From positions 62,001 to 126,000 of the forward strand of contig JAHEBQ010000010.1 of assembly GCA_024642205.1 (NCBI GenBank): DNA of 64,000 bases, given 5' to 3'. A program made the translations under genes and the position numbers. This document shows positions 1 to 64,000 of the stretch, piece after piece. How positions within the stretch are numbered: position 1 is the first letter of the stretch; each line of letters starts with the position of its first letter. The notes under the pieces are model-generated. The model had not been told where the DNA came from and made no database searches. It worked only from the letters and a program-made list of their open reading frames with translations. The stretch is from Planctomycetaceae bacterium. GTDB lineage: Bacteria; Planctomycetota; Planctomycetia; Pirellulales; Pirellulaceae.

Positions 1-389
1 GTGGCGTCATGCTGATCGGCAGCGAGGTCAAAAGTCTCCGCGATGGAAATATCTCGCTGAACGAAGCCTACGTACGAGTTGAGAAGAAAGAGCTGTGGCT
101 TATCGGGGCGGACATCGCGGAATACCGTCAAGCCAGTTTCTGGAACCACAAACCCAAACGTGCTCGCAAATTGCTGGTCCATCGGCGAGAGCTGGACAAA
201 CTTTCGGCCAAAGCATTTGAAAAAGGCCTGACGCTGGTGCCACTGCGAATGTACTTCAATTCACGTGGAATCGTAAAAGTGACCGTCGCGGTCGGCCGCG
301 GAAAAAACCTTCATGATAAACGCCAAACATTAAAAGACGCCGATAACAAACGGCGTCTGAACCGCGAGATGCGAGACCGAGGCAGGTGA
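1..389 (+). CDS. smpB: SsrA-binding protein SmpB (5' partial)
   Basis: SmpB binds tmRNA and brings it to stalled ribosomes for trans-translation. The reading frame is open to the left edge (it enters at base 3) and reads G-V-M-L-I-G-S-E-V-K-S-L, the conserved strand of the SmpB OB fold. The ATG at base 9 is therefore internal, and roughly the first 25-30 residues lie outside the window. Downstream, K-R-A-R-K-L-L-V-H-R-R-E-L is the family signature, and the basic C-terminus ending R-E-M-R-D-R-G-R is the tail that enters the mRNA channel. No tmRNA gene is visible in the bases that follow. Confidence 0.95.
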   Translation, partial: GVMLIGSEVKSLRDGNISLNEAYVRVEKKELWLIGADIAEYRQASFWNHKPKRARKLLVHRRELDKLSAKAFEKGLTLVPLRMYFNSRGIVKVTVAVGRGKNLHDKRQTLKDADNKRRLNREMRDRGR

Positions 390-516
390 CCAGCTCAGTC
401 ATCCATTCCCCAGGACCCCGGCCTTCAACCGAGACCGGAGTTGATTTCCAGAATTCTGGGGAACCGCCGAACTAACTCGGGCGACTCGCCCGATTTATTT
501 TGGCGACCCGCCCGAA

Positions 517-1044
517 TTACTTGTCACCCTTGGCGTCGTCATCATCGCCTTCGTCGTCGTCATCATCCTCGTGATCATCGTCGTCACCTTCCTGGTGTTG
601 ATCACCGTGGTCATGATCGTCGTCGACATCCTGTTTGAGCTTGCAGCAAATTGGTGAACCTTTGGCCAAGCCGCACTTTTCACAGGTAACATTGCTTTCC
701 GCACAGCAATCCTCGGTCCCTTTAAGAAAACCACATTTCTTACAGTAGATTCCGCGTTCGGCCGGCTTGACGCCGGTGCAACACAGCGGAGTTCCTGCTT
801 GCATCCCACATTTTTCACATTTTTCCATTTTGCAACAATCAAGACATCGCGCACAACAACCGCATTTGGCGCATAAATCATCCTTTCGAACCACTTTCGT
901 TTTCGCCGCAATGGAAGCGGCTTCGGAAGTCATGTCGGACAACGATTTTCCGTTATTTTGACTCGCGGTCTTTTCGTATTGATCGCATCCCAGGAAAACG
1001 CAGCACATGAGAGTTGCCGCAAACAGGGTCGTAAATGTCTTCAT
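517..1044 (-). CDS. Cys-rich, Asp/His-tailed putative metal-binding lipoprotein
   Basis: This 175-residue protein is unrecognised by name. It starts with a signal peptide ending L-G-C-D (lipobox Cys20), so it should be a lipoprotein. A mid region carries one degenerate and three regular copies of a C-x-K-C-G-x3-G-x2-C-C motif (CEKCGMQAGTPLCC, CKKCGFLKGTEDCC, CEKCGLAKGSPICC), preceded by CAKCGCCARCLDCC. The last ~37 residues are nearly all Asp, Glu and His. Both parts suggest binding of soft and hard divalent metals. The start at 1044 was chosen over an upstream frame because it begins the signal peptide and follows GGTGGAGA at good spacing. It diverges from the ABC transporter operon at 1286, which suggests a shared task. 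Confidence 0.82.
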   Translation of the reverse strand: MKTFTTLFAATLMCCVFLGCDQYEKTASQNNGKSLSDMTSEAASIAAKTKVVRKDDLCAKCGCCARCLDCCKMEKCEKCGMQAGTPLCCTGVKPAERGIYCKKCGFLKGTEDCCAESNVTCEKCGLAKGSPICCKLKQDVDDDHDHGDQHQEGDDDDHEDDDDDEGDDDDAKGDK

Positions 1045-1285
1045 TATCGATCTCCACCTTCGTGAAATTGAGAAAGTCCAGTCGCGCCAGATGCCGGGCC
1101 AGCTACATCGCCCATTGTCGCATTGAACCAGTCGGTTGCAAGTGTCTACCCTTTTTGTTCTCAATCACACCAAAAACCGATTGTGAACCACGCACCGGTT
1201 CTGGTCGTAGGAGCAATTCCAGATTACGCTTTGCGTCTGTACGATCAATTCCCAGTCTCACCCATTCGGCCGACTCCCGTTAGCG
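1045..1285. promoter_or_regulatory. divergent intergenic region, lipoprotein / ABC operon
   Basis: These 241 bases separate the minus-strand Cys-rich lipoprotein from the plus-strand ABC transporter operon and must hold both promoters. I do not see a convincing Zur or Fur palindrome or a clear -35/-10 pair. Confidence 0.4.
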
Positions 1286-1969
1286 ATGCTTAAGCTGGAA
1301 AACATCAAGAAAAGCTTTCTCCAGCCCGACAAGAAACGGGTTCCGATTCTGGATATCCCGACCTTTGAGATCGGCGCCGGTGAGCAGGTCGTCTTGATTG
1401 GCCCCAGTGGATGTGGCAAAACGACAATGTTGCACACCATCGCTGGAATTACCCAGCCCGATTCTGGCAACGTCTTTCTGGACCACGTGGAACTGACACG
1501 ATACTCGGAAGCTGCCCGCGATCGAATCCGCGCCGACAAACTGGGCTACGTCTTCCAGACGTTCAATCTGCTACCGGGATTCTCGGCCTACGAAAACGTG
1601 ATGCTCGGAATGACATTTGCGAGCAAGAAGAAATCCCCCGAACGCGCCCGCAAGCTTCTGGATCAAGTCGGACTCAGCCACCGCTTGCATAACAAACCAA
1701 ATCAACTTTCCGTTGGCGAACAACAACGGGTCGCCGTGGCCCGCGCGCTGGCCAACCGGCCTGCCCTGCTCCTGGCCGATGAGCCAACCGCCAATGTCGA
1801 CCCGGGCAATCAACAACAGATTGTGGACCTGATCAAGGCCAGCTGCCGATCCGAAAACATTGCGCTCCTGATTGTGACACACTCGATGGAAGTCGCGGAA
1901 CAATTTGAACGAGTGGATCGACTTGACGAACTCAATCTTGTCGTCAGTCATGCGAAAGCCGCGTCCTAG
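1286..1969 (+). CDS. ABC transporter ATP-binding protein (LolD/MacB type)
   Basis: A 227-residue ATPase of an inner-membrane ABC complex. Walker A GPSGCGKT is at 39-46, the Q-loop Gln at 91, the signature LSVGE at 141-145, Walker B LLLADE at 161-166 and the H-loop His at 199, so all catalytic elements are present. Length and sequence fit the LolD/MacB/FtsE subclass, which powers mechanotransmission or extraction of lipoproteins rather than substrate import through a channel. The next gene, 67 bases on, is a matching FtsX/MacB-type permease. Substrate cannot be read from the sequence; the DUF3299 genes downstream point towards metal or envelope work. Confidence 0.93.
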   Translation: MLKLENIKKSFLQPDKKRVPILDIPTFEIGAGEQVVLIGPSGCGKTTMLHTIAGITQPDSGNVFLDHVELTRYSEAARDRIRADKLGYVFQTFNLLPGFSAYENVMLGMTFASKKKSPERARKLLDQVGLSHRLHNKPNQLSVGEQQRVAVARALANRPALLLADEPTANVDPGNQQQIVDLIKASCRSENIALLIVTHSMEVAEQFERVDRLDELNLVVSHAKAAS

Positions 1970-2036
1970 AGAATCCCAATCCTGAACTCCTGATAATGAC
2001 AGCCTGTCATCGACCGAACCAAGACCTGGCCCGATC

Positions 2037-3842
2037 ATGAATGTATTCAAAATCGCCTGGCGAAGCATCCAACATCGAGGATTCGGCTCAATGCTGACCA
2101 TCCTCTCTATGGCATTGGGTGTAATGATGGTGGTCGCGGTGCTCACCATTCACGGGGTTGTTTCGGAATCGTTCAAAGCCAACAACAGTTTTGGTTACAA
2201 CATTATCGTCGGCGCACGAGGTGGGGGTCTTCAGTTGACGCTCAACTCGGTTTACTACTTGAGCAAACCGGTGGAGAATATTCCCTATGAGTATTATCTC
2301 GCCTTTTGCGACGAATCGACTCGAAACAGCGAACTGAAGAAATCCATTGCCTACACCGCGCAACACCTGATTGCCGAGACATCGACCCTGGTCCCCGCCA
2401 TCCTGCCTGGGGCCTGCGGGCTGGGAGGCGCGATCGCCGATTCACTGGTCGCCGAAGCATTTGACTTTCAACAAGCGGCGGCGATGAAAATCAACCGAAA
2501 AGGGTTGTACAAGCGCTACACGCAAATCGCCGTGCCGCTCTGCCAGGGCGACTATTACGTTGATCCCAAAAACCCGCAGCTACAATTTCGCTGTGTCGGA
2601 ACAACACCCAACTTCTTCACCGACCTGGTTCTTGATATTGACTCTGAGGAAAAGTTTCAGTTCGCTCAGGGCCGATGTTTCGTCGAAAAAAGTGATGAAC
2701 ACGGTTTTTTTGAATGCGTGGTTGGTGCGGTTGTTGCGAAACAGTGCGGTATCCGTCTGGGGGATAAACTCCAGGCAACCCACGGCGATCCCAACAGTAG
2801 TGCCGCACACATCCACGAACAGGACTACACCGTCGTTGGAATTCTCCAACGGACCGGGACACCAAATGATCGCGTGTTGTTTTTGAACATGGAAGGCTTC
2901 TATTTGATGGAAGACCATTCCAAACCGATTGAAAATGATGCCCTCCTCAAAGGCGAACGCGATCCAAACGAAACCGAAATGATTACCGATCCGCTGAGCG
3001 ATGACTTTTTTGAAGATGACTCAAATGAGTCCGTCGAAATCGAGTCCGGTTCGGAAGTGACGAATGTGGATCCCGCCGATCCACCAAACCAACCCGAGCA
3101 GAACTCGAATGTCGCGGAAACGGAGAACCACGCGAATCGGACACGGATCCCGTTGCCGATCGAACAGCGAGAGGTCACATCGATTCTCGTGCGCACGGAT
3201 AGCGAAAACGACCCATTTAACGTGAGTGCGATGATCTTGCCTGCACAGATCGGCGAAGGTGACCTGGAAACGACGCTCGACTGGTCCCCCTACCGTCCCG
3301 AGCGGGCTCAGAAAGCGGCGCAAGCGGTGAACCCCGTGATGGAAGTTTCTTCCCTGTTCCAGTTGTTCGTCGACCCCATTCGCTGGTTACTATTGGCCTT
3401 GACCTCGATGATCTGTATCGTCTCCGCCCTCAGTATTCTCGTCGGGATTTACAATTCCATGAGTCAGCGGCAACATGAAATCGCTGTCATGCGGGCTCTC
3501 GGAGCCAATCGCACGAAAGTCATGCTGATCATTGTCTGCGAGGCATTGTTGCTAGCTCTTGTCGGTGGATTACTTGGCTGGGTGGCCGGACATGGACTTA
3601 ATGTCGCATTGGGCCCGATCGTCGAAGCCCGAACCGGGGTCCCTATGAGCTTTTTCAATTTTGCACCAGCGATTCCACTAACCGACATCACCGCCGGATT
3701 GATCCCCCGGCGGATTGGCGCATTCGGTGTTTCGCCTGAATTCCTGATCATCCCGGGCTTGATGATCCTGGCAGTCATCGTCGGAATCTACCCCGCGATC
3801 TCCGCCTATCGTACCGATGTTTCCAAGTCGCTGGGTAAATAG
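2037..3842 (+). CDS. ABC transporter permease, FtsX/MacB-type
   Basis: A 601-residue permease with the classic layout of one N-terminal membrane helix (about 18-40), a large periplasmic core (about 45-440), and three C-terminal helices (about 447-472, 494-520 and 569-590). The motif E-I-A-V-M-R-A-L-G-A-N-R after the second helix is the FtsX-domain coupling segment that contacts the ATPase. The periplasmic part carries an unusual acidic, Asn/Pro-rich stretch at about 308-365 that looks like a flexible insertion. It partners the ATPase at 1286. The whole resembles the permease of Zur-regulated loci in gammaproteobacteria that also contain DUF3299, but this is by analogy. Confidence 0.9.
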   Translation: MNVFKIAWRSIQHRGFGSMLTILSMALGVMMVVAVLTIHGVVSESFKANNSFGYNIIVGARGGGLQLTLNSVYYLSKPVENIPYEYYLAFCDESTRNSELKKSIAYTAQHLIAETSTLVPAILPGACGLGGAIADSLVAEAFDFQQAAAMKINRKGLYKRYTQIAVPLCQGDYYVDPKNPQLQFRCVGTTPNFFTDLVLDIDSEEKFQFAQGRCFVEKSDEHGFFECVVGAVVAKQCGIRLGDKLQATHGDPNSSAAHIHEQDYTVVGILQRTGTPNDRVLFLNMEGFYLMEDHSKPIENDALLKGERDPNETEMITDPLSDDFFEDDSNESVEIESGSEVTNVDPADPPNQPEQNSNVAETENHANRTRIPLPIEQREVTSILVRTDSENDPFNVSAMILPAQIGEGDLETTLDWSPYRPERAQKAAQAVNPVMEVSSLFQLFVDPIRWLLLALTSMICIVSALSILVGIYNSMSQRQHEIAVMRALGANRTKVMLIIVCEALLLALVGGLLGWVAGHGLNVALGPIVEARTGVPMSFFNFAPAIPLTDITAGLIPRRIGAFGVSPEFLIIPGLMILAVIVGIYPAISAYRTDVSKSLGK

Positions 3843-4073
3843 CCCAAACCAGCTGACAACTTGATTTTGATGCTCTTTTTTCACTGAAATCCCAAGTTCT
3901 TGACGATAGCTCATTTCCTTTTATTGGCCCAAACAGATAACATGTGGACAGCCAATACGTCGCCCCGTTTGGCAGTTCGCTGCCAATGTGTTTGCTTTGA
4001 TCGACCTCCGCTGAACCCCACCGTTGATCATCGACGGATAGACCCAATTCAATTCTTAAAGAGACAAACCAAG

Positions 4074-5738
4074 ATGTTTCGCGCCATCCATTCAATTGCG
4101 ATACTCAGTGCATCGATCGTGGCTTGTATCGCAACATCCGTCGTCACTGCCAATGAGACCGTTGGGTCCACCAACGCCTGCCCTTTTTGCTCAGCCATTT
4201 CACTGACGTTTTCTGAGCAATTGGGATCCAACGACATTGCTGTTGTGGCCAAACTGGTTGAGATTCCCCCGCCCAGTAACGACCCGAATGCCGATTTCCC
4301 GAAAGCCACATTCGAAGTCATGCAAATTCTCAAAGGCGACAAGTTTGTCGCCGAGGGAATGACGTTCAAGACGCAATTGGTCGGAAACTACCCTCAAGGC
4401 CAAAAATTCCTGGTCATGGGTGTTGACCCACCCAAAGTCGCGTGGACGACGCCCATGAAAGCATCCGACCGCGTGTTCAACTACCTGAATGAGATTCAAA
4501 AACTTCCTGAGAACGGCGCGGAGCGGCTGGCCTACTTCCAAAACTATTTTGAGGACAAGGAATCAGTCCTGGCGTTTGACGCGTATGATGAATTTGCGCG
4601 GGCTCCCTATCAGGACCTGCTCGCACTCAAAGATCAGATGGACCGCGAAAAGCTCTTGGGATGGATCGAAAACCCCGAAACTTCTGTCTCCCGCAGACGA
4701 TTGTATTTCACGATGCTGGGTGTTTGCGGCAAAGCAGAAGACACCAAACTGCTTGAGGACCTGATCTCTTCCGGTAACCGCAAGAAACGAGCAGGGCTCG
4801 ACGCCTTGATCGCCTGCTATCTGACACTCAAGGGCGAATCCGGTGTCGACTTGATCGAAAGCACGTTTCTCGCTGACCAGGAAGTCGATTATGTCGATAC
4901 CTTGGCGGCCGTTTCCGCGTTGCGTTTTCATGGTACCGAACTCAAATTGATCTCCAGGCAGCGAATTGTTGCCGCGGTTCGCCAGCTGCTTGATCGGCCA
5001 AAAATGGCCGACATGATCATCCCGGACCTCGCTCGATGGGAAGACTGGTCGGTCATGGAACGTCTGGTCAAAATGTTCAAGGAAGCCGACGCCGATTCGA
5101 ACTGGCTCCGCGTCCCGGTCATTACTTACCTTCGTGCCTGCCCCAAACCGGAAGCCAAGCAATACATCGAGGAACTTCGCAAGATCGATCCGGAATCGGT
5201 CCAACGTGCTGACTTCTTTTTGGGAGTTGGCGACAGCGATGACGATTGGGACGATGCACCAAAAGCGGAAGAACCCAAAAAAGGGGCGATTCCCGAAGGC
5301 AACCAGGAAAAAGCCGGCACGCCGGGTGAAGCTGACAAGCATGTCGTCAAGAAAGTCACTCTTGTTTCCGAAGACCAGGATAAACTTTCGGTGGAGACGT
5401 ATGCGACCCAGGCCGATGCCGACAGCACCAATACGACGGATGTGGGAACCGTCGCCCGGGGCACCACCCCAGTGCCGCCGACCGTCGTGAATGAAAATCT
5501 GGTCGCCCGGCCGAACCCCGCAAGCACAGTATTCGTATCCAATACGGCTGATTCCATGGCCGCCCAGGCGGCTCCGGCTCAAGTTTCCCGATCGGTCACG
5601 TCCTCGGTTCCGGTTGCCGCGACGACACCCGTCAATTTGACCTGGTCAATCATTTTGATTCCGATGGCAGTCTCGGTGGCGATCTTTTTGCTGTTGTGGT
5701 CGGTCGTCAACGGCTGGTTCGAGCGTTTGATTTTTTGA
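4074..5738 (+). CDS. Exported, C-terminally anchored protein with CPFC motif
   Basis: An unnamed 554-residue protein. I start it at the ATG at 4074, where a clean signal peptide (1-26, ending VTA-NE) begins, rather than at 3900. The mature N-terminus has a CPFC motif (36-39). A following beta-rich stretch to about 140 has the F-E-V-x-x-I-L-K-G pattern seen in netrin/TIMP-like OB folds. The middle (about 150-400) is helical and possibly HEAT-like. After about 400 comes a charged, disordered linker rich in Ala/Thr/Pro, then a single membrane helix (about 525-547). Most of the protein should therefore sit outside the cytoplasmic membrane, anchored by its C-terminus. It lies between the ABC permease and the DUF3299 genes in the same direction, and is probably part of that system. 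Confidence 0.8.
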   Translation: MFRAIHSIAILSASIVACIATSVVTANETVGSTNACPFCSAISLTFSEQLGSNDIAVVAKLVEIPPPSNDPNADFPKATFEVMQILKGDKFVAEGMTFKTQLVGNYPQGQKFLVMGVDPPKVAWTTPMKASDRVFNYLNEIQKLPENGAERLAYFQNYFEDKESVLAFDAYDEFARAPYQDLLALKDQMDREKLLGWIENPETSVSRRRLYFTMLGVCGKAEDTKLLEDLISSGNRKKRAGLDALIACYLTLKGESGVDLIESTFLADQEVDYVDTLAAVSALRFHGTELKLISRQRIVAAVRQLLDRPKMADMIIPDLARWEDWSVMERLVKMFKEADADSNWLRVPVITYLRACPKPEAKQYIEELRKIDPESVQRADFFLGVGDSDDDWDDAPKAEEPKKGAIPEGNQEKAGTPGEADKHVVKKVTLVSEDQDKLSVETYATQADADSTNTTDVGTVARGTTPVPPTVVNENLVARPNPASTVFVSNTADSMAAQAAPAQVSRSVTSSVPVAATTPVNLTWSIILIPMAVSVAIFLLLWSVVNGWFERLIF

Positions 5739-5886
5739 ACCGGCGGGAGTTGCTTGAACCAATTGAACGACTGTTTTGAACGGGACCACCGTGACAAACG
5801 GATTTTTACGTTGGGTTGCCGACGAACTTTCTCAGCCAGCGCAATTTGCCTTTTTCATGAACGTTGGTTTGGCTTAGAATTGACCA

Positions 5887-6603
5887 ATGAATCGTGCAAA
5901 CCTTCCAGACTTAAAAGAATCCATGCAAGACAAACTTGCTCCTTCCCAACCGGGCTCCGCTGAGAACGAGTTCGCGTATCGTTCAATCAGCAAAGCATCG
6001 GTCTCTTCGATTATCTTCGCTGTGCTCGGTGCGTTGACCGCATTCCTCGCGCCTCATTTTGTGATCCTGCCTGTACTTGGCTTGGCGTTTGGATGTGTCG
6101 CGGTTGTGAACTTTCGGCGCTTCCCGGAAGAGTTGTCCGGCAAACTGGCTGCCCACGTTGGTATTGCGTTGAGCCTGATCTGTCTGGTCGGGGCCACCGC
6201 CTATCATTCGTATGTTTACAGCACCGAAGTTCCCGACGGATACCGAAGAATTTCCTACGGTGACCTGCGGCCCAACTCGCGAACCCAGCTTCCGTTCTCG
6301 GAAAAGGCCCGTGAATTTGACGGGAACAAGGTTTTCCTCAAGGGTTATGTACGACCGAGCGCCAAACGTCGAAAGCTGAAGAACTTTATCCTCGTCGGAG
6401 ATTTTGGTGATTGCTGTTTTGGTGGAAACCCGAAAATGACGGAAGTCGTCGCAATCAAGATCCTCGGGGACGAGACAATCGATCATGGATATTCTTTGCG
6501 AAAAATCGGCGGAACCTTTCGGTTGAACGAACGTTCAAAACGTACGTCGGACGACGAAGTTCCCGCGGTTTTTTACGAAATCGAAGCCGATCACATCCGA
6601 TAA
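5887..6603 (+). CDS. Membrane-anchored DUF3299 protein (DUF4190-like N-terminus)
   Basis: A 238-residue protein with two parts. Residues 38-110 hold hydrophobic helices of the DUF4190 kind (V-L-G-L-A-F-G). Residues about 120-238 form a DUF3299 domain with the core K-G-Y-V-R-P-S and the motif D-C-C-F-G-G-N-P (CCFG at 176-179). DUF3299 lipoproteins in gammaproteobacteria sit in Zur-controlled ABC loci, as I recall. The Cys pair may bind metal. A second DUF3299 copy follows at 6924, so the operon carries one tethered and one secreted form. An internal Met at residue 13 is an alternative start. Confidence 0.85.
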   Translation: MNRANLPDLKESMQDKLAPSQPGSAENEFAYRSISKASVSSIIFAVLGALTAFLAPHFVILPVLGLAFGCVAVVNFRRFPEELSGKLAAHVGIALSLICLVGATAYHSYVYSTEVPDGYRRISYGDLRPNSRTQLPFSEKAREFDGNKVFLKGYVRPSAKRRKLKNFILVGDFGDCCFGGNPKMTEVVAIKILGDETIDHGYSLRKIGGTFRLNERSKRTSDDEVPAVFYEIEADHIR

Positions 6604-6923
6604 CCAAAAACGCGGATGTGATTCGCGTCCGGTTGTGATAGGCTCAGGTTGATAAACAGATCGTGGTCCGTTTGTCGTGCTTCGTTTCGAGACTGTGAAA
6701 ACATTTGCATCGAAATGGATGCGCAAACGAGGGTGGAGCGCCAGATTGTTGCTTTTTCGCTTCGCCTTGGCACACGGCTATCGCCCGTTCAAATTCCCTC
6801 GGCGAACAACAAGTGATGACCGTGGAACGATCAACCACCGGTCAGCAGGTCGTCAATCGAAGATAATATGGGCGTTGATCATAGCCAACCTGCCGGCAGC
6901 GTATCGTTGGTTGCCTAACTCAC
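6604..6923. other. 320-base spacer without a gene
   Basis: This spacer lies between the two DUF3299 genes. I see no convincing frame, hairpin terminator or regulator site. Its length suggests the second DUF3299 gene may have its own promoter. Confidence 0.4.
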
Positions 6924-7457
6924 ATGAGAACGAAAATGAAAACCTGGATCGTCAGCTGCGCATTGCTGAGTGCTTCACTCCTGTCGTCGGTTACCGTGGG
7001 GCCAGTTTCGGCCCAGGATCCGGACCCGGTTGATTCTGCCAGGACCCAGATCAAAACCGAAGTCCCGGCAAACGAAGAACCTCCCAAGACCTTCGATCTG
7101 ACGTTCGACGATCTCAAGTTCGACATGCAAAAAGGGAGCCCATTTGAACGGTCGCTGTTGACTTCAAAGATCAACGGGTATCACAACAGTACCGTTCGGC
7201 TGCGAGGTTACATTCGGCCCAGTTTCAGCCAGACCGGGCTAACCAAGTTCATTTTCGTCCGTGACAACAAAGAATGCTGTTTTGGCCCAGGTGCTGCCAT
7301 CTACGATTGCGTGCTGGTACGACTTCAGGATGGTTCCAAAACCGATTACACGGTCCGCCCGGTCACCATCGAAGGGAAATTTTCATTGAAAGAATACAAA
7401 GGCCCCGACGGAAACGTCTGGTCCATCTACCGAATGAGTGACGCTGAGGTAAAATAA
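6924..7457 (+). CDS. Secreted DUF3299 protein
   Basis: A 177-residue protein with a signal peptide (1-30, ending VSA-Q; a second Met at residue 5 could also start it), an acidic linker to about 55 and a DUF3299 domain from about 56 to the end. The core repeats that of its neighbour: R-G-Y-I-R-P-S (94-100) and the Cys pair in E-C-C-F-G-P (CCFG at 118-121). No lipobox Cys is seen, so it should be soluble in the periplasm. Paralogous to the C-terminal half of the protein at 5887, it probably arose by duplication. Function is unknown; its likely role is within the metal/envelope ABC cluster. Confidence 0.88.
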   Translation: MRTKMKTWIVSCALLSASLLSSVTVGPVSAQDPDPVDSARTQIKTEVPANEEPPKTFDLTFDDLKFDMQKGSPFERSLLTSKINGYHNSTVRLRGYIRPSFSQTGLTKFIFVRDNKECCFGPGAAIYDCVLVRLQDGSKTDYTVRPVTIEGKFSLKEYKGPDGNVWSIYRMSDAEVK

Positions 7458-7640
7458 CCCCGAAACCAAGTCCCATCGGCCACCGAATGCCCGGTGCTAC
7501 GAGAACCAGCGCCCTGGCCCCGGCCTGAACTGTCTTGGTTTGCCGCCACTTTCTGCGATTGATCGCCGCTGTCGATGCGGCGTTTGAGTTGATACAATTT
7601 CTGATCAACTAAACAAGGCAAATATTTTTCCCGGAATATC

Positions 7641-8831
7641 ATGGCGTTACTGGATTGGGTCAACCGTCGAGTTTTCACGACCGTTCACGGCAACAACCTC
7701 GTTTACAATACCTGTTGGGAAGACCCGCGGCTTGATCGTGTGGCCCTTGAGTTTGGTCCCGATGACAACGTGATGGTAATCACGTCGGCTGGCTGCAATG
7801 CGCTCGACTATGCGCTCGCTGGTCCCAACCAAGTCCATGCGGTCGACATGAACCCTCGGCAAAACGCTCTGCTTGACCTGAAAATGAGCGCGATTCGGCA
7901 GCTTGAATTTGACGACTTCTTCAAGATGTTTGGGGAAGGCCGATTACCCGGCGTCAAAGATGTCTACGAACAAGTGCTGCGGGCCGATCTGCCGGCTTGG
8001 TCGCAGTCGTTCTGGGACAAGAAAATCAACTGGTTCGACAACCGCCGCAAGACGTTCTACTACCGGGGTACGTCCGGAACGATTGCGCGATTGGTCCGAG
8101 CCTACATCGACAACGTGATTCGAGTGCGTCCGCATGTCGATTCATTGCTCAATGCAGAAACCGTCGAAGAACAACGAGAGATCTACGAAAATCACCTGAA
8201 GAAAAAATTCTGGTCCGGACTGATGAAGTTCACCATGAATCGAGACACCACAATGTCGATGCTGGGTGTCCCGAAAGCTCAACGACGCCAGATCGAAACT
8301 CAGTACCAGGGTGGACTCGTCAAGTTCATTCAAGACTGCATGGAGAGCGTTTTTGTCGAGCTCCCGATGAAAGACAACTATTTCTGGCGCGTCTACATCA
8401 ATGGAGCCTATTCCCGCGATTGTTGTCCCGAATACCTGAAGGCCGACAATTTTGAAAAACTCAAAGGCGGAATTGTCGACAACGTTTCCACCCACACCAA
8501 TTCAGTCCAGGGATTCCTGGAAAAACATGACGGCCTGATCTCGCGATACATCTTGCTGGATCACATGGACTGGCTGAGCGATCAGTTTTTTCCCTTGCTG
8601 GAATCAGAATGGCAAGCCATCGTTGATCGAGCCGCCCCGGGAGCCCGGTTGATTTGGCGAAGCGGCGGTCTGCGAACCGATTTTATCGAAGAGGTTCAAG
8701 TCAGTCACAACGGCGAGATTCAAAAGGTCAGCCCGCTGCTCAGCTACAACCGGGAACTCGCAAACCAGCTTCACGAAAAAGATCGCGTTCACACGTATGG
8801 CAGTTTTTACATCGCGGAACTTGGCGCCTAG
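7641..8831 (+). CDS. btaA: BtaA, diacylglycerol 3-amino-3-carboxypropyltransferase
   Basis: BtaA moves the 3-amino-3-carboxypropyl group of S-adenosylmethionine onto diacylglycerol to give diacylglyceryl homoserine, the first step of betaine-lipid (DGTS) synthesis. The 396 residues match the DUF3419 family: N-T-C-W-E-D-P-R-L-D near the start, the SAM-site run T-S-A-G-C-N-A-L-D-Y and D-M-N-P-R-Q, and the conserved C-terminal W-R-S-G-G-L-R. It is followed at 9085 by a methyltransferase that should finish the headgroup. In other bacteria this pathway replaces phospholipids during phosphate starvation. No Pho box is evident upstream. Confidence 0.93.
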   Translation: MALLDWVNRRVFTTVHGNNLVYNTCWEDPRLDRVALEFGPDDNVMVITSAGCNALDYALAGPNQVHAVDMNPRQNALLDLKMSAIRQLEFDDFFKMFGEGRLPGVKDVYEQVLRADLPAWSQSFWDKKINWFDNRRKTFYYRGTSGTIARLVRAYIDNVIRVRPHVDSLLNAETVEEQREIYENHLKKKFWSGLMKFTMNRDTTMSMLGVPKAQRRQIETQYQGGLVKFIQDCMESVFVELPMKDNYFWRVYINGAYSRDCCPEYLKADNFEKLKGGIVDNVSTHTNSVQGFLEKHDGLISRYILLDHMDWLSDQFFPLLESEWQAIVDRAAPGARLIWRSGGLRTDFIEEVQVSHNGEIQKVSPLLSYNRELANQLHEKDRVHTYGSFYIAELGA

Positions 8832-9084
8832 AGCTTGTCACGCATTCCGTGCGCCCACACAACTGGGAGATTGAGGCTCTCGCCGAATCCGCAGCGACCT
8901 GAATCCCGGCAATAGCCCTGCATTCTCGTTAACGCGACTCGTGGGAATTGAACAGAACACTGGAGATGCGACAGCGAACCCGTTCGTTACGACGACTTCG
9001 ATCCCCTACCCTGACTACAATCCCTGGCCCGCCGGACGCCTGTCCGGCAGGCTCCCGTTTGACCCCGATTTGAACCGATCCATC

Positions 9085-9819
9085 ATGGGCTTTTTCTCCG
9101 ACATGAAAATCCTCTACCACATGCTGGTCAAGCCGGTGCGTGGTGACAGCCATGCCGAACGGATGGAAAGTTTCTACGGCGGGCAAGCAGACGCCTACGA
9201 CGATTTCCGCAAACGCCTTCTCAAAGGACGCCGAGAACTGTTTGCCGCAATGCCCAAACCGGACGGCGGCGTCTGGGTCGATATGGGAGGCGGAACCGGG
9301 TCCAACATCGAAAACCTGGCCGGAGACATCGGGAATCTGAAAAAGGTATACGTCGTTGACCTGTCCGATTCGCTTCTGAAAGTCGCGACCGAACGATTCC
9401 GGGCCCGCGGATGGGAAAACGCCGAAGCCATCGCAGCGGATGCGACGAAGTTCCGCCCTCCCGAAGGGCAGGCGGACGTCGTCACGTTTTCCTACTCGTT
9501 GACCATGATCCCTGATTGGTTTGCGGCGATTGAAAATGCGGTGGCGATGCTCAAACCGGGCGGACACATCGGTGTCGTCGATTTCTATGTCGGGCGAAAG
9601 TACCCACCGGAGGGACTAAAACGACATCGCTGGCTCGCTCGCTCATTGTGGCAACCATGGTTCGCGACCGACAACGTGTTCCCTTCTCCGGACCATTTAC
9701 CCTTTCTTCGAAGTCATTTTGATCAGGTTCATCTGGTTGAAGAGCGAAGCCGTATGCCCTACGTACCTCTGTTGCGAACACCCTATTACCAATTCATCGG
9801 CCGCAAAAGAAAATCGTAG
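9085..9819 (+). CDS. btaB: BtaB-like SAM-dependent N-methyltransferase
   Basis: A class I SAM methyltransferase with motif I V-D-M-G-G-G-T-G-S-N, the acidic residue V-V-D-L after the second strand, and motif P-G-G-H-I-G-V-V-D-F-Y. Set just after btaA, it is expected to add three methyls to diacylglyceryl homoserine, giving diacylglyceryl trimethylhomoserine. The frame is open back to a GTG at 8941, but those 48 residues look non-coding and the family N-terminus fits the ATG at 9085, giving 244 residues. There is no strong ribosome binding site at either start. Function rests on context as well as fold. Confidence 0.85.
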   Translation: MGFFSDMKILYHMLVKPVRGDSHAERMESFYGGQADAYDDFRKRLLKGRRELFAAMPKPDGGVWVDMGGGTGSNIENLAGDIGNLKKVYVVDLSDSLLKVATERFRARGWENAEAIAADATKFRPPEGQADVVTFSYSLTMIPDWFAAIENAVAMLKPGGHIGVVDFYVGRKYPPEGLKRHRWLARSLWQPWFATDNVFPSPDHLPFLRSHFDQVHLVEERSRMPYVPLLRTPYYQFIGRKRKS

Positions 9820-9883
9820 TTGTTCCCGATTTTCCGCTGCGCGCGGATCCTGAAACACCAGGCAAAGTCAACTTATTGATCCC

Positions 9884-10087
9884 ATGTGGCGCACTCTCCT
9901 GCTTGGAAAATTGTCGATTTCCATTCTGGCGTCCTTCGTTGTCGGAGGAATCTGCGTCACTCAACCGTCGCGCCATGCGTACGGAATGACCGAATCGGCT
10001 CGCTGGATTGGAGTTGGCATTTTCTTTTTGACGCTCGGGGCCGCACAGGTCGCTGTCATCATTTTTCTGATGAACCGTAAAAATTGA
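9884..10087 (+). CDS. Small two-helix membrane protein
   Basis: A 67-residue frame encoding two hydrophobic helices (about 4-25 and 41-63) joined by a short polar loop and ending in K-N. It lies 64 bases after btaB in the same direction and could be cotranscribed. I recognise no family. The regular two-helix pattern favours a real gene, but the size and lack of a clear Shine-Dalgarno leave doubt. Confidence 0.5.
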   Translation: MWRTLLLGKLSISILASFVVGGICVTQPSRHAYGMTESARWIGVGIFFLTLGAAQVAVIIFLMNRKN

Positions 10088-10115
10088 ACAACAGCGGCGC
10101 ATCCAAACGTTGGGA

Positions 10116-11360
10116 CTAACGAAGCCGATCCGCCACTTGCTTCAACAGGATACCGAATTCTTCGACTTCCTGAAGCGTGTTGTAGAGATAGAAACTCACC
10201 CGGCAACTCGCCTTGATCCCAAAATGTTGATGCAACGGCATGGCACAATGGTGTCCGGCGCGAATGCCAACGCCCTTTTGGTCCAGCAGGATCGATATGT
10301 CCTGTGGTGAAATCCCGTCGACGGTGAAACTGATCAGACCCGAGCGTTTCTCCGCGGCAGGCCCGAGTACGTTGAGACCTTCTATCTTCGAGAGTGCTTC
10401 GTAAGCCGCCAGTACCAGTTCGTGCTCATGTTGACGAATGGTGTTCATACCGATGCTACTCAAATATTCAATCGCCGCGTTCAACCCGATCGCTTCCACA
10501 ATCGGAGGCGTGCCGGCTTCGAACCGTGCGGGCAGTTCACCCCAGGTAAAACCCTCGGTCGTAACCTGGTCGATCATGCTGCCGCCTCCCATGAATGGTT
10601 GCATTTTTTCCAGCATTTCCTGCCTGCCCCAGAGAACACCAATCCCCGAAGGTCCCAACATTTTGTGTCCGCTAAAAGCGACAAAGTCGGCACCCCACGC
10701 CTGGACATCGGTCACGTCGTGCGGAACCGACTGAGCTGCGTCGACGACAGTCATCGCTCCGACCGACTTGGCCAGCCTCACAATTTCAGCGACTGGTACA
10801 ACCGTACCGAGCACATTGGAGGCCGATGCGAAGGCGACGATTTTTGTTCGTTCCGTGAGTTGCGATTTCACGTCTTCCAAATCAAGCTCGCCGTCGGCAG
10901 TAATTCCCGCAAATCGAACCCTGGCACCGGTTCTCTCGGCCAATTGTTGCCAGGGCACAATATTGGAATGATGTTCGAAAACGGTCAGCAGGATCTCGTC
11001 CTCCTGATTGACGTTCGCGTCCCCCCACGCCCGCGCAACGAGGTTAATCGACGCGGTCGTTCCAGATGTAAAAATTACCTCGTTGTTGTGCGGGGCGTTG
11101 ATAAACTCCCGGATACGCAATCGAGCGTGCTCAAACTGGGCGGATGCCTGTTCGCTGAGCCAGTGAATCCCGCGATGTACATTGGCGTACGTTCGACGAT
11201 AACAGTCATCCATCGCATCGATGACTGCTTGCGGATGCTGCGATGACGCTCCATTGTCGAAATAGACAAGCTGGCGATCCCGGTAGATCGTTTGCGTGAG
11301 GATCGGAAAATCGGCGCGGATCGCGATTGGATCGAATTTGGTTTGTTTTAGTGAATCCAT
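10116..11360 (-). CDS. sufS: SufS-type cysteine desulfurase
   Basis: A pyridoxal-phosphate enzyme that removes sulfur from cysteine to supply iron-sulfur cluster assembly. The 414 residues match class V aminotransferases of the SufS/CsdA group: Y-F-D-N-G-A-S-S-Q near residue 33, the H-H-S-N-I-V-P-W run at 130, Schiff-base Lys233 in F-S-G-H-K-M-L-G-P, and catalytic Cys372 in R-A-G-H-H-C-A-M-P. R-A-G-x-H-C-A-x-P is typical of SufS rather than IscS. No sufBCD or sufU is next to it, so it stands alone here. It converges with the small plus-strand gene ending at 10087. Confidence 0.94.
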   Translation of the reverse strand: MDSLKQTKFDPIAIRADFPILTQTIYRDRQLVYFDNGASSQHPQAVIDAMDDCYRRTYANVHRGIHWLSEQASAQFEHARLRIREFINAPHNNEVIFTSGTTASINLVARAWGDANVNQEDEILLTVFEHHSNIVPWQQLAERTGARVRFAGITADGELDLEDVKSQLTERTKIVAFASASNVLGTVVPVAEIVRLAKSVGAMTVVDAAQSVPHDVTDVQAWGADFVAFSGHKMLGPSGIGVLWGRQEMLEKMQPFMGGGSMIDQVTTEGFTWGELPARFEAGTPPIVEAIGLNAAIEYLSSIGMNTIRQHEHELVLAAYEALSKIEGLNVLGPAAEKRSGLISFTVDGISPQDISILLDQKGVGIRAGHHCAMPLHQHFGIKASCRVSFYLYNTLQEVEEFGILLKQVADRLR

Positions 11361-11490
11361 GGAATCAGTCTAGCTTTAGCTTGTTCTTCGACAATCCCTT
11401 CCAACGCGTGGAAACGGCAATCACCAGCGATTCCAAATCGAACTCTCCCGGGGTTCAAGAACCGATCATTCGCCGTTGGGACTCGTCCGG

Positions 11491-12087
11491 CTACTTTTTT
11501 CTGGCAAACCGCATCGATGAATGTTCGCCGTCAAACGCCGCCGTCTTACCGGGACCGAATCCAAGTTCTCTGGCCAGGCTCATGACGTCCTTCTGGCTGA
11601 TCGCCGGTGTACCTTTGGTCCATACGATCCAGAGGTTTACACCTTCGGGGAGTCGGGCGGCCAGAGGTCGAAATTCATCCAGCTCCTGGCGATTTGTCAC
11701 TTTCCAGAATGCAAGTTCACCCTTTTCAATCTGGCGGACGATGCTGGCCCCGTGTTGTCTTAACTCCGCGATAAATGACCTGGAAAATCCTTTTGATAAC
11801 CAGAGTTTTTGGCCTGACTTGACGCCCAGCTTTGTCAATCGATCTGGCGGATTGAGAACTTTCTGCACCCAGCGATCGGCGGCTGGACCGATTTCGAACG
11901 CAACCGATTTCCCATCTTTCTGTATGATCAACAGGTCTTCGTTTGCCCGGGCAGTAGTGGATTTCCCAAGGTCAGCGGCCCAACGATAATCCCTTCCTGT
12001 GAATGTAAGTGAATTTGAATCGAGATGCAGTTTCCCCGGATAGCGGTTGCGTCCGACGATTGCGAATGTTTTTGTTTCCAGTCCCAT
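11491..12087 (-). CDS. DUF3052-like protein
   Basis: A 198-residue soluble protein. The C-terminal third (L-W-I-V-W-T-K-G ... D-V-M-S-L-A-R-E-L-G-F ... S-S-M-R-F) follows the DUF3052 pattern of small bacterial proteins with no known activity. The N-terminal half is beta-rich and less familiar, with alternating hydrophobic residues and K-L-H-L-D-S-N-S-L-T-F-T-G, perhaps a PH-like barrel. A GAGG lies about ten bases before the start. No function can be assigned. Confidence 0.75.
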   Translation of the reverse strand: MGLETKTFAIVGRNRYPGKLHLDSNSLTFTGRDYRWAADLGKSTTARANEDLLIIQKDGKSVAFEIGPAADRWVQKVLNPPDRLTKLGVKSGQKLWLSKGFSRSFIAELRQHGASIVRQIEKGELAFWKVTNRQELDEFRPLAARLPEGVNLWIVWTKGTPAISQKDVMSLARELGFGPGKTAAFDGEHSSMRFARKK

Positions 12088-12294
12088 CGGCAGGTATCCT
12101 CATTGAGTTTGGCGGTATCGCTGTAGACGATCGGAGGTGATTCCCATTCATTCTGTCGGTGCGGAACCGCGATTTCAAGCAAAGCAATGCCCGTTCGCCG
12201 CCCTTGACGCCTTCGTCGCGCACCGTCGATTCTCAATTCACCGTTTCCGGACGCCATGCTCGTCGATCGACCCGTTGGAAACAGACATTCCGAC

Positions 12295-13206
12295 TCAACG
12301 CCATTGAACACCCGACATCTCAGCCAACGTCTTCTGCAGCGCATGGGTCCCAAGTTTACCGTCGCCGTTTTCAACGACTCGCGAGTAGAGTTGGTGAGCC
12401 AAATCCAAGCCGGGAAGTTTGAGATCCATTCTTCGAGATTCTGCCAGCGCGATGCCCAGGTCTTTGACAAAGTGCTCAACAAAAAAACCTGGGTCAAAAT
12501 TACCGGCAACAATTCGGGGGCCCAGGTTGGACAGCGCCCAACTTCCTGCAGCACCGCTGCTAACCGATTGTAGCGCCGAATTCAGTTCCAGCCCCGATTG
12601 TCGGGCATAAAGCAACGACTCGCAGACACCAATCATGCCGGCGGCGACGAGAATCTGATTGACGACTTTGGTGTGCTGGCCGGAACCCGCCCCGCCCTGT
12701 CGAACAACCGTCTTTCCCATTGCCTCCCAACAGGGAGTCAGCGCCAGAAACGCCTCCTCATCACCGCCAATCATGATCGACAACGTACCGTTCTTGGCAC
12801 CAACATCTCCTCCGGAAACAGGGGCATCCATCGCAGTGACGCCGTATTGGCTGGCCGCTTCATGGATTTCGATTGCCAGGCCGGGTTGGCTGGTCGTCAT
12901 GTCCACCACGACGTCGCCGGGTTTACAACCAACCAGGATTCCATCGTCCCCCAGGAATACTTCGCGAACATCCTGAGGCATTCCCACGATCGCGAAGATC
13001 ACATCACTGGCCTGGGCCACGGACTTTGGAGAATCGGCCCATTTCGCGCCGAGGGCGATCAAGTCGTCGGCTTTGGCTTTTGTTCGATTGAAAAGAGTGG
13101 TCTCAAATCCGGCGTCCATCAGATGCCGACACATGCTGTGCCCCATGACTCCGGTACCGATCCAGCCAATCCTTGTTTCGCCAGGTTTTACGGTGGTGTC
13201 TTTCAT
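12295..13206 (-). CDS. 3-hydroxyisobutyrate dehydrogenase-family oxidoreductase
   Basis: A beta-hydroxyacid dehydrogenase of 303 residues using NAD(P). The dinucleotide site [11 protein letters not shown] (GTGVMG at 17-22) opens a Rossmann domain. The substrate loop D-A-P-V-S-G-G is at 127-133, and catalytic Lys180 sits in H-T-K-V-V-N-Q. These features are shared by 3-hydroxyisobutyrate dehydrogenase, tartronate semialdehyde reductase and glyoxylate reductase, so the exact substrate is open. It is not in a visible valine or glycerate operon. Confidence 0.9.
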
Positions 13207-13387
13207 TGATCGTACGCCGGACTCATATTGGAGAGAATGTTGAACTGAAAATCTGGGTTGAGACTCCCCCAGGGACGGACAAGCTGTCGAGCGATTTCCG
13301 AATCGAGACCATACAACGCTGGTGGACGCGAACTTAACCGGTTGTCCGACAGGAAATCAATGGCCAACACCGGAATTCACCGTCGCC

Positions 13388-13909
13388 CTAAATGTCGGGG
13401 CGTTTGAGAATTTCTGCAATCAAGATTGCTTGACCAATCGATTTTGGATTCCCCAACAGCTGGCGCAATTCGTCAGCCGCATTTGAATTTCTGGCGCCGA
13501 GAATCGCCGGCCTTGGAGCCTCCGTTACCGAAGGCTTGTCGTCAATCGCCGTCAAGTCGTGGTCAAGTCTCTGGTGAACCCGGATATCGGTCTGGTCGTG
13601 AACGCTGGAAATGCGTTCACCGAGGCTGGAGGCATGTTCGGCGATCGCTGACGTATCGATATGGCTCTGGACGTGATCCCCGACACTCTGGGTGCGAATA
13701 CTCGACTTTTTTCGCGGCTTTTTTGGCGGCCGTGGCGCAGGCCTACGGGCCGGACGAGCTTCGACAATGTCTGCCTCGACCGCATCAATGATCATGGGCT
13801 TCTGAGCAGGTTGCGGCTGACGTCGAGGCGGTTGTTGCGGAGCCCCGCCCTTTTGCTGTTGGCGGCGCTCTGCCGCTTTTCGCAAGAACTCTTCAATGTC
13901 TCGTGCCAT
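13388..13909 (-). CDS. FloA-linked Pro/Arg/Lys-rich protein
   Basis: A 173-residue protein starting 25 bases after the floA stop and probably cotranscribed with it. It begins M-A-R-D-I-E-E-F-L-R-K-A-A-E-R-R, a charged amphipathic helix. It then runs through Gln/Pro/Arg-rich disorder (about 20-75) with an R-P-A-P-R-P-P-K-K-P segment, and ends in a helical domain (about 140-173) with A-A-D-E-L-R-Q-L-L-G-N-P-K-S-I-G-Q-A. That ending looks like a conserved interaction module. I recall similar short proteins beside floA in other planctomycetes but no function. There is no signal peptide, so it should act in the cytoplasm, perhaps at FloA assemblies. Confidence 0.8.
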   Translation of the reverse strand: MARDIEEFLRKAAERRQQQKGGAPQQPPRRQPQPAQKPMIIDAVEADIVEARPARRPAPRPPKKPRKKSSIRTQSVGDHVQSHIDTSAIAEHASSLGERISSVHDQTDIRVHQRLDHDLTAIDDKPSVTEAPRPAILGARNSNAADELRQLLGNPKSIGQAILIAEILKRPDI

Positions 13910-13933
13910 TGGGTGAACCGAAGATTAAATGGG

Positions 13934-14998
13934 TTAAACGCTCGCCGAAGTGCCGCCCGAAGAAATGGATTTTCGCATATCTGTGTCGGCTTGAACGTTG
14001 CGAAGCTTGTAGTAGTCGAGAATGCCAAGTTTTCCTGCGCGGAAGCTGTCCGCCATGGCTTTGGGAACCTCAGCCTCGGCCGCAACCAGTTTGGCACGGC
14101 TCTCTTCGATCGCTGCCGTATTTTCCTGCTCCTGGGCGACTGCCATTGCGCGGCGGCCTTCTGCCCTTGCTCGGGCGACACGCGTGTCCGCTTCCGCCTG
14201 ATCGGCTCTCAGTCGCGCACCAATGTTATCACCGACATCGATATCGGCGATGTCAATCGAGACAATCTCGAACGCCGTCTGAGAATCGAGTCGGCGGGCC
14301 AACACGGCTTTGGATATCATGTCGGGGTTTTCAAGGACTTCGTTATGTGTCGTTGCCGATCCAATCGCACTGACGATTCCTTCACCAACGCGAGCGATAA
14401 TGGTTTCTTCCGTCGCACCACCAATCAGCTGTTGCAAGTTTGACCGGACCGTCACACGCGCGCGAACCTTTAACTGAATACCGTTTTTGGCTACCGCATC
14501 CAGCGAACGGCGGGACGATCCTCTGGCCGGACAGTCGATCACGCGTGGATAGACGCTGGTCTGAACGGCTTCGAGGACGTTTCGGCCGGCCAAATCAATC
14601 GCCGTCGCTTCGCGAAAGCTGAGTTGTATCGTTTTGGCTTTGTTGGCGGCAATCAAAGCCCGGACGACCATCGGCACGTTGCCACCGGCCAGATAGTGCG
14701 CCTCAAGAGCTTTGGTGGTCATTTCTGGTTCGTTCAACCGGGCCTGAACCGCCATGATCTTGCTTGGCACAATCACACTGGCTTTCACTTTTCGGAACGA
14801 CATCCCGACCAAGTCAAAAAATGTGACTTTCGCTCCGGTGAAAAACGACTGGATCCACCAGCGAAAATAGGACAGGAAAAACACAAAGACGATAAACAGG
14901 AATAACAGCGCTATCAGGATCACTGCGATCGTGACGATTTGACCGACCGTTAGCCGTTCTTGAGCCAGAAAAAGACCATTCATGAGTGGCATGTTCAT
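13934..14998 (-). CDS. floA: Flotillin-like protein FloA
   Basis: A scaffold of functional membrane microdomains. The 354 residues contain a long N-terminal membrane hairpin (about 16-46), the family core [12 protein letters not shown] and [10 protein letters not shown], an SPFH-like domain, and an Ala/Glu-rich coiled coil (about 270-320) that drives oligomers. It closely follows YqfA/FloA of Bacillus. Met codons at residues 1, 3 and 6 leave the exact start uncertain by a few residues. It is followed directly by the partner gene at 13388, suggesting one operon. Confidence 0.95.
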
Positions 14999-15589
14999 AT
15001 GCTTGCGTTAAATGCGGGGTGCTAGTTTTACGTCGGCTCTCATTCTAGAAGATTGGCGACCTCAAAAGTAGTATGTGCGGCAAACTAACACTTTTTCCGG
15101 TTTTTCCCGACCATCGGCACGAGAACGACACCGCTGAAAAAGACGCATTAAACAACCGAACAACCCACAATTCTTCCGCGCTCGGTTTTGTCGATTATTG
15201 CTGCGCCGGCAGCACTCATGGGTCTCGCTCCGGCGCAATCAACGTCGCGACTTGGCAGGGAATCCAGACATGGCTGTAAACTCCGGAAATGGGAAACGTT
15301 CGAAGCCAGCCTCAAATAAAAACTACAGAACCGGGCAGATCGTCAAATTGCGCCACCCGGGTGACCGGATGGCCGGAAAATGGTTTCGGGCAACATCGAT
15401 CGATTCGCGGCAGTTTACATCGCAACTTCGACAACCAGGGTCCACCAGGAAATACTTCCAACAATAGTGCGGCGTCACTGCTATGAAAAAGCTTGGTCGC
15501 ACTGGACGAAGCTACGAGTCCTGGCGTTTACTTGATCATGAGATCGCGTGACCTCATCCACTACCCGTAAATCAAATCTTGACGCTGCG
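14999..15589. other. 591-base spacer upstream of floA
   Basis: The floA promoter should lie here. A 65-codon plus-strand frame (15270-15467) follows an AGGGA and reads N-Y-R-T-G-Q-I-V-K-L-R-H-P, but it has no recognisable family and I do not call it a gene. No terminator or repeat is evident. Confidence 0.35.
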
Positions 15590-16756
15590 CTAGGCTTCAA
15601 GTTTGGTCCAGGCCGAATTGTTCTTCGATGAAGCAACTGCTGCTTCGATGAATGCCATCCCTTCGACTCCGTCCTGCACAGTTGGAAAGTCGTAGCCTTC
15701 CGGTCGCGGATAACTTCCACTGACTTCGTCGGCGATCGCTTCGGCTGCACCCAGGTAGACGTTGGCAAATGCTTCGATGAATGCCTCGGGATGACCAAAC
15801 GGCAGCCGAGTGTTTTTGCCACATACCTCGCCGTTGTAGACATTGCCTCGACGGTGAATCTGGCGTGGCTGCTCGGCGTACTTGACGATCAGTTCGTTGG
15901 GATGTTCCTGATGCCATTCCAAAGACGCTTCGGTTCCGTAGATTCGGATATTCAGGTTGTTTTCGTCGCCGGTCGAAATCTGCGAGGCATACAGCACGCC
16001 TTTGGCGCCCCCTTTGTAACGTATCAGCAGATTGCCGTCGTCGTCGAGTTGTCGGCCGGGAATGAACGTCGTCAGCTCGGCAGCCAATTCTTCGATTTCC
16101 AGACCAGTGATGTACTTCACCAGGTTCTCCGCATGCGAGCCGATATCGCCGATGCAATTCGAAACACCCGAGACAGCCGGGTCCATTCGCCAATTCGAGA
16201 TCGCGCCATCTGCCTGGTCCTTGAGCGCCGTGATCGCATAGCCCTGCGGGTACTCGGCGACGATCTTGAGAATCTTTCCAAGCTTTCCTTCGGCTACCAT
16301 GGCCTTGGCCTCTTTGACCATGGGATAGCCAGTGTAGTTGTGAGTAAGTGCAAAGACCTTTCCAGTTGCGTTCACGACCTGAGCCAGCTGTTTTCCCTGC
16401 TCCAGTGAATACGCGAGTGGTTTCTCACAGATGACATTGAAGCCGGACTCGAGAAATGTCTTGGCAATTTCGTAATGCAGGTTATTTTGAGCGACGATGG
16501 ATACGAAATCGATCCTCTGATCGGCAGGCAGGGCCGCTTCGGCCTCGGCCATCTGCTGGTAACTGGAATAAACCCGCGAAGCATCCAGCAAGAAATCTTC
16601 GCCCGACATCCGACTTTTCTCCGGGTCGGAGGAAAACGCCCCGGCGACCAGCTGGATTTTTCCATCCAAAGCTGCCGCCATTCGATGGACCGCGCCGATA
16701 AAAGCTCCGCGTCCGCCACCCACCATTCCCATGCGCAGTTTGCGATTGAGTGTCAT
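15590..16756 (-). CDS. Gfo/Idh/MocA family oxidoreductase
   Basis: A 388-residue NAD(P)-dependent sugar or inositol dehydrogenase-like enzyme. It opens with the Rossmann run M-V-G-G-G-R-G-A-F-I-G-A-V-H-R and carries C-E-K-P-L-A-Y, the Lys that orients substrate and nicotinamide in this family. The C-terminal half is the usual alpha/beta substrate domain. GAGG lies well placed before the ATG. A second member follows upstream at 16805-17893 in the same direction, 48 bases away, so the two are likely cotranscribed. The substrate is unknown; planctomycetes hold many such enzymes for sugar catabolism. Confidence 0.9.
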   Translation of the reverse strand: MTLNRKLRMGMVGGGRGAFIGAVHRMAAALDGKIQLVAGAFSSDPEKSRMSGEDFLLDASRVYSSYQQMAEAEAALPADQRIDFVSIVAQNNLHYEIAKTFLESGFNVICEKPLAYSLEQGKQLAQVVNATGKVFALTHNYTGYPMVKEAKAMVAEGKLGKILKIVAEYPQGYAITALKDQADGAISNWRMDPAVSGVSNCIGDIGSHAENLVKYITGLEIEELAAELTTFIPGRQLDDDGNLLIRYKGGAKGVLYASQISTGDENNLNIRIYGTEASLEWHQEHPNELIVKYAEQPRQIHRRGNVYNGEVCGKNTRLPFGHPEAFIEAFANVYLGAAEAIADEVSGSYPRPEGYDFPTVQDGVEGMAFIEAAVASSKNNSAWTKLEA

Positions 16757-16804
16757 CTTATTTCCTCTGTTTCCCTGTTTATCTCAAACCGTGTTGTTCA
16801 ATGA

Positions 16805-17893
16805 CTAGCCAACCTGGACCTGAACCGGTTCCCCCCTCGAAGCGGACTCGTAAATCGCATCAATGGTCCGCATCAGCGTCAGTGCCTGATCGGGCGTGTT
16901 TAGCGGTTCTTCGGTACCTTCGATCGTGCCGATAAAATTCGCGGCTGATCGCTTGCGTCCCATGTCTTCGCAAGCATCGACCACGATCGTCTTGTCCACT
17001 GAGTTTCCGTTCTCCTGCACATAGATTTCACACGTGTCGATTGCGGTTTCGTCCAGGCCATCGGTTCCAAACAGTCGTTCGACTTTTCCGCCACCCTGGC
17101 TGCCTTGAAACACAACCGAGACCTCTTCACGTTTGACCATTTCGGCCCAGGAGACCTGCATCGAAAGGACCTGTCCGGATTTGAAGGTTACAAATCCGTG
17201 GGCTGCAGCCTCGACATCGTTCACGCCGTCCGCGTTGTCGGGAATTCCCCAGGGGCCTTTGAAGCCGGTGTTGTCGATGAAGTCATCGAAAGTCTGACCC
17301 AGTACATGGGCAGGTTCAGGGTATCCCATGAAATACATCGCCAAATCAACCATGTGGAGCAAGTCAATCAGTGGACCGCCGCCGGAAAGCGCCTTGGTGG
17401 TAAACCAACCGCCAAATCCAGGAATCCCGGTGCGACGAATCCACTTGGCTTGCGCCGAATTGATCCGACCGAGGGTCCCGTCACTGATCATTTCCATCAT
17501 CCGGTACGACTCCGGCCGGGCGCGATTGTTGAAGTTGAACATCAACCGCCTGCCCGCAGCATTGGCCGCAGCAATCATCAATTCGACTTCGCTCGCGTTG
17601 AGCGCCGGTGGCTTTTCACAGAACACGTGCTTGCCGGCATTGAGGCACTGGATGCTCAATGGAGCATGAAACTTGTTGGGAACGATGATACTGACGGCAT
17701 CAGCTTCGGTTTCCGACAACATCGTCTCGACATCGCGATAGACGTTGGGAATGTCCCATTCCCTGGCGGCGGCGGTGGCGGCCGTCGGGTTCATATCTGC
17801 CAGCGCAACAATGGACGCGCCTGCTTCCTTGAATCCGCCTGCGTGGTATTGAAGCATTCCACCGGCACCGATGATTGCGACTTTGGTCGGCAT
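16805..17893 (-). CDS. Gfo/Idh/MocA family oxidoreductase
   Basis: A 362-residue relative of the next gene, first in a two-gene run. The Rossmann motif is V-A-I-I-G-A-G-G-M-L-Q-Y-H-A-G-G, and the conserved lysine motif reads H-V-F-C-E-K-P-P-A-L-N. The loop G-G-G-P-L-I-D-L-L-H-M-V-D-L and the His in it match the metal-free catalytic centre of this family. The two copies differ clearly in the substrate domain, so they are not a recent duplication. Substrate not assignable. Confidence 0.9.
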   Translation of the reverse strand: MPTKVAIIGAGGMLQYHAGGFKEAGASIVALADMNPTAATAAAREWDIPNVYRDVETMLSETEADAVSIIVPNKFHAPLSIQCLNAGKHVFCEKPPALNASEVELMIAAANAAGRRLMFNFNNRARPESYRMMEMISDGTLGRINSAQAKWIRRTGIPGFGGWFTTKALSGGGPLIDLLHMVDLAMYFMGYPEPAHVLGQTFDDFIDNTGFKGPWGIPDNADGVNDVEAAAHGFVTFKSGQVLSMQVSWAEMVKREEVSVVFQGSQGGGKVERLFGTDGLDETAIDTCEIYVQENGNSVDKTIVVDACEDMGRKRSAANFIGTIEGTEEPLNTPDQALTLMRTIDAIYESASRGEPVQVQVG

Positions 17894-18221
17894 CTTGTTG
17901 GTTCTTTCTCAGATTCTAGGTACGAACGAAAATATCGTATTTCCGCGAAAGAGAATTTGTATCAGATTCCCGGTCGAATTTCACCAATCATGGCCCCGCC
18001 GGTTGAAAATCAGAGCGATTGGCGGGCCCGGCGGGATCGACGGTGCCTGTTGGAGAAACTGTAACAAGCGAGTCCCCCGTCCCTTCCAGTCGGTGATGGA
18101 GAGATTTTTCCGAGCATTTCGGCACCCGAAAAATGTGGCGTGCGTCGACCGGTGAAGCTGGCAAAGGCCCGCCAGGACTTGATGATTCCAATTCGGCCGT
18201 CCGCCGAAATCCAAAGCCAAC
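17894..18221. other. 328-base spacer without a gene
   Basis: An 84-codon minus-strand frame here has no signal, family pattern or codon bias that I can support. No terminator is seen. The promoter for the Gfo/Idh pair should be near 17900. Confidence 0.35.
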
Positions 18222-19049
18222 TTATTCTGGCGCAATGGAAGCCAACTGCTTCAGTGCGTCTAACAAGCCAATCATGTCCTCCTTGCTGACCTCGTTCCAG
18301 CCATCTGACTTGTGGCGAATGATGGCGACCTTGAAAGCGCTGGCGGCCTCCATGACATCGTCGGGGAGGTCGGTGAATGACTCAAACGGACGAATCGCAT
18401 GAGGCTTGGCGGATGCCACCATCTCACCATCAAGTTCTGCCGTCGAGCCTTTTCCCTTCCCTGACGACTGCTCGTCATCGCCCCAGTCAGGACCTTCGTG
18501 AACCGGTCCCTCAATATAGTCGCGATCGCTGTTGCGAGTGTTTTCCGACAGCGCGAGCGATTGTGTCTCCTCCGCGAATTCAGAGACGACAACCTCGCCA
18601 GCGCCGGGTGGATCACCAATTTTTCCCAATGTTTCCCAGCGTTGCTGCCGCATGCCGGAGATTGACCACCGGTTCTGAACGGCACCTTCGAGCCACATCT
18701 CAGCATCGTCCCAATCCAGGGCTGCATAGAAATGGCTCCAATAGACTCCCTCGTATTCCTTGTGAACATGCCCAAATCGCTCAAATGTCCGACGTAACCG
18801 ACCGACATGCTGGGGCGTTACTCCACCCACCAACTGACTCCAGGCTTCATCGGAGAAATCCGAAACAGCAACGTTATTCGCCTGCATTGATTCTCGCCAC
18901 TGGCAAATGATCTCGCCTTTGTCCCAGTTGGTTGTCGAGATGAGTTGATTCCATTGGCCAATGAACGGCTGCGACTTGCTGGTTGCATTTTTGCTGACCA
19001 CAACTCCGGATTCGTCGACGGCAAGACCGGTTTCAGTTTGATTTGGCAT
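18222..19049 (-). CDS. Uncharacterised protein
   Basis: A 275-residue protein that I cannot assign. The start at 19049 (M-P-N-Q-T-E-T-G-L) is preferred to the longer frame, whose first 57 residues look non-coding. Residues about 38-145 are Trp-rich (ten Trp) and helical, with V-T-P-Q-H-V-G-R-L-R-R-T-F-E-R-F-G at 78-94 resembling a DNA-binding helix pair. They continue into Y-W-S-H-F-Y-A-A-L-D-W-D-D-A-E-M-W-L. The middle (150-220) is acidic and likely disordered, and a short helical end (220-275) closes it. It has no signal peptide. I recall similar sequences in planctomycetes only. It lies downstream of the anti-sigma gene on the same strand. Confidence 0.7.
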   Translation of the reverse strand: MPNQTETGLAVDESGVVVSKNATSKSQPFIGQWNQLISTTNWDKGEIICQWRESMQANNVAVSDFSDEAWSQLVGGVTPQHVGRLRRTFERFGHVHKEYEGVYWSHFYAALDWDDAEMWLEGAVQNRWSISGMRQQRWETLGKIGDPPGAGEVVVSEFAEETQSLALSENTRNSDRDYIEGPVHEGPDWGDDEQSSGKGKGSTAELDGEMVASAKPHAIRPFESFTDLPDDVMEAASAFKVAIIRHKSDGWNEVSKEDMIGLLDALKQLASIAPE

Positions 19050-19349
19050 AATCTTGATTGGCAGTTCGTAGAGTAAGGGCTTGATCGGATGGTTATTCGA
19101 ATCACTTCGCAACACCAAAGTAACCCGATCATGGCAGGTGAAAACCCACAAAGTTTTTTTTCCCGGCAGGTGATTGTGAAAACCAAACCCAATCACCAGA
19201 ACGCCGAAGAAGCCAGACAATTTCGCGGCCCCGACGAAATTACGTCCCGGGCAAGATCACAAAGCTCGCCGACTCTACTGATTATTTCGGCAAACCCCGA
19301 TCGTGGAAAACGTGTTGAGGAACCAGCGATCGACACGCAATCGGTCAGA

Positions 19350-20447
19350 TCATCGGTCAGAAGAGGCAGGTTTCAGAGAATCCGCGGGAACACGGGTCGC
19401 AGCTTCCTGCGACGTATTTATCAGCAGCAGAAACTCGATGATCCGCGACTCGTCGTCGTCGGCAACCAAACCAAACCATTTGTCCACGTTCGCTATTTCC
19501 GTCGAGTCTTCGCCTTTGGGGGTCAAATCCAACGGCTTGATCTGCTGAGCAGCTCCGTTTTCTCGCCCCGCTTTTTCCGGCAACATTATCGCCGAACCTG
19601 CGAGACCGCCCGGAAGTGGAAACACTTTGACCAGACAATCCGATTCGCTCGACATTTCAGAAATCGCCCGTTTCATTCGGGCAACGGTGGAAACGACGTA
19701 GAGCGCCTCAACGCCTGCCGTGGATTGTGGCACCAGGTGAACTTGATCCTGGGCGTCGCCGTCAGGCACAACCAATCTGATCGAATGGCTCGCAAGAATG
19801 GCTTCCAGTTCGGCCAGGGGTTTGTTTTCGATCCACAACACCTGTTCGACACTCGGTCCGGTGATACTGTTCCAAGCCAATGGATCAACTGGCCGGCCTG
19901 TATTTTTATCACCTGGCAGACTTCGATTGAGCGAACCGATCACAGGCTGACGCTTGGCCGATGGGACATCGTTGTTCGGTGCCATGCTGCCAGGCGAAAC
20001 CTCCGGGCCAAGGACTTCGCCGGTTCCCGAGATGACTGGCTGGTGTTCCGCCAGGTTCGACTCATGCATGGCTGGAAACACAAACAGGGTCAACATCAAC
20101 ATTGCGGCAAGTGCCGCAATGACAGCCAACCCAATTCGCCAGGTGTTTGTTTCAGAATCAAGGCCAGCGCGATTCGTAACCGTGACAACCTGCTCGTTCG
20201 ATGCGTGCTGATGCGAAGATTTTTCTATTGCTGCCATTACGCGACCCGCGAATCCACCGTCCAGGGAATAACGCGGCAATTCGCGAATGGTATCCCGATT
20301 CTCAGCCCACCGTCGGAGCAACTCGGCTTCATCTGGATTATTTTCGAGCAACTGCTCCACGTGCGTTCGCTCTTCCGGACCAAGCTCATTGTCAAAATAA
20401 GCGGTCAAGGCATGTTCGCGTTGTTCGTTTTCCCAGGATTCTGACAT
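19350..20447 (-). CDS. Anti-sigma factor, single-pass membrane protein
   Basis: A 365-residue partner of the ECF sigma factor at 20510. Its N-terminus (L-T-A-Y-F-D-N-E-L-G-P-E-E-R, 14-27) is the anti-sigma domain start, followed by helices up to about 75, one membrane helix (about 104-125) and a large extracytoplasmic part. The zinc-binding H-x3-C-x2-C motif of classical ZAS domains is absent: there is no Cys in the N-terminal 100 residues. It starts 62 bases after the sigma gene and is likely cotranscribed. The outside domain probably senses an envelope signal. Confidence 0.88.
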   Translation of the reverse strand: MSESWENEQREHALTAYFDNELGPEERTHVEQLLENNPDEAELLRRWAENRDTIRELPRYSLDGGFAGRVMAAIEKSSHQHASNEQVVTVTNRAGLDSETNTWRIGLAVIAALAAMLMLTLFVFPAMHESNLAEHQPVISGTGEVLGPEVSPGSMAPNNDVPSAKRQPVIGSLNRSLPGDKNTGRPVDPLAWNSITGPSVEQVLWIENKPLAELEAILASHSIRLVVPDGDAQDQVHLVPQSTAGVEALYVVSTVARMKRAISEMSSESDCLVKVFPLPGGLAGSAIMLPEKAGRENGAAQQIKPLDLTPKGEDSTEIANVDKWFGLVADDDESRIIEFLLLINTSQEAATRVPADSLKPASSDR

Positions 20448-20509
20448 TTTCTTTCGTGCACCACATCAAGCGAAGATTTGCTAATCTCAATCGTCGTTTT
20501 TCAATCATC

Positions 20510-21091
20510 TCAGCTGTTGTTCATGTTCATGATCGCTTCCAGGTGTTCTCGCAGGCGAGTCCGGGCACGATGCAGGCGGCTGCGCACCGTTCCAATCGGC
20601 ATATCGAGGATCTCGGAAATCGCGTCATAATCCAGTTCCTCCATCTCTCTCAAAATCAATATCGCTCGGTGTTCATCCGACAGACGTGTCAACGCTTCAG
20701 TCACCTGAACGGATTGCTCCTGTTTCTGGATTCGATCATCCGGCGATGGCCCGCAATCCGGAAAATCAAGTCGCCCATTTTCGTCCGCTCCGTCCAGCGG
20801 CACCGTCGCTCGCCGCCGACGCAAGCGAGTGATGGCAACGTTGTAGGCAATCCGGTAGAGCCAAGTAAAAAAAGCACTATTGCCTTTGAACGAACTCAAC
20901 TTCGTAAACGCCAGCACAAACGCGTCCTGAACAACGTCTTCCGCCTCCGCTTCACTTCGCAAAATCTGGACCATGCCGTTGTAGAGTCGGTCCTGGTATT
21001 TGCAAATCAAGTGGCCAAACGTCTCGTTGTCTCCGTCGAGTGTTCGACGAATCAAATCCTGATCATCTTGGAATGCCGTCGGATTGTTCAT
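20510..21091 (-). CDS. ECF RNA polymerase sigma factor
   Basis: A 193-residue sigma-70 factor with regions 2 and 4 only. Region 2 shows D-R-L-Y-N-G-M-V-Q-I-L-R-S-E-A-E-A-E-D-V and the promoter-melting F-K-G-N-S-A-F-F-T-W-L-Y-R-I-A. Region 4 has L-S-D-E-H-R-A-I-L-I-L-R-E, then the recognition helix M-P-I-G-T-V-R-S-R-L-H-R-A-R. I start it at 21091 (M-N-N-P-T), after GGTGA, not at 21172, whose extra 27 residues do not fit the family. The adjoining anti-sigma gene implies control by membrane sequestration. Target promoters cannot be read here. Confidence 0.94.
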   Translation of the reverse strand: MNNPTAFQDDQDLIRRTLDGDNETFGHLICKYQDRLYNGMVQILRSEAEAEDVVQDAFVLAFTKLSSFKGNSAFFTWLYRIAYNVAITRLRRRRATVPLDGADENGRLDFPDCGPSPDDRIQKQEQSVQVTEALTRLSDEHRAILILREMEELDYDAISEILDMPIGTVRSRLHRARTRLREHLEAIMNMNNS

Positions 21092-21216
21092 CGTTTTGAC
21101 GTCACCATTGCGAATTAGTTCCCCGGAGAATTCCCGGAGTTCCGCGAATATCTCGCAGAAATGCCAGCTCATTGCCCCGCGTCATGATTGTAGCCGTTTT
21201 TGCTGGCAAAATCCTA

Positions 21217-22524
21217 TCAGGCTGCCGGCAGCGGGGCCCTGGCGAAGCTCGATTTTGACCACCGCGCAATGGCCAGAATGGAAAACCCGAGAATTATCAT
21301 GGCAATACTGACCCATTGCGAGATCGTCAGTTCCGTTCCGAACTGGCCCAATTCGTCTTCCCGGATAAGTTCCATCAGGAATCGACCAATCGAATACAAA
21401 ATCAACATCAGCGCAAATACTTCGCCATCGTACTTTCGAATTGTCCAGTAAAACCACAGAACCAGACTAAGCAGTCCCGCATTGATCGCGCTGTAAATTT
21501 GCGTTGGATGAGTCGACAAAGAACGATGTGGCAGTTCATTCACGGGGAATGTCAACAGACCCAACCGCTGGCAATCGACCATTCCGACCAGATCCTTGCC
21601 ATTCAAAGGTCGACCGGGGTTAGATTTTTGAAAGCGAATATATCGGTCGTGCGGTGATTGGACTTCAAACTCATCTCCCGCTTTCAATCCGAGGAGATCT
21701 GCGATGCTGCCACGCTCAATCGTCTCTGCAACCAGTGGGTAGCGAGATTCGGGGTTCGGATTGGCTTTGGCAGAAATTCCGATCAATTCACCATCGCTCA
21801 ACTGTTTCATGTAGGGGGCAGAACCGGCGGGAAACGTCACGCTGAACAACGGCGCGTCACAGACGCCCCCGTAACAACATCCATTCATCAGGCAACCGAT
21901 GCGTCCAATGGCCAAACCCAACACCATTCCCGGTGCAATCAGGTCAGCCGTTGCGGCAAGCGGAAGCCTGTTCAACTTCAAGTAAACGAACCCGGCGACC
22001 ATCGCGCCGATCAAACTTCCGTAAACAACCAGGCCCCCTTTCGTCATATCGACGACCGCCAACAAAACCTGTCCCAAGTCAGCCCCGTTTACGAAAAACT
22101 CGTCTGACTTCTGAATCACATAAAACAGTCGGGCACCCGCAATTCCGGCAACCATCATCCAAAAGCCCAGGCCGATAATCTGGTCAACGCTCAATCCGAT
22201 TTTCCCGCAACGCTGCAGGGTAATGGCGACACCCGCTGCGATCGCGAGCACCAGAAACATCCCATACCCACGGATCGCGAGACCCTGCTTGGTCAATTCG
22301 CCGGCGGGGTCATCCGGATTAACCCCATCGACTTCCAGAAGCGGGAGAACAAATTGAATCACGATCGCGACCACCGCGAAGACCGGGAGGAAGCTCCAGG
22401 TTTCCTGGGAATTTCCATGGCGAAAATACAGGTATGCCAATACCAGAACGCCGATGATCAACCAGGCAATCAGCAACGGGCCCTGGAAAATCCAATGCGG
22501 AATAAAAAACAAGGTCTGACGCAT
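21217..22524 (-). CDS. lgt: Prolipoprotein diacylglyceryl transferase with an inserted domain
   Basis: Lgt transfers diacylglycerol from phosphatidylglycerol to the lipobox Cys of prolipoproteins. The signature G-R-I-G-C-L-M-N-G is at 207-215, R-G-Y-G at 85-88 and H-P-T-Q-I-Y at 339-344, matching the catalytic core. At 435 residues it is about 150 longer than E. coli Lgt. There are two extra or shifted N-terminal helices (about 16-35 and 45-64), and an insert of about 90 residues (240-330) just before the H-P-T-Q motif. The insert reads V-A-E-T-I-E-R-G-S-I-A-D-L-L-G-L-K-A-G-D and looks like a PDZ fold. The insert should lie on the outer side. Confidence 0.92.
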   Translation of the reverse strand: MRQTLFFIPHWIFQGPLLIAWLIIGVLVLAYLYFRHGNSQETWSFLPVFAVVAIVIQFVLPLLEVDGVNPDDPAGELTKQGLAIRGYGMFLVLAIAAGVAITLQRCGKIGLSVDQIIGLGFWMMVAGIAGARLFYVIQKSDEFFVNGADLGQVLLAVVDMTKGGLVVYGSLIGAMVAGFVYLKLNRLPLAATADLIAPGMVLGLAIGRIGCLMNGCCYGGVCDAPLFSVTFPAGSAPYMKQLSDGELIGISAKANPNPESRYPLVAETIERGSIADLLGLKAGDEFEVQSPHDRYIRFQKSNPGRPLNGKDLVGMVDCQRLGLLTFPVNELPHRSLSTHPTQIYSAINAGLLSLVLWFYWTIRKYDGEVFALMLILYSIGRFLMELIREDELGQFGTELTISQWVSIAMIILGFSILAIARWSKSSFARAPLPAA

Positions 22525-22691
22525 GCTGCAACTTTCGATTGTTCGGATTCGAACCGACTCGATATTTGATCCGCCAAGTAGGCCGACAGGGTGACTTGAA
22601 TTAGACTCGAAGATCGCGGGTTTGGAATAGATCGATTGACCCTCAGCCGCGGATTATAATGACGCCTAAATTGTACGCGATAGAATCAAGC

Positions 22692-23540
22692 TCACTCTAA
22701 CAGGCGATTATCGATCAACCGCGTTTCCCCGACATACGCGGCAATCAACGCGACGACCGGAAGCTCAATCGGATCTGCGGTTTCGAGAGTTTTCGGGTGG
22801 GCTACCGTCGCATAGTCAATCCGCTCCACGCCTGCATCGATCAGCATCTGTCTCATCTCGGTGATGACTTCAAATCCGTCCCGCTGGCCTGCCTGGATTT
22901 GACGCTCCACGTGATCCAGCGTTTGATTCAACGAGAGCGCTATCGTTCGTTGTTCGCTCGAAAGGTAAACGTTGCGGGAACTCAGCGCCAGCCCATCGTC
23001 GGCGCGAACGATGGGACAAATGCAAACCTCGGTGGCGACATTCAGGTCTGCGACCATCTGTTCGATCACCCTAGCCTGTTGAAAATCTTTTTGACCCAGA
23101 AAAACCCGATCGGCCCGGGTCATGTTCAACAGCTTGAGCACAACGGTCGCGACACCCGCGAAATGCGTTGGCCGAAATTCGCCTTCCCATCGCCGGGCGA
23201 CCAATGGAGGCACAACGCTGGTCGAGTAATTCTCGGGGTAGACTTCTTCCCTGGACGGTGCAAAGACGTATTGAACCCCCGCAGATTGCAATCCCGCAAT
23301 GTCTGCCTCAAGTGATTGTGGATACCGGTCCAGGTCCTCCGACGGAGCAAACTGGCTTGGATTGACAAATATCGTCACGATCGTTTCATCGGATTGGACA
23401 AGTGATTGCCGGACCAGACTCAAATGTCCTTCGTGAAGCGCGCCCATGGTCGGAACAACACCGATGGATTTGTTCGCACGTTTTAGCTCGCGAACAACCT
23501 TCGCAAGGTCATCCAATGAGGATAGAATTTCCACGTCCAA
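22692..23540 (-). CDS. panC: Pantothenate synthetase PanC
   Basis: PanC joins pantoate and beta-alanine with ATP to make pantothenate, the coenzyme A precursor. The 282 residues show V-P-T-M-G-A-L-H-E-G-H-L (29-40), N-P-S-Q-F-A-P-S-E-D-L-D-R-Y-P (60-74) and F-L-G-Q-K-D-F-Q-Q, the nucleotide and pantoate sites. The start is TTG at 23540: GGAG lies five bases before it, and no ATG is available in frame upstream. A GTG two codons on is possible but badly spaced. No panB or panD is adjacent. Confidence 0.95.
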   Translation of the reverse strand: MDVEILSSLDDLAKVVRELKRANKSIGVVPTMGALHEGHLSLVRQSLVQSDETIVTIFVNPSQFAPSEDLDRYPQSLEADIAGLQSAGVQYVFAPSREEVYPENYSTSVVPPLVARRWEGEFRPTHFAGVATVVLKLLNMTRADRVFLGQKDFQQARVIEQMVADLNVATEVCICPIVRADDGLALSSRNVYLSSEQRTIALSLNQTLDHVERQIQAGQRDGFEVITEMRQMLIDAGVERIDYATVAHPKTLETADPIELPVVALIAAYVGETRLIDNRLLE

Positions 23541-23827
23541 ATCGTCTCCAGGCGGTCAAAAGGAATATCGGGCAACGCGTTTGTCGAAGGGTTGGAGCGT
23601 TGTCAATGAGGATTTTTGCGAATAAACCAATCCCGGGAATGGATCGCCGTCTCATCGCAGGGCGGTCCCCAGAAATTTCATGGAAACCGATTCTCAGGAT
23701 TAATCCGTGGTTTGGGAAGCCGTGATCCATTTTCTCGCAAGTGGACGAAATAAAGAAAACGGAACGCACTTGTTGTATATTTATAGTGCTCCCGAACCGA
23801 TCACCATTCCAACGGTCCAAGTTGAAT

Positions 23828-25381
23828 ATGAGCCAACCTCCTCCGCGCCACGGCAGCGACCCAAAACCGTCGAAACCCCTCGCTGATCAACTGCAGGATG
23901 ACCTGGATGATGAAGAAATCAGTAGCCGATTCCTGTTGTTTAATGTGATGCCCAGCTGGATGGTCAGTTTCCTGACACACATCGCAGTGATTATCGTCCT
24001 GGCCATCATGGTCATGCCGCAAAAAAAAGAACGAATCGTTTCGCTGGAGGCCGGTGATCTGGCGGCTGAACCGCTCGAGGCGATGGACATGAATTTTGAT
24101 ACCCTCGATTTCAATACCGAAGACGTGATGGAACAGGAGTTCGCAGAAGTCGTTTCCACCGACGTCACCGAAAACGTCGAAGTCTCACTGCCGGAAGTCG
24201 AAGCGGATCTCGGTAACATTCTGGGGGCCGTTGACGCATTTGATGCCGACATTCTCGGAGCCCTGAACCCGTCTGACATGAGCGAAGAAACAGCCAGCCG
24301 ATCCGGCGAGTCCAAAAACCGATTGCTGAGAAAGTTCGGTGGCACCCCGGCCTCCGAAGAAGCGGTGGCGCTGGCCCTGAAATGGATCATCAAGCATCAA
24401 TTGCCCGACGGAGGGTGGAGCCTGGATCATACCCGCGGTCCAGGTGACTTTCGCAACAGTCCTGATCCCGGCGAATTGCCCGAAGCCCGTTCAGCCGCAA
24501 CCGCCCTGGCAATTCTTCCGTTACTCGGCGCAGGCCACACACACCAAACTGGCGAGTACAAGGAAGAGGTTCGCAGGGGCCTGGAGTTTTTGATCACTCG
24601 CGCCAAAAAAGCCAATCGAGGCATCTCCTACCTGGAACCCGGTGGAACCATGTACTCGCACGGATTGGTTTCGATCGTGTTTTGTGAAGCGTACGCAATG
24701 ACAAAGGACCCTGCACTTGTGAATTACGCCCAGGAATCGTTGTGGTTTATCGAATATGCCCAGGATCCGATTGGCGGTGGCTGGCGTTACGCCCCGCGAG
24801 AACCGGGGGATACGTCGGCGGTTGGCTGGCAACTGATGGCCCTCAAAAGTGGCAAGATCTCGGGACTGAATATCAACCCGAAAACCTACAAGCTCGCAGA
24901 GAAATTTCTGGATACGGTCTCAACCAGCAGAGGCGCCTATTACGGCTATGCGGCTCCCCCGCGCGGAACGCCGGCCAGTGCTTGCACGGCAGTCGGTTTG
25001 CTTTGTCGAATGTACATGGGCTGGGACAAGAACGTGCCTGGTCTCGCCGAAGGAATGGCCAGTCTCGCAGAACGCGGTCCGAGCGCTGATTCGGGCAATT
25101 CGGCGGATATGTACTACAACTACTATGCGACGCAAGCGATGAAGCATATCGGCGGGCGTCAATGGAACGACTGGAACAACAAGATGCGAGATTTTCTGGT
25201 CAAGACGCAAGAGAAAGATGGCAACAAGGCCGGCAGTTGGCATTTCAATAATGGACATGCGTCGTCCAAGGGAGGTCGACTTTATTCCACCTCATTGGCT
25301 TGCATGACCCTGGAAGTTTACTACCGATACCTTCCATTGTATGGCGACAAGGCGGCTAACGACGAGTTTCCCCTGGATTAG
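23828..25381 (+). CDS. Membrane-anchored prenyltransferase/squalene-oxidase-repeat protein
   Basis: A 517-residue protein started at the ATG at 23828. It has a Pro/Asp-rich cytoplasmic tail, one membrane helix (about 45-63), an acidic low-complexity linker (about 70-175) and an alpha/alpha-toroid domain (about 185-500). The domain holds repeats of the terpene-cyclase/squalene-oxidase kind: Q-L-P-D-G-G-W-S-L, I-G-G-G-W-R-Y, K-A-G-S-W-H-F and A-L-K-W-I-I-K-H-Q. The D-x-D-D or D-x-D-x-T-x acid motifs of true cyclases are not seen, so catalysis is doubtful and a binding role is as likely. It sits alone, convergent with fabH, with a 17-base gap. Confidence 0.85.
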   Translation: MSQPPPRHGSDPKPSKPLADQLQDDLDDEEISSRFLLFNVMPSWMVSFLTHIAVIIVLAIMVMPQKKERIVSLEAGDLAAEPLEAMDMNFDTLDFNTEDVMEQEFAEVVSTDVTENVEVSLPEVEADLGNILGAVDAFDADILGALNPSDMSEETASRSGESKNRLLRKFGGTPASEEAVALALKWIIKHQLPDGGWSLDHTRGPGDFRNSPDPGELPEARSAATALAILPLLGAGHTHQTGEYKEEVRRGLEFLITRAKKANRGISYLEPGGTMYSHGLVSIVFCEAYAMTKDPALVNYAQESLWFIEYAQDPIGGGWRYAPREPGDTSAVGWQLMALKSGKISGLNINPKTYKLAEKFLDTVSTSRGAYYGYAAPPRGTPASACTAVGLLCRMYMGWDKNVPGLAEGMASLAERGPSADSGNSADMYYNYYATQAMKHIGGRQWNDWNNKMRDFLVKTQEKDGNKAGSWHFNNGHASSKGGRLYSTSLACMTLEVYYRYLPLYGDKAANDEFPLD

Positions 25382-25398
25382 ATAACGAGCAACGTCGT

Positions 25399-26511
25399 CT
25401 ACCAACGAAACAAGCAGGAACCCCATGTCAATCCGGCGCCAAATCCAACCATCAACACGTTGCTTCCCGGCTTGATTCGACCCTGCTGAACCGCTTCGGC
25501 AATTGCAATCGGAATACTCGCCGCCGAAGTATTTCCGTAGCGGTCAAGATTCACGAACACCTTGTTTCGATCGATACGTAACTCATCAACCGCAGCATCG
25601 ATGATGCGCAAATTGGCCTGGTGCGGAATAAACAAGTCGATTTCAGATAAAGACATTGACGCCTTTTCCAGCATCTCGTGTACAATTTCCGGAATCAGGC
25701 GAACGGCCCACTTGAACACCGTGCGTCCGTCCATCGTCAGAAACTGTTCCTTGTTGTCCAGAACGCTCTGGCAAAATGGCTTTCTCGAACCACCTGCTGG
25801 TGTCTTGAGAGCATTACCCAGCTTCCCCTCCGAGGCCAGTCGGTAGGCCAAAATACCCGACGCCTTGGTTTCATTTGGTTCCGAGTCGGCTGAAAGGAGA
25901 ACCGCTCCCGCACCGTCACCAAACAAGGGGTACGTCTTCTTGTCGGCTGGATCCATCAACATCGTCAACGTTTCGGCTCCAATGACCAATGCGTTTCGGC
26001 TACAACCGGTTCTGACGGATTGACTGGCCATCGCCAAACCGTAAATAAACCCCGAACAGGCCGCGTTCAAATCGAAGGCCGATGCCGGGCATCCCAGATG
26101 AGACTGAACAATGCACGCAGTCGATGGTGTCACGTGATCCGGAGTAACAGTGGCCACGATGATCAAATCCACTTCACTGGCGTCGACACCGGAGCCTTGC
26201 AGACATTGCTCGGCAGCTCGAATCGCCATGTCACTGGTCGCTTCGTTATCACCCGCGTGATACCGAGATTCAATGCCGGTTCGCTGGACGATCCAGTCTG
26301 AATCGAATCCCAGTTCGGCCAGGTCTTCGTTGAGAACGAGTTTCGACCCGGCACTTGCACCGGTCCCCGTAATCTTGATGCCGGGTATGTCAGAGCGGAG
26401 CGGAGCCGGTTTTTTCTTGACCGAAACCCTTCCCACGTAAATGGTCCGCTCGACGTCCTGGTCGGCGACCGGTGGAAAGAAATGTAGTTGTTCATTATTA
26501 GCTAGTGACAT
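25399..26511 (-). CDS. fabH: Beta-ketoacyl-ACP synthase III (FabH)
   Basis: FabH starts fatty acid synthesis by condensing an acyl-CoA with malonyl-ACP. The triad is intact: Cys152 in L-N-A-A-C-S-G-F, His297 in I-P-H-Q-A-N-L-R-I and Asn327 in R-Y-G-N-T-S-A-A-S. The family core starts near residue 42 (I-P-G-I-K-I-T-G-T-G), so about 40 extra N-terminal residues precede it; no better internal ATG exists. It stands apart from plsX, fabD or acpP, which often flank fabH. Confidence 0.94.
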   Translation of the reverse strand: MSLANNEQLHFFPPVADQDVERTIYVGRVSVKKKPAPLRSDIPGIKITGTGASAGSKLVLNEDLAELGFDSDWIVQRTGIESRYHAGDNEATSDMAIRAAEQCLQGSGVDASEVDLIIVATVTPDHVTPSTACIVQSHLGCPASAFDLNAACSGFIYGLAMASQSVRTGCSRNALVIGAETLTMLMDPADKKTYPLFGDGAGAVLLSADSEPNETKASGILAYRLASEGKLGNALKTPAGGSRKPFCQSVLDNKEQFLTMDGRTVFKWAVRLIPEIVHEMLEKASMSLSEIDLFIPHQANLRIIDAAVDELRIDRNKVFVNLDRYGNTSAASIPIAIAEAVQQGRIKPGSNVLMVGFGAGLTWGSCLFRW

Positions 26512-26950
26512 ATTCCCTGGTCGTCGATGCGATCCCTCGCTTTACGAACTGACGGTAACCAGCCAACCTGTTCTCAACGCGAGCGAGTAATCTCGAAATC
26601 TCTTGCCGGCCCGAAAAACCGAAAACGAATGGCTAGGAAAGTTAGGAGTACCACAATTTCGAAGTTCGTCCGATACCAGAATTCCGGAATATCGGTGTTC
26701 CAGCATCCGTTCACCAGCAAACCGCGAACTTCAAATCATGGTCCTCAGGTCAGCCATCACGCCGTTTTTCTACTGGTTTTGACGGGCTCTTCTCGTTCAT
26801 GGCGAATGAACTGGGACCTGGCCTCAGCCAACAAACCAGATTTATCCCCCCCGTTTTGGGGTGTCCAATGCGCGTCAATTCGATAAATTGGTCATTCGTG
26901 GAAAGCAATCCGATTACTCCATTCCCGATCTTTGAAAAAGCGAAAATCGT
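26512..26950. other. 439-base divergent spacer
   Basis: This spacer lies between fabH (minus) and the TANGO2-family gene (plus). A 119-codon frame on the plus strand lacks any family pattern. I see no hairpin or operator of note. Confidence 0.35.
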
Positions 26951-27724
26951 ATGAGCCTACTGGCAATCGTATATCATTTGGTTCCTGAAGCCCCGATTTT
27001 GGTCGCCTATAATCGAGAAGAGCCGCTCGACCGGATTTGCCCCGCCCCTTCGATTCAATCTGGCAAACCCCGCATTTTGGCGAGTATCGACCAGCATACT
27101 GGCGGAACCTATTTGGGAATGAACCAAAATGGCATGTTTGTGGGTGTGGTTCGCCGCAAGAAATTTGAGACGCCCGTCAATCCACGCTCCAGGGGAGCGT
27201 TAACGAGGGAAATGTTGAAATGCAACTCGGCCCAGCATGCCGTTGACTTTGCGCTGGAGGAGCTCCACACCGGCCAGTACGGGGGAGCCAATTTTTGTGT
27301 GGCCGACCCGGATTCCGGCTGGATGATACATTCCCACAAAGAAACCGATGCGATGGAGCTGGAACAAGGCTTGTGCATTGTCGGCAATCGGGACATGAAC
27401 GACCCTCGCGACGCGCGTGCCGCGATGGCCCAACGGCTTTTGACGTTACAGACGCTGGATTCTCCCGTGAAATTTCTGGCGATTGCAAGCAAAGTTCTTG
27501 CCCGAACCCCCACGGCTCCCGGCCGCCCCAGCATGGTGGTCAAGGAAAAGGACTATGGGACCGTCAGTTCGACCCTGATTTCACTTGGGAAAAAGCCCCG
27601 AGACGCGATCTATCAGTACTCCAATGGTTCTCCGGACGAGTCCAAGTTCGAAGATTACTCGCCGTTGTTGCGGGACATCTTGAGCCGAGGATTACGCGAA
27701 TCACGATCAAAAGCTGAAGCGTAG
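26951..27724 (+). CDS. TANGO2/NRDE-family protein
   Basis: A 257-residue protein of the TANGO2 (NRDE) family, which belongs to the Ntn-hydrolase-like proteins. It is known from eukaryotes and bacteria and has been linked to haem or lipid handling, though its biochemistry is unsettled. The N-terminal A-Y-N-R-E-E-P-L-D-R (19-28) is the family motif with NREE instead of NRDE. It continues with a G-G-T-Y-L-G-M-N-Q-N-G-M-F run typical of the fold. It is a single gene ended by the terminator at 27750. Confidence 0.87.
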   Translation: MSLLAIVYHLVPEAPILVAYNREEPLDRICPAPSIQSGKPRILASIDQHTGGTYLGMNQNGMFVGVVRRKKFETPVNPRSRGALTREMLKCNSAQHAVDFALEELHTGQYGGANFCVADPDSGWMIHSHKETDAMELEQGLCIVGNRDMNDPRDARAAMAQRLLTLQTLDSPVKFLAIASKVLARTPTAPGRPSMVVKEKDYGTVSSTLISLGKKPRDAIYQYSNGSPDESKFEDYSPLLRDILSRGLRESRSKAEA

Positions 27725-27749
27725 TTTCTTCAACGAATCAAAATCGTCA

Positions 27750-27779
27750 GGCGGCTGAATTTTCGGTCGCCTTTTTTTT
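27750..27779 (+). terminator. Rho-independent terminator
   Basis: An inverted repeat, GGCGGCTGAA paired with TTCGGTCGCC (nine pairs including two G-T), closes a four-base loop and runs into eight T. It ends the TANGO2-family transcript 25 bases after its stop. Confidence 0.85.
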
Positions 27780-27840
27780 GCCTGATTCCCTGGTTCAGGC
27801 GTGGGGCCCTTGCTTCGGAGCAGGCCGTTCGCCAATTCGA

Positions 27841-28641
27841 TCAAGGGGAACCCGGCAGCTCCAATGATCCAGCCGTTGGATCCATTTCGGCATTCAAAAA
27901 TTCAAATGAAGGCCGTTTTGTTGGCTTCTTTTTCGCCAACGCCTTTTTTGATTCTCGCCGGTTCGCGAGTCGACAGAGCACTGAATTTCCTTGTTTGCCA
28001 ATTTCAATGGCGGCACCGGTTTTGCGCATGACATAGGCTATTTTTTGCGCTTGATGTCGCGGCACACTGAGGGCTTCGGAAAGCTGTTTGGTATCGAACA
28101 CCTTAGGCAGACTATCTGGCAACAGCGATTGGAGGTCCTGCACCGTGCGAAAAAAACAGGCGTCCTCCAATTCAAGGATTTGACGGTCCTGGACGATGAA
28201 ATCCTCCCCCCGTTTGCGACGACGCCGGCCGTGTCCAGGATATCGGATCTCCTCGATCTGGATCATCGGAGCAATCAACGTCAGGTTGGGATGCGGGAAT
28301 ACGCGCGTAAAATAAATCAGTTCATCAAACAGGTCCAACATGTTGCCCCTCAACGGACTCCAACGCCGGTCGACTTCAGTACCCCCTTTTTTGTCGAGCT
28401 TGATCAGCCGTTTACGAACCACCAACGGCTTCACCACATCGACGGTATATCCTGCCTTCAATAGCTTGGAAGTCTTGTCACGAATCGACGACAAACTGCT
28501 CCGCTGAATTTCGATTAGTCGCTTTCCGCTGACCACATCGATTCGATATTTCCCGAGCTTGACCTCGATCCGGGACCCGGGCTCACAGAATTCTGCTTTG
28601 AGTTGTCGATGAAGTGTCGTTTCCATACGCTGCTTCGCCAA
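27841..28641 (-). CDS. Nuclease-like protein with C-terminal helix-turn-helix
   Basis: A 266-residue uncharacterised protein. The N-terminal 100 residues have a restriction-endonuclease-like pattern: E-V-K-L-G-K-Y-R-I-D-V (Asp35) then R-L-I-E-I-Q (Glu44, Gln46), the E-x-Q variant of the PD-(D/E)xK catalytic pair also seen in CoiA-type competence proteins. Next comes F-V-x-P-H-P-N-L-T-L-I then a basic R-R-R-R-K-R-G run. A likely winged helix (about 185-235, F-D-T-K-Q-L-S-E-A-L-S-V-P-R-H-Q-A-Q-K-I) and a Lys-rich tail follow. I recall relatives in planctomycetes and no known role. Its DNA substrate, if any, is unknown. Confidence 0.75.
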   Translation of the reverse strand: MAKQRMETTLHRQLKAEFCEPGSRIEVKLGKYRIDVVSGKRLIEIQRSSLSSIRDKTSKLLKAGYTVDVVKPLVVRKRLIKLDKKGGTEVDRRWSPLRGNMLDLFDELIYFTRVFPHPNLTLIAPMIQIEEIRYPGHGRRRRKRGEDFIVQDRQILELEDACFFRTVQDLQSLLPDSLPKVFDTKQLSEALSVPRHQAQKIAYVMRKTGAAIEIGKQGNSVLCRLANRRESKKALAKKKPTKRPSFEFLNAEMDPTAGSLELPGSP

Positions 28642-28943
28642 TTGAAGACATCGGGGGAGTGATTGAAATAACTCTTTCTTTCGGGTGGTTATCGGTCATC
28701 CTCATCCATTCGCCCAGCCCAATCGGAGACCCGGATTGACAGCAAACCGTTCGCCGAACCGGTCTCCGAACCAAAGTTGACCCAATTTTCTCGTGTTTGC
28801 TATACTTCGGTGGTCGCCAGGTGGCAAATCGTATTCGCCGAATCGAGTTCGCGTTGCCGACAAAAGCCGTTTTTCCGAGGTTTTATCCCAATTTGATCCG
28901 ACACCTGCCAGGATCAATCTCCGTCCATTCCAGAAAGCAAGCC
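28642..28943. promoter_or_regulatory. 302-base divergent region, nuclease-like gene / cysK
   Basis: This region must hold the promoters of the minus-strand nuclease-like gene and of cysK. No CysB- or Fur-like palindrome stands out. Confidence 0.35.
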
Positions 28944-29909
28944 ATGTCAACGTCTACGTCGCGCGGAATTCTTGAAGAGATTACGCACTGCATTGGCAAT
29001 ACGCCACTGGTTCGCTTGCAACGCGTTACGGAAGGCTGTTACGCCGACGTGATCGCCAAAGTAGAAAACATGAATCCCCTGTGGAGCGTCAAGGATCGGA
29101 TCGGGCGCGCGATGATCGACGCTGCCGAGCGGGACGGCTTGATCAATGCCGGTACCACCATCATCGAACCTACCAGTGGAAACACCGGCATCGCATTGGC
29201 CTACGTATGTGCCGCACGAGGTTACAAGATGCAGGTCACCATGCCCGATTCGATGACGATCGAGCGACGTCGACTATTGGCGGCACTGGGCGCCGAGGTC
29301 ATTTTGACACCCGGGGCCGAAGGCATGCCAGGAGCCATTCGCAAAGCTACGGAGATCGCCAATTCCGGTGGCAATTTTTTCATGCCGCAACAATTCAACA
29401 ACCCCGCCAATCCCGAAATCCATCGCCAAACAACGGCCGAGGAAATCTGGCGAGACACCGACGGACAAATCGATATCCTCGTCGCGGGCGTCGGCACCGG
29501 CGGGACCATTACCGGTTGCAGTGAAGCGCTCAAGGCCAAGAAACCGGAGATGATATCGATCGCGGTCGAACCGGCAGCCAGCCCGGTGATCACACAACGA
29601 CGAGCCGGAAAGGATCTCCAACCGGGAAAACACAAAATCCAGGGCATCGGCGCGGGGTTCATTCCCGGTGTGTTGAACGTCGATATTATTGATGAAGTCA
29701 TCACGGTTACCGATGAAGAATCGGTTCAAATGGCCCGTAACATGGCAACCCGGGAAGGTCTGTTCTGCGGGATCAGTTGCGGAGCCGCTGCGTCAGCAGC
29801 GCTCAAGGTCGCCCAGCGTCCAGAGAACAAGGGCAAGATGATCGTGGTTATGCTTCCGGATCTCGGCGAGCGTTATCTTTCGACCGATTTGTACCCGTCC
29901 GGTGATTAG
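28944..29909 (+). CDS. cysK: Cysteine synthase A (O-acetylserine sulfhydrylase)
   Basis: CysK makes cysteine from O-acetylserine and sulfide using pyridoxal phosphate. The 321 residues hold Lys50 in L-W-S-V-K-D-R-I-G, the substrate loop E-P-T-S-G-N-T-G-I, the phosphate loop [10 protein letters not shown] and C-G-I-S-C-G-A near the end. The start at 28944 fits the family N-terminus; the longer TTG frame from 28797 adds 49 residues with no family support. No cysE is nearby. Confidence 0.95.
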
Positions 29910-30074
29910 CCACAAGCTTGCGGCCTCGTTTGGCACGCCAGTTTACGACCTATCGCGCGACGGCAGCGATCCGCCCGGGTCGTTCTGGCTACCGACGGTT
30001 CGATTGATGGAATGAACCGATCGCCCATGGGTCCGAATCAAATTTTCCATCGATGAAGTTTGCCGCAGTTCGCA

Positions 30075-33000
30075 TCACAGCAGAGAATCAAAGGTACGTC
30101 GGATCTCGGCGCGCTGTTGCTGTACTTGCTCACGCAACTGATCCCCATTGGCATAGTTGAGCAAGAATGCGAGTTTGGCAAGCTGTTTTTTATCCTCGGG
30201 TAGATCATGTCGCGCGGAGGTGTTCATCAATCGCAATCGCGCCTCGACACTTCGCAAAAGCTGGTAACCCTCGGCCAGGCAATGACCAGCGTTTTCATCG
30301 AGGTATCCCAGTGACGCCAGTTTCTCTATCGCTTCGAGAGTACCGGGCACCAATACCCGACGGTCGGTTGGTGCATGTTTCAGTTGCAGCATTTGGATTG
30401 CGAATTCCACATCGACCGTTCCGCCCTTGCCCCGTTTCAGGTTGTGCTCGCTACAGTCTTTTTGCATCGCCATCCGTTTCGCATAAATTTCTCCGGCCAT
30501 CTGCGGTCGCCATGTCTGAATCGTGATCGCCTCGCGAACCAGCTTCATCACCCGTGCTGCATTTGCGTTTGTCCCAAACACTGGCCTGGCTTTGCACAAT
30601 GCCTGTCGTTCCCACAGCTGCCCCTGCCCTGAGCCAAAATAGCGTTCGAATTCATCCGTCGAAACGGCCAGTGATCCACTTTTGCCGGTCGGACGCAATC
30701 GGCTGTCGATCTCGTAGAGCCGACCATGACGCGGCGAATGACCAGCCAATTGCGTGATCGACGCTGCCAACTCGCTAAAAAAATACTGGCTGGAGATATC
30801 GTCGCGCAGGAGTTGATCAAACGACTCGTTCGCCGTCTCCGGAGTTGACATCACGCTCGAATCGTACAGAAAAATCACATCCAGATCGCTATGATAGTTC
30901 GGCTCCCGCCCCCCCAATCTTCCCAGGCCTAGAATCACAAGCGGACAGGGATACTGACGCAGAGATTCAATCGACTCCGGTTTGCCATACTTCACCAACA
31001 GTTTTTCGTATTGATGCCGGGTCGCGGTGCGCAAACAAAGCTCGGCAACATCGGCCAGTGTTCGATGTGTCTCTCGCACATCATCGCGGCCGAGGATATC
31101 TCGAATCCCGACTCGCATATGCTGGGTATTTTTGAAGCTGAGCAGAATCGGAGAAAGATCAGCGGCGCCTTTGGAGAGTTCCTCCATGTTTGATTTCAAC
31201 CAGGCAAACGATGGCAAACCACCGAGCTGCAACGCGTCGACTAATTCGTCGATCATCCCGGGATTGCTCTTGAGAATCCCGACAAGGTAGTCGCTCGATG
31301 CGCAGAGCCGAACGTAAAGACTGAGTGTCGGTGGATTAAAACGGAAGAGTTCCCACAGGACTCCTTTGGCACCCAGGCAATCACTGACCGTCGCCAACGT
31401 GACCAACGACGCATCCGGGTCAGGGGTCCGCGCCAGCTCGGACAGCAAGGCCGGAGTAACCGAAGCCAAAAAATGCTTGCAGCGACGATCGGACAAAAAC
31501 TGGGTCGGCTCTTTGGCCAAGTCCATCAAGTGATTGTACGCGGCGTGGCAGTTCTCAAAACCATAAGGTCGAAGGACTTCCCGCTTCATCTCCTGGTCGG
31601 GATCGGGATCAAGAACCAGGTCAACCTCCAGTGGAACAGCTCGCTGATCCAAGCGGTATTCCGAACCACCTGTATCCCGCATCGAACCGAAAGCGGTTCC
31701 AAAGGCGCCATGGAGCAGATGATTGAGGATCTTTCGATTGCTTTCGGTCGCTTCGTGGAGCGCGCGGTGGAACTGCTCCAGGGCAGTTGCCCGCGGCAAG
31801 TCCGCCAACCCCATCCGTCGGGCAAGCTTGGTCAATTCTGATGGATCGACAGGTATTGAGTGAGTCCGCAGGTCAAACATCATTTGCAACCGATGTTCCA
31901 GCTTCCGCAGCCAGGCATAGTTTCTCGAGAGCACCGTTGATTCGGCAGGCGAGAGACATTTCGCCCGTTCCAGTCGCAGAATCGCTTCCAGCGTGTTGGC
32001 AATTCGAATTTCTGGAAGGTCATCGCCGTTGAGCAACTGCATGAACTGGATGACGAATTCGACGTCGCGAATTCCTCCGTGGCCGGTTTTCACATTCGTT
32101 TTGTCTTCGCCCGAGGCAAGCGAGCGGCGTTCGATTTTTCGTTTCAGGGCCCGGATGCCTCCGATGTCGGCACGGCTGAGGTTCCGATGATAAATCCAGG
32201 GAGTAAGCTGGACCAGCAATCGTTGCCCCAGCGACAAATCGCCCGCGACTGGCGTCGCCTTGATCAAGGCCTGCCGCTCCCATGTTCGACCGCGCAAATC
32301 GTAATATTTGATTACGGACGCGAAGGGGCCGCAGATCTTGCCACTGTTTCCGTTGGGGCGCAGTCGCAGGTCAACTCGATAAGGCGCTCCCAGTTCAGTG
32401 GTTTCACCAATTAGTTTGACCATTTGCCGGCAAAGACGTTCGTAGAATTCCTGATTGGAGATCTTTTGAAACCTCGTACCTGGCAGCACGGATGCATTCG
32501 TGCTGCCACCGGATGTGATCCCGGGTTCATCGTAGACCATCACCAAATCGATATCGCTGGAGTAGTTGAGCTCCATTCCGCCAAGTTTACCCATCGCGAG
32601 CACGACAAACTGGCTCGGTTGGCCAGCCGAGTTGGTGGGCTGACCATGTTTGGCGACGAGCGAGTTTCTGGCGCAACGATACGCGGATTCAACAATCGCG
32701 GAAGCCAAATTGGAAATCTGCAATGTGACCTGTTCGACGCGCTGCCCGACAATCAAATCACCCACGCCAATGCGTAATGTTTGGTGATGTTTGAATCGAC
32801 GTAGCATGCGCATGACCTCGTCGATCGACTCCGCGTGATCAATTTCGGCCATCAGTTGCTTGATCAAGCTCTCTCGGGTCCCTGGCTGACCCCTGGACTG
32901 CCAGATTGTTGGCCAATCGAATTCGTTGCCCGCGTTGACACCAGAAACACCGGAGTCGCTGCGGACCAGCATGTCACTGAAATATTGACTGGTCGAAAAC

Positions 33001-33299
33001 AACAACATGAGATCGGCAAACGCCTGATCCTTTCGAGCCAGCAACGACTCAATCAATGCGGGTGACGATGACGCCAGACGATCCAGATTGTTCAGGGCCC
33101 GGTCAGGATCGCTGAGTCCGGAGAGCAAAACGGGCAACCGCTCCAACAGGCTCATCCACAGCTGGTGTGAGATTCCTGAAGCGGCGATCTGGCGCAGGTT
33201 TGCGGTCGCTCGTTGGGGATCTTCACAGCCTGACGCCGCCAGCCAATCGGCAGCGAAGTCATCATCGTCGAGGGGTTGAGACGGTGAAGGGTTGGCCAT
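30075..33299 (-). CDS. glnE: Bifunctional glutamine synthetase adenylyltransferase/adenylyl-removing enzyme
   Basis: GlnE switches glutamine synthetase off by adenylylation and on by removing AMP. The 1074 residues have two nucleotidyltransferase domains. The first, with A-M-G-K-L-G-G-M-E-L-N-Y-S-S-D-I-D (about 235-251), matches the removing half. The second, G-L-G-R-L-G-G-R-E-P-N-Y-H-S-D-L-D (about residue 790), matches the transferring half. Each is followed by a helical GlnD-type domain. Length is slightly above the E. coli enzyme. No glnA, glnB or ntrC gene is adjacent. Confidence 0.95.
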   Translation of the reverse strand: MANPSPSQPLDDDDFAADWLAASGCEDPQRATANLRQIAASGISHQLWMSLLERLPVLLSGLSDPDRALNNLDRLASSSPALIESLLARKDQAFADLMLLFSTSQYFSDMLVRSDSGVSGVNAGNEFDWPTIWQSRGQPGTRESLIKQLMAEIDHAESIDEVMRMLRRFKHHQTLRIGVGDLIVGQRVEQVTLQISNLASAIVESAYRCARNSLVAKHGQPTNSAGQPSQFVVLAMGKLGGMELNYSSDIDLVMVYDEPGITSGGSTNASVLPGTRFQKISNQEFYERLCRQMVKLIGETTELGAPYRVDLRLRPNGNSGKICGPFASVIKYYDLRGRTWERQALIKATPVAGDLSLGQRLLVQLTPWIYHRNLSRADIGGIRALKRKIERRSLASGEDKTNVKTGHGGIRDVEFVIQFMQLLNGDDLPEIRIANTLEAILRLERAKCLSPAESTVLSRNYAWLRKLEHRLQMMFDLRTHSIPVDPSELTKLARRMGLADLPRATALEQFHRALHEATESNRKILNHLLHGAFGTAFGSMRDTGGSEYRLDQRAVPLEVDLVLDPDPDQEMKREVLRPYGFENCHAAYNHLMDLAKEPTQFLSDRRCKHFLASVTPALLSELARTPDPDASLVTLATVSDCLGAKGVLWELFRFNPPTLSLYVRLCASSDYLVGILKSNPGMIDELVDALQLGGLPSFAWLKSNMEELSKGAADLSPILLSFKNTQHMRVGIRDILGRDDVRETHRTLADVAELCLRTATRHQYEKLLVKYGKPESIESLRQYPCPLVILGLGRLGGREPNYHSDLDVIFLYDSSVMSTPETANESFDQLLRDDISSQYFFSELAASITQLAGHSPRHGRLYEIDSRLRPTGKSGSLAVSTDEFERYFGSGQGQLWERQALCKARPVFGTNANAARVMKLVREAITIQTWRPQMAGEIYAKRMAMQKDCSEHNLKRGKGGTVDVEFAIQMLQLKHAPTDRRVLVPGTLEAIEKLASLGYLDENAGHCLAEGYQLLRSVEARLRLMNTSARHDLPEDKKQLAKLAFLLNYANGDQLREQVQQQRAEIRRTFDSLL

Positions 33300-33347
33300 C
33301 GGACGGTTGAAAGGTAAACAAGCCAGGAGAATTGTCGATCGTGTTTT

Positions 33348-33398
33348 CGCCTGACCGTGGATCTCGCCTCACCGCGGATCTCGCCTCACCGCGGATTT
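33348..33398. repeat. Three tandem 17-bp repeats
   Basis: Three head-to-tail copies of CGCCTCACCGCGGATCT follow each other at 33348-33364, 33365-33381 and 33382-33398. Copy 1 differs at two positions (G for C, T for C) and copy 3 at one. They lie in the 158-base gap between glnE and the helicase gene, upstream of the glnE start. Confidence 0.85.
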
Positions 33399-33400
33399 CG

Positions 33401-33420
33401 CCCCGTTGTCGTCGGGGTTT
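33401..33420 (+). other. Short GC hairpin followed by T-run
   Basis: CCCCG and CGGGG pair around a seven-base loop and are followed by four T on the plus strand. Both flanking genes read on the minus strand, where the stem is not followed by T, so its use as a terminator is unclear. Confidence 0.35.
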
Positions 33421-33457
33421 TCTACGGCACGACGACTTCGGATCCGATCTCGAACGA

Positions 33458-34690
33458 CTAGAGCGCCCGCCGATATCGCTTTTTGGGCTTGGCTGGCGGA
33501 AGCTTTGGATCGGTTTTCTCGCGGAGCACGTCAATTTCTGCCTGGAGCGGGTCTGGCTGCAGTTGCGAATTGATCTTTTGTTCGATCCGCATTAATTCGC
33601 CGCCCTGCTCTGGAGTCACCAACGAGAATGCGATGCCTTGTTTTCCCATTCGCCCCGTTCGGCCAACCCGGTGCACGTAATCGTCACTCAATTCCGGAAT
33701 GTCGTAGTTGATTATGTGTGAAACATTGGTGATGTCGATTCCGCGCCCAACCACATCGGTCGCGACAAGGTACTTTACCACTCCACTGCGAAAATTCTTC
33801 ATCATCTGGTCGCGGGACGACTGGGTCATATCACCGTGCAGCGTTCCAACGCCCTCGAAGAGATTTAGTTTAAACAGTTTGCGGTAGAGCTTTTCGGTAC
33901 CGAGTTTCGTGCGACAAAAGATGATCGCCTGTTCCGGCTCTTCGCGTTGAAGCAGCTTGACGAGAACGTCGAATTTCAGCGATCCCGGAACAGTAAGGAA
34001 GAACTGTTCGATTGTCTTTGCCGCCACGCTGTCCTTGGAAAAGTTGATTACCTTGGGGCGGTACATGTAGCGTTTTGCCAACCGTCGAATCGGCTCGGGC
34101 AGTGTCGCGCTGAGAAGTAACGTCTGTCGCTCCTGGGGGCATCGTTTCAGGATACGCTCAATGTCTGGACGAAAACCAATATCGAGCATCCGGTCGGCTT
34201 CATCGAGCACGACGAACCAAAGCTGATCGATATTCAATGAACCGCGGTTCAAGTGATCGATCACGCGACCAGGTGTTCCGACGACGACATGGGAGCCGCG
34301 TTCAAGCTGATTGATCTGGGCTCGAATCGGGCGGCCTCCATAAAGACAAACACAGTTGACGTTCTCTTGATCCGACAACCGCCGGAACTCGTTTTCGACT
34401 TGCACCGCCAACTCTCGGGTGGGGGTCAGAATCAACGCTTGTGGCTTGGCCTTTGTGACGGTCAAATCCAGTTGTTCAAGGATGGGAATCGCGAAGGCTG
34501 CCGTTTTTCCCGTACCCGTTCGCGCCTGCCCGATCACGTCGAATTCCTGCATGGCGAGCGGAATCACGCCAGCTTGAACCGGGGACGGTTTTTCGTAACC
34601 AATACGCTCCAGCGTGTCGAGCATTTTTTTTGACAATCCCATATGCTGGAATGACAAAATTTGTTTGCGTTTGACGACTTGTTTAGCCAC
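33458..34690 (-). CDS. DEAD-box ATP-dependent RNA helicase
   Basis: A 410-residue RNA helicase. All motifs are seen: the Q motif in F-Q-H-M-G-L and P-S-P-V-Q, motif I A-R-T-G-T-G-K-T (56-63), Ia P-T-R-E-L, DEAD at 163-166, SAT at 194-196 and motif VI H-R-V-G-R-T-G-R. The C-terminal extension is short and Lys/Arg-rich (K-P-K-K-R-Y-R-R-A-L), similar to RhlE-type enzymes. The gene begins with GTG, with no clear Shine-Dalgarno. Likely tasks are ribosome assembly or RNA turnover; which one is not decided by sequence. Confidence 0.94.
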   Translation of the reverse strand: MAKQVVKRKQILSFQHMGLSKKMLDTLERIGYEKPSPVQAGVIPLAMQEFDVIGQARTGTGKTAAFAIPILEQLDLTVTKAKPQALILTPTRELAVQVENEFRRLSDQENVNCVCLYGGRPIRAQINQLERGSHVVVGTPGRVIDHLNRGSLNIDQLWFVVLDEADRMLDIGFRPDIERILKRCPQERQTLLLSATLPEPIRRLAKRYMYRPKVINFSKDSVAAKTIEQFFLTVPGSLKFDVLVKLLQREEPEQAIIFCRTKLGTEKLYRKLFKLNLFEGVGTLHGDMTQSSRDQMMKNFRSGVVKYLVATDVVGRGIDITNVSHIINYDIPELSDDYVHRVGRTGRMGKQGIAFSLVTPEQGGELMRIEQKINSQLQPDPLQAEIDVLREKTDPKLPPAKPKKRYRRAL

Positions 34691-34994
34691 AGTAATGAGA
34701 CGATTTGTCCTGTTTGATGAAGTCTCAGCGGTTTCGAGGGTAAAGTTCTGGTTTGCCGTCGAGACTGGATGGAATGTTTGATCGCGACCGTTAGTTTTGT
34801 TCGTTTACTTTTAACGTCTAAGCTATCTCGGCTAGCAAAACCGGTCAACGCGAGTTCCGGATTTCCAAAGGGAAATGCGATACACGCGTGCGAAACCAAG
34901 TATTCATCACGTCAATCCGGGATGCAGCCTCTGTCAACCAGACCAATTTCAGCGGCTGATCAGCAAACCAAAAACACGACGAAAGTCAAATAAG
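34691..34994. promoter_or_regulatory. 304-base divergent region, helicase / HEAT-like gene
   Basis: The promoters of the minus-strand helicase and the plus-strand HEAT-like gene should lie here. No operator is recognised. Confidence 0.35.
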
Positions 34995-36608
34995 ATGATA
35001 AATGAAATCACAGAAGCAATCCTCCTGGCACAAAATGACCCGACTCAACTGTCCCGGGTCGCGTTACTCGCCCAGCAGATCTCCAGTCTGTCGAACGACG
35101 AGGTAGCCGAACTGGTCGACCGAATTCTGGATTTCAGTGACGAGCTTCAGTCGACCGAGGAAACTCAAGCCCATGCGGCTCATGACATTTTGAGGGGCCC
35201 GATCAAGATCGATCAGCTGATTCAACCCGTGATTTACCAGCTGGTCCAGCGCGAGGTCAAATTGGCTGCGGCCGAGGACCCGGAGCGACACTGGGATAGC
35301 AAACGATTCGAAAATGTCCAATCGCTGTACCGAATCACCCCGCACGATAGTGATCTCAGAAACCACCTGCTCCGCTGGCTCGCCGTCGAGGGCAGCGACG
35401 AAGCCATTCAAATCTGGACGGATCTGATTTGCGATGACCCGCCTGAACACCGGTTGGGAATCGTCCTGGCATTTGCACCATTGATGCAACCCGGGTTTCA
35501 GCCGCCGGAGTGGATGCTATCCCAATTGGTCAATCACGCCACCAGTCACTCCCAGATTGCGCCGGCCATCTTTGATCTGTTCAACTTCTATTACCGGCAC
35601 GAAAAAGTCGCCGCTCATCCGGCGGAAGAGCGGATCAACGAGCTGACGGAATTGCTGGGCCAACTGGCGGGTCAGCTTGGAATCATCGAAGAGGGGAATT
35701 TTCCGCGCGGTCTGGATGCCAGCCAGATCAACCAACTCGTTTCTGATTCGGTCGCGTTGATTGTCGCGCTCTGCGATACGTTCGCTCAATTGAAATATGA
35801 GCCAGCCGTCGGAAAATTGCACCAGGCACTCGGCTTGCGGCACCGACGCGTGCAAACCGAGGCCGCCGCTGCGTTGGCCCGGATGGGTGACGATTTGGGA
35901 AAACAGGCATTGATCGAGTTGGCTAACCAACCTGTTGCGCGACTGCGAGCGTTGGCCTATGCCGATGAACTTGGATTCAAGAATGAAGTTTCACTTGAAC
36001 TTCAAGGCGAAATCGCGATGGCAGAAAGTCACCTAGCCATCTGGCTGTCCGAACCGGCCCAAATGGGATTGGCCCCCAGCAACCTCGAATTTCTCGAAAG
36101 CCGTGAGATGTACTGGCCCAGCTATGAACATCCCGTTCAGTGCTACCTGTTTACTTACTCATACGGGTCCGGGGAACAGTCACATAGCAACATCGGAATC
36201 TGCGGCCCCTTGACCCATGCATTTGCGGCGGACCTTCGACATCTTTCTCACAGTGACATGTATGCGGCGTTCGCAGGCTGGCAAACAGTGCACAGCGAGA
36301 TATATCAGGTCTCTTTGAACCGGGCACAACAGACTTTTCCCAATGACTGGCGACGCTTGGTTGGCAATCTCGAAGCAGAAGATTTTGACAGGACGCAACT
36401 CCGAACGGCCGCCAGTTTTTTTGGCGAACTCCTGCTGATCGCCGATGCAACGCAAGATGGGCAAACGGGTACGGCGATCGTAGATGGCCAGAAGACCAGC
36501 TGGTTCTCACATGGCAACGAGAATGCCCCCATTGACTGGCAGATGGCTTACTCCATCTGGCGTGGACAGCAGTTGTTGGCCAATTTCAACGAAAGTGAAT
36601 CCGCCTAG
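34995..36608 (+). CDS. HEAT-like repeat protein
   Basis: A 537-residue soluble protein with no signal peptide. I start it at 34995 (M-I-N-E-I-T-E), since the preceding 40 residues of the longer frame lack family pattern. The body is alpha-helical; a repeat unit V-Q-T-E-A-A-A-A-L-A-R-M-G-D-D-L-G-K-Q-A near residue 310 is a typical HEAT/PBS-lyase unit. The last part (about 380-520) has a different, mixed composition with Y-L-F-T-Y-S-Y-G and G-I-C-G-P-L-T-H-A-F and may be a ligand or partner domain. I recognise no enzyme activity; a scaffold role is an inference from the repeats. Confidence 0.75.
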   Translation: MINEITEAILLAQNDPTQLSRVALLAQQISSLSNDEVAELVDRILDFSDELQSTEETQAHAAHDILRGPIKIDQLIQPVIYQLVQREVKLAAAEDPERHWDSKRFENVQSLYRITPHDSDLRNHLLRWLAVEGSDEAIQIWTDLICDDPPEHRLGIVLAFAPLMQPGFQPPEWMLSQLVNHATSHSQIAPAIFDLFNFYYRHEKVAAHPAEERINELTELLGQLAGQLGIIEEGNFPRGLDASQINQLVSDSVALIVALCDTFAQLKYEPAVGKLHQALGLRHRRVQTEAAAALARMGDDLGKQALIELANQPVARLRALAYADELGFKNEVSLELQGEIAMAESHLAIWLSEPAQMGLAPSNLEFLESREMYWPSYEHPVQCYLFTYSYGSGEQSHSNIGICGPLTHAFAADLRHLSHSDMYAAFAGWQTVHSEIYQVSLNRAQQTFPNDWRRLVGNLEAEDFDRTQLRTAASFFGELLLIADATQDGQTGTAIVDGQKTSWFSHGNENAPIDWQMAYSIWRGQQLLANFNESESA

Positions 36609-36631
36609 CCCATCCTCCATCGTTGCCTCCT

Positions 36632-36680
36632 GGTCCCGGGCGCCGTCGCGGGACCCTGGACCAACGTATGTCCGTTTTTT
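36632..36680 (+). terminator. Possible tandem-hairpin terminator
   Basis: GGTCCCG (36632-36638) pairs with CGGGACC (36649-36655). A smaller GGAC/GTCC hairpin (36658-36673) follows, then G and six T (36675-36680). It lies just after the HEAT-like gene. Confidence 0.45.
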
Positions 36681-36872
36681 GGCTGTTTTCAATGGGTTGC
36701 CATTCCAGTGTCTTTCCAAATACCAGCTTCGAGACCGAATCAGGAGCAATATTCGAATGGAATTGGTCCGCGCCCTGTTGGATTCACGCTTCCCCCATTC
36801 CCGCGTAGCCTTATAATGTGCCAGGTAACGAATCGATTCCGTCTGACTTGATCCCCTTTTGCGTGGACTTTC

Positions 36873-37319
36873 ATGGACACACCACTATCACAGCATCGAA
36901 TCCTGATCGCCGACGACAATGAGGCCAATCGCGAGTTGCTCGAGGAATATCTCGTCGACCTTGATTGCGTCACCGAAACAGCCGAAGACGGCCAGCAAAC
37001 CATGGACAAGGCAGTTTCGTTTGAACCCGATCTGATCCTGCTGGACGTGATGATGCCCAAGCTCAACGGTTTTGAAGTCTGCGAGAAAATCAAAACCGAC
37101 CCCGATCTCAAGAAAATCATGATCCTGATGGTGACCGCTCTCGATGAACTGGGCGATATCGAACGAGCCGTCGATGCTGGTACAAATGATTTTCTGACCA
37201 AACCGGTAAAACGAATTGAATTGGTGAAACGTGTCGAAAATATGCTGGCACTCAAAGGCATGACCGACGAAAATGAACGCCTTCGCCAGTACATTCAGCG
37301 GGTTGAAGAAAGCGTCTGA
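36873..37319 (+). CDS. Single-domain response regulator
   Basis: A 148-residue receiver with all switch residues: the acidic pair Asp14-Asp15, phosphoacceptor Asp58 in L-I-L-L-D-V-M-M-P, Thr88 in M-V-T-A and Lys110 in T-K-P-V. No output domain follows; the last 25 residues form a charged helix (D-E-N-E-R-L-R-Q-Y-I-Q-R-V-E-E-S). It is likely a phosphorelay or allosteric partner, like DivK/CheY types. No histidine kinase lies in the window, so its partner is unknown. Confidence 0.93.
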   Translation: MDTPLSQHRILIADDNEANRELLEEYLVDLDCVTETAEDGQQTMDKAVSFEPDLILLDVMMPKLNGFEVCEKIKTDPDLKKIMILMVTALDELGDIERAVDAGTNDFLTKPVKRIELVKRVENMLALKGMTDENERLRQYIQRVEESV

Positions 37320-37663
37320 CGCTGCTTGCGTCGTTTCGCGCAAAAATATCCTGATTCGTTCGAGCCGGCTGGCTCCAGGGTGACCGTTTGAGGAGCGCTG
37401 AGCCTTGCAGCCTATTGTCGGCTCGTTGACGATTGTCCCGCTTCGAGCCGACCAGTGGAAATTAACTTCGGAAGGCGGTGCCCGGCGACGAACCGAAACG
37501 CAATTGTGCTATCGCGGTGTCGAATCTTAGTTAATCTAACCCGAAACCGCTGGAAAATGCAGTTATTTCCTGTATTTGCAGCGATACAGCATCAGCCAAA
37601 ACCAACTTGCACTCGACGAATTTCGGCGAAACCTATTGTTTCCAACCGAGTTTTGGATATGAT

Positions 37664-37682
37664 ATTGAGACTGATTCTCATT
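37664..37682. promoter_or_regulatory. Fur box upstream of feoA
   Basis: The 15-mer TGAGACTGATTCTCA (37666-37680) differs at one position from the 7-1-7 Fur consensus TGAGAATNATTCTCA. Flanking AT and TT extend the symmetry to 19 bases. It lies 16 bases before the feoA start codon, close enough to block transcription or the ribosome, and predicts iron repression of feoA-feoB. Confidence 0.8.
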
Positions 37683-37698
37683 ACCACTGGAATTTTTC

Positions 37699-37962
37699 AT
37701 GTCCATCGCTATCGCAGAAAAACCGTTGCTGCAGACCGAGTGCATTCCATTGCAGCGACTGGGTTCAAGCCGCATGGCAACCGTGGTAAGCGTTCGTGGC
37801 ACCAATCACGAGATCGCGCGGCTCGCGGAAATGGGGCTTCGCAGCGGCACAATTGTTTCGGTCACCCGCGGTGGGATCACTTCGATTGTTCAACTCTTAA
37901 ACGGCAGTCGGCTTTGCGTTAGAACGTCGATCCAACTTGAGATTCTCGTATCGCCGCTTTAG
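37699..37962 (+). CDS. feoA: Ferrous iron transport protein FeoA
   Basis: An 87-residue SH3-like protein that helps FeoB. The domain A-T-V-V-S-V-R-G ... I-A-R-L-A-E-M-G-L-R-S-G-T-I-V-S-V (28-56) is the FeoA core, with the conserved L-x-E-M-G-L-x-x-G turn. It is first in a feoA-feoB operon, 36 bases before feoB, and preceded by a Fur box. Confidence 0.94.
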   Translation: MSIAIAEKPLLQTECIPLQRLGSSRMATVVSVRGTNHEIARLAEMGLRSGTIVSVTRGGITSIVQLLNGSRLCVRTSIQLEILVSPL

Positions 37963-37998
37963 ATAAAACGGCCAAAACCGTGGTTGCGTTGAAATGCG

Positions 37999-40248
37999 AT
38001 GGCCGACATCACTGATGATGTTTCACTGAAAAGTTCTTCGAACGCGACAGTTGTCGTGCTGGGGAATCCCAATACCGGCAAGTCAACGTTGTTCAACGCA
38101 TTAACAGGCGTGCGCCAACAGACGGGGAACTTCCCTGGAGTTACCGTTGAAAAGCGATTGGGCCGCCTGAAAATCGGCGACCGGCAATTCGACTTGATCG
38201 ATCTCCCGGGTACTTACAGTCTCGCACCCCGTTCACCCGACGAGATGTTGACGGTCAACGTTTTGTTGGGGGAGGCACCAGCGAATCAGGAACCCGACTT
38301 GATTCTCTGTGTTGTTGACGCCAGCAACCTCGAACGCAATCTGTTTCTGGTCAGTCAGGTACTCGACCTTCACCGACCGACGGTCGTCGCCGTCAACATG
38401 ACGGACGTGGCGAAGCGAAATGGAATCGAAATCGACCTGGACAGGATGAGCGAACTCCTTGGTGTTCCCGTTGTTGGCGTCCAGGCCAAACGTCGAACCG
38501 GTTTTGACCAGCTGAAAACCGCCATGGCCAACGCCATCACGCAATCACCCCAGATCGAACATGATCCGTTTACCGACGAGTTAAAGCAGCGAATCATGCG
38601 GCTCCAGTCGGCCTGCCCGGATGACTGCGGGTTGAAACGGTTTGCGGTCACGCGAATGCTGTTCGATACCGACGGGTTTATGACCAATCAGCTGAAATCG
38701 CAAATTGATGATCATGTAATTCAAACGTTGAAAGACGAACAGGCGGCGATGCAATTGGATGGCCAGTCGATTGCCGAAAGCGAATCACATGCGCGGTACA
38801 ACTGGATCACAAACCATCTGGACTCGATTGTCAGCCAGGTGCAACCCAAGCCAACGACGACGATCACCGATCGTCTCGACGCCTGGTTAACACATCCTTT
38901 CTGGGGTGTCCTGGTTGCTGGACTGGTGTTGGTGCTCCTGTTTCAACTGGTATTCTGGGCAGCCGAACCAGCTTCGGCGATGATCGATGGACTGAACGGA
39001 ATCCTGGCCGCGATCGTCAACCGGATCATTCCTGAAGGCACACTGAATTCGTTGATTATCGACGGGCTGATCAACGGCGTCGGCAGCGTATTGATATTCT
39101 TGCCGCAGATCCTGTTGTTGTTTTTCATCCTGGCAATCCTGGAAGACACAGGCTACCTTGCCCGCGCCGCATTTCTGCTGGACAAATATCTTTCGCGGAT
39201 CGGGTTAAGTGGGATTACTCTGTTTCCTTTGTTGTCGTCATTTGCCTGCGCAATCCCCGGCATCATGGCAACTCGGGTTATTAAGGACAACCGGGAGCGG
39301 CTGATTACGATTTTGATTGCGCCGTTAATGAGTTGCAGCGCGAGACTACCGATTTATGTATTGCTGATTGCCGCGTTCGTCCCGGCCAAGAGTTTTCTCG
39401 GCGGCGTTTTGGGACTGCGTGGTCTGACGATGTTTGCGATGTACCTGGTTGGGATTGTCACAGCCGTAATCGTCGCCTGGGTACTGAGAAAAACGATTCT
39501 CAAAACGGGCCCGTCGTCGTTCGTATTGGAACTGCCTTCGTACAAAGTTCCCAGCCTGCGGAATCTCTGGCAAAGGATGTTTGATGGTGGTTGGGCATTC
39601 GTTCGCGACGCCGGAACGATGATCGTCATCGTGACGATCATCGTTTGGGCGGCCGCATATTTTCCTCGTAACGATCGGGCGAAGCTGCCTGCCAGTTTGG
39701 CCAACGATGTTGGAATCGTGGAATCCAGGGCAAGGGAACTGAAAAAAACGGCATCAGCAGATCCAGAGGCTGCCATCCAGGTTGACGAAGAGGTCTCGGC
39801 TGCCCGGAATCGACTGGATGCATATCAGCTGGAGCACAGCTATCTCGGTCGTGCCGGCAAAACAATCGAACCCTTGGTCCGGCCGCTGGGCTGGGACTGG
39901 CGAATTGGCAGTGCCGCGATTGCATCTTTCCCTGCCCGCGAGGTGGTCGTTTCGACGATGGGTGTGATCTTTGGGTTGGGGGCCGACACCGACGAAGAAT
40001 CGGCTTCTCTCCGAGCGACGCTGAAAACGGCGAAATGGGAAGGAACCAATCAACCGCTGTTTACGCTGCCCGTTGCGCTCTCGATCATGGTTTTTTTCGC
40101 TTTGTGTGCACAGTGTGTCTCAACGCTGGCGGTCATTCGTCGCGAAACAAATTCCTACCGCTGGCCATTATTCACGTTTGTGTACATGACGACATTGGCG
40201 TATTTTGCGGCCCTGATTACCTTTCAAATCTCCAACCGGATTTTTTGA
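37999..40248 (+). CDS. feoB: Ferrous iron transporter FeoB
   Basis: The membrane GTPase that imports Fe(II). The 749 residues start with an N-terminal G domain: G1 G-N-P-N-T-G-K-S (22-29), G2 in N-F-P-G-V-T-V, G3 D-L-P-G (68-71) and G4 N-M-T-D. Then come the helical regulatory part and the polytopic domain with Gate motifs including E-D-T-G-Y-L-A-R-A-A-F and L-S-S-F-A-C-A-I-P-G-I-M-A-T. A charged coiled-coil insert (about 580-620, rich in Glu, Ala and Lys) separates the last helix groups. It ends one base before the next small gene. Confidence 0.96.
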   Translation: MADITDDVSLKSSSNATVVVLGNPNTGKSTLFNALTGVRQQTGNFPGVTVEKRLGRLKIGDRQFDLIDLPGTYSLAPRSPDEMLTVNVLLGEAPANQEPDLILCVVDASNLERNLFLVSQVLDLHRPTVVAVNMTDVAKRNGIEIDLDRMSELLGVPVVGVQAKRRTGFDQLKTAMANAITQSPQIEHDPFTDELKQRIMRLQSACPDDCGLKRFAVTRMLFDTDGFMTNQLKSQIDDHVIQTLKDEQAAMQLDGQSIAESESHARYNWITNHLDSIVSQVQPKPTTTITDRLDAWLTHPFWGVLVAGLVLVLLFQLVFWAAEPASAMIDGLNGILAAIVNRIIPEGTLNSLIIDGLINGVGSVLIFLPQILLLFFILAILEDTGYLARAAFLLDKYLSRIGLSGITLFPLLSSFACAIPGIMATRVIKDNRERLITILIAPLMSCSARLPIYVLLIAAFVPAKSFLGGVLGLRGLTMFAMYLVGIVTAVIVAWVLRKTILKTGPSSFVLELPSYKVPSLRNLWQRMFDGGWAFVRDAGTMIVIVTIIVWAAAYFPRNDRAKLPASLANDVGIVESRARELKKTASADPEAAIQVDEEVSAARNRLDAYQLEHSYLGRAGKTIEPLVRPLGWDWRIGSAAIASFPAREVVVSTMGVIFGLGADTDEESASLRATLKTAKWEGTNQPLFTLPVALSIMVFFALCAQCVSTLAVIRRETNSYRWPLFTFVYMTTLAYFAALITFQISNRIF

Positions 40249-40249
40249 G

Positions 40250-40495
40250 ATGAACGTTGACCAACTCGACTGGCAGACAGTGATCGCACTCCTGATGGTG
40301 CTCTTCGCGATGGTTGTCCTGGGGAGAAAGACGTGGCAATCCGTTTGCGGTACGTCCACCCGGGGTTGTGGAACCCTGTGCCGTCGTTGCCCTTCCGGTT
40401 CCAGTCAATCGACCAATCCGGTCAACGTCACCAAGCTTGTCCAGTTGCAACCAGGAAACCAGAGCAGCGACTCGCCAACTCACCACGGAAAATGA
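40250..40495 (+). CDS. FeoB-associated small Cys-rich membrane protein
   Basis: An 81-residue protein starting one base after feoB, so translation is likely coupled. It has one membrane helix (about 9-26) followed by a Cys cluster (C-G-T-S-T-R-G-C-G-T-L-C-R-R-C) and a disordered polar tail. This fits the FeoB-associated Cys-rich proteins and the FeoC/FeoD-like small partners of many Feo operons. The four closely spaced Cys suggest iron or iron-sulfur binding. Confidence 0.8.
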   Translation: MNVDQLDWQTVIALLMVLFAMVVLGRKTWQSVCGTSTRGCGTLCRRCPSGSSQSTNPVNVTKLVQLQPGNQSSDSPTHHGK

Positions 40496-40570
40496 TTTGG
40501 CGACTTGTTGAGCTCTCAGATCATTCGAATTTCGGACTCGACAAACGCCTCCAACCCAGGAGGTTCGACG

Positions 40571-41389
40571 TCACTGTAACCAATCCGAATAAAGCTCTGG
40601 ACGACGATCACGCAGGAACAGACGCCGGGCGTGGGAAGATGCGTTGTTCTGCAAGTCCACTTCGCAAATCAGAATTTCGTCAGTACCCTGCTGGGCCCTC
40701 GCAATCACATTGCCCATGGGATCGCAGACAAACGATTCGCCCGCAAATTTGAGTTTTGGTTCAACTCCGACTCGGTTACAAAGTGCGGTAAAATACCCAT
40801 TCTGAAAAGCGGCGACACGAAGTTCGGCTTCGTAGAGTCCCTCCGGCCACTCACCGACCGAACCCGCTTGAGGAATGATGACCAGTTCGGCTCCGGCCAC
40901 CGCCAACGCTCGCATGTACTCGGGGAAGTGTCGGTCGTAGCAAATCGCCACTCCGATTTTTCCAAAACAGGTTTCGAAAACTGGCGCACCTTTATCTCCC
41001 GGCGTGTAATATCCCTGCTCATGGAAACAGTCGTACTCGGTGATATGAACCATCCGGGTAACACCGAGCAGCTTCCCATCCGCGTCGATCACGGGAGAAC
41101 TGTCGAACGTTTTGTCGCCATCGCGTTCGAAAAGGTTCAGGATAACAACAATACCCAGCTCAGCAGCAAGTTGACAAAACTGATCGGTGATTGGTCCAGG
41201 AATCGGCTGGGCGAGATCAGCAAAGTCCTTTCCGGCCGGGAATTGTGGATAAAAAGGCTCAAAAGCAAGTTCCGCAAAACAAACGATATTCGCGCCCGCG
41301 GCGGCTGCGGTCCGAGTTGCCTCCATTCCCCGGGCCAGGTTGCGCTGCGTATCTTTTGAAACCGATTGCTGAATCAGGGCGATTTTCAT
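40571..41389 (-). CDS. Carbon-nitrogen hydrolase (nitrilase superfamily)
   Basis: A 272-residue protein beginning M-K-I-A-L-I-Q-Q at 41389 (the longer frame to 41497 lacks homology). It matches N-carbamoylputrescine amidase-type enzymes. Glu40 in F-A-E-L and Cys150 in A-I-C-Y-D-R-H-F-P-E are the catalytic pair. The Lys expected in Y-R-K-x-H-I is replaced: residues 112-116 read R-M-V-H-I, with Met113 in its place. A second Glu in F-H-E-Q-G-Y-Y is kept. The Lys change may alter or remove amidase activity. I recall a subfamily with the same change, so it seems not a random error. Confidence 0.88.
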   Translation of the reverse strand: MKIALIQQSVSKDTQRNLARGMEATRTAAAAGANIVCFAELAFEPFYPQFPAGKDFADLAQPIPGPITDQFCQLAAELGIVVILNLFERDGDKTFDSSPVIDADGKLLGVTRMVHITEYDCFHEQGYYTPGDKGAPVFETCFGKIGVAICYDRHFPEYMRALAVAGAELVIIPQAGSVGEWPEGLYEAELRVAAFQNGYFTALCNRVGVEPKLKFAGESFVCDPMGNVIARAQQGTDEILICEVDLQNNASSHARRLFLRDRRPELYSDWLQ

Positions 41390-41664
41390 GAGTGGATTGG
41401 GGAAAATGTTGAGACTCGTGCCTGGTATCCGGAACCCGACTCGGTGGGGAGCGATTGCCATGGAGCATAATGCCTGGTGAACACGCCGGACAGCCATGGA
41501 TCCGTAAATGGCCGCGAATCCAATCGCGGTCTTGGCCCGCAGTCACCACGATTCAATCCGGAGAGAATCATGCACGGGTTCTCCGCGCCGATCGCGACTT
41601 TCTTTTCCCATGGACAACGGCAACAATGATCTTCGATGTTCCAATCCTTTTCAATGAGCGTACG

Positions 41665-42516
41665 ATGCGATTCAGAAACCTGGAAATAGCCCTTTCGGCA
41701 TGCCTGCTAATGACGGGAATCGGTTGTCTTGACGATACGGGCTTCGCGAAAACTCAAGACGAAACCGGCCAAGTCGAGCAAGGATTGGAGTTAAGAGGCA
41801 ACAAGGCCGATCGTGTCAACCAACTGGTTGTGCAAGCATCCCGGGATTTTTCCTCGGGCGACTACCGCAACGCGTTGGAAAAATCGACGGAGATCTGCAA
41901 GCTGGAGCCGGACAACATCACTTACCAGGTGTTTCGCGGTGAAGTCGGATTCGCCGCAGGCAGGATCGATCAGTGCCTCGCGGCCTACGACGAAGTCATT
42001 CGTTTGCGGCCGTCGCTGGAACCACAGTTGTGGCAACGCGGGTTGGCACTCTATTACGCTCATCGGTTTGAAGACGGGGTGAAACAGTTTGAAACCCATC
42101 AAACCGTCAATTCCCAGGATGTAGAAAACGCCGTTTGGCACCTGTTGTGTGCATCCCAAATCTCCGATATCGACCAAGCCCGCAAAAAGCTGATTCCGAT
42201 CAACGGGGACAAACGAGTTCCGATGTCGCAGATTTACGAAATGTTTGCCGGCCGGATGACTCCAGAGGAAGTGCTGGAAACAGCGCGGAAAACGACGTCA
42301 ACCATCAAACCGGGAAGCGAACAACTGAAATTACAGCTTTACTACGCCTACCTCTATACGGGACTCTACCATGAGATGCTTGACGATCCAGTCGCTGCGA
42401 CAGCTTCGCTGAAGAAAGCTGTCGATGTCAGTCCGCTGGGCAAGACAAATTTTATGGGGCAGGTAGCGAGAGTGCACTTGTTGCTGCGCGGAGCGGTCAC
42501 GGCAGAAGAGCATTGA
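41665..42516 (+). CDS. Exported TPR-repeat protein
   Basis: A 283-residue protein with a hydrophobic N-terminus (M-R-F-R-N-L-E-I-A-L-S-A-C-L-L-M-T-G-I-G-C) that may act as a signal peptide or weak lipoprotein box (Cys21; Gly at -3 is atypical). I prefer the ATG at 41665 to upstream starts because it begins this segment. The mature part has at least two TPR-like units (Y-R-N-A-L-E-K-S-T-E-I-C-K-L-E-P-D and C-L-A-A-Y-D-E-V-I-R-L-R-P) and a final one near the end (A-A-T-A-S-L-K-K-A-V). Likely a periplasmic binding scaffold; partner unknown. Confidence 0.78.
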   Translation: MRFRNLEIALSACLLMTGIGCLDDTGFAKTQDETGQVEQGLELRGNKADRVNQLVVQASRDFSSGDYRNALEKSTEICKLEPDNITYQVFRGEVGFAAGRIDQCLAAYDEVIRLRPSLEPQLWQRGLALYYAHRFEDGVKQFETHQTVNSQDVENAVWHLLCASQISDIDQARKKLIPINGDKRVPMSQIYEMFAGRMTPEEVLETARKTTSTIKPGSEQLKLQLYYAYLYTGLYHEMLDDPVAATASLKKAVDVSPLGKTNFMGQVARVHLLLRGAVTAEEH

Positions 42517-42570
42517 CTTGTTGCGAGTTACCCCCGGCGTTCAGACCCGATCCGGATGATGAGATTCGCC

Positions 42571-42613
42571 GCGCAAAAAAAGAACACCCGCCAGCGGTGC
42601 AACTGAACGGGTG
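42571..42613 (-). terminator. Candidate minus-strand terminator
   Basis: CACCCG (42585-42590) pairs with CGGGTG (42608-42613) across a 17-base loop. On the minus strand the stem is followed by TTCTTTTTTT. It has no large minus-strand gene before it and would end the small unit at 42628-42812. Confidence 0.5.
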
Positions 42614-42627
42614 CCTTAAGTGAAACG

Positions 42628-42841
42628 TCAAGCAGTTCTGTTTGTTAACCGAAGTAAAAGAGTGACTGTTACTTCGGCCGAAGTCTCCAGATTGTCCTTT
42701 GAAATAAAGTGTTCGAACAATTCGTCAACAACGTGAGTCCTGGAGGGAGCTACCAGAAACTCTGCGGCTTCAAGTCGATCAAGGAAGGTGTCACGGTCAT
42801 GGGCGTTCCTCCGATTGAAACTGGTTGAATTGCTTTCACGT
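42628..42841 (-). other. Candidate short transcription unit (mini-ORF or small RNA)
   Basis: On the minus strand, GGAGGA (42812-42807) lies six bases before an ATG at 42800 that opens a 16-codon frame ending at 42750 (M-T-V-T-P-S-L-I-D-L-K-P-Q-S-F-W). A second frame, shifted by -1, runs on without stop to 42628 and reads D-R-D-T-F-L-D-R-L-E-A-A-E-F-L, but has no start codon of its own. An inverted repeat CCGAAGTAA/TTACTTCGG (42649-42657 and 42669-42677) lies inside, and a terminator follows. This could be a frameshifted small gene, a leader-like peptide or a structured RNA. No promoter is clear. Confidence 0.4.
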
Positions 42842-43273
42842 CAAACATATCATCGCTTGGAATCAAGGTGAGAATTTAGTTCCAGATCATCTTGAATCGC
42901 CTGAAATAGTTTCCAGGAAAATTGCTTCGCAGCGATCGGTGAAACTTTGACAGATTTTCAGGACTCCAATCGGTGCGCTCGATGATCAGCGCCGGCCCGC
43001 GTCCACAATCTGGCCGCCAAGGCAACCTCCTTCCCCGTTAGACGGTCGTTGGGACTGCTTTCACCCCGTCGAGAATCAGCCATCAAACTTGTGTTCAATC
43101 GGACGACACATCGACTCAAGATGAACATGAGTGTTTCTTCACAAGTCTCGATTTTCAGGCTTTTCAGACGGGAAACTGGCAAATACAATCCACGCTTCAA
43201 TTTCGCCTATCCTTGGCACGCCATTTGTTCAATAGCCCTTCGCATTATTCAAGAAGTCCGAAGGGGTCAAAAA
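42842..43273. other. Gene-poor spacer
   Basis: Two frames of 80 and 112 codons overlap here but lack family pattern. Apart from the tiny gene at its right end I see nothing else supportable. Confidence 0.35.
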
Positions 43274-43387
43274 ATGAAAACTGTCGCCGCAAAGTTAAAT
43301 ACGCTCAACACCCCGATCGTCCAGCGATATTCGCTGATGTTTCTTTCTCTGCTCCTGGGCGTTGTCGCCTGCACCCTGATCGGTTGA
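43274..43387 (+). CDS. Tiny single-helix membrane protein
   Basis: A 37-residue frame: a basic, Thr/Asn-rich first half and a hydrophobic helix (about 20-36, S-L-M-F-L-S-L-L-L-G-V-V-A-C). AAGGGG lies eight to ten bases before the ATG, a good ribosome binding site. Not recognised. The site and helix together favour a real small protein, but the length allows chance. Confidence 0.45.
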   Translation: MKTVAAKLNTLNTPIVQRYSLMFLSLLLGVVACTLIG

Positions 43388-43583
43388 TCCGGTCCACCAT
43401 CACCCGCCAGGCGCATTTACCGGCACAGAACGCCTTTTGGCGCGCCAAATGGAAGGCAAATCAAATGGGACACTGGACGGTTACCAGATCCCTGCCAGTT
43501 GATTTTTCAATCGTCAACCATTGCCTTTCGACCCAACTGTCCGATGCCTGGACATTGGTTCTGTCTCCACTTCGAACGATCAC

Positions 43584-44654
43584 TTAGGCTGCCGATTCGT
43601 ATTTGCCGAACACCATCCGCCCGGCACTGGTTTGCAGCATGCTGGTCACGGTAATGTTGACGTCTTCGCCGATATGGTCCCGGCCTTCTTCGATGACGAT
43701 CATCGTACCATCGTCAAGATAGCCAACGCCCTGTCCGGCACCCTCACCAACTTTGACGACGCGAATCTTGATCATCTCACCGGGCAAGAAAACCGGCTTC
43801 AGAGAATTGGCAATTTCGTTCAGGTTGATCACGGGAACATTTTGCAGTTTTGCAATTTTGTTGAGGTTAAAATCACCGGTTACGACTTTGCCTTCCAGGT
43901 GGCGGGCCAGCAACAAGAGTTTCATGTCGACTTGTTGTCCCTGCATTTCCGGCAACTCGCGATCGTAAATCTTAAAATCGATATCCTGGTTGTTCCGTAA
44001 ACGATCCAGAATATCGAGACCACGTCGTCCACGTGCCCGTCGCATTTTGTCGCTGCTGTCAGCAATCCCTTGAAGCTCGGCAAGTATAAAACGAGGCATG
44101 ATCAACTGGTTATCGATAATTCCCGTTTCGATGACGTCGGCGATTCGGCCGTCGATGACGACACTGGTATCCAGGACGTACGGCTTGGAACCCTTCACGT
44201 CCTTGCTGAACTCGACATACGGAATGACGAATCGAAAATCGTCTTTCGTCTGCCATAACAGGCTGACACAGGCGTAGCAGAGCGAAATGCCGGCGAACGA
44301 AACAGCCAGCAATCGCAGAGTTTCCGATTTGATCACCAAGTCACCAACCTTGACGCCGTACCCCAGCCCAAACAGCGGAGTCAGTGCCAGGTCGACCACA
44401 TAGGTCAAAAACAGGCCAACCACCAAACCAAAATAAACGCTTGAGATCATGTCGATTCTTTTTCGAGGGATAAAGACATCGAACAAGATGGCACCGACGG
44501 CACCCAGGACAAAAATCATGAACACGACCCAACGCCCCGTTCCATTCCCAACCACGTCTCCTTCAACATTCCCCATTTGTTGACCGACGGTCAGCGAAAG
44601 TCCCATCCCAATCGCGATGAGTAGAAAAAGTCCACGCAAAACCCAAAGTGCCAT
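43584..44654 (-). CDS. PIN-TRAM membrane protein (YacL-like)
   Basis: A 356-residue protein with about four membrane helices (1-140), a PIN nuclease domain (about 158-280) with Asp162 and Asp168 in V-L-D-T-S-V-V-I-D-G-R, and a C-terminal TRAM RNA-binding domain (about 290-350, L-P-G-E-M-I-K-I-R-V-V-K-V-G-E-G). The layout equals YacL of Bacillus. I start it at 44654, where GGGAGG precedes the ATG, not at 44711. It is probably a membrane-bound RNase; no substrate is known to me. Confidence 0.92.
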   Translation of the reverse strand: MALWVLRGLFLLIAIGMGLSLTVGQQMGNVEGDVVGNGTGRWVVFMIFVLGAVGAILFDVFIPRKRIDMISSVYFGLVVGLFLTYVVDLALTPLFGLGYGVKVGDLVIKSETLRLLAVSFAGISLCYACVSLLWQTKDDFRFVIPYVEFSKDVKGSKPYVLDTSVVIDGRIADVIETGIIDNQLIMPRFILAELQGIADSSDKMRRARGRRGLDILDRLRNNQDIDFKIYDRELPEMQGQQVDMKLLLLARHLEGKVVTGDFNLNKIAKLQNVPVINLNEIANSLKPVFLPGEMIKIRVVKVGEGAGQGVGYLDDGTMIVIEEGRDHIGEDVNITVTSMLQTSAGRMVFGKYESAA

Positions 44655-44920
44655 AATATTCAAAACCTCCCGTTTAGCGCGACAACGAAAGAATAAAGGG
44701 TTCGTCGCCAACGAATTTAGAAACTGGTATATCTGATTCTCGGCAAGGAACTGGGCCGAGCCTGCGCGAAGACAATCGAGTCCCTAATGGAAAAAGGCCT
44801 TCGCTAATGTGTCTCAGACAATTTATGTGTGTGCCATCTCACGAGTATCTTATGATGAGCGCAATTGAAAAGGTAGTCTGTTCGCCAAAGTAGTTCGCAA
44901 ACACATCGAAAACATTGCTA
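44655..44920. other. Spacer upstream of the PIN-TRAM gene
   Basis: These 266 bases lie between two minus-strand genes. No terminator or operator is seen. Confidence 0.3.
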
Positions 44921-46057
44921 TTACGAGAACATGCTGTTGTAAGTTTGCTCAAAAAAATGATCCGTCATGCCTGCAATGTATTCAACCGCCATTCTATTAA
45001 CCCCGACCCGTTCCAATCGGGGTTGGTATTTTTTGGGGAATCTATCAGGATTCTGGCAATATGACTCGAACATTTCTTTGACACGCCATTGAGCCTTTTG
45101 ACGGACTTCAATCAGGCTTGGATGTCGATAGACGTGATCGTAAAGATACTTTTCCAGCTCTTTTTTTTGCTCTGCAACATCCGCTGGAAGGCCAATGACA
45201 AAGTCGCTTGCCAGTGCTTCCTCAACACTTTGAAAGTCATAGCGTGTCAGTTCGCTGGCACAATGGCTCAACAAACTGGTGACGGGACGCTCGATCAACC
45301 GGTGTACCAACGCTTTTCGAAGAAGTTCTTCGTTCAGAGCAACGTAGTGTTTCTTCACATAGTCAAGGCATTCAGCAATCAGGCTCAGGTGCTGCATGTC
45401 TTCGATCGATACGAGTCCCAACTTGATCGCGTCATCGGCGTCATGTGCATTGTAAGTCGTGCTGTCGGCGGCATCGACCAACTGAACCTCCAGGAGCGGA
45501 TTCTGGCCTTTGAGGTTCTTGTCGACACGGCATAATTGTCCCATTAACGCTTCGTACGTCAGGTTGAGTCCGGGAAAATCATGGAACCGTATTTCAATCT
45601 CCTGGACAATGGTCAATCCAAACTGGTTGTGTGAAAATCCCCCTTCACCTTCAATGCATTCGTTCAGCGCATCTTCGCCAGCGTGCCCGTAGGGCGGGTG
45701 ACCGATGTCATGCATCAGCGCGAGTGCTTCGATCAGGTCTTCATTCAAGCCAAGAGTTCGACCGATGGTGCGGGCAATCGTGGCAACCTCATGCGTATGC
45801 GTCAAACGGGTACGATGGTAATCACCCATTTCCCCGGTGAAAACCTGCATCTTTCCACTTAGCCGACGATAAGCCGAGCTGTGAAGGATTCGGTCCCGGT
45901 CACGTTGAAACGGGCCGCGATAAGCATGCTCGGCTTCGGGATGTGCTCGTCCTTTGGAGTGGATGCTGCGCATCGCGTAGGGCGCGAGCAAGAGCTGTTC
46001 GCGTTTGTCTACCCAATCCAAAGGTTGGTCGTTGGCAACCCCATCAATGGTTTTCAT
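44921..46057 (-). CDS. dGTPase-like HD-domain phosphohydrolase
   Basis: A 378-residue deoxyguanosinetriphosphate triphosphohydrolase-like protein. Metal ligands of the HD fold are seen: H-T-H-E (87-90), H-D-I-G-H (116-120) and the following P-P-Y-G-H. The N-terminal R-D-R-D-R-I-L-H-S-S-A-Y-R-R-L (52-66) is typical of the family. It should cleave dNTPs to nucleoside and triphosphate, with the preferred base unknown. Confidence 0.93.
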   Translation of the reverse strand: MKTIDGVANDQPLDWVDKREQLLLAPYAMRSIHSKGRAHPEAEHAYRGPFQRDRDRILHSSAYRRLSGKMQVFTGEMGDYHRTRLTHTHEVATIARTIGRTLGLNEDLIEALALMHDIGHPPYGHAGEDALNECIEGEGGFSHNQFGLTIVQEIEIRFHDFPGLNLTYEALMGQLCRVDKNLKGQNPLLEVQLVDAADSTTYNAHDADDAIKLGLVSIEDMQHLSLIAECLDYVKKHYVALNEELLRKALVHRLIERPVTSLLSHCASELTRYDFQSVEEALASDFVIGLPADVAEQKKELEKYLYDHVYRHPSLIEVRQKAQWRVKEMFESYCQNPDRFPKKYQPRLERVGVNRMAVEYIAGMTDHFFEQTYNSMFS

Positions 46058-46161
46058 TCGTGCTTACGGGTTCAAGATCAACGGAAGAAACGAGTCGCAC
46101 CAAACTGACGCGACTCATTTCAAATCGATTTTCAATCGCTTGAGAAAGCCTCCGCCGATGA

Positions 46162-47178
46162 TCAGACTTTAGCAGTGTCACGCAGGTTTGAGGCGTGACC
46201 TGCCTGGCCGAACTCGGTCATTCGGGAAACGCAGACTGCTTTCATGGCTTCTCGGGCGGGCTTCATATAGTCGCGCGGATCAAACTTTTCAGGAAACTCC
46301 TGAAGTACTTTTCGGATCGCTCCCGTGATCGCGAGACGATTGTCCGTATCAACATTGATTTTGCGAACGCCATGTTTGATCCCCAGCTTGATTTCTTCGA
46401 CAGGAACTCCCCAGGTCTGACGAATATTTCCGCCATATCGATTGATGATGTCCTGGAGCTCCTGGGGAACGCTGCTGCTCCCGTGCATCACAAGATGGCA
46501 ATTCGGAAGACGTTTGTGAATTTCCATGATACGATCCATGGCCAAAACTTTTCCGTCCGGCTTGCGCGTAAACTTGTAGGCACCGTGGCTGGTACCAATC
46601 GCCACGGCCAGGGCATCAACCCCGGTGTCAGCGACAAACCGTTCGGCCTCTTCGGGATCAGTCAGCAATTGTTCCTTGGTAAGCGTTCCGACAGCACCGT
46701 GCCCATCTTCCTGTTCGCCTTCGCCGGATTCGAGTGAACCCAGGCAGCCGAGTTCGCCTTCGACCGAGACACCCCTGGCGTGGGCTTGTCTTACGACTTC
46801 GGCCGTCACCCGCACGTTATAGTCATAATCCGCAGGTGTCTTGCCGTCTTCCATCAGCGAACCGTCCATCATCACGGACGTAAATCCATTTTCGATCGCG
46901 CTCATGCACGTCTCGACGCTGTTGCCATGATCCTGGTGCATGACGATCGGAATGTGAGGATACAACTCCGCGGCGGCCAGCATCAAATGACGCAAGTAGT
47001 TGTCTTGAGAGTATGCCCGCGCCCCACGCGACGCTTGCACGATGACCGGCGAATCGGTTTCATCAGCGGCTTCCATGATCGCCTGGATTTGTTCCATGTT
47101 GTTGACGTTGAACGCGGCGACGCCGTAATCGTTTTCAGCGGCGTGATCGAGGATGACTCGTAGTGGTACCAGGGACAT
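46162..47178 (-). CDS. fba: Class II fructose-bisphosphate aldolase
   Basis: The zinc enzyme of glycolysis and gluconeogenesis that splits fructose 1,6-bisphosphate. The 338 residues begin [11 protein letters not shown] at 47178, after GGAG. They show D83-H84 in V-M-H-Q-D-H-G-N-S (catalytic Asp and first zinc ligand), the glycine motif V-E-G-E-L-G-C-L-G and M-H-G-S-S-S-V near the third zinc ligand. This is the long, Calvin-cycle/CbbA-type class IIB version. The upstream ATG at 47277 adds unsupported residues. Confidence 0.95.
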
Positions 47179-47723
47179 TGTGATTTCTCCGCATGTTGAT
47201 GTCGACTTCGCCCACCAGGTCAAAAACATGACCACGGTCCAACGGCGAGGGGCCAACTTGAAAGTCAGGGTTTTCAAATCGTATTATCAGTCTCATTTCT
47301 TTCAAACTCAATGCCACCCGCAACCAACACAGGACTTTTCAGTCAGTCCCCTGAATTCCTGAGCTTCCGCAACCCATGGAAGGCGACCAAACTCGGAGAC
47401 AATCGAAAAATAGAAAACGTCGCAGGGGATTAATGGACCCATAGCATTCATAAAGCTTGCTTTAGCCAGTCATTCGCATGACGGTTTGAAAGCCTCGTCA
47501 CGATTCACCGAACCACTTTTTTTGGGATTTGGAAAATCTGTTTGGGTTTGGATGCCCACTACCCCTGGAAATGCCGGGACCCGTCAACGGATCTTGCCCC
47601 GAAAATCGACCAGAGACCATTAGCGGCGTGCAACATCGGTTTGAGTAACAGCGAATTGTGAAAACTGATTGACCGGACATGGGTAACCCGCAAAGCGTTG
47701 GATCCAAGGATGTCGGCCGATCG
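47179..47723. other. 545-base spacer without a gene
   Basis: Between the aldolase and a lipoprotein gene, both minus. Frames here are short and lack pattern. The aldolase promoter should be near 47200. No RNA gene or terminator is recognised. Confidence 0.35.
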
Positions 47724-48641
47724 TCAATACCGGGAGGACGTCGTCAGCTTCTCAACCAGATTGGAATCGCTGAAAAGATGGTCCATCTGGGTCTGGACAA
47801 CACGAATGAGCAGCATCCGGTGCGTCGGTACCGGGCGATTGGGAGGTCCTGGCGAACCTGTCTCAGTCTGGGTAGCGCCAAAAAAGAGCTTTCCCATCTC
47901 GGCAATGTCTTGAGTCGGTGCGATCACAATTGACTCTCCCGGTCGAAGCGTCACATCAAACTTCAAATCGTCGATCCGGTTGATTGCCTGCCTGTCTTCC
48001 TTCAAGAACGACCGGTCGGCCATCTGGGGCCGCGTTTGGCCATGGTGTATTTCGGGGCCGAAGATCAAACGAACTGAACCGTCGCCCTGGGGAAATGTAG
48101 TGACCGTCATAATGCCCCGAACCGATTTGCCGAAACCAGGAACTTCTCTGGCCCCGTTACGAACTACCCAGCTGATCTCAGGATGGAAATCCGAAACCAG
48201 GATCGAATGAGGCTCACCCTCGCGATTGGAGATTCGCTCATGCGAGATCATGCGCTCCTTTTCTCGCAGCAGTCCTTTTTCATGAAGCTGTTTTTCCAGC
48301 TTGTTCAATTCCTCGATCACAATCGGTTGGGGACCAACCAGTTCATGCAGGATTGCCGGCGCGCGGGAGGGCATGACGGCAGCTCTTATTCCGTTTTGAT
48401 CCAAACGTTTGCGCAATTCCAGCGGCAATGCCTGCTGATCCAGTAACGCCCAAAACGACTCAAAGGTTGCTGACTGACTGGAATCAAGTTGGGCGATCCC
48501 CAGTTCAAGACCGACGGCATCGAGGTCAATTCGCGATTTCGGAAAAATCACCCTGGATTTTGTTTCCGGCGCTTCCCACCGCGCACACCCCGAGACACCA
48601 ATCCAGGTAACGATTAATGCGATGATGTAACTTGAACGCAT
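47724..48641 (-). CDS. Lipoprotein of unknown function
   Basis: A 305-residue protein with a signal peptide ending V-S-G-C (lipobox), starting at 48641. The middle is helical (about 100-150), and a beta-rich stretch near 170-270 contains V-R-G-I-M-T-V-T-T-F-P-Q-G-D-G-S-V-R-L and L-R-P-G-E-S-I-V-I-A-P-T-Q. That pattern recalls the secretin/T2SS-like repeat seen in planctomycete lipoproteins, but I cannot name it. Upstream frame to 48692 only adds 17 residues and would spoil the signal peptide. Confidence 0.75.
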   Translation of the reverse strand: MRSSYIIALIVTWIGVSGCARWEAPETKSRVIFPKSRIDLDAVGLELGIAQLDSSQSATFESFWALLDQQALPLELRKRLDQNGIRAAVMPSRAPAILHELVGPQPIVIEELNKLEKQLHEKGLLREKERMISHERISNREGEPHSILVSDFHPEISWVVRNGAREVPGFGKSVRGIMTVTTFPQGDGSVRLIFGPEIHHGQTRPQMADRSFLKEDRQAINRIDDLKFDVTLRPGESIVIAPTQDIAEMGKLFFGATQTETGSPGPPNRPVPTHRMLLIRVVQTQMDHLFSDSNLVEKLTTSSRY

Positions 48642-48938
48642 GCGAAACAAGGCTGCCGACCGGAACAGATGGTTTGAGGGATTTGATGGCAAAAACGAGT
48701 GGATAAATACATGGCTTTGAAGAAATAGGCAAGATGAATGCTCATCTCGGGCACAGGTTCCTGAAAAACGGGATTATTCGTGGTTTCGTCAGTTTTTTTG
48801 CAAGATCGCGGAAACTTCGACGAATTAGCGGAAACCCGATTTTTTTCGGCTCGCCGACGGTTTGCTTGAGCCAACCGCGTTTTCCAAAAAACCAACACCC
48901 TACGCGTTCGACCTGCTGTAAGAACCCAGGAGTTTAAG
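48642..48938. promoter_or_regulatory. 297-base divergent region
   Basis: Promoters for the minus-strand lipoprotein and the plus-strand small membrane protein should lie here. No operator is seen. Confidence 0.3.
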
Positions 48939-49298
48939 ATGCTGGCCCATTCCAATTCCGAATTTCTTGAGTTCGTCAAACTAATCGACGGCGACGTCTT
49001 GGGGGCTGTTTTCATTATTGGGACGGTTGGGATTTTTGTCAGCTTTATCGTCCTGGTCGTCTCGATCGCCCGGACATGGAATAACATCGCGGTCGTGAGA
49101 ATGAATCAACGCCTTATTCAGGAGTTGCTGCAAAAAGGTTATTCGGTCGACGAAATCGAAAGGTTAGCCTATGGCGGGTTCGCCTGGCGTCAGCGATTCC
49201 GCAAGCTATTTCGATCGGCCAAGTCGCAGTTTGCGACTTACGTCAATCGAAACAAATACGAAAACCAACCGATGCCGCCCTACAAACAATCGGTCTGA
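48939..49298 (+). CDS. Small membrane protein with C-terminal helix
   Basis: A 119-residue protein with one strong membrane helix (about 21-44) and a cytoplasmic part. That part reads M-N-Q-R-L-I-Q-E-L-L-Q-K-G-Y-S-V-D-E-I-E-R, a short helix-turn of the SHOCT-like kind, then a basic tail. AGGAG lies at good spacing before the ATG. Function unknown. Confidence 0.75.
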   Translation: MLAHSNSEFLEFVKLIDGDVLGAVFIIGTVGIFVSFIVLVVSIARTWNNIAVVRMNQRLIQELLQKGYSVDEIERLAYGGFAWRQRFRKLFRSAKSQFATYVNRNKYENQPMPPYKQSV

Positions 49299-49782
49299 AA
49301 ATTCTTGGCCGTCGCCCGGCAAGTTCTGAATCAGTCGAATCGGGTCATCCACGGCGGCGACGATCGTGCCCGTACTGAAATAACGGGAACCCGGGACTCC
49401 CGATCGGTCGGTGACAGCAGGTTGCTCCAGCCGACTCTCATCTGTACAAACCAGAGTTGTGATTGGGGATAGGACGTTCACGGCGTGCAGCTATCCAGAA
49501 AGAAGTGACCGCCGAAAATTGCCCGTTCATGACCTGGCGATGTCGGCCGGTCTTTCGGATTCACCAGTCAACGCGAACCGGTCTCCAAACGTTGATAGCA
49601 CGCATTCCGGTGAGTATTGCCGGGTTTTCGTCACTTTCTCGGGTCAGACGACGCTACCAGACATAAAGGTTCGTTTACTCAAAGTTACCCGTTTGTAAGG
49701 TTGCCAGTTTACGAACGTCGTACGCTTCGATGGACGCCTATTGAATTCAACAACCACAATCAGCCTGACTGGAATTTTCGAA
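49299..49782. other. 484-base spacer without a gene
   Basis: Several short overlapping frames occur, none with family pattern or a good ribosome binding site. Nothing else is recognised. Confidence 0.35.
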
Positions 49783-50886
49783 ATGAGCACATCTTCACCC
49801 AACTTACTGACGCCGTTCAACCTGCATGATCTGCAGTTGTCCAACCGGGTCGTGCTGGCCCCGATGACGCGGGCCCGGGCCGGAAAGGAACGGTTGGCGA
49901 ACGAACTCATGGCTGAGTATTACCGGCAACGAGCGGATGCCGGGCTGGTCATCACGGAAGCCACGACGATATCTGCGTCGGCCAACGGCTGGAATCAATC
50001 GCCAGGAATCTATACCGATCAAATGACGGAGGCCTGGAAGCAGATCGTCGTGGCGGTGCATGGAAGAGGGAGTAAGATTTTCATGCAACTTTGGCATTGC
50101 GGGCGGGCGGCCCATAGCAGTTTTCTGGGCGGCGAGTTGCCGGTTGCTCCGTCGGCCATCGCGATCAAGGGCGACGGCGTTCGCACGCCAGAAGGAAAAC
50201 AGGCGCATGAAATACCGCGTGCCCTGGAAACAGCCGAGCTACCTGCTATCGTTGGCGACTTTCGATTGGCCGCTCAACGCGCGAAAGCTGCCGGGTTTGA
50301 CGGTGTTGAAATCCACTCCGCTAATGGCTATTTACTGGATTCATTTCTACAGTCGAAAACAAACCGGCGAACGGATGAATACGGTGGCAGTATCGAAAAC
50401 CGCTATCGAATGCTCGGCGACGTCGTCGCGGCGATCACGGAGATCTGGCCTGCCAATCGGGTCGGCGTTCGCCTGTCTCCCAATGGTTCATTCAACGACA
50501 TGGGTTCACCGGACTTCCGGGAACAGTTCACTTATGTCGCCAGTCAGTTGGACCGTTTGGGTCTGGCTTATTTGCACGTCATGGATGGCCTCGCGTTCGG
50601 CTTTCATGAACTTGGGGCACCAATGACGCTGAGCGAATTTCGGCGAGTTTTCCACGGCCCGTTGATGGGCAACTGCGGCTACACCCAGTTGACGGCCGAA
50701 GAGCGCATCGCGGCAGGTGACGCGGACTTGATCGCTTTCGGTCGTCCGTTCATCAGCAATCCGGACCTGGTTTTCCGCTTTGCCAATGACCTGGAGTTGA
50801 ACCCGGACGCCGAGGTGTCGAGCTGGTACAGCCCGATCGGCCGTCAAGGCTACACCGATTTTCCCGTTGCTGCGACAACGTCCTGA
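49783..50886 (+). CDS. Old yellow enzyme family ene-reductase (NemA-like)
   Basis: A 367-residue FMN-dependent oxidoreductase that reduces activated C=C bonds using NAD(P)H. It begins L-L-T-P-F-N-L-H-D-L-Q-L-S-N-R-V-V-L-A-P-M-T-R-A; later the F-M-Q-L-W-H-C-G-R-A-A-H, the catalytic-type V-E-I-H-S-A-N-G-Y-L and F-L-Q-S-K-T-N-R-R-T-D-E-Y-G-G runs are all typical. H-S-A-N is the H-x-x-N substrate pair. The ATG at 49783 is preferred to a TTG at 49741. The native substrate is unknown. Confidence 0.94.
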   Translation: MSTSSPNLLTPFNLHDLQLSNRVVLAPMTRARAGKERLANELMAEYYRQRADAGLVITEATTISASANGWNQSPGIYTDQMTEAWKQIVVAVHGRGSKIFMQLWHCGRAAHSSFLGGELPVAPSAIAIKGDGVRTPEGKQAHEIPRALETAELPAIVGDFRLAAQRAKAAGFDGVEIHSANGYLLDSFLQSKTNRRTDEYGGSIENRYRMLGDVVAAITEIWPANRVGVRLSPNGSFNDMGSPDFREQFTYVASQLDRLGLAYLHVMDGLAFGFHELGAPMTLSEFRRVFHGPLMGNCGYTQLTAEERIAAGDADLIAFGRPFISNPDLVFRFANDLELNPDAEVSSWYSPIGRQGYTDFPVAATTS

Positions 50887-51327
50887 TTTTTCAAGTTCGA
50901 GGACTTGCCAATGAGTTGCACATACGCCAGCCGTTTGCAGTTTGCGGCAGGAGGCCTACCTCAACGTGGCACGAACCCACAAGCAATCGACGGGCAGATT
51001 CGCGCGGCGGGTCAAAAAACACGGATTGTCCAAACATAAGTACATCGCGTCGTGAATCCTGCGGATTAAACGACGACCCATGCAGGTCGATCAAATCGAG
51101 GAATGAATGGATTCTGCCCAAACCGATACTTCCTGCCTGGTCGAACGTTTGGTGTCGACAGGCTCGGTGAAACGCGAACGGTGCGACGATGGTCGGCAGA
51201 TGCCCATTTGCCCATGGTGGTGATTGACCAAGATCGATTACCCCTACAAAACAAATTGACGCAATGCAAAGAGATGTAAGGCGATTTTCTTGAGAGAAAC
51301 TGCTGACAACCGAGAAAGGAGTTGTTG
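50887..51327. other. 441-base spacer without a gene
   Basis: A 172-codon minus-strand frame crosses this spacer and enters the pirin gene; it has no family pattern. Around 51153-51181 the bases loosely recall a half site of a widespread intergenic repeat, but no second arm is seen. Confidence 0.3.
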
Positions 51328-52023
51328 ATGATTCAAATTCGCAAACAAAACGAGCGGGGACACGCCGACCACGGCTGGCTGAAATCAGATCATACTTTCT
51401 CGTTTGCAAACTATCACGACCCCGCTTACATGGGGTTTCGCAGCCTCCGCGTGATGAATGAAGACCGGGTCGATCCGGGTCAGGGGTTTGGAACTCACCG
51501 GCATGACAACATGGAAATTATTTCATACGTGTTATCCGGTTCGTTGGAACACAGGGACAGCATGGGAAATGGCGAAGTCCTTCGGCCAGGTGAATTCCAG
51601 AGGATTTCTGCGGGCTCCGGAATCGCGCACAGCGAATTCAACCCTTCGATTACAGAACCTGTTCACTTTTATCAAATCTGGCTAACCCCAAATATCCGCG
51701 GCGTGGAACCGACCTACGAGCAAAAGGTATTCAGTGATACTGAAAAACTCGGCAAACTTTGCTTGGTGGCCTCCCCCGATGGTGCCGACGGCAGCTTGAG
51801 CATTCACCAGGACGCCAGGATTTACCTGGCAGTCATCAACGGCAGAGAAATACGTCACATGATTGAGGCAGATCGATATTCCTGGCTTCAGGTCTTGTCC
51901 GGCGAACTTTCGGTGAACGGTGAGGCGATGTCTGCAAGTGATGGTGCTGCCATCAGTGATGAAACGGAGGTCGTGATTTCCTGTCACACCGGTTCCGAGT
52001 TCATGCTTTTTGACCTGCCCTGA
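51328..52023 (+). CDS. Pirin-family protein (YhaK-like)
   Basis: A 231-residue bicupin. H-R-H-D-N-M-E-I-I-S-Y-V (His pair and Glu) and G-S-G-I-A-H-S-E in the first cupin are the metal ligands of pirins, some of which oxidise quercetin. AAAGGAG lies six bases before the ATG at 51328, which decides the start over a TTG two codons up. The biological substrate is not known. Confidence 0.93.
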   Translation: MIQIRKQNERGHADHGWLKSDHTFSFANYHDPAYMGFRSLRVMNEDRVDPGQGFGTHRHDNMEIISYVLSGSLEHRDSMGNGEVLRPGEFQRISAGSGIAHSEFNPSITEPVHFYQIWLTPNIRGVEPTYEQKVFSDTEKLGKLCLVASPDGADGSLSIHQDARIYLAVINGREIRHMIEADRYSWLQVLSGELSVNGEAMSASDGAAISDETEVVISCHTGSEFMLFDLP

Positions 52024-52422
52024 ATCAATAAATCCCGGCTGCTATTCCCGATACTTCGCTTCTTGAAGCACATCCCGTCGGGACACGTGTCGCCCTTCAA
52101 GCCGGGCCACGGTGGAAACCTGTTTGCCAACGACAACTCAAAAAAAAAAAACGACCGGGCGCAACAGACCGCTGCCGTGAGAACCAGCAGAGTTCGGATA
52201 TCAAACAGGGGTCAAATCATCGGTTCGATGGATTTTGGTTTTCAGGAAAGCTTGGGGAATTGTCTGCATCGAACGGGTTTCCGGGATCGGTTCCGGTGGG
52301 TGGGCTCGGTTCGCGGGAAATGTGAACGAGATCAAGTTCACGTCGAACGTTGGAGGTCGTCGAATTGAAGCTCTGGTTGACGTTTTATTCCGAGTCCACG
52401 ACATCCCAACCCCGGAGTTTCT
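52024..52422. other. 399-base spacer between convergent genes
   Basis: An A-run of twelve near 52139 would give a T-run on the minus strand and could help end the DUF1501 transcript, but no strong stem precedes it. No gene is recognised. Confidence 0.35.
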
Positions 52423-53877
52423 TCACGATGCAATGAGATCGCCAATCGGTTCGGCTCCTTCGACACCGACGAGTCGCTGGTCGAGTCCACCGTAAAAATA
52501 CGCCAGCGCGTTTGGATCAAGGCCCAGTTGTTGCAGAATCGTAGCGTGGATGCGTCTGACGTGCATTCGGTCCTCCACGGCCGTCGAACCCAACTCATCC
52601 GTTTTCCCCAGGCTGACACCACCCTTGATACCGCCGCCTGCCATCCACATCGTAAAACCATACGCATTATGGTCACGACCGGATCCCTTGGCATACTCCG
52701 CGGTCGGCTGTCGACCGAACTCTCCCCCCCAGACGACCAAGGTCTCATCAAACAGCCCGCGTTGCTTCAGGTCATTGATCAGCGCCGCAATCGGTTTGTC
52801 CGTTTCGGCGGCGTGCAGATTGTGATTGGCTTCCAGGTCACCGTGCGCGTCCCAGTTGTCATCGTTGTGCGCACCGCCGGAATAGATTTGGACGAACCGG
52901 ACACCGCGTTCGACCAGTCGCCGGGCCATCACGCACTGTCGACCGAAATAGTTGGTTGGCTCTTTACCGATGCCGTACGAATCCAGTGTTGCCTGAGTCT
53001 CATGACCAAGGTCCACGGCTTCCGGCGCGGTGCTCTGCATTTTGTACGCCAATTCATAACTCGCAATCCGTGCCGCCAACTCTGAGTTCCCTGCCCGGGC
53101 CAACTCGTGTTGCTCGTTGAACTCGCGCAACGTGTCCAGCATTCTCCGCTGGGCTCCATCGGTCATGTGTTGGGGACGCTTAAGATCCAGAATGGGTGTT
53201 CCTTCACTGCGGACAACACAGCCTTGATAGGTCGCGGGCATGTATCCACTGGACCAATTCTTCGGGCCGCTGATCGGCCCCCCTTTGTCGTCCAGCATCA
53301 CCACGAATCCAGGCAGGTTTTCGTTTTCGCTTCCCAGTCCATAATTGATCCATGATCCGAGACAAGGGCTACCGCTTTGGATTTTGCCCGAGTTCATTTG
53401 CAGCATCGCTGAGCCGTGAATGGGCGAGTCAGCGGTCATGCTGTGAACAAACGCAATATCATCGACACACTCACCGACGTTGGGAAAGAGGTCGGAAACC
53501 CATTTACCACACTCGCCATACTGTTTGAATTTCCAACGGGGTTCGACGATTCGGCCCTGGTTTTTATGCCCACCGCGGCCAAACGTCTTGACTTCGATCG
53601 TCTTGCCGTCCATACCGTACATCGTCGGCTTGTAGTCGAAAGTATCGATGTGGCTGGGTCCGCCGTACATGAACAGGAAGATCACTGATTTTGCTTTGGG
53701 GGCAAAATGCGGTTGCTTCGCGGCCAGAGGATTAACCCATTCCGCCCCATCGGCGCGGACATCCTGAGCGGCCAAAAAATCGCGGTCCAACAATCCAGCC
53801 AATGCGAGCCCGGCGAAACCGCCTCCGGATTGCCACAGAAATTCGCGTCGCGTGCGCCGACAAAAGTTTTGGTTCAT
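52423..53877 (-). CDS. Tat-exported DUF1501 protein
   Basis: A 484-residue planctomycete-type DUF1501 protein, distantly sulfatase/alkaline-phosphatase-like. The N-terminus has the twin-arginine motif R-R-T-R-R-E-F-L-W (7-15) and a hydrophobic stretch ending near A-A-Q, so it should be exported folded. The body shows F-L-F-M-Y-G-G-P-S-H-I-D-T-F-D, the family opening, and V-V-W-G-G-E-F-G-R. It is the second gene of a pair with the cytochrome-type gene upstream (52-base gap). The substrate is unknown. Confidence 0.94.
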   Translation of the reverse strand: MNQNFCRRTRREFLWQSGGGFAGLALAGLLDRDFLAAQDVRADGAEWVNPLAAKQPHFAPKAKSVIFLFMYGGPSHIDTFDYKPTMYGMDGKTIEVKTFGRGGHKNQGRIVEPRWKFKQYGECGKWVSDLFPNVGECVDDIAFVHSMTADSPIHGSAMLQMNSGKIQSGSPCLGSWINYGLGSENENLPGFVVMLDDKGGPISGPKNWSSGYMPATYQGCVVRSEGTPILDLKRPQHMTDGAQRRMLDTLREFNEQHELARAGNSELAARIASYELAYKMQSTAPEAVDLGHETQATLDSYGIGKEPTNYFGRQCVMARRLVERGVRFVQIYSGGAHNDDNWDAHGDLEANHNLHAAETDKPIAALINDLKQRGLFDETLVVWGGEFGRQPTAEYAKGSGRDHNAYGFTMWMAGGGIKGGVSLGKTDELGSTAVEDRMHVRRIHATILQQLGLDPNALAYFYGGLDQRLVGVEGAEPIGDLIAS

Positions 53878-53929
53878 TTTTTCAGTTTTCGGTTTTCATT
53901 TTCCTGACTTGCGTCATCAGCCCTGCATC

Positions 53930-56461
53930 TCAGTCGACATAAGCGAACTCGTTCAAGTTGAGCGCCATCAGGCAAAAATACTCAAGGGCTTGTTCAGGCG
54001 ACGTGTCGTCCTGATCGATCCAGGATTGCATCAGCTTGGTTCCTCGTTCGACTTCCTCTTCGGTGGTGCGTCGTTGGGTGACACGCTCGATGATACTTCT
54101 GACTTGCTCATCGCGCCTGCCCGGGAATTGCTCTTCGATCGCAGAAGCAAACTCTTTTGCCTGCTGGTTGGTAAACTCGCTGTTCATCATCCCGAGCGCC
54201 TGGGTCGGTTGAGTGGTAATGAAGCGGACGGGGCAACTACTATCGGTATCAGCAGAGTCATTGGTTGTCAGAATCGGCAGCCCCAGTGAGCGTTTGATAT
54301 GGACGTAGATACTACGACGACGCCGATCTTCGTCGCTGGAATTACCCCAGCCCTGCCCTGGTCGCGATTGCCCCGCCAGAACTTCCTGCGGCATCGTTGG
54401 ATAAATACTGGGACCAAACATCTTCTCAAGATTCAATTTTCCGGACACCGCAAGGATCGAATCGCGAATCTCTTCCGCTGTCAGGCGCCGCAGATTGAAT
54501 CGCCAAAACAGATCGTTGGCTGGGTCCCGCTGGTAGCTATCGTGTTGATACGTACTGGACATCTGGTAGGCACTGGAGGACATGATCAAGCGGTGCATCT
54601 GTTTCATACTCCACTTGCCGTTCACGAATTCCGCCGCCAGCCAGTCAAGCAATTCGGGATGTGTCGGCTTGGCTCCCTGGAAACCAAAGTCGCTTGATGT
54701 ACGAACAAGGCCACGCCCAAAATGGTACTGCCACAGGCGGTTGACCATCACGCGGGATGTCAACGGGTTTTCACCGTCAATCAGCCATTTGGCGAAGGCC
54801 GTACGGCGACCTGTTGATTCACCCGTCGGGGAAGGTTTGATTTCGGCCTCAGGCGGCGACAAGACCGAGATAAACCCGGGATCAACCTGGGGGCCCTTCA
54901 CGTGCGGGTTGCCGCGGACCCGAACAAAACTGGGCAACGGCACGGCACCGGATTCCTTGACGCTGAGAACCTGGAGAGAGCCAGGCGGATTCAGGATCAA
55001 TTCATCGCGTTCTTTCAGCAGCTTGCGAAATTCTGCAAATTGCTCCTGCGTGATCTGATCGCCCACCCGTTTCTTCAGGATCGCGACCTGATTCATTTCG
55101 TACTTGAAATCTTCATGTTCAACCGGTTCAAAACCAGGCTTGGCAAGTTCCACGATTTCATTGAGCTTGGCGTCAAATTCCTTGATCTTCGCTTCGTGGG
55201 CCTGTTTCAACTCAGGTTCTGCTTCCCCCATTACCGTCCGGACGGAGTTTTCTTGAACTGACTCGTCGCTGCGAACGCCGTAATGCCGGATGTTTTCAAA
55301 AAACGAAACCATTTTGTAATAGTCAGCTTGCGGGATCGGGTCGATTTTATGGTCATGACACCGGGCACAATTAACGGTCAAACCGAGCATCGTTTGGCCT
55401 GTCGTCGCCACGATATCATCGAGGTCGTCATATTTGGCTTTGAGCGGGTCGACCGGTTCGTCATCCCATTGCCCAAGCCGGAAGTATCCTGTGGCAACGA
55501 TTGTTTCGAGCGTGGGGTTTTCAAGTTCGTCGCCTGCCAGTTGCTCAAGCAGAAATTGATCGTATGGCTTGTCCTGGTTGAAAGCACGGATCACGTAGTC
55601 GCGGTAGCGCCAGACAAATGGCTTCGCACCGTCTCGCTCAAAACTGTTCGTCTCCGCGTAGCGGACGAGGTCCAACCAGTGTCGACCCCATTTTTCTCCG
55701 TAATGTGGCGACTCCAAAAGCTGGTCCACCAATCTGGAATAGGCGGCCGGGTCATTGTCATTGACAAACGAATCAACTTGTTCCGGTGTCGGAGGCAGGC
55801 CGATCAAGTCATAGTAAACGCGTCGAACCAGATCACGCCTGCTCGCCGGGAGTGCCGGTGCCAAGCCAGCCGATTCAAGTTTCGCAAGGATAAAGCTGTC
55901 TATCGGGTTTCGTATCCAGGCCTGGTTCCGGACCTGCGGCGCGGAAACTTCGACGACTGGTTGAAACGACCACCACTTCATGGTCTCGGCGTTGACCGCG
56001 GGTACCTTGGAGTGGGATTCGGCCGTCAGATCCGTTTCGTCGCCAGGCGCAAAGGGCATTCCCAGGTTGACCCATCGTGTCAAGATCTCGATCTTGTCGG
56101 CGGACATTTTTCCGTCTGGCGGCATTTCGTAAATCTGATAGTTGATAACCTTTAGGAGCAGACTTTCGGAAGGCGAGTTCGAATCGACAGCTGGTCCGGA
56201 ATCGCCTCCCCTCAGAATCGAAGTCCGTGAGGCCAGCGCGAGCGATCCGCCTAGATCTTCTGGATCATTGGCATGACACTCGAAACAGTTCTCCTGCAGA
56301 AGCGGTTTGACCTGCGATCGATAAAATTCAATCGCCTCGGCATCTGCCTGCGTGCTGGATCGGTCGTCTTGATCCTGGGAGCAACCCCACGTCGGCACTC
56401 CGCTTGCAAAGATCGCAAGCAGAACAATCCAGGGGGTCAAATAACCTGATCTATCATTCAT
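53930..56461 (-). CDS. Planctomycete cytochrome-type DUF1549/DUF1553 lipoprotein
   Basis: An 843-residue exported protein. A signal peptide ends W-G-C (lipobox Cys27), so I start at 56461 rather than 56608. It has a PSCyt1 cytochrome c domain with C-F-E-C-H (59-63), then DUF1549 with a second haem motif C-A-R-C-H-D-H-K-I-D-P, and DUF1553 at the C-terminus. Two haem c sites suggest electron transfer. The pair with DUF1501 downstream recurs in planctomycetes; a joint role in oxidising complex organic matter has been suggested but is not proved. Confidence 0.94.
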   Translation of the reverse strand: MNDRSGYLTPWIVLLAIFASGVPTWGCSQDQDDRSSTQADAEAIEFYRSQVKPLLQENCFECHANDPEDLGGSLALASRTSILRGGDSGPAVDSNSPSESLLLKVINYQIYEMPPDGKMSADKIEILTRWVNLGMPFAPGDETDLTAESHSKVPAVNAETMKWWSFQPVVEVSAPQVRNQAWIRNPIDSFILAKLESAGLAPALPASRRDLVRRVYYDLIGLPPTPEQVDSFVNDNDPAAYSRLVDQLLESPHYGEKWGRHWLDLVRYAETNSFERDGAKPFVWRYRDYVIRAFNQDKPYDQFLLEQLAGDELENPTLETIVATGYFRLGQWDDEPVDPLKAKYDDLDDIVATTGQTMLGLTVNCARCHDHKIDPIPQADYYKMVSFFENIRHYGVRSDESVQENSVRTVMGEAEPELKQAHEAKIKEFDAKLNEIVELAKPGFEPVEHEDFKYEMNQVAILKKRVGDQITQEQFAEFRKLLKERDELILNPPGSLQVLSVKESGAVPLPSFVRVRGNPHVKGPQVDPGFISVLSPPEAEIKPSPTGESTGRRTAFAKWLIDGENPLTSRVMVNRLWQYHFGRGLVRTSSDFGFQGAKPTHPELLDWLAAEFVNGKWSMKQMHRLIMSSSAYQMSSTYQHDSYQRDPANDLFWRFNLRRLTAEEIRDSILAVSGKLNLEKMFGPSIYPTMPQEVLAGQSRPGQGWGNSSDEDRRRRSIYVHIKRSLGLPILTTNDSADTDSSCPVRFITTQPTQALGMMNSEFTNQQAKEFASAIEEQFPGRRDEQVRSIIERVTQRRTTEEEVERGTKLMQSWIDQDDTSPEQALEYFCLMALNLNEFAYVD

Positions 56462-56846
56462 CGGAAACAAAACAGTACCTGCATGTTGGGAGATCGAATC
56501 CTGTGCGACGAAAGAACCAGCGCATACCTCGGAGGGAAACTGGTGAGGTGATTCCATCGTACCCAAAATTGAAATTGGGCGGCAAGCGAAACGACGGCCC
56601 AACGTCATTTTTCAGGTGAAATAAATATCGACATTTGAGCGGCAACACACAATCCTGAATTGTTACCGGTCAACTTGACGATTCCCCCCGTCCGCCATTT
56701 GCGCCAAACTGATTCGACCCAAGACTGCCATCCTGTTTCGAGCCTCGCAATGCACCAGGCGACAAGCTGACTTGATTCGGCAAAACCGCCCGACCCGGAA
56801 AATCGTGCTGCGGAATCGCAGATGCCCGGTGATGTCCGCTTGCCGG
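56462..56846. other. 385-base spacer without a gene
   Basis: Upstream of the cytochrome-type gene and after the rhomboid gene. Only short frames without pattern are seen. The promoter of the cytochrome/DUF1501 pair should lie near 56500. Confidence 0.35.
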
Positions 56847-57731
56847 TCAGAGACTGCGGTTCTTTCGCAATTTCTCGCTGTACTTTTTCAGCGTCTTGCG
56901 CTCTTTGTTGCTGAGACTCTCTTCGCCGTGCTGGCTGATTTTTTCCAGTATTGCATCGGCTTCCCGTTTCAGCTTTTGGTCGTTGGCAGCCGGGTTGTGG
57001 ATGCGCAGTTTGGAACGCGGTCCAAACAACCTCGACAACCCACCGAACTGAAGTCGGTCGAAATTCCAGCCGAGTTTATAGTACCCCAATCCGAACAAGG
57101 CACCGATCAAGTGAGCCTCCCAGGCAATATGGCTGACCGGATCAAAGGCATTCATGATGTTCATCACCAGCAACAATACGCCCAGCGCCCACGCCGGCAT
57201 CGGGATGATTCCCATCAACAAAATCTTCTGGTGGGGATACATGAAGATGAACAGAACGACGACTGCGGAAACAGCTCCCGATGCGCCCACAATAAACGCC
57301 GGTTGTCCCGGGCTAAGAATCAATTGCAGGGCGAGCCATCCGACTCCGGCGACGACAATAGAGATCAGGTAGAACTTCAGGAATTCCGTCCTCCCCAACC
57401 GGTATTCAACCGGCCGGCCGAGAAACCAGAGCGTAATCATATTGCCGGCAATATGCCAGATTCCGGATTTGGTGGTCAACGATGCATGGGCAAATCCATG
57501 AGTCAGGTAAGTCCAGAAATACCAGGGGTGCTCCGTATCGAGGGCCAACACCTTACTCAACCAGTGTGTCCCTCCAGGCTCAACCTCGGAAGTGAACGAA
57601 TCCAGCAGAAAGATCACAACATTGATCACAACCAGACTCAGCACGATCGACTGGTGGTTGAACTGAAATCCGGGAATCGCACGACGAGGGTAATCGTTGT
57701 CCCGACTATATTGCCTGTCCTCAAAACCCAT
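56847..57731 (-). CDS. Rhomboid-family intramembrane serine protease
   Basis: A 294-residue protein with about six membrane helices. The catalytic Ser151 lies in V-G-A-S-G-A (GASG, 149-152) and His207 in W-E-A-H-L-I-G-A-L-F-G; the oxyanion-side H-I-A-G-N-M (93-98) is also present. The C-terminus (about 250-294) has I-L-E-K-I-S-Q-H-G-E-E-S-L-S-N-K-E-R, a helical module found on many planctomycete and Bacteroidetes rhomboids. I start it at 57731 (M-G-F-E-D-R-Q-Y); M at 57737 is possible. Substrates are unknown. Confidence 0.92.
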   Translation of the reverse strand: MGFEDRQYSRDNDYPRRAIPGFQFNHQSIVLSLVVINVVIFLLDSFTSEVEPGGTHWLSKVLALDTEHPWYFWTYLTHGFAHASLTTKSGIWHIAGNMITLWFLGRPVEYRLGRTEFLKFYLISIVVAGVGWLALQLILSPGQPAFIVGASGAVSAVVVLFIFMYPHQKILLMGIIPMPAWALGVLLLVMNIMNAFDPVSHIAWEAHLIGALFGLGYYKLGWNFDRLQFGGLSRLFGPRSKLRIHNPAANDQKLKREADAILEKISQHGEESLSNKERKTLKKYSEKLRKNRSL

Positions 57732-57861
57732 TGTCATCCAGCAATAAAGCAAATGGTTGTCAAAGCCCTCCCGTGAGGGCGCCCTCGGATGAAGGTGGTT
57801 TAATGATACCGGCTGGAGGCCAACTCGTGCCATGCCAAACCGAAATTGTTCCCCGGCGCGC

Positions 57862-57890
57862 AAGAAAAAGAACGCCCTTGGGCGTTCTTT
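57862..57890 (-). terminator. Strong Rho-independent terminator
   Basis: A perfect inverted repeat AAAGAACGCCC/GGGCGTTCTTT (57867-57890) with a tiny loop is followed on the minus strand by TTTC after the T-rich arm. It should end the transcript of the coiled-coil gene at 57955. Confidence 0.85.
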
Positions 57891-57954
57891 GGTGATTCAA
57901 GCCACTGGACAATCGGGGGCCTGACTACGTTGCCATTTGCCGGCGAACGCTGTT

Positions 57955-59532
57955 CTATTTACCGGCAAACGCTTTTCGTGAAAGCGCAATCGAAACCCTG
58001 CGAAGCTCTGCATGAAGCTGATCGATTTTTGATTCAAGTGAGGCAATCGTCTGCTTCAACTCGGACACTTCCTGGGTTTTCTGGGCAGCCAACGCGGTAA
58101 TCGTATCAAGGTCATTCTTCAAATTGGCTTGGTCGGCCGTGTTATCGTTGATCACCCGTAACCGCTCTTCAATTTGCGCATTGGCATCATCGATCAATTT
58201 TTGCTGGACTACATTGCTTTGGGTGACCCGCTGAATTTCCTCGTCCGCCGTGGCTGACTGAAATGTCAGGTTGCCAAACTCGTAGGGAAAATCTCGAACC
58301 TGCCGAATGTAGATCCGGTCGACTTCCTTGACGTTTTCGCCGTTTTTGAACGGAGCCACGGGCGTCCCGTTTCGCTGGTAACCGTCGGCCGAACGCTGGT
58401 CGACCAGCACCGAATCGCCTTTGTCAAAAGTCACGACTCCGCCATGGTGGAGTCCCTGATCGATAGCGTGCCCCAATTGATTGAAAAGCCCGTCATTTTC
58501 GATGCTGCCATTGGCATCCACCTGATAGCCTTCGGCTCTCGACGGCGCCGTGAATTCGTATTTCACAAAAACTTCCTCCGGAGCGGGCTCAAATCGAGGC
58601 GACTTCCGTCCAGCTGAATTGTTATCGATCCAGTCCTGGATCGTCCCCATCGACAATCCATCGAACGCGTATCGGTCGATTAGCGCTTCGTAGTCCAGAC
58701 TGTTGGGATCAAGACCGACTTTTTGAGGTTGCAGGAATAACGACTGCAGGACGCTCCGAAATTCCGTGATATCCAGTTTTTCATTTTCGTCTTTCAGCGA
58801 ATTCGCAAAGGTCTTGAGTTCTTCCGGAACGTCGGTATTGGATTCTACCACGGCAATGGTGGCTTTCCTGAAAATCCCTCGACGGTCCAAGGGCATTTTC
58901 TCAAACAGCGTCCAGGTTCCGGTCGGGTTCACGTATTGCTGGTCATCCGCTAACGCGACAGATTCGAGTGTCAACGTTCCGGGCGCCTCGGCAATAACGC
59001 GTACCGAACCGATAAACCTGGCCGGAAGTGGTTGACCATTTACGTTCTGATCAAGAAAGGCAAACAGCACAACGTCTTGCAATTTATCAAAGTCTGCCGG
59101 TCGGGCTGATGAGAAAGTAAAAGTCCGATTGTCTCCGTCGGGGACAATCTGGCCGCTGGGCCAGACACGCCCCCGTCCCGTCAGTTCCCGCGTTAAAAGA
59201 TCGTTTATATAGCGAAGCGAACCAGGATCGTAGGTCAACGACGAGCGGTTACCATTAATCTGTTCGTCAACCTCTTGCTTGGTTTTTTCAGCCAGTTTTT
59301 CATATTTGTCGACTTCCGCGATCGCTTTTGTGCGAAGTGAGTAAACCGTCGTCAATCCAAAAATCGCGCCCACGCCGGCCATGAACGTCAAGATGACAAA
59401 CACGATATTGATCCAGTTCCATGTCTTCGATGCCAGCACACAAAAGACGACCAACAGAATAAAGGCCAGCCCAAGAATGCCCGCAGACATGTAATCTATG
59501 CTTGCAATAATTGCGGAATCGTCTATGCCCAT
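57955..59532 (-). CDS. Membrane protein with C-terminal coiled coil
   Basis: A 525-residue uncharacterised protein. Two membrane helices (about 14-36 and 41-63) are followed by a long extracytoplasmic region with beta-rich segments, including F-A-F-L-D-Q-N-V-N-G-Q-P-L-P-A-R-F-I-G-S, and a heptad-patterned coiled coil (about 425-510). It ends with a basic tail. It is divergent from the TolC-like gene across 404 bases, so it may share regulation or an envelope role with it, but this is only positional. Confidence 0.8.
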   Translation of the reverse strand: MGIDDSAIIASIDYMSAGILGLAFILLVVFCVLASKTWNWINIVFVILTFMAGVGAIFGLTTVYSLRTKAIAEVDKYEKLAEKTKQEVDEQINGNRSSLTYDPGSLRYINDLLTRELTGRGRVWPSGQIVPDGDNRTFTFSSARPADFDKLQDVVLFAFLDQNVNGQPLPARFIGSVRVIAEAPGTLTLESVALADDQQYVNPTGTWTLFEKMPLDRRGIFRKATIAVVESNTDVPEELKTFANSLKDENEKLDITEFRSVLQSLFLQPQKVGLDPNSLDYEALIDRYAFDGLSMGTIQDWIDNNSAGRKSPRFEPAPEEVFVKYEFTAPSRAEGYQVDANGSIENDGLFNQLGHAIDQGLHHGGVVTFDKGDSVLVDQRSADGYQRNGTPVAPFKNGENVKEVDRIYIRQVRDFPYEFGNLTFQSATADEEIQRVTQSNVVQQKLIDDANAQIEERLRVINDNTADQANLKNDLDTITALAAQKTQEVSELKQTIASLESKIDQLHAELRRVSIALSRKAFAGK

Positions 59533-59936
59533 TTACTTAAACCAGTCTTGCCGTTGAGACTCTGTGGACCATGCGGAAAAAAAGGGAAAACTGACTTTCC
59601 CAGTCGATCAACAGGTACATACACTACGCCAGCGCTGAAGGAAGCGCGGAAATAGACCTAATTGCATCTTAAATTGGGTAAAATAGCCCGTCAAGTTTTG
59701 CTATCGTCGGTTTACTGCTGATTGCTTCGATTTAGTCCTTCGGATGGGGGCGATTGATACCAGCGGAACAATCTCTCAAGTTAGATAGCAAATAATCCCG
59801 AAACTCCATACATGCAGGTAAATCAATAGAAAGGGACCAACCCGCATAGCCGGTCCTTTTGACAACGATTTTCCCCCAAAACCAGCTTTCTGTTCCGGAT
59901 TCCCGACCGTTCAGAAGCCGTACCCAGGAGATTTTG
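59533..59936. promoter_or_regulatory. 404-base divergent region
   Basis: Between the coiled-coil gene (minus) and the TolC-like gene (plus). It holds a bulged hairpin AAAGGGACC/GGTCCTTT at 59830-59859 followed by T, which might be a weak terminator or leader structure 76 bases before the GTG start. No operator is seen. Confidence 0.4.
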
Positions 59937-62900
59937 GTGTTCAAGACCCAGATCAATCGTCTGCTTTTGGCAGTCGTTTTGTTTAATTTGTGCGCGGTCA
60001 TTGGCTGTCATCGTGGCTATTATCGCCGACAAGCCGATGCTGACGCAAAGCGATTAATTCTGCAAAAATCTGTGGATCCACGCTGGAATACCGCCAGCGG
60101 AACCATCGATATCGATCCTCAATCGCGGATGTTTGATCCGTTTTCCGCCGATCATCCTCCGATCCCACCAGACGATCCGGCCTCTCATCAGTTGATGCAT
60201 TGTGTCGATGGAAAACCGGGATATCCGCAGTGGAATGCCAACGGAGACACCAATTTTGTCGAAAATCCGGAATGGCGACGGTACCTGCCTGTCAACGACA
60301 AAGGCGAAGTTGTCTTGACGCTCGATGGTGCGTTTCAGCTGGCCCTGATTCACTCGCCAGATTACCAGGAAGCTCACGAAACACTTTACCTCTCGGCCCT
60401 TGATGTCAGCCTGGAACGATTTGGATTTGATACCACACTCATCGGTGGTTACAACTCGTTTTTCACGTCCCAGGGAAGATTTCGCGGTTCTCGTGAAAGC
60501 GGTGCAAACCCGCCGGCCGCAAACGGCACATCGAGTTCAACAATTCAAGGTCAGCTGGGTGCCAACGGCGGCGGCTTCGACTTCAGGCGAATCGGCATCA
60601 CGGGAACGACCTTTGCCGTCGGCTTGGCGAACACAATCCTGTTTAATTTTTCAGGCAATAACACCCAGTCGGGTTCCACGTTGATTGACTTTTCGATCAT
60701 CCAGCCTCTGCTGCGGGGTGCTGGTCGTGACCGGATCATGGAAGCATTGACCCAAGCCGAGCGAACATTGCTGGCCAACGTTCGTCAATTGGAACGGTTC
60801 CGTCGCGCTTTTTATCTCCAGATCGCGATTGGGCGCAACCTTGCCGTCCGCTTGACCCGCGCCGGGGACTTTCTGGGTATCCCGGGAGCTGCGGGCACCA
60901 ATGCCGGCGGGTATTTTGGATTGCTGGAACGACAACAGCGGATTCGCAATCAGGAATTGAATGTCCGCCAGCTGGAATCCGTTTTGTCGTTGTTCCGGGA
61001 ATTCTTTCTTCGCGAGCGACTGGATGCGGTTCAGTTGAAGCTATTTGAAACCAGGGTTTACGAGCAGCAACGAAACTTGCTGGATCTTCGCGTCGGATAT
61101 CAGACGTTACTCGATCAATTCAAACGGACACTCGGCCTGCCCCCGGACTTGGATGTCGTCATTGACGACACTTACCTCGAACGATTCAAGCTGATCAGCG
61201 ATCAAGTCAACGAACAACTGATCCTGTCGAGTGCTTTGCGGGAAAACACTGGAAGCGTGCTCAATGGTGTCGACGAACTGTTCGACGAACTTGAAAGCGT
61301 CGACGACATTGCGACCGGAAAATTCGTTTGGCCAAGCGATCTCGCGGAAAAAATCAGCAAATTGATTCCTTACATTGAAGAAGCAGAAGCAACGATTGAA
61401 AAAATTGTCAACGAGGACCGTTTGGAAATCGAAGCCGATATCAACTATCTGAACGAAAAACGCAATGAACGCGTGGCTTATCTCGATAAACTGAGAATCG
61501 CAATCGAATCCGGGAAAATCAACTCGCCGGTGGACCCGCGTCTGTTTGAAACTGAATCCCTGCCCGAGACTGCCGAGTTGCGACAAATTCTGGCGGATTC
61601 AGATTCCAAAGACTCGATCCTCAACCGGGCAGCCCGTGTCAAGGCAGAACTCGCCAACATCAAGTCCCGAATCGCCGGTTTCAAACAAACCGAAAGCGAA
61701 CTTGAAAAACAGGCGCTTTACGAGTTTGTCCGAACGGAATTCCAGGAAAAAATCCCGGGACAGCTTTCCGAGATCAACAGCCTGATCCTGGAGATCTCGC
61801 TGCTCCAGGCCCGCACCCGTTCCAATTCAATCGAGATCGTCGACGTCGATATCAATTCGACACAAGCGATCGAAATCGCGCGTTGCATGCGACGCGACTG
61901 GATGAACGCGCGGGCCAGCCTGGTCGACAACTGGCGAAACATTGAGTTCGTTGCTGACCAACTGGAGTCCCAACTCGATTTGGTCTTCGAGGGCGACATG
62001 GGGAGTCGAAATGGGGAGTCCAACCCGTTTAAGATCCGTTACGAAACGGGCCAATTGAGGGCTGGATTCCGTTTCGACGCTCCGATCGTGCGACAAGCCG
62101 AACGAAACAACTACCGCGCCGCCTTGATCTCGTACCAGCAAACGCGTCGTGCGTTCTATCAATTCGAAGATAGCGTCAAGCAAAACCTTCGCGAAATCAG
62201 TCGAAATATCGATCGTAACAAAGTCCTGTTTGAGCTGGATCGCCGGACCGTCCAGGTCCAAATCGAAAGCGTCGAAATCAACCGCTATGAATTGGAAAAG
62301 CCGGTTGGACCGGGAGCCACCGGAGGCGGACGACTCGGAGCGACCACCGCTCAAAACCTGGCCAATGCGATTATCGGACTCAACGGGGCCCAGAACTCGT
62401 TCCTGGGGTCATGGGTCGGATACGAAGTCCTTCGCCGCAACCTCGATTTTGATTTGGGCACAATGCAACTTGATGAACTCGGTCAGTGGATCGACCCTGG
62501 AAAAATTGATGCTTCCATCGGACAACGAGCGGCCGCAACCATGGGGATCGAGCTGGATTGTCAATTCTGTACCGGCGTTGCCGCCCCGGGAGGTATTGCT
62601 GCCGATTTGATTTCGGATCCCGCCCCATCGATTATCGAGCCGCAACCGGATCCGTTGCAATTTGAATCTGAAATCCCGGTTCCCGCGGAAGTCGAACGCA
62701 TCAATCGTTCTTCGGCTCCGCAGCTGAATCAGCCGAATTCGGCGATGCGGCCTCGTCGTTCGGTTTTCTCGAGCGATGCTGCTTCCAGTGTCTCGCCTCC
62801 GAACCGAGTGCCAGGTTTGTTGTTTCAACCCGTCAATTCCAGATCTGAATCCACTTTTCAGCGGTCGACTGAAAATTCGTTGCAACGGAATCAGTTCCAG

Positions 62901-63527
62901 TCGCAGCCGGTCGCAATTCCACCCCGAAAAGTGATCAGGACGTCGGGAAAAGGTGCGGCGGCGAGACCTTTATCTGTTTCAAAAACGACGAATTCCAGCA
63001 CGGAATCACCCCTGCCGCGAAATGAGATGGCACGCCCGGTGGCCCAACAAAACAGCCCTGTTTCCGCTCACCGTCAACCGTTGTTCCCGAGTCAAGGTTT
63101 GAAGAATCCACAACTCTCCCGCAGTTCCCAGGTGCAACCGGCGTCCAGCGCGGAATCGGTTCGCTCGCTGGTTTCCGTTTCTGACAGGACGACTCGGTTA
63201 AACCCGCTGGACGTACCGGCCGCCGACAGGAATGCTGATCCGTTCACCGACCCGATGGTCAAGCGAACCTCCGGCCTGTCACCGGAGGTAAACAATCAGG
63301 GCAAGCCTTCGAACCCATTCAATCCGCCCACGATGACCCTGCAGGCGGTGACCGGAGGAATGGGACCGACACCATTGACGAATTCCAAGGAAATGGCGGC
63401 CGCGACTACCGGGATAAGCAATCATCCGGCGTTTGCCGAATCGCCTGACCAAGATCCCAGTTGGCAATTTCCTACCTCGTCGCTGGGAGGAGTTTTGAAT
63501 CGCTTTCGAACGGATTCAGAGAGATAA
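59937..63527 (+). CDS. TolC-family outer membrane efflux lipoprotein, very long
   Basis: A 1196-residue protein. The start is GTG at 59937: AGGAG lies six bases before it and the codon opens a signal peptide ending V-I-G-C (lipobox). Longer frames to 59859 would bury the signal. The TolC core shows the helical pair of repeats with the V-L-T-L-D-G-A-F-Q-L-A-L and F-S-I-I-Q-P-L-L-R-G-A-G-R motifs, and a second repeat with Q-T-R-R-A-F-Y-Q-F-E. A charged coiled-coil insert (about 410-640) lengthens the periplasmic barrel. The last 250 residues are Ser/Pro/Asn-rich and likely disordered. Confidence 0.88.
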   Translation: MFKTQINRLLLAVVLFNLCAVIGCHRGYYRRQADADAKRLILQKSVDPRWNTASGTIDIDPQSRMFDPFSADHPPIPPDDPASHQLMHCVDGKPGYPQWNANGDTNFVENPEWRRYLPVNDKGEVVLTLDGAFQLALIHSPDYQEAHETLYLSALDVSLERFGFDTTLIGGYNSFFTSQGRFRGSRESGANPPAANGTSSSTIQGQLGANGGGFDFRRIGITGTTFAVGLANTILFNFSGNNTQSGSTLIDFSIIQPLLRGAGRDRIMEALTQAERTLLANVRQLERFRRAFYLQIAIGRNLAVRLTRAGDFLGIPGAAGTNAGGYFGLLERQQRIRNQELNVRQLESVLSLFREFFLRERLDAVQLKLFETRVYEQQRNLLDLRVGYQTLLDQFKRTLGLPPDLDVVIDDTYLERFKLISDQVNEQLILSSALRENTGSVLNGVDELFDELESVDDIATGKFVWPSDLAEKISKLIPYIEEAEATIEKIVNEDRLEIEADINYLNEKRNERVAYLDKLRIAIESGKINSPVDPRLFETESLPETAELRQILADSDSKDSILNRAARVKAELANIKSRIAGFKQTESELEKQALYEFVRTEFQEKIPGQLSEINSLILEISLLQARTRSNSIEIVDVDINSTQAIEIARCMRRDWMNARASLVDNWRNIEFVADQLESQLDLVFEGDMGSRNGESNPFKIRYETGQLRAGFRFDAPIVRQAERNNYRAALISYQQTRRAFYQFEDSVKQNLREISRNIDRNKVLFELDRRTVQVQIESVEINRYELEKPVGPGATGGGRLGATTAQNLANAIIGLNGAQNSFLGSWVGYEVLRRNLDFDLGTMQLDELGQWIDPGKIDASIGQRAAATMGIELDCQFCTGVAAPGGIAADLISDPAPSIIEPQPDPLQFESEIPVPAEVERINRSSAPQLNQPNSAMRPRRSVFSSDAASSVSPPNRVPGLLFQPVNSRSESTFQRSTENSLQRNQFQSQPVAIPPRKVIRTSGKGAAARPLSVSKTTNSSTESPLPRNEMARPVAQQNSPVSAHRQPLFPSQGLKNPQLSRSSQVQPASSAESVRSLVSVSDRTTRLNPLDVPAADRNADPFTDPMVKRTSGLSPEVNNQGKPSNPFNPPTMTLQAVTGGMGPTPLTNSKEMAAATTGISNHPAFAESPDQDPSWQFPTSSLGGVLNRFRTDSER

Positions 63528-64000
63528 TCTCAGCCCTTTTTGTGTATGTTTTCGCACGTTAGGCCACGGAAGGCCGCCCAATCCACAAATCCACTTCATG
63601 CGAACCCCGCGCAGGATCATTTCCGCTACCCATTCACGGAACCGAAGAAGAATTTTCGCAACTCTTCAGGATAAAATCGGTTATATAAAAGGGGTTGAAG
63701 CTCTCGTTGCTGGATCTATCCAACGGGTCATTTGACGACTTGTGAACAAGAATATCTGACAGCTTTGAGAATTTATTGGTTCTCCAGGTGGTTGCATCGT
63801 CTCGATCGAGCGGTGTTTGGTTAAGATATATGTTTTGCGGGTCGCTCTGCTTCCGAGCGCAGCCCTGCTTTGGTGTTGCCATTTTGTCGATCTCTCTTGA
63901 TAGCCCCCACGAAAGTCCGATCGACATCGTGTTTTGACAACGGTTTGACTTCCGATCGTTACCTCTTGATTAGTTCAGGATACAGTTCATGTCCATTCAA
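63528..64000. other. 461-base spacer and start of a further gene
   Basis: A 97-codon minus-strand frame (63634-63927) has no family pattern. AGGA and an ATG at 63989 (M-S-I-Q...) may start a gene that continues past the window, but only four codons are visible. Confidence 0.25.

Follow-up and report, generated by a model that had tools for sequence, protein, structure and literature searches.

Two described operons stand closest to the locus analyzed here. In Pseudomonas aeruginosa, the Zur-regulated genes PA4063-PA4066 specify a MacB-type ABC system in which separate genes for an ATPase and a MacB-type permease are followed by a DUF3299 gene. Published work reports PA4063 as ferredoxin-like and assigns PDB entry 4hsp, which has an OB-like fold, to PA4066. 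The cargo of the Pseudomonas system is unsettled, pyochelin-cobalt export having been proposed for PA4064/PA4065 (PMC11481552). In Vibrio, permease, ATPase and DUF3299 protein (ZrgE) likewise share one operon, ZrgABCDE, which in V. parahaemolyticus is induced upon zinc depletion (PMC9817125). Zur-linked zinc handling has also been described for the ZepA system, found in cyanobacteria and with representatives in the PVC superphylum. ZepA, an exoprotein that carries a PEP-CTERM domain, is unlike the MacB/FtsX-type ABC block considered below, and the terms 'permease', 'MacB' and 'FtsX' have zero occurrences in the main text of that report (PMC10957091).

Here, a stretch of 64,000 nucleotides from a Planctomycetaceae bacterium (hereafter the window) was analyzed. 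Every gene named in a preliminary description was recovered: an ATPase, a permease, a CPFC protein, two DUF3299 proteins and a Cys-rich lipoprotein (Table 1). The five genes spanning 1286-7457 probably represent, in our moderately confident reading, a MacB-like ABC system that forms a planctomycete branch of the Zrg/PA4063-PA4066 kind and would help to maintain the flow of zinc during shortage. A scan of the window for promoters and terminators returned signals no commoner than in shuffled sequences.

Table 1. Features at the locus, in window coordinates
Feature	Position	Strand	Basis or remarks
Cys-rich lipoprotein	517..1044	minus	175 aa; lipobox LGC; lineage-specific neighbour, judged outside the system
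ABC ATPase, LolD/MacB type	1286..1969	plus	PF00005
MacB/FtsX-type permease, acidic loop insertion	2037..3842	plus	MacB_PCD and FtsX above cut-off
CPFC protein, exported	4074..5738	plus	Alignment A1, structure model, Foldseek
DUF3299 protein a, CCFG motif	5887..6603	plus	PF11736 above cut-off; alignment A2; PA4066 kinship
DUF3299 protein b, CCFG motif	6924..7457	plus	PF11736 above cut-off; alignment A2; PA4066 kinship

A gene-neighbour survey bore out the expectation of a conserved neighbourhood across planctomycetes. The block of ATPase, MacB/FtsX-type permease, CPFC protein and two DUF3299 proteins recurs in the same gene order within the order, and a second family of the class shows this arrangement except that the CPFC gene has moved downstream; gene calls in part of the relatives' loci are mechanical open reading frames. 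Recurrence of the gene order in so many genomes is more than chance. ATPase and permease genes adjoin in 44 of 60 loci across the phylum, and in all nine genomes tested in which a DUF3299 block has no ABC pair beside it, a permease was found elsewhere in the genome. DUF3299 was detected in 231 of 246 genomes of the order and in 111 of 294 genomes of the phylum, using a profile (A2) built partly from sequences of genomes that were later counted with it. The paper listings surveyed yielded no account of this planctomycete set, in agreement with its presentation as undescribed.

Such near-universal retention within the order fits a housekeeping envelope role too. The 231 of 246 genomes that keep DUF3299 suggest a constant need, as would be expected of an envelope machine of the LolCDE/MacB kind moving periplasmic lipoproteins, lipids or a peptide, with a metal-free role in the class and the zinc control of relatives as a later addition. 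We regard this alternative as rather unlikely. The ABC families involved (PF00005, MacB_PCD and FtsX) are those of LolCDE and MacB, and LolD is the best NCBIfam profile for the ATPase, but the score falls below the family cut-off (201.7 versus 307.75 bits), so that the LolD equivalog assignment is not reached. The permease scores 51.4 bits against a cut-off of 362.45 for the NCBIfam Lol permease profile, and the block holds a single permease gene without a LolC/LolE-like pair, in contrast to the two permeases of Lol; at E≤1e-15 the permease has one match in the genome. In the permease tree, Zrg permeases (support 100/100) are nested among the planctomycete sequences, whereas E. coli LolC, LolE and MacB lie outside (92/97), which places the window's permease on the branch of the PA4063-PA4066 system and apart from Lol. 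A His249-Gly250 pair is the signature of this Zrg-like branch: His249 is present in 23 of 24 module or Zrg permeases and also in the Thermus and Rhizobium sequences, and absent from E. coli LolC, LolE and MacB. Matches of a planctomycete permease were found in 118 plasmid records, of which five were inspected. Those from Pseudomonas, Phaeobacter and SC52 hold Zrg operons that include both DUF2796 and DUF3299; the Thermus locus shows no DUF3299, and around the unannotated Rhizobium permease none was recognised by eye among the neighbouring listed open reading frames.

The proposal made for PA4064/PA4065 (PMC11481552) raises another possibility, namely that the homologous pair described here exports a small metal-binding molecule, either a metallophore or its complex. 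We consider this improbable. Neither a MacA-type adaptor nor a metallophore synthesis gene was recognised by eye in the open reading frame lists of 19 loci, a weak argument against an exporter of this kind. As to MacAB-TolC, its fused protein contrasts with the separate ATPase and permease genes found here, and none of the block's five genes is one for a MacA adaptor.

DUF3299, a partner that argues against a Lol-type function, links the block to PA4066. Searches with the Pfam model and with profile A2 returned two matches in the genome, both in the block, confirming the doubling; PA4063-PA4066 has no such doubling. Proteins a and b score 24.1 and 23.5 bits, respectively, barely above the Pfam cut-off of 22 bits. 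As read from their sequences, a has hydrophobic N-terminal segments and b a signal-peptide-like N-terminus. Profile A2 retrieved 4hsp with an E-value of 2.1e-14, and both planctomycete proteins carry CCFG where PA4066 has CIHVPPP. Together with the Zrg operons among the plasmid matches and the permease tree, this match upholds the suggestion that the ABC pair and DUF3299 are related to PA4063-PA4066/Zrg. Tandem DUF3299 genes were also encountered in an alphaproteobacterial Zrg operon.

The partner proteins differ more. DUF2796 (PF10986), the family of ZrgA, had no match in this genome, which sets the locus apart from both the Vibrio and the Pseudomonas operons; because no ZrgA match was found, the block is called a variant and not a strict member of the Zrg/PA4063-PA4066 group. 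Across the phylum, PF10986 matched 11 of 294 genomes at E≤0.001 and a single one above cut-off, in which the match and the DUF3299 gene are more than 1 Mb apart. A new family of His-rich lipoproteins occurs in the operon of other planctomycete classes; the class of the window has the CPFC protein. Homology of these lipoproteins to ZrgA is unsupported: one of eight scanned reached the cut-off, that of locus L082, with 28.0 versus 27.4 bits and a best stretch (18-63) containing the His-rich run. PF10986 operates at its limit here, since the genome-wide search left the genome of L082 (G110) out of the 11 matches. The profile of the family found no PA4063-like chain among its PDB matches, and the structure modelled for it, a beta sandwich, has Ig/FN3-type matches that are weak, none at E≤0.001, whereas PA4063 is reported as ferredoxin-like.

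The CPFC protein of the window matches no Pfam family above cut-off; its counterpart in one relative (L049) matches HEAT_2 above cut-off. Alignment A1 and the structure model place an ACPFC motif near the presumed mature N-terminus and a membrane helix at the C-terminus. Over residues 31-130, block means of pLDDT range from 75 to 94. Foldseek matched the model to the NTR domains 1uap (E 8.7e-3), 1pxu (1.2e-2) and 1jc7 (1.9e-2), with probability 1.00, and also to the NTR domain 2a74 and to HEAT-like repeat proteins. The NTR matches are placed on the N-terminal barrel by inference, because the output gives no query range, and the sequence profile of the protein matched no NTR chain. The model tentatively suggests an NTR/TIMP-like domain followed by a HEAT-type helical region, and this putative NTR-HEAT protein is predicted to take the place of the His-rich protein of other systems, DUF2796 in the case of PA4063-PA4066.

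In the preliminary description it was the divergent Cys-rich lipoprotein that replaced the His-rich protein. Its composition, reported as Cys/His-rich with an Asp/His tail, stands in part: it has 22 Cys and an acidic, Asp-rich tail, but with 4 His in 175 residues it is not His-rich. A metal-binding substitute for ZrgA could be sought in this ligand-like composition and in the position of the gene next to the ATPase, and yet the neighbour survey argues against membership in the system and makes the substitution very improbable. The lipoprotein was found in the fetched stretch of none of 80 named relatives (71 of these loci show a plus-strand ATPase, 58 with 1 kb or more of sequence preceding it); in the nearest one, with a permease segment 71% identical, smpB is directly followed by the ATPase with no lipoprotein gene between. 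The family itself is real, occurring in 10 of 196 genomes of the order including this one. In none of the nine others was it observed next to the module; it lies about 0.3 Mb off in the closed genome and on another contig in eight drafts, where different contigs alone are compatible with adjacency. In one genome (G457) lipoprotein and module both lie near contig ends, and a lipA-like gene adjoins the lipoprotein gene. The lipoprotein was accordingly rejected as a member. It looks like an unrelated, lineage-specific newcomer, a separate protein whose gene would have entered next to the block within this lineage, and it may serve as a metal buffer. The substitution for ZrgA could survive as a species-specific addition.

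Signs of zinc control come from relatives. In L071 and L082, a Fur-family gene is divergent from the ATPase and accompanied by an ABC-3 (Znu-type, PF00950) permease, both of them adjoining the homologous module; ZnuABC itself is an ABC importer with an ABC-3 permease, unlike the MacB/FtsX type found here. In G302, a second copy of the module is flanked by a Fur-family gene on one side and COG0523 genes on the other. Such neighbours argue against the housekeeping alternative; Fur-family genes near the module were found in just 5 of 180 scanned loci (four genomes). Upstream of the ATPase, 17 of 38 Planctomycetia regions carry a Zur-like box, TGCAAnTnAnTTGCA, whose consensus was derived from the same upstream regions in which it was then counted. 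In 60 genomes the box occurred at 48 sites versus 11 for the reversed pattern, a control of different dinucleotide composition, so that the comparison is not a strict test. When one mismatch was tolerated, enrichment of the box was slight or nil in some genomes (6 versus 10 in G394, 31 versus 25 in G048, 29 versus 25 in G069). At 30 loci inspected, many sites fell inside open reading frames or beside unrelated genes, and at five (L160, L161, L167, L175, L181) they lay beside COG0523 or small His-rich genes. Some sites do adjoin COG0523 GTPases and small His-rich proteins.

No box was found at the window's promoter (8/12, p 0.55), scored against the box of relatives, from which the host operator may differ; the best site in the first 9 kb of the window reached 9/12. 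Nor was one found around the cobW-family and Fur-family genes of this genome; the best site there, 10/12 in L216, is some 1.2 kb away from the Fur-family gene. Among 69 named relatives with the ATPase upstream region read, two had a box of at least 10/12, and the lack of an operator in the other 67 and in the window is in keeping with a housekeeping machine. Of the 35 loci examined besides the 38 Planctomycetia regions (34 from other classes, and L054, where the ATPase does not adjoin DUF3299), two reached at least 10, with a mean of 7.3 versus 7.0 for shuffles. The anticipated zinc response is hence mirrored in the Fur-family, Znu-type and COG0523 neighbours and the box of relatives, but not in the window's promoter, where, unlike in PA4063-PA4066, no operator was found. 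Genomic context supports putative zinc control in some relatives; expression in this lineage would not be visibly under their Zur-like operator.

Under the reading of the block as a branch of the Zrg/PA4063-PA4066 kind, ATPase and permease would form a split MacB-type machine that uses cytoplasmic ATP to move its periplasmic domain, no metal ions passing the membrane through the machine itself. The DUF3299 pair and the CPFC protein would be periplasmic partners presenting or receiving the cargo. This may be zinc itself, or else a molecule or protein that binds zinc, and the machine would help the cell to sustain its zinc flow under scarcity. Quite tentatively, a more specific picture may be drawn for the Planctomycetia, that of an ancestral, nearly universal zinc-mobilising MacB-type machine. 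Its TIMP/NTR-like protein on a HEAT scaffold would do the metal-ligand work through the N-terminal ACPFC, as His-rich proteins do in proteobacteria and other planctomycete classes, and the machine would act on metal-bound periplasmic cargo through the nearly invariant permease histidine and the pair of OB-fold CCFG proteins.

The near-universal version of the order, with its differing partner proteins, bears on the function of the Zrg/PA4063-PA4066 system and of DUF3299. As the partners differ in planctomycetes, the part that is exchanged can be told from the shared core, which consists of the ATPase, a permease with one nearly invariant histidine, and DUF3299 bearing either CCFG or CIH. The CPFC protein would add a bacterial protein resembling a TIMP/NTR domain fused to HEAT repeats. 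The box offers planctomycetes a candidate Zur operator and zinc regulon, of which no description was found in those parts of the literature that the survey covered.

The genes at the start of the window are listed in the table below. The permease carries MacB_PCD and FtsX domains (Pfam). Both DUF3299 proteins scored barely over the cut-off of the Pfam model, and neither this model nor a profile made from 32 planctomycete DUF3299 sequences (hereafter the planctomycete profile) found a third match in the window's genome. Likewise, a second permease match was absent from this genome at E ≤ 1e-15. Downstream of the block, the DUF3419 protein (PF11899, 413 bits), of the BtaA family, and the methyltransferase that follows look like a betaine-lipid synthesis pair. 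Terminator-like hairpins such as the one between smpB and the lipoprotein gene were no commoner across the region than in shuffles.

Genes and features at the start of the window
Feature	Positions	Strand	Remark
smpB	9-389	plus	window start falls in the gene; named from sequence
GC-rich terminator-like hairpin	477-493		between the convergent smpB and lipoprotein genes
Cys-rich lipoprotein	517-1044	minus	175 residues, 22 Cys, 4 His
ABC ATPase	1286-1969	plus	first gene of the block
MacB/FtsX-type permease	2037-3842	plus
Exported ACPFC (CPFC) protein	4074-5738	plus
DUF3299 protein a	5887-6603	plus
DUF3299 protein b	6924-7457	plus	end of the block
DUF3419 protein, then methyltransferase	7641-9819	plus	3' of the block

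With the planctomycete profile, DUF3299 was found in 111 of 294 genomes of the phylum (74 with the Pfam model) and in 231 of 246 genomes of the order Pirellulales, or 175 of 184 if only good assemblies are counted; most DUF3299-bearing genomes of the order had two matches, and those of one family (f2) mostly one. In 60 loci drawn from 58 of the 74 Pfam-positive genomes, a same-strand permease lay no more than 2.5 kb away in 47, the 13 others including short contigs, and an ATPase also adjoined the permease in 44. A further 40 loci of the order were picked from profile matches to DUF3299 and one permease match. The permease stood within the same distance and on the same strand in 28 of these, and behind two CPFC genes in three (L143, L150, L152); a CPFC gene was present in 35 and tandem DUF3299 genes in 35. 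These counts show a conserved neighbourhood across planctomycetes, the lack of which would, according to the preliminary description, have argued against the system. In all nine genomes whose sampled DUF3299 block lacked an adjoining ABC pair, a permease was present elsewhere, indicating that the parts are kept together in a genome even if unlinked. Among the best 80 of the matches listed, titles were mostly of Pirellulaceae, Pirellulales or Planctomycetaceae, and the closest permease segments showed 71, 70, 61 and 56% identity, the last from Mariniblastus. Near-universal retention of this kind would suit a housekeeping machine for lipoproteins or lipids.

Two loci (L062 in genome G116, L004 in G223) carried DUF3299 copies with far higher Pfam-model scores, 117 and 112 bits. 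The L062 copy was the top match of proteobacterial DUF3299 queries; its surroundings showed no ABC pair, and it is perhaps a separate acquisition.

A housekeeping role is opposed by the kinship of the block with the Zrg and PA4063-PA4066 systems. The Pseudomonas locus is described as Zur-regulated; besides PA4066, its products are a His-rich zinc protein and a MacB-type system split into ATPase and permease (PMC11481552, PMC8561739). The structure of PA4066, PDB 4hsp, has an OB-like fold (PMC8561739). In Vibrio, zrgE encodes a DUF3299 protein, and zinc depletion induces the operon (PMC9817125). The account of such Zur-regulated loci in the preliminary description agrees with these papers. The planctomycete profile matched 4hsp (2.1e-14). 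PA4066 has CIHVPPP at the place of the CCFG-type motif of the 32 aligned planctomycete DUF3299 sequences (CCFG or CCWG in 30, CCLFG or CCGFG in two). Among plasmid records a planctomycete permease matched 118, and three of the five inspected were Zrg operons (Pseudomonas, Phaeobacter and SC52), that of Phaeobacter preceded by a Fur-family gene and that of SC52 with two DUF3299 genes. The Thermus record held the ATPase-permease pair with no DUF3299, and none was recognised by eye among the ORFs adjoining the pair in the unannotated Rhizobium record. In a permease tree of 29 rows, the three Zrg permeases formed one group within the planctomycete rows, with E. coli LolC, LolE and MacB outside (92/97); fine placement is unsure, as MacB, LolC, Rhizobium and L089 have long terminal branches. 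Of 24 module and Zrg permeases, 23 share a His-Gly pair (His249 in the window), as do the Thermus and Rhizobium rows, whereas LolC, LolE and MacB have Val-Pro, Ile-Pro and Ile-Leu, respectively, at this site.

The set had been thought undescribed, and it still appears so among the papers searched: titles of those on DUF3299 named no planctomycetes, and, in the papers listed on planctomycetes with Zur, or with MacB and zinc, titles and abstract openings yielded no account of the block. A paper on ZepA deals with zinc genes linked to Zur in the PVC group (PMC10957091); permease, MacB and FtsX are absent from its main text.

The partner proteins differ from those of Zrg. Zrg has the His-rich protein ZrgA (PF10986), whereas no PF10986 match was found in the window's genome; a single genome of 294 in the phylum exceeded the cut-off, more than 1 Mb from its DUF3299 gene. 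The preliminary description held the Cys-rich lipoprotein to be a member of the system replacing this partner, a reading that we reject on the neighbour survey. Even at E 10, the lipoprotein was found at the module locus in none of 80 relatives (the best 80 among the matches listed; at least 1 kb 5' of the ATPase visible in 58, smpB detected in 38). Ten of 196 genomes of the order, the window's included, have homologues. Of the nine others, eight have the gene on a different contig from the module, and in the closed genome (G299) the two are about 0.3 Mb apart. Several of these contigs have other genes flanking it on both sides, and in one genome (G457) gene and module are both close to contig ends, so adjacency is possible there. 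Since the gene was not seen at relatives' loci, and the nearest of these relatives have smpB, about 200 bases and then the ATPase, we conclude that it is an insertion in the window's lineage. Members of this family in Pirellulales (the window's and L034-L042) carry CxxCG...CC...CxxC...CC-type repeats and, in several cases, an acidic tail, and they have varied other neighbours; the family may serve as a metallothionein-like buffer for metals in the envelope.

Other planctomycete classes have a different His-rich lipoprotein family, encoded within the operon or next to it at 18 of the 60 loci (L060, L061, L063, L064, L067, L071-L073, L075, L082, L084, L087, L088, L090, L092, L096, L104, L107), mostly between permease and DUF3299; none occurred in the 10 Planctomycetia loci or in the 40 loci of the order. 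Eight members scanned gave no confident Pfam family, one marginal ZrgA match aside, and the predicted fold, a beta sandwich, gave weak structural matches of Ig/FN3 type. The extra member in the window's class is the CPFC protein. It is modelled as a small barrel and a helical repeat region, plus a membrane helix at the C-terminus; confidence is low at 386-521. Foldseek matched this model to HEAT-type repeat proteins and, independently, to NTR domains of PCOLCE1 (1uap), agrin (1pxu and 1jc7, titled as related to N-TIMP-1) and complement C3c (2a74), at E 0.009-0.019. In 15 aligned CPFC sequences A-C-P is invariant and the second Cys nearly so.

In several lineages a shared 15-base Zur-like palindrome, TGCAAnTnAnTTGCA, lies 5' of the ATPase; its 7-1-7 form is typical of Fur-family operators. 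This box, whose consensus was drawn from the upstream regions in which it was found, was matched at 10 or more of 12 positions in 17 of 38 Planctomycetia regions (one genus supplied 8 of these, and about five lineages are represented), in 2 of the 35 remaining loci, and in 2 of 69 relatives with the ATPase upstream region read (from the best 80 among the matches listed). As an outside check, the perfect box had 48 sites, summed over 60 genomes of the family, versus 11 for the reversed pattern. Five of 30 box loci inspected adjoin COG0523 GTPases or small His-rich proteins. In longer stretches the box stood 5' of COG0523 genes in three lineages, directly ahead in L208, where a DUF1826 gene follows, and L209, and separated from them by a small gene in one genus (g3). 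COG0523 GTPases are named among Zur targets in a review (PMC6103462).

Paired boxes about 45 bases apart precede a COG0523 gene at three loci (L202, L203, L204), with small His-rich exported proteins and a CWCWGRD-motif protein nearby at L202 and L203; the three are a candidate planctomycete zinc regulon.

Fur-family genes near the module were rare (5 of 180 loci scanned, 4 genomes). They are nonetheless more direct signs of metal control than the box: at L071 and L082 such a gene and the ATPase are transcribed divergently, and an ABC-3 (Znu-type) permease is encoded alongside, and a whole contig of 17.6 kb (L305, contig 129 of G302) carries a second ABC-DUF3299 module copy with two Fur-family and two COG0523 genes. 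The L305 locus, a zinc-type island, also has a lipoprotein-like frame with a DCPFC motif 5' of its ATPase. The Fur, Znu and COG0523 neighbours in relatives argue against the housekeeping machine, which is favored by the missing operator in the window: ahead of its ATPase the box matches 8 of 12 positions only (p 0.55). No box was found near the two Fur-family and two cobW-family matches of the window's genome. On contig 92 of this genome (L215) a Fur-family gene and a gene for a His-rich lipoprotein converge, which makes the locus a candidate for metal sensing. Zinc control of the block is supported in relatives only.

By analogy with MacB-type proteins, two ATPases and two permeases would form a machine in which ATP hydrolysis drives movement of the periplasmic domains. 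The DUF3299 and CPFC proteins may handle its cargo, perhaps zinc or a molecule with zinc bound to it, which the conserved permease histidine could touch. Established here in its gene content, homology and conservation, and in the predicted folds of two partners, the block is a real system under strong conservation and a variant of a kind already known and linked to zinc.
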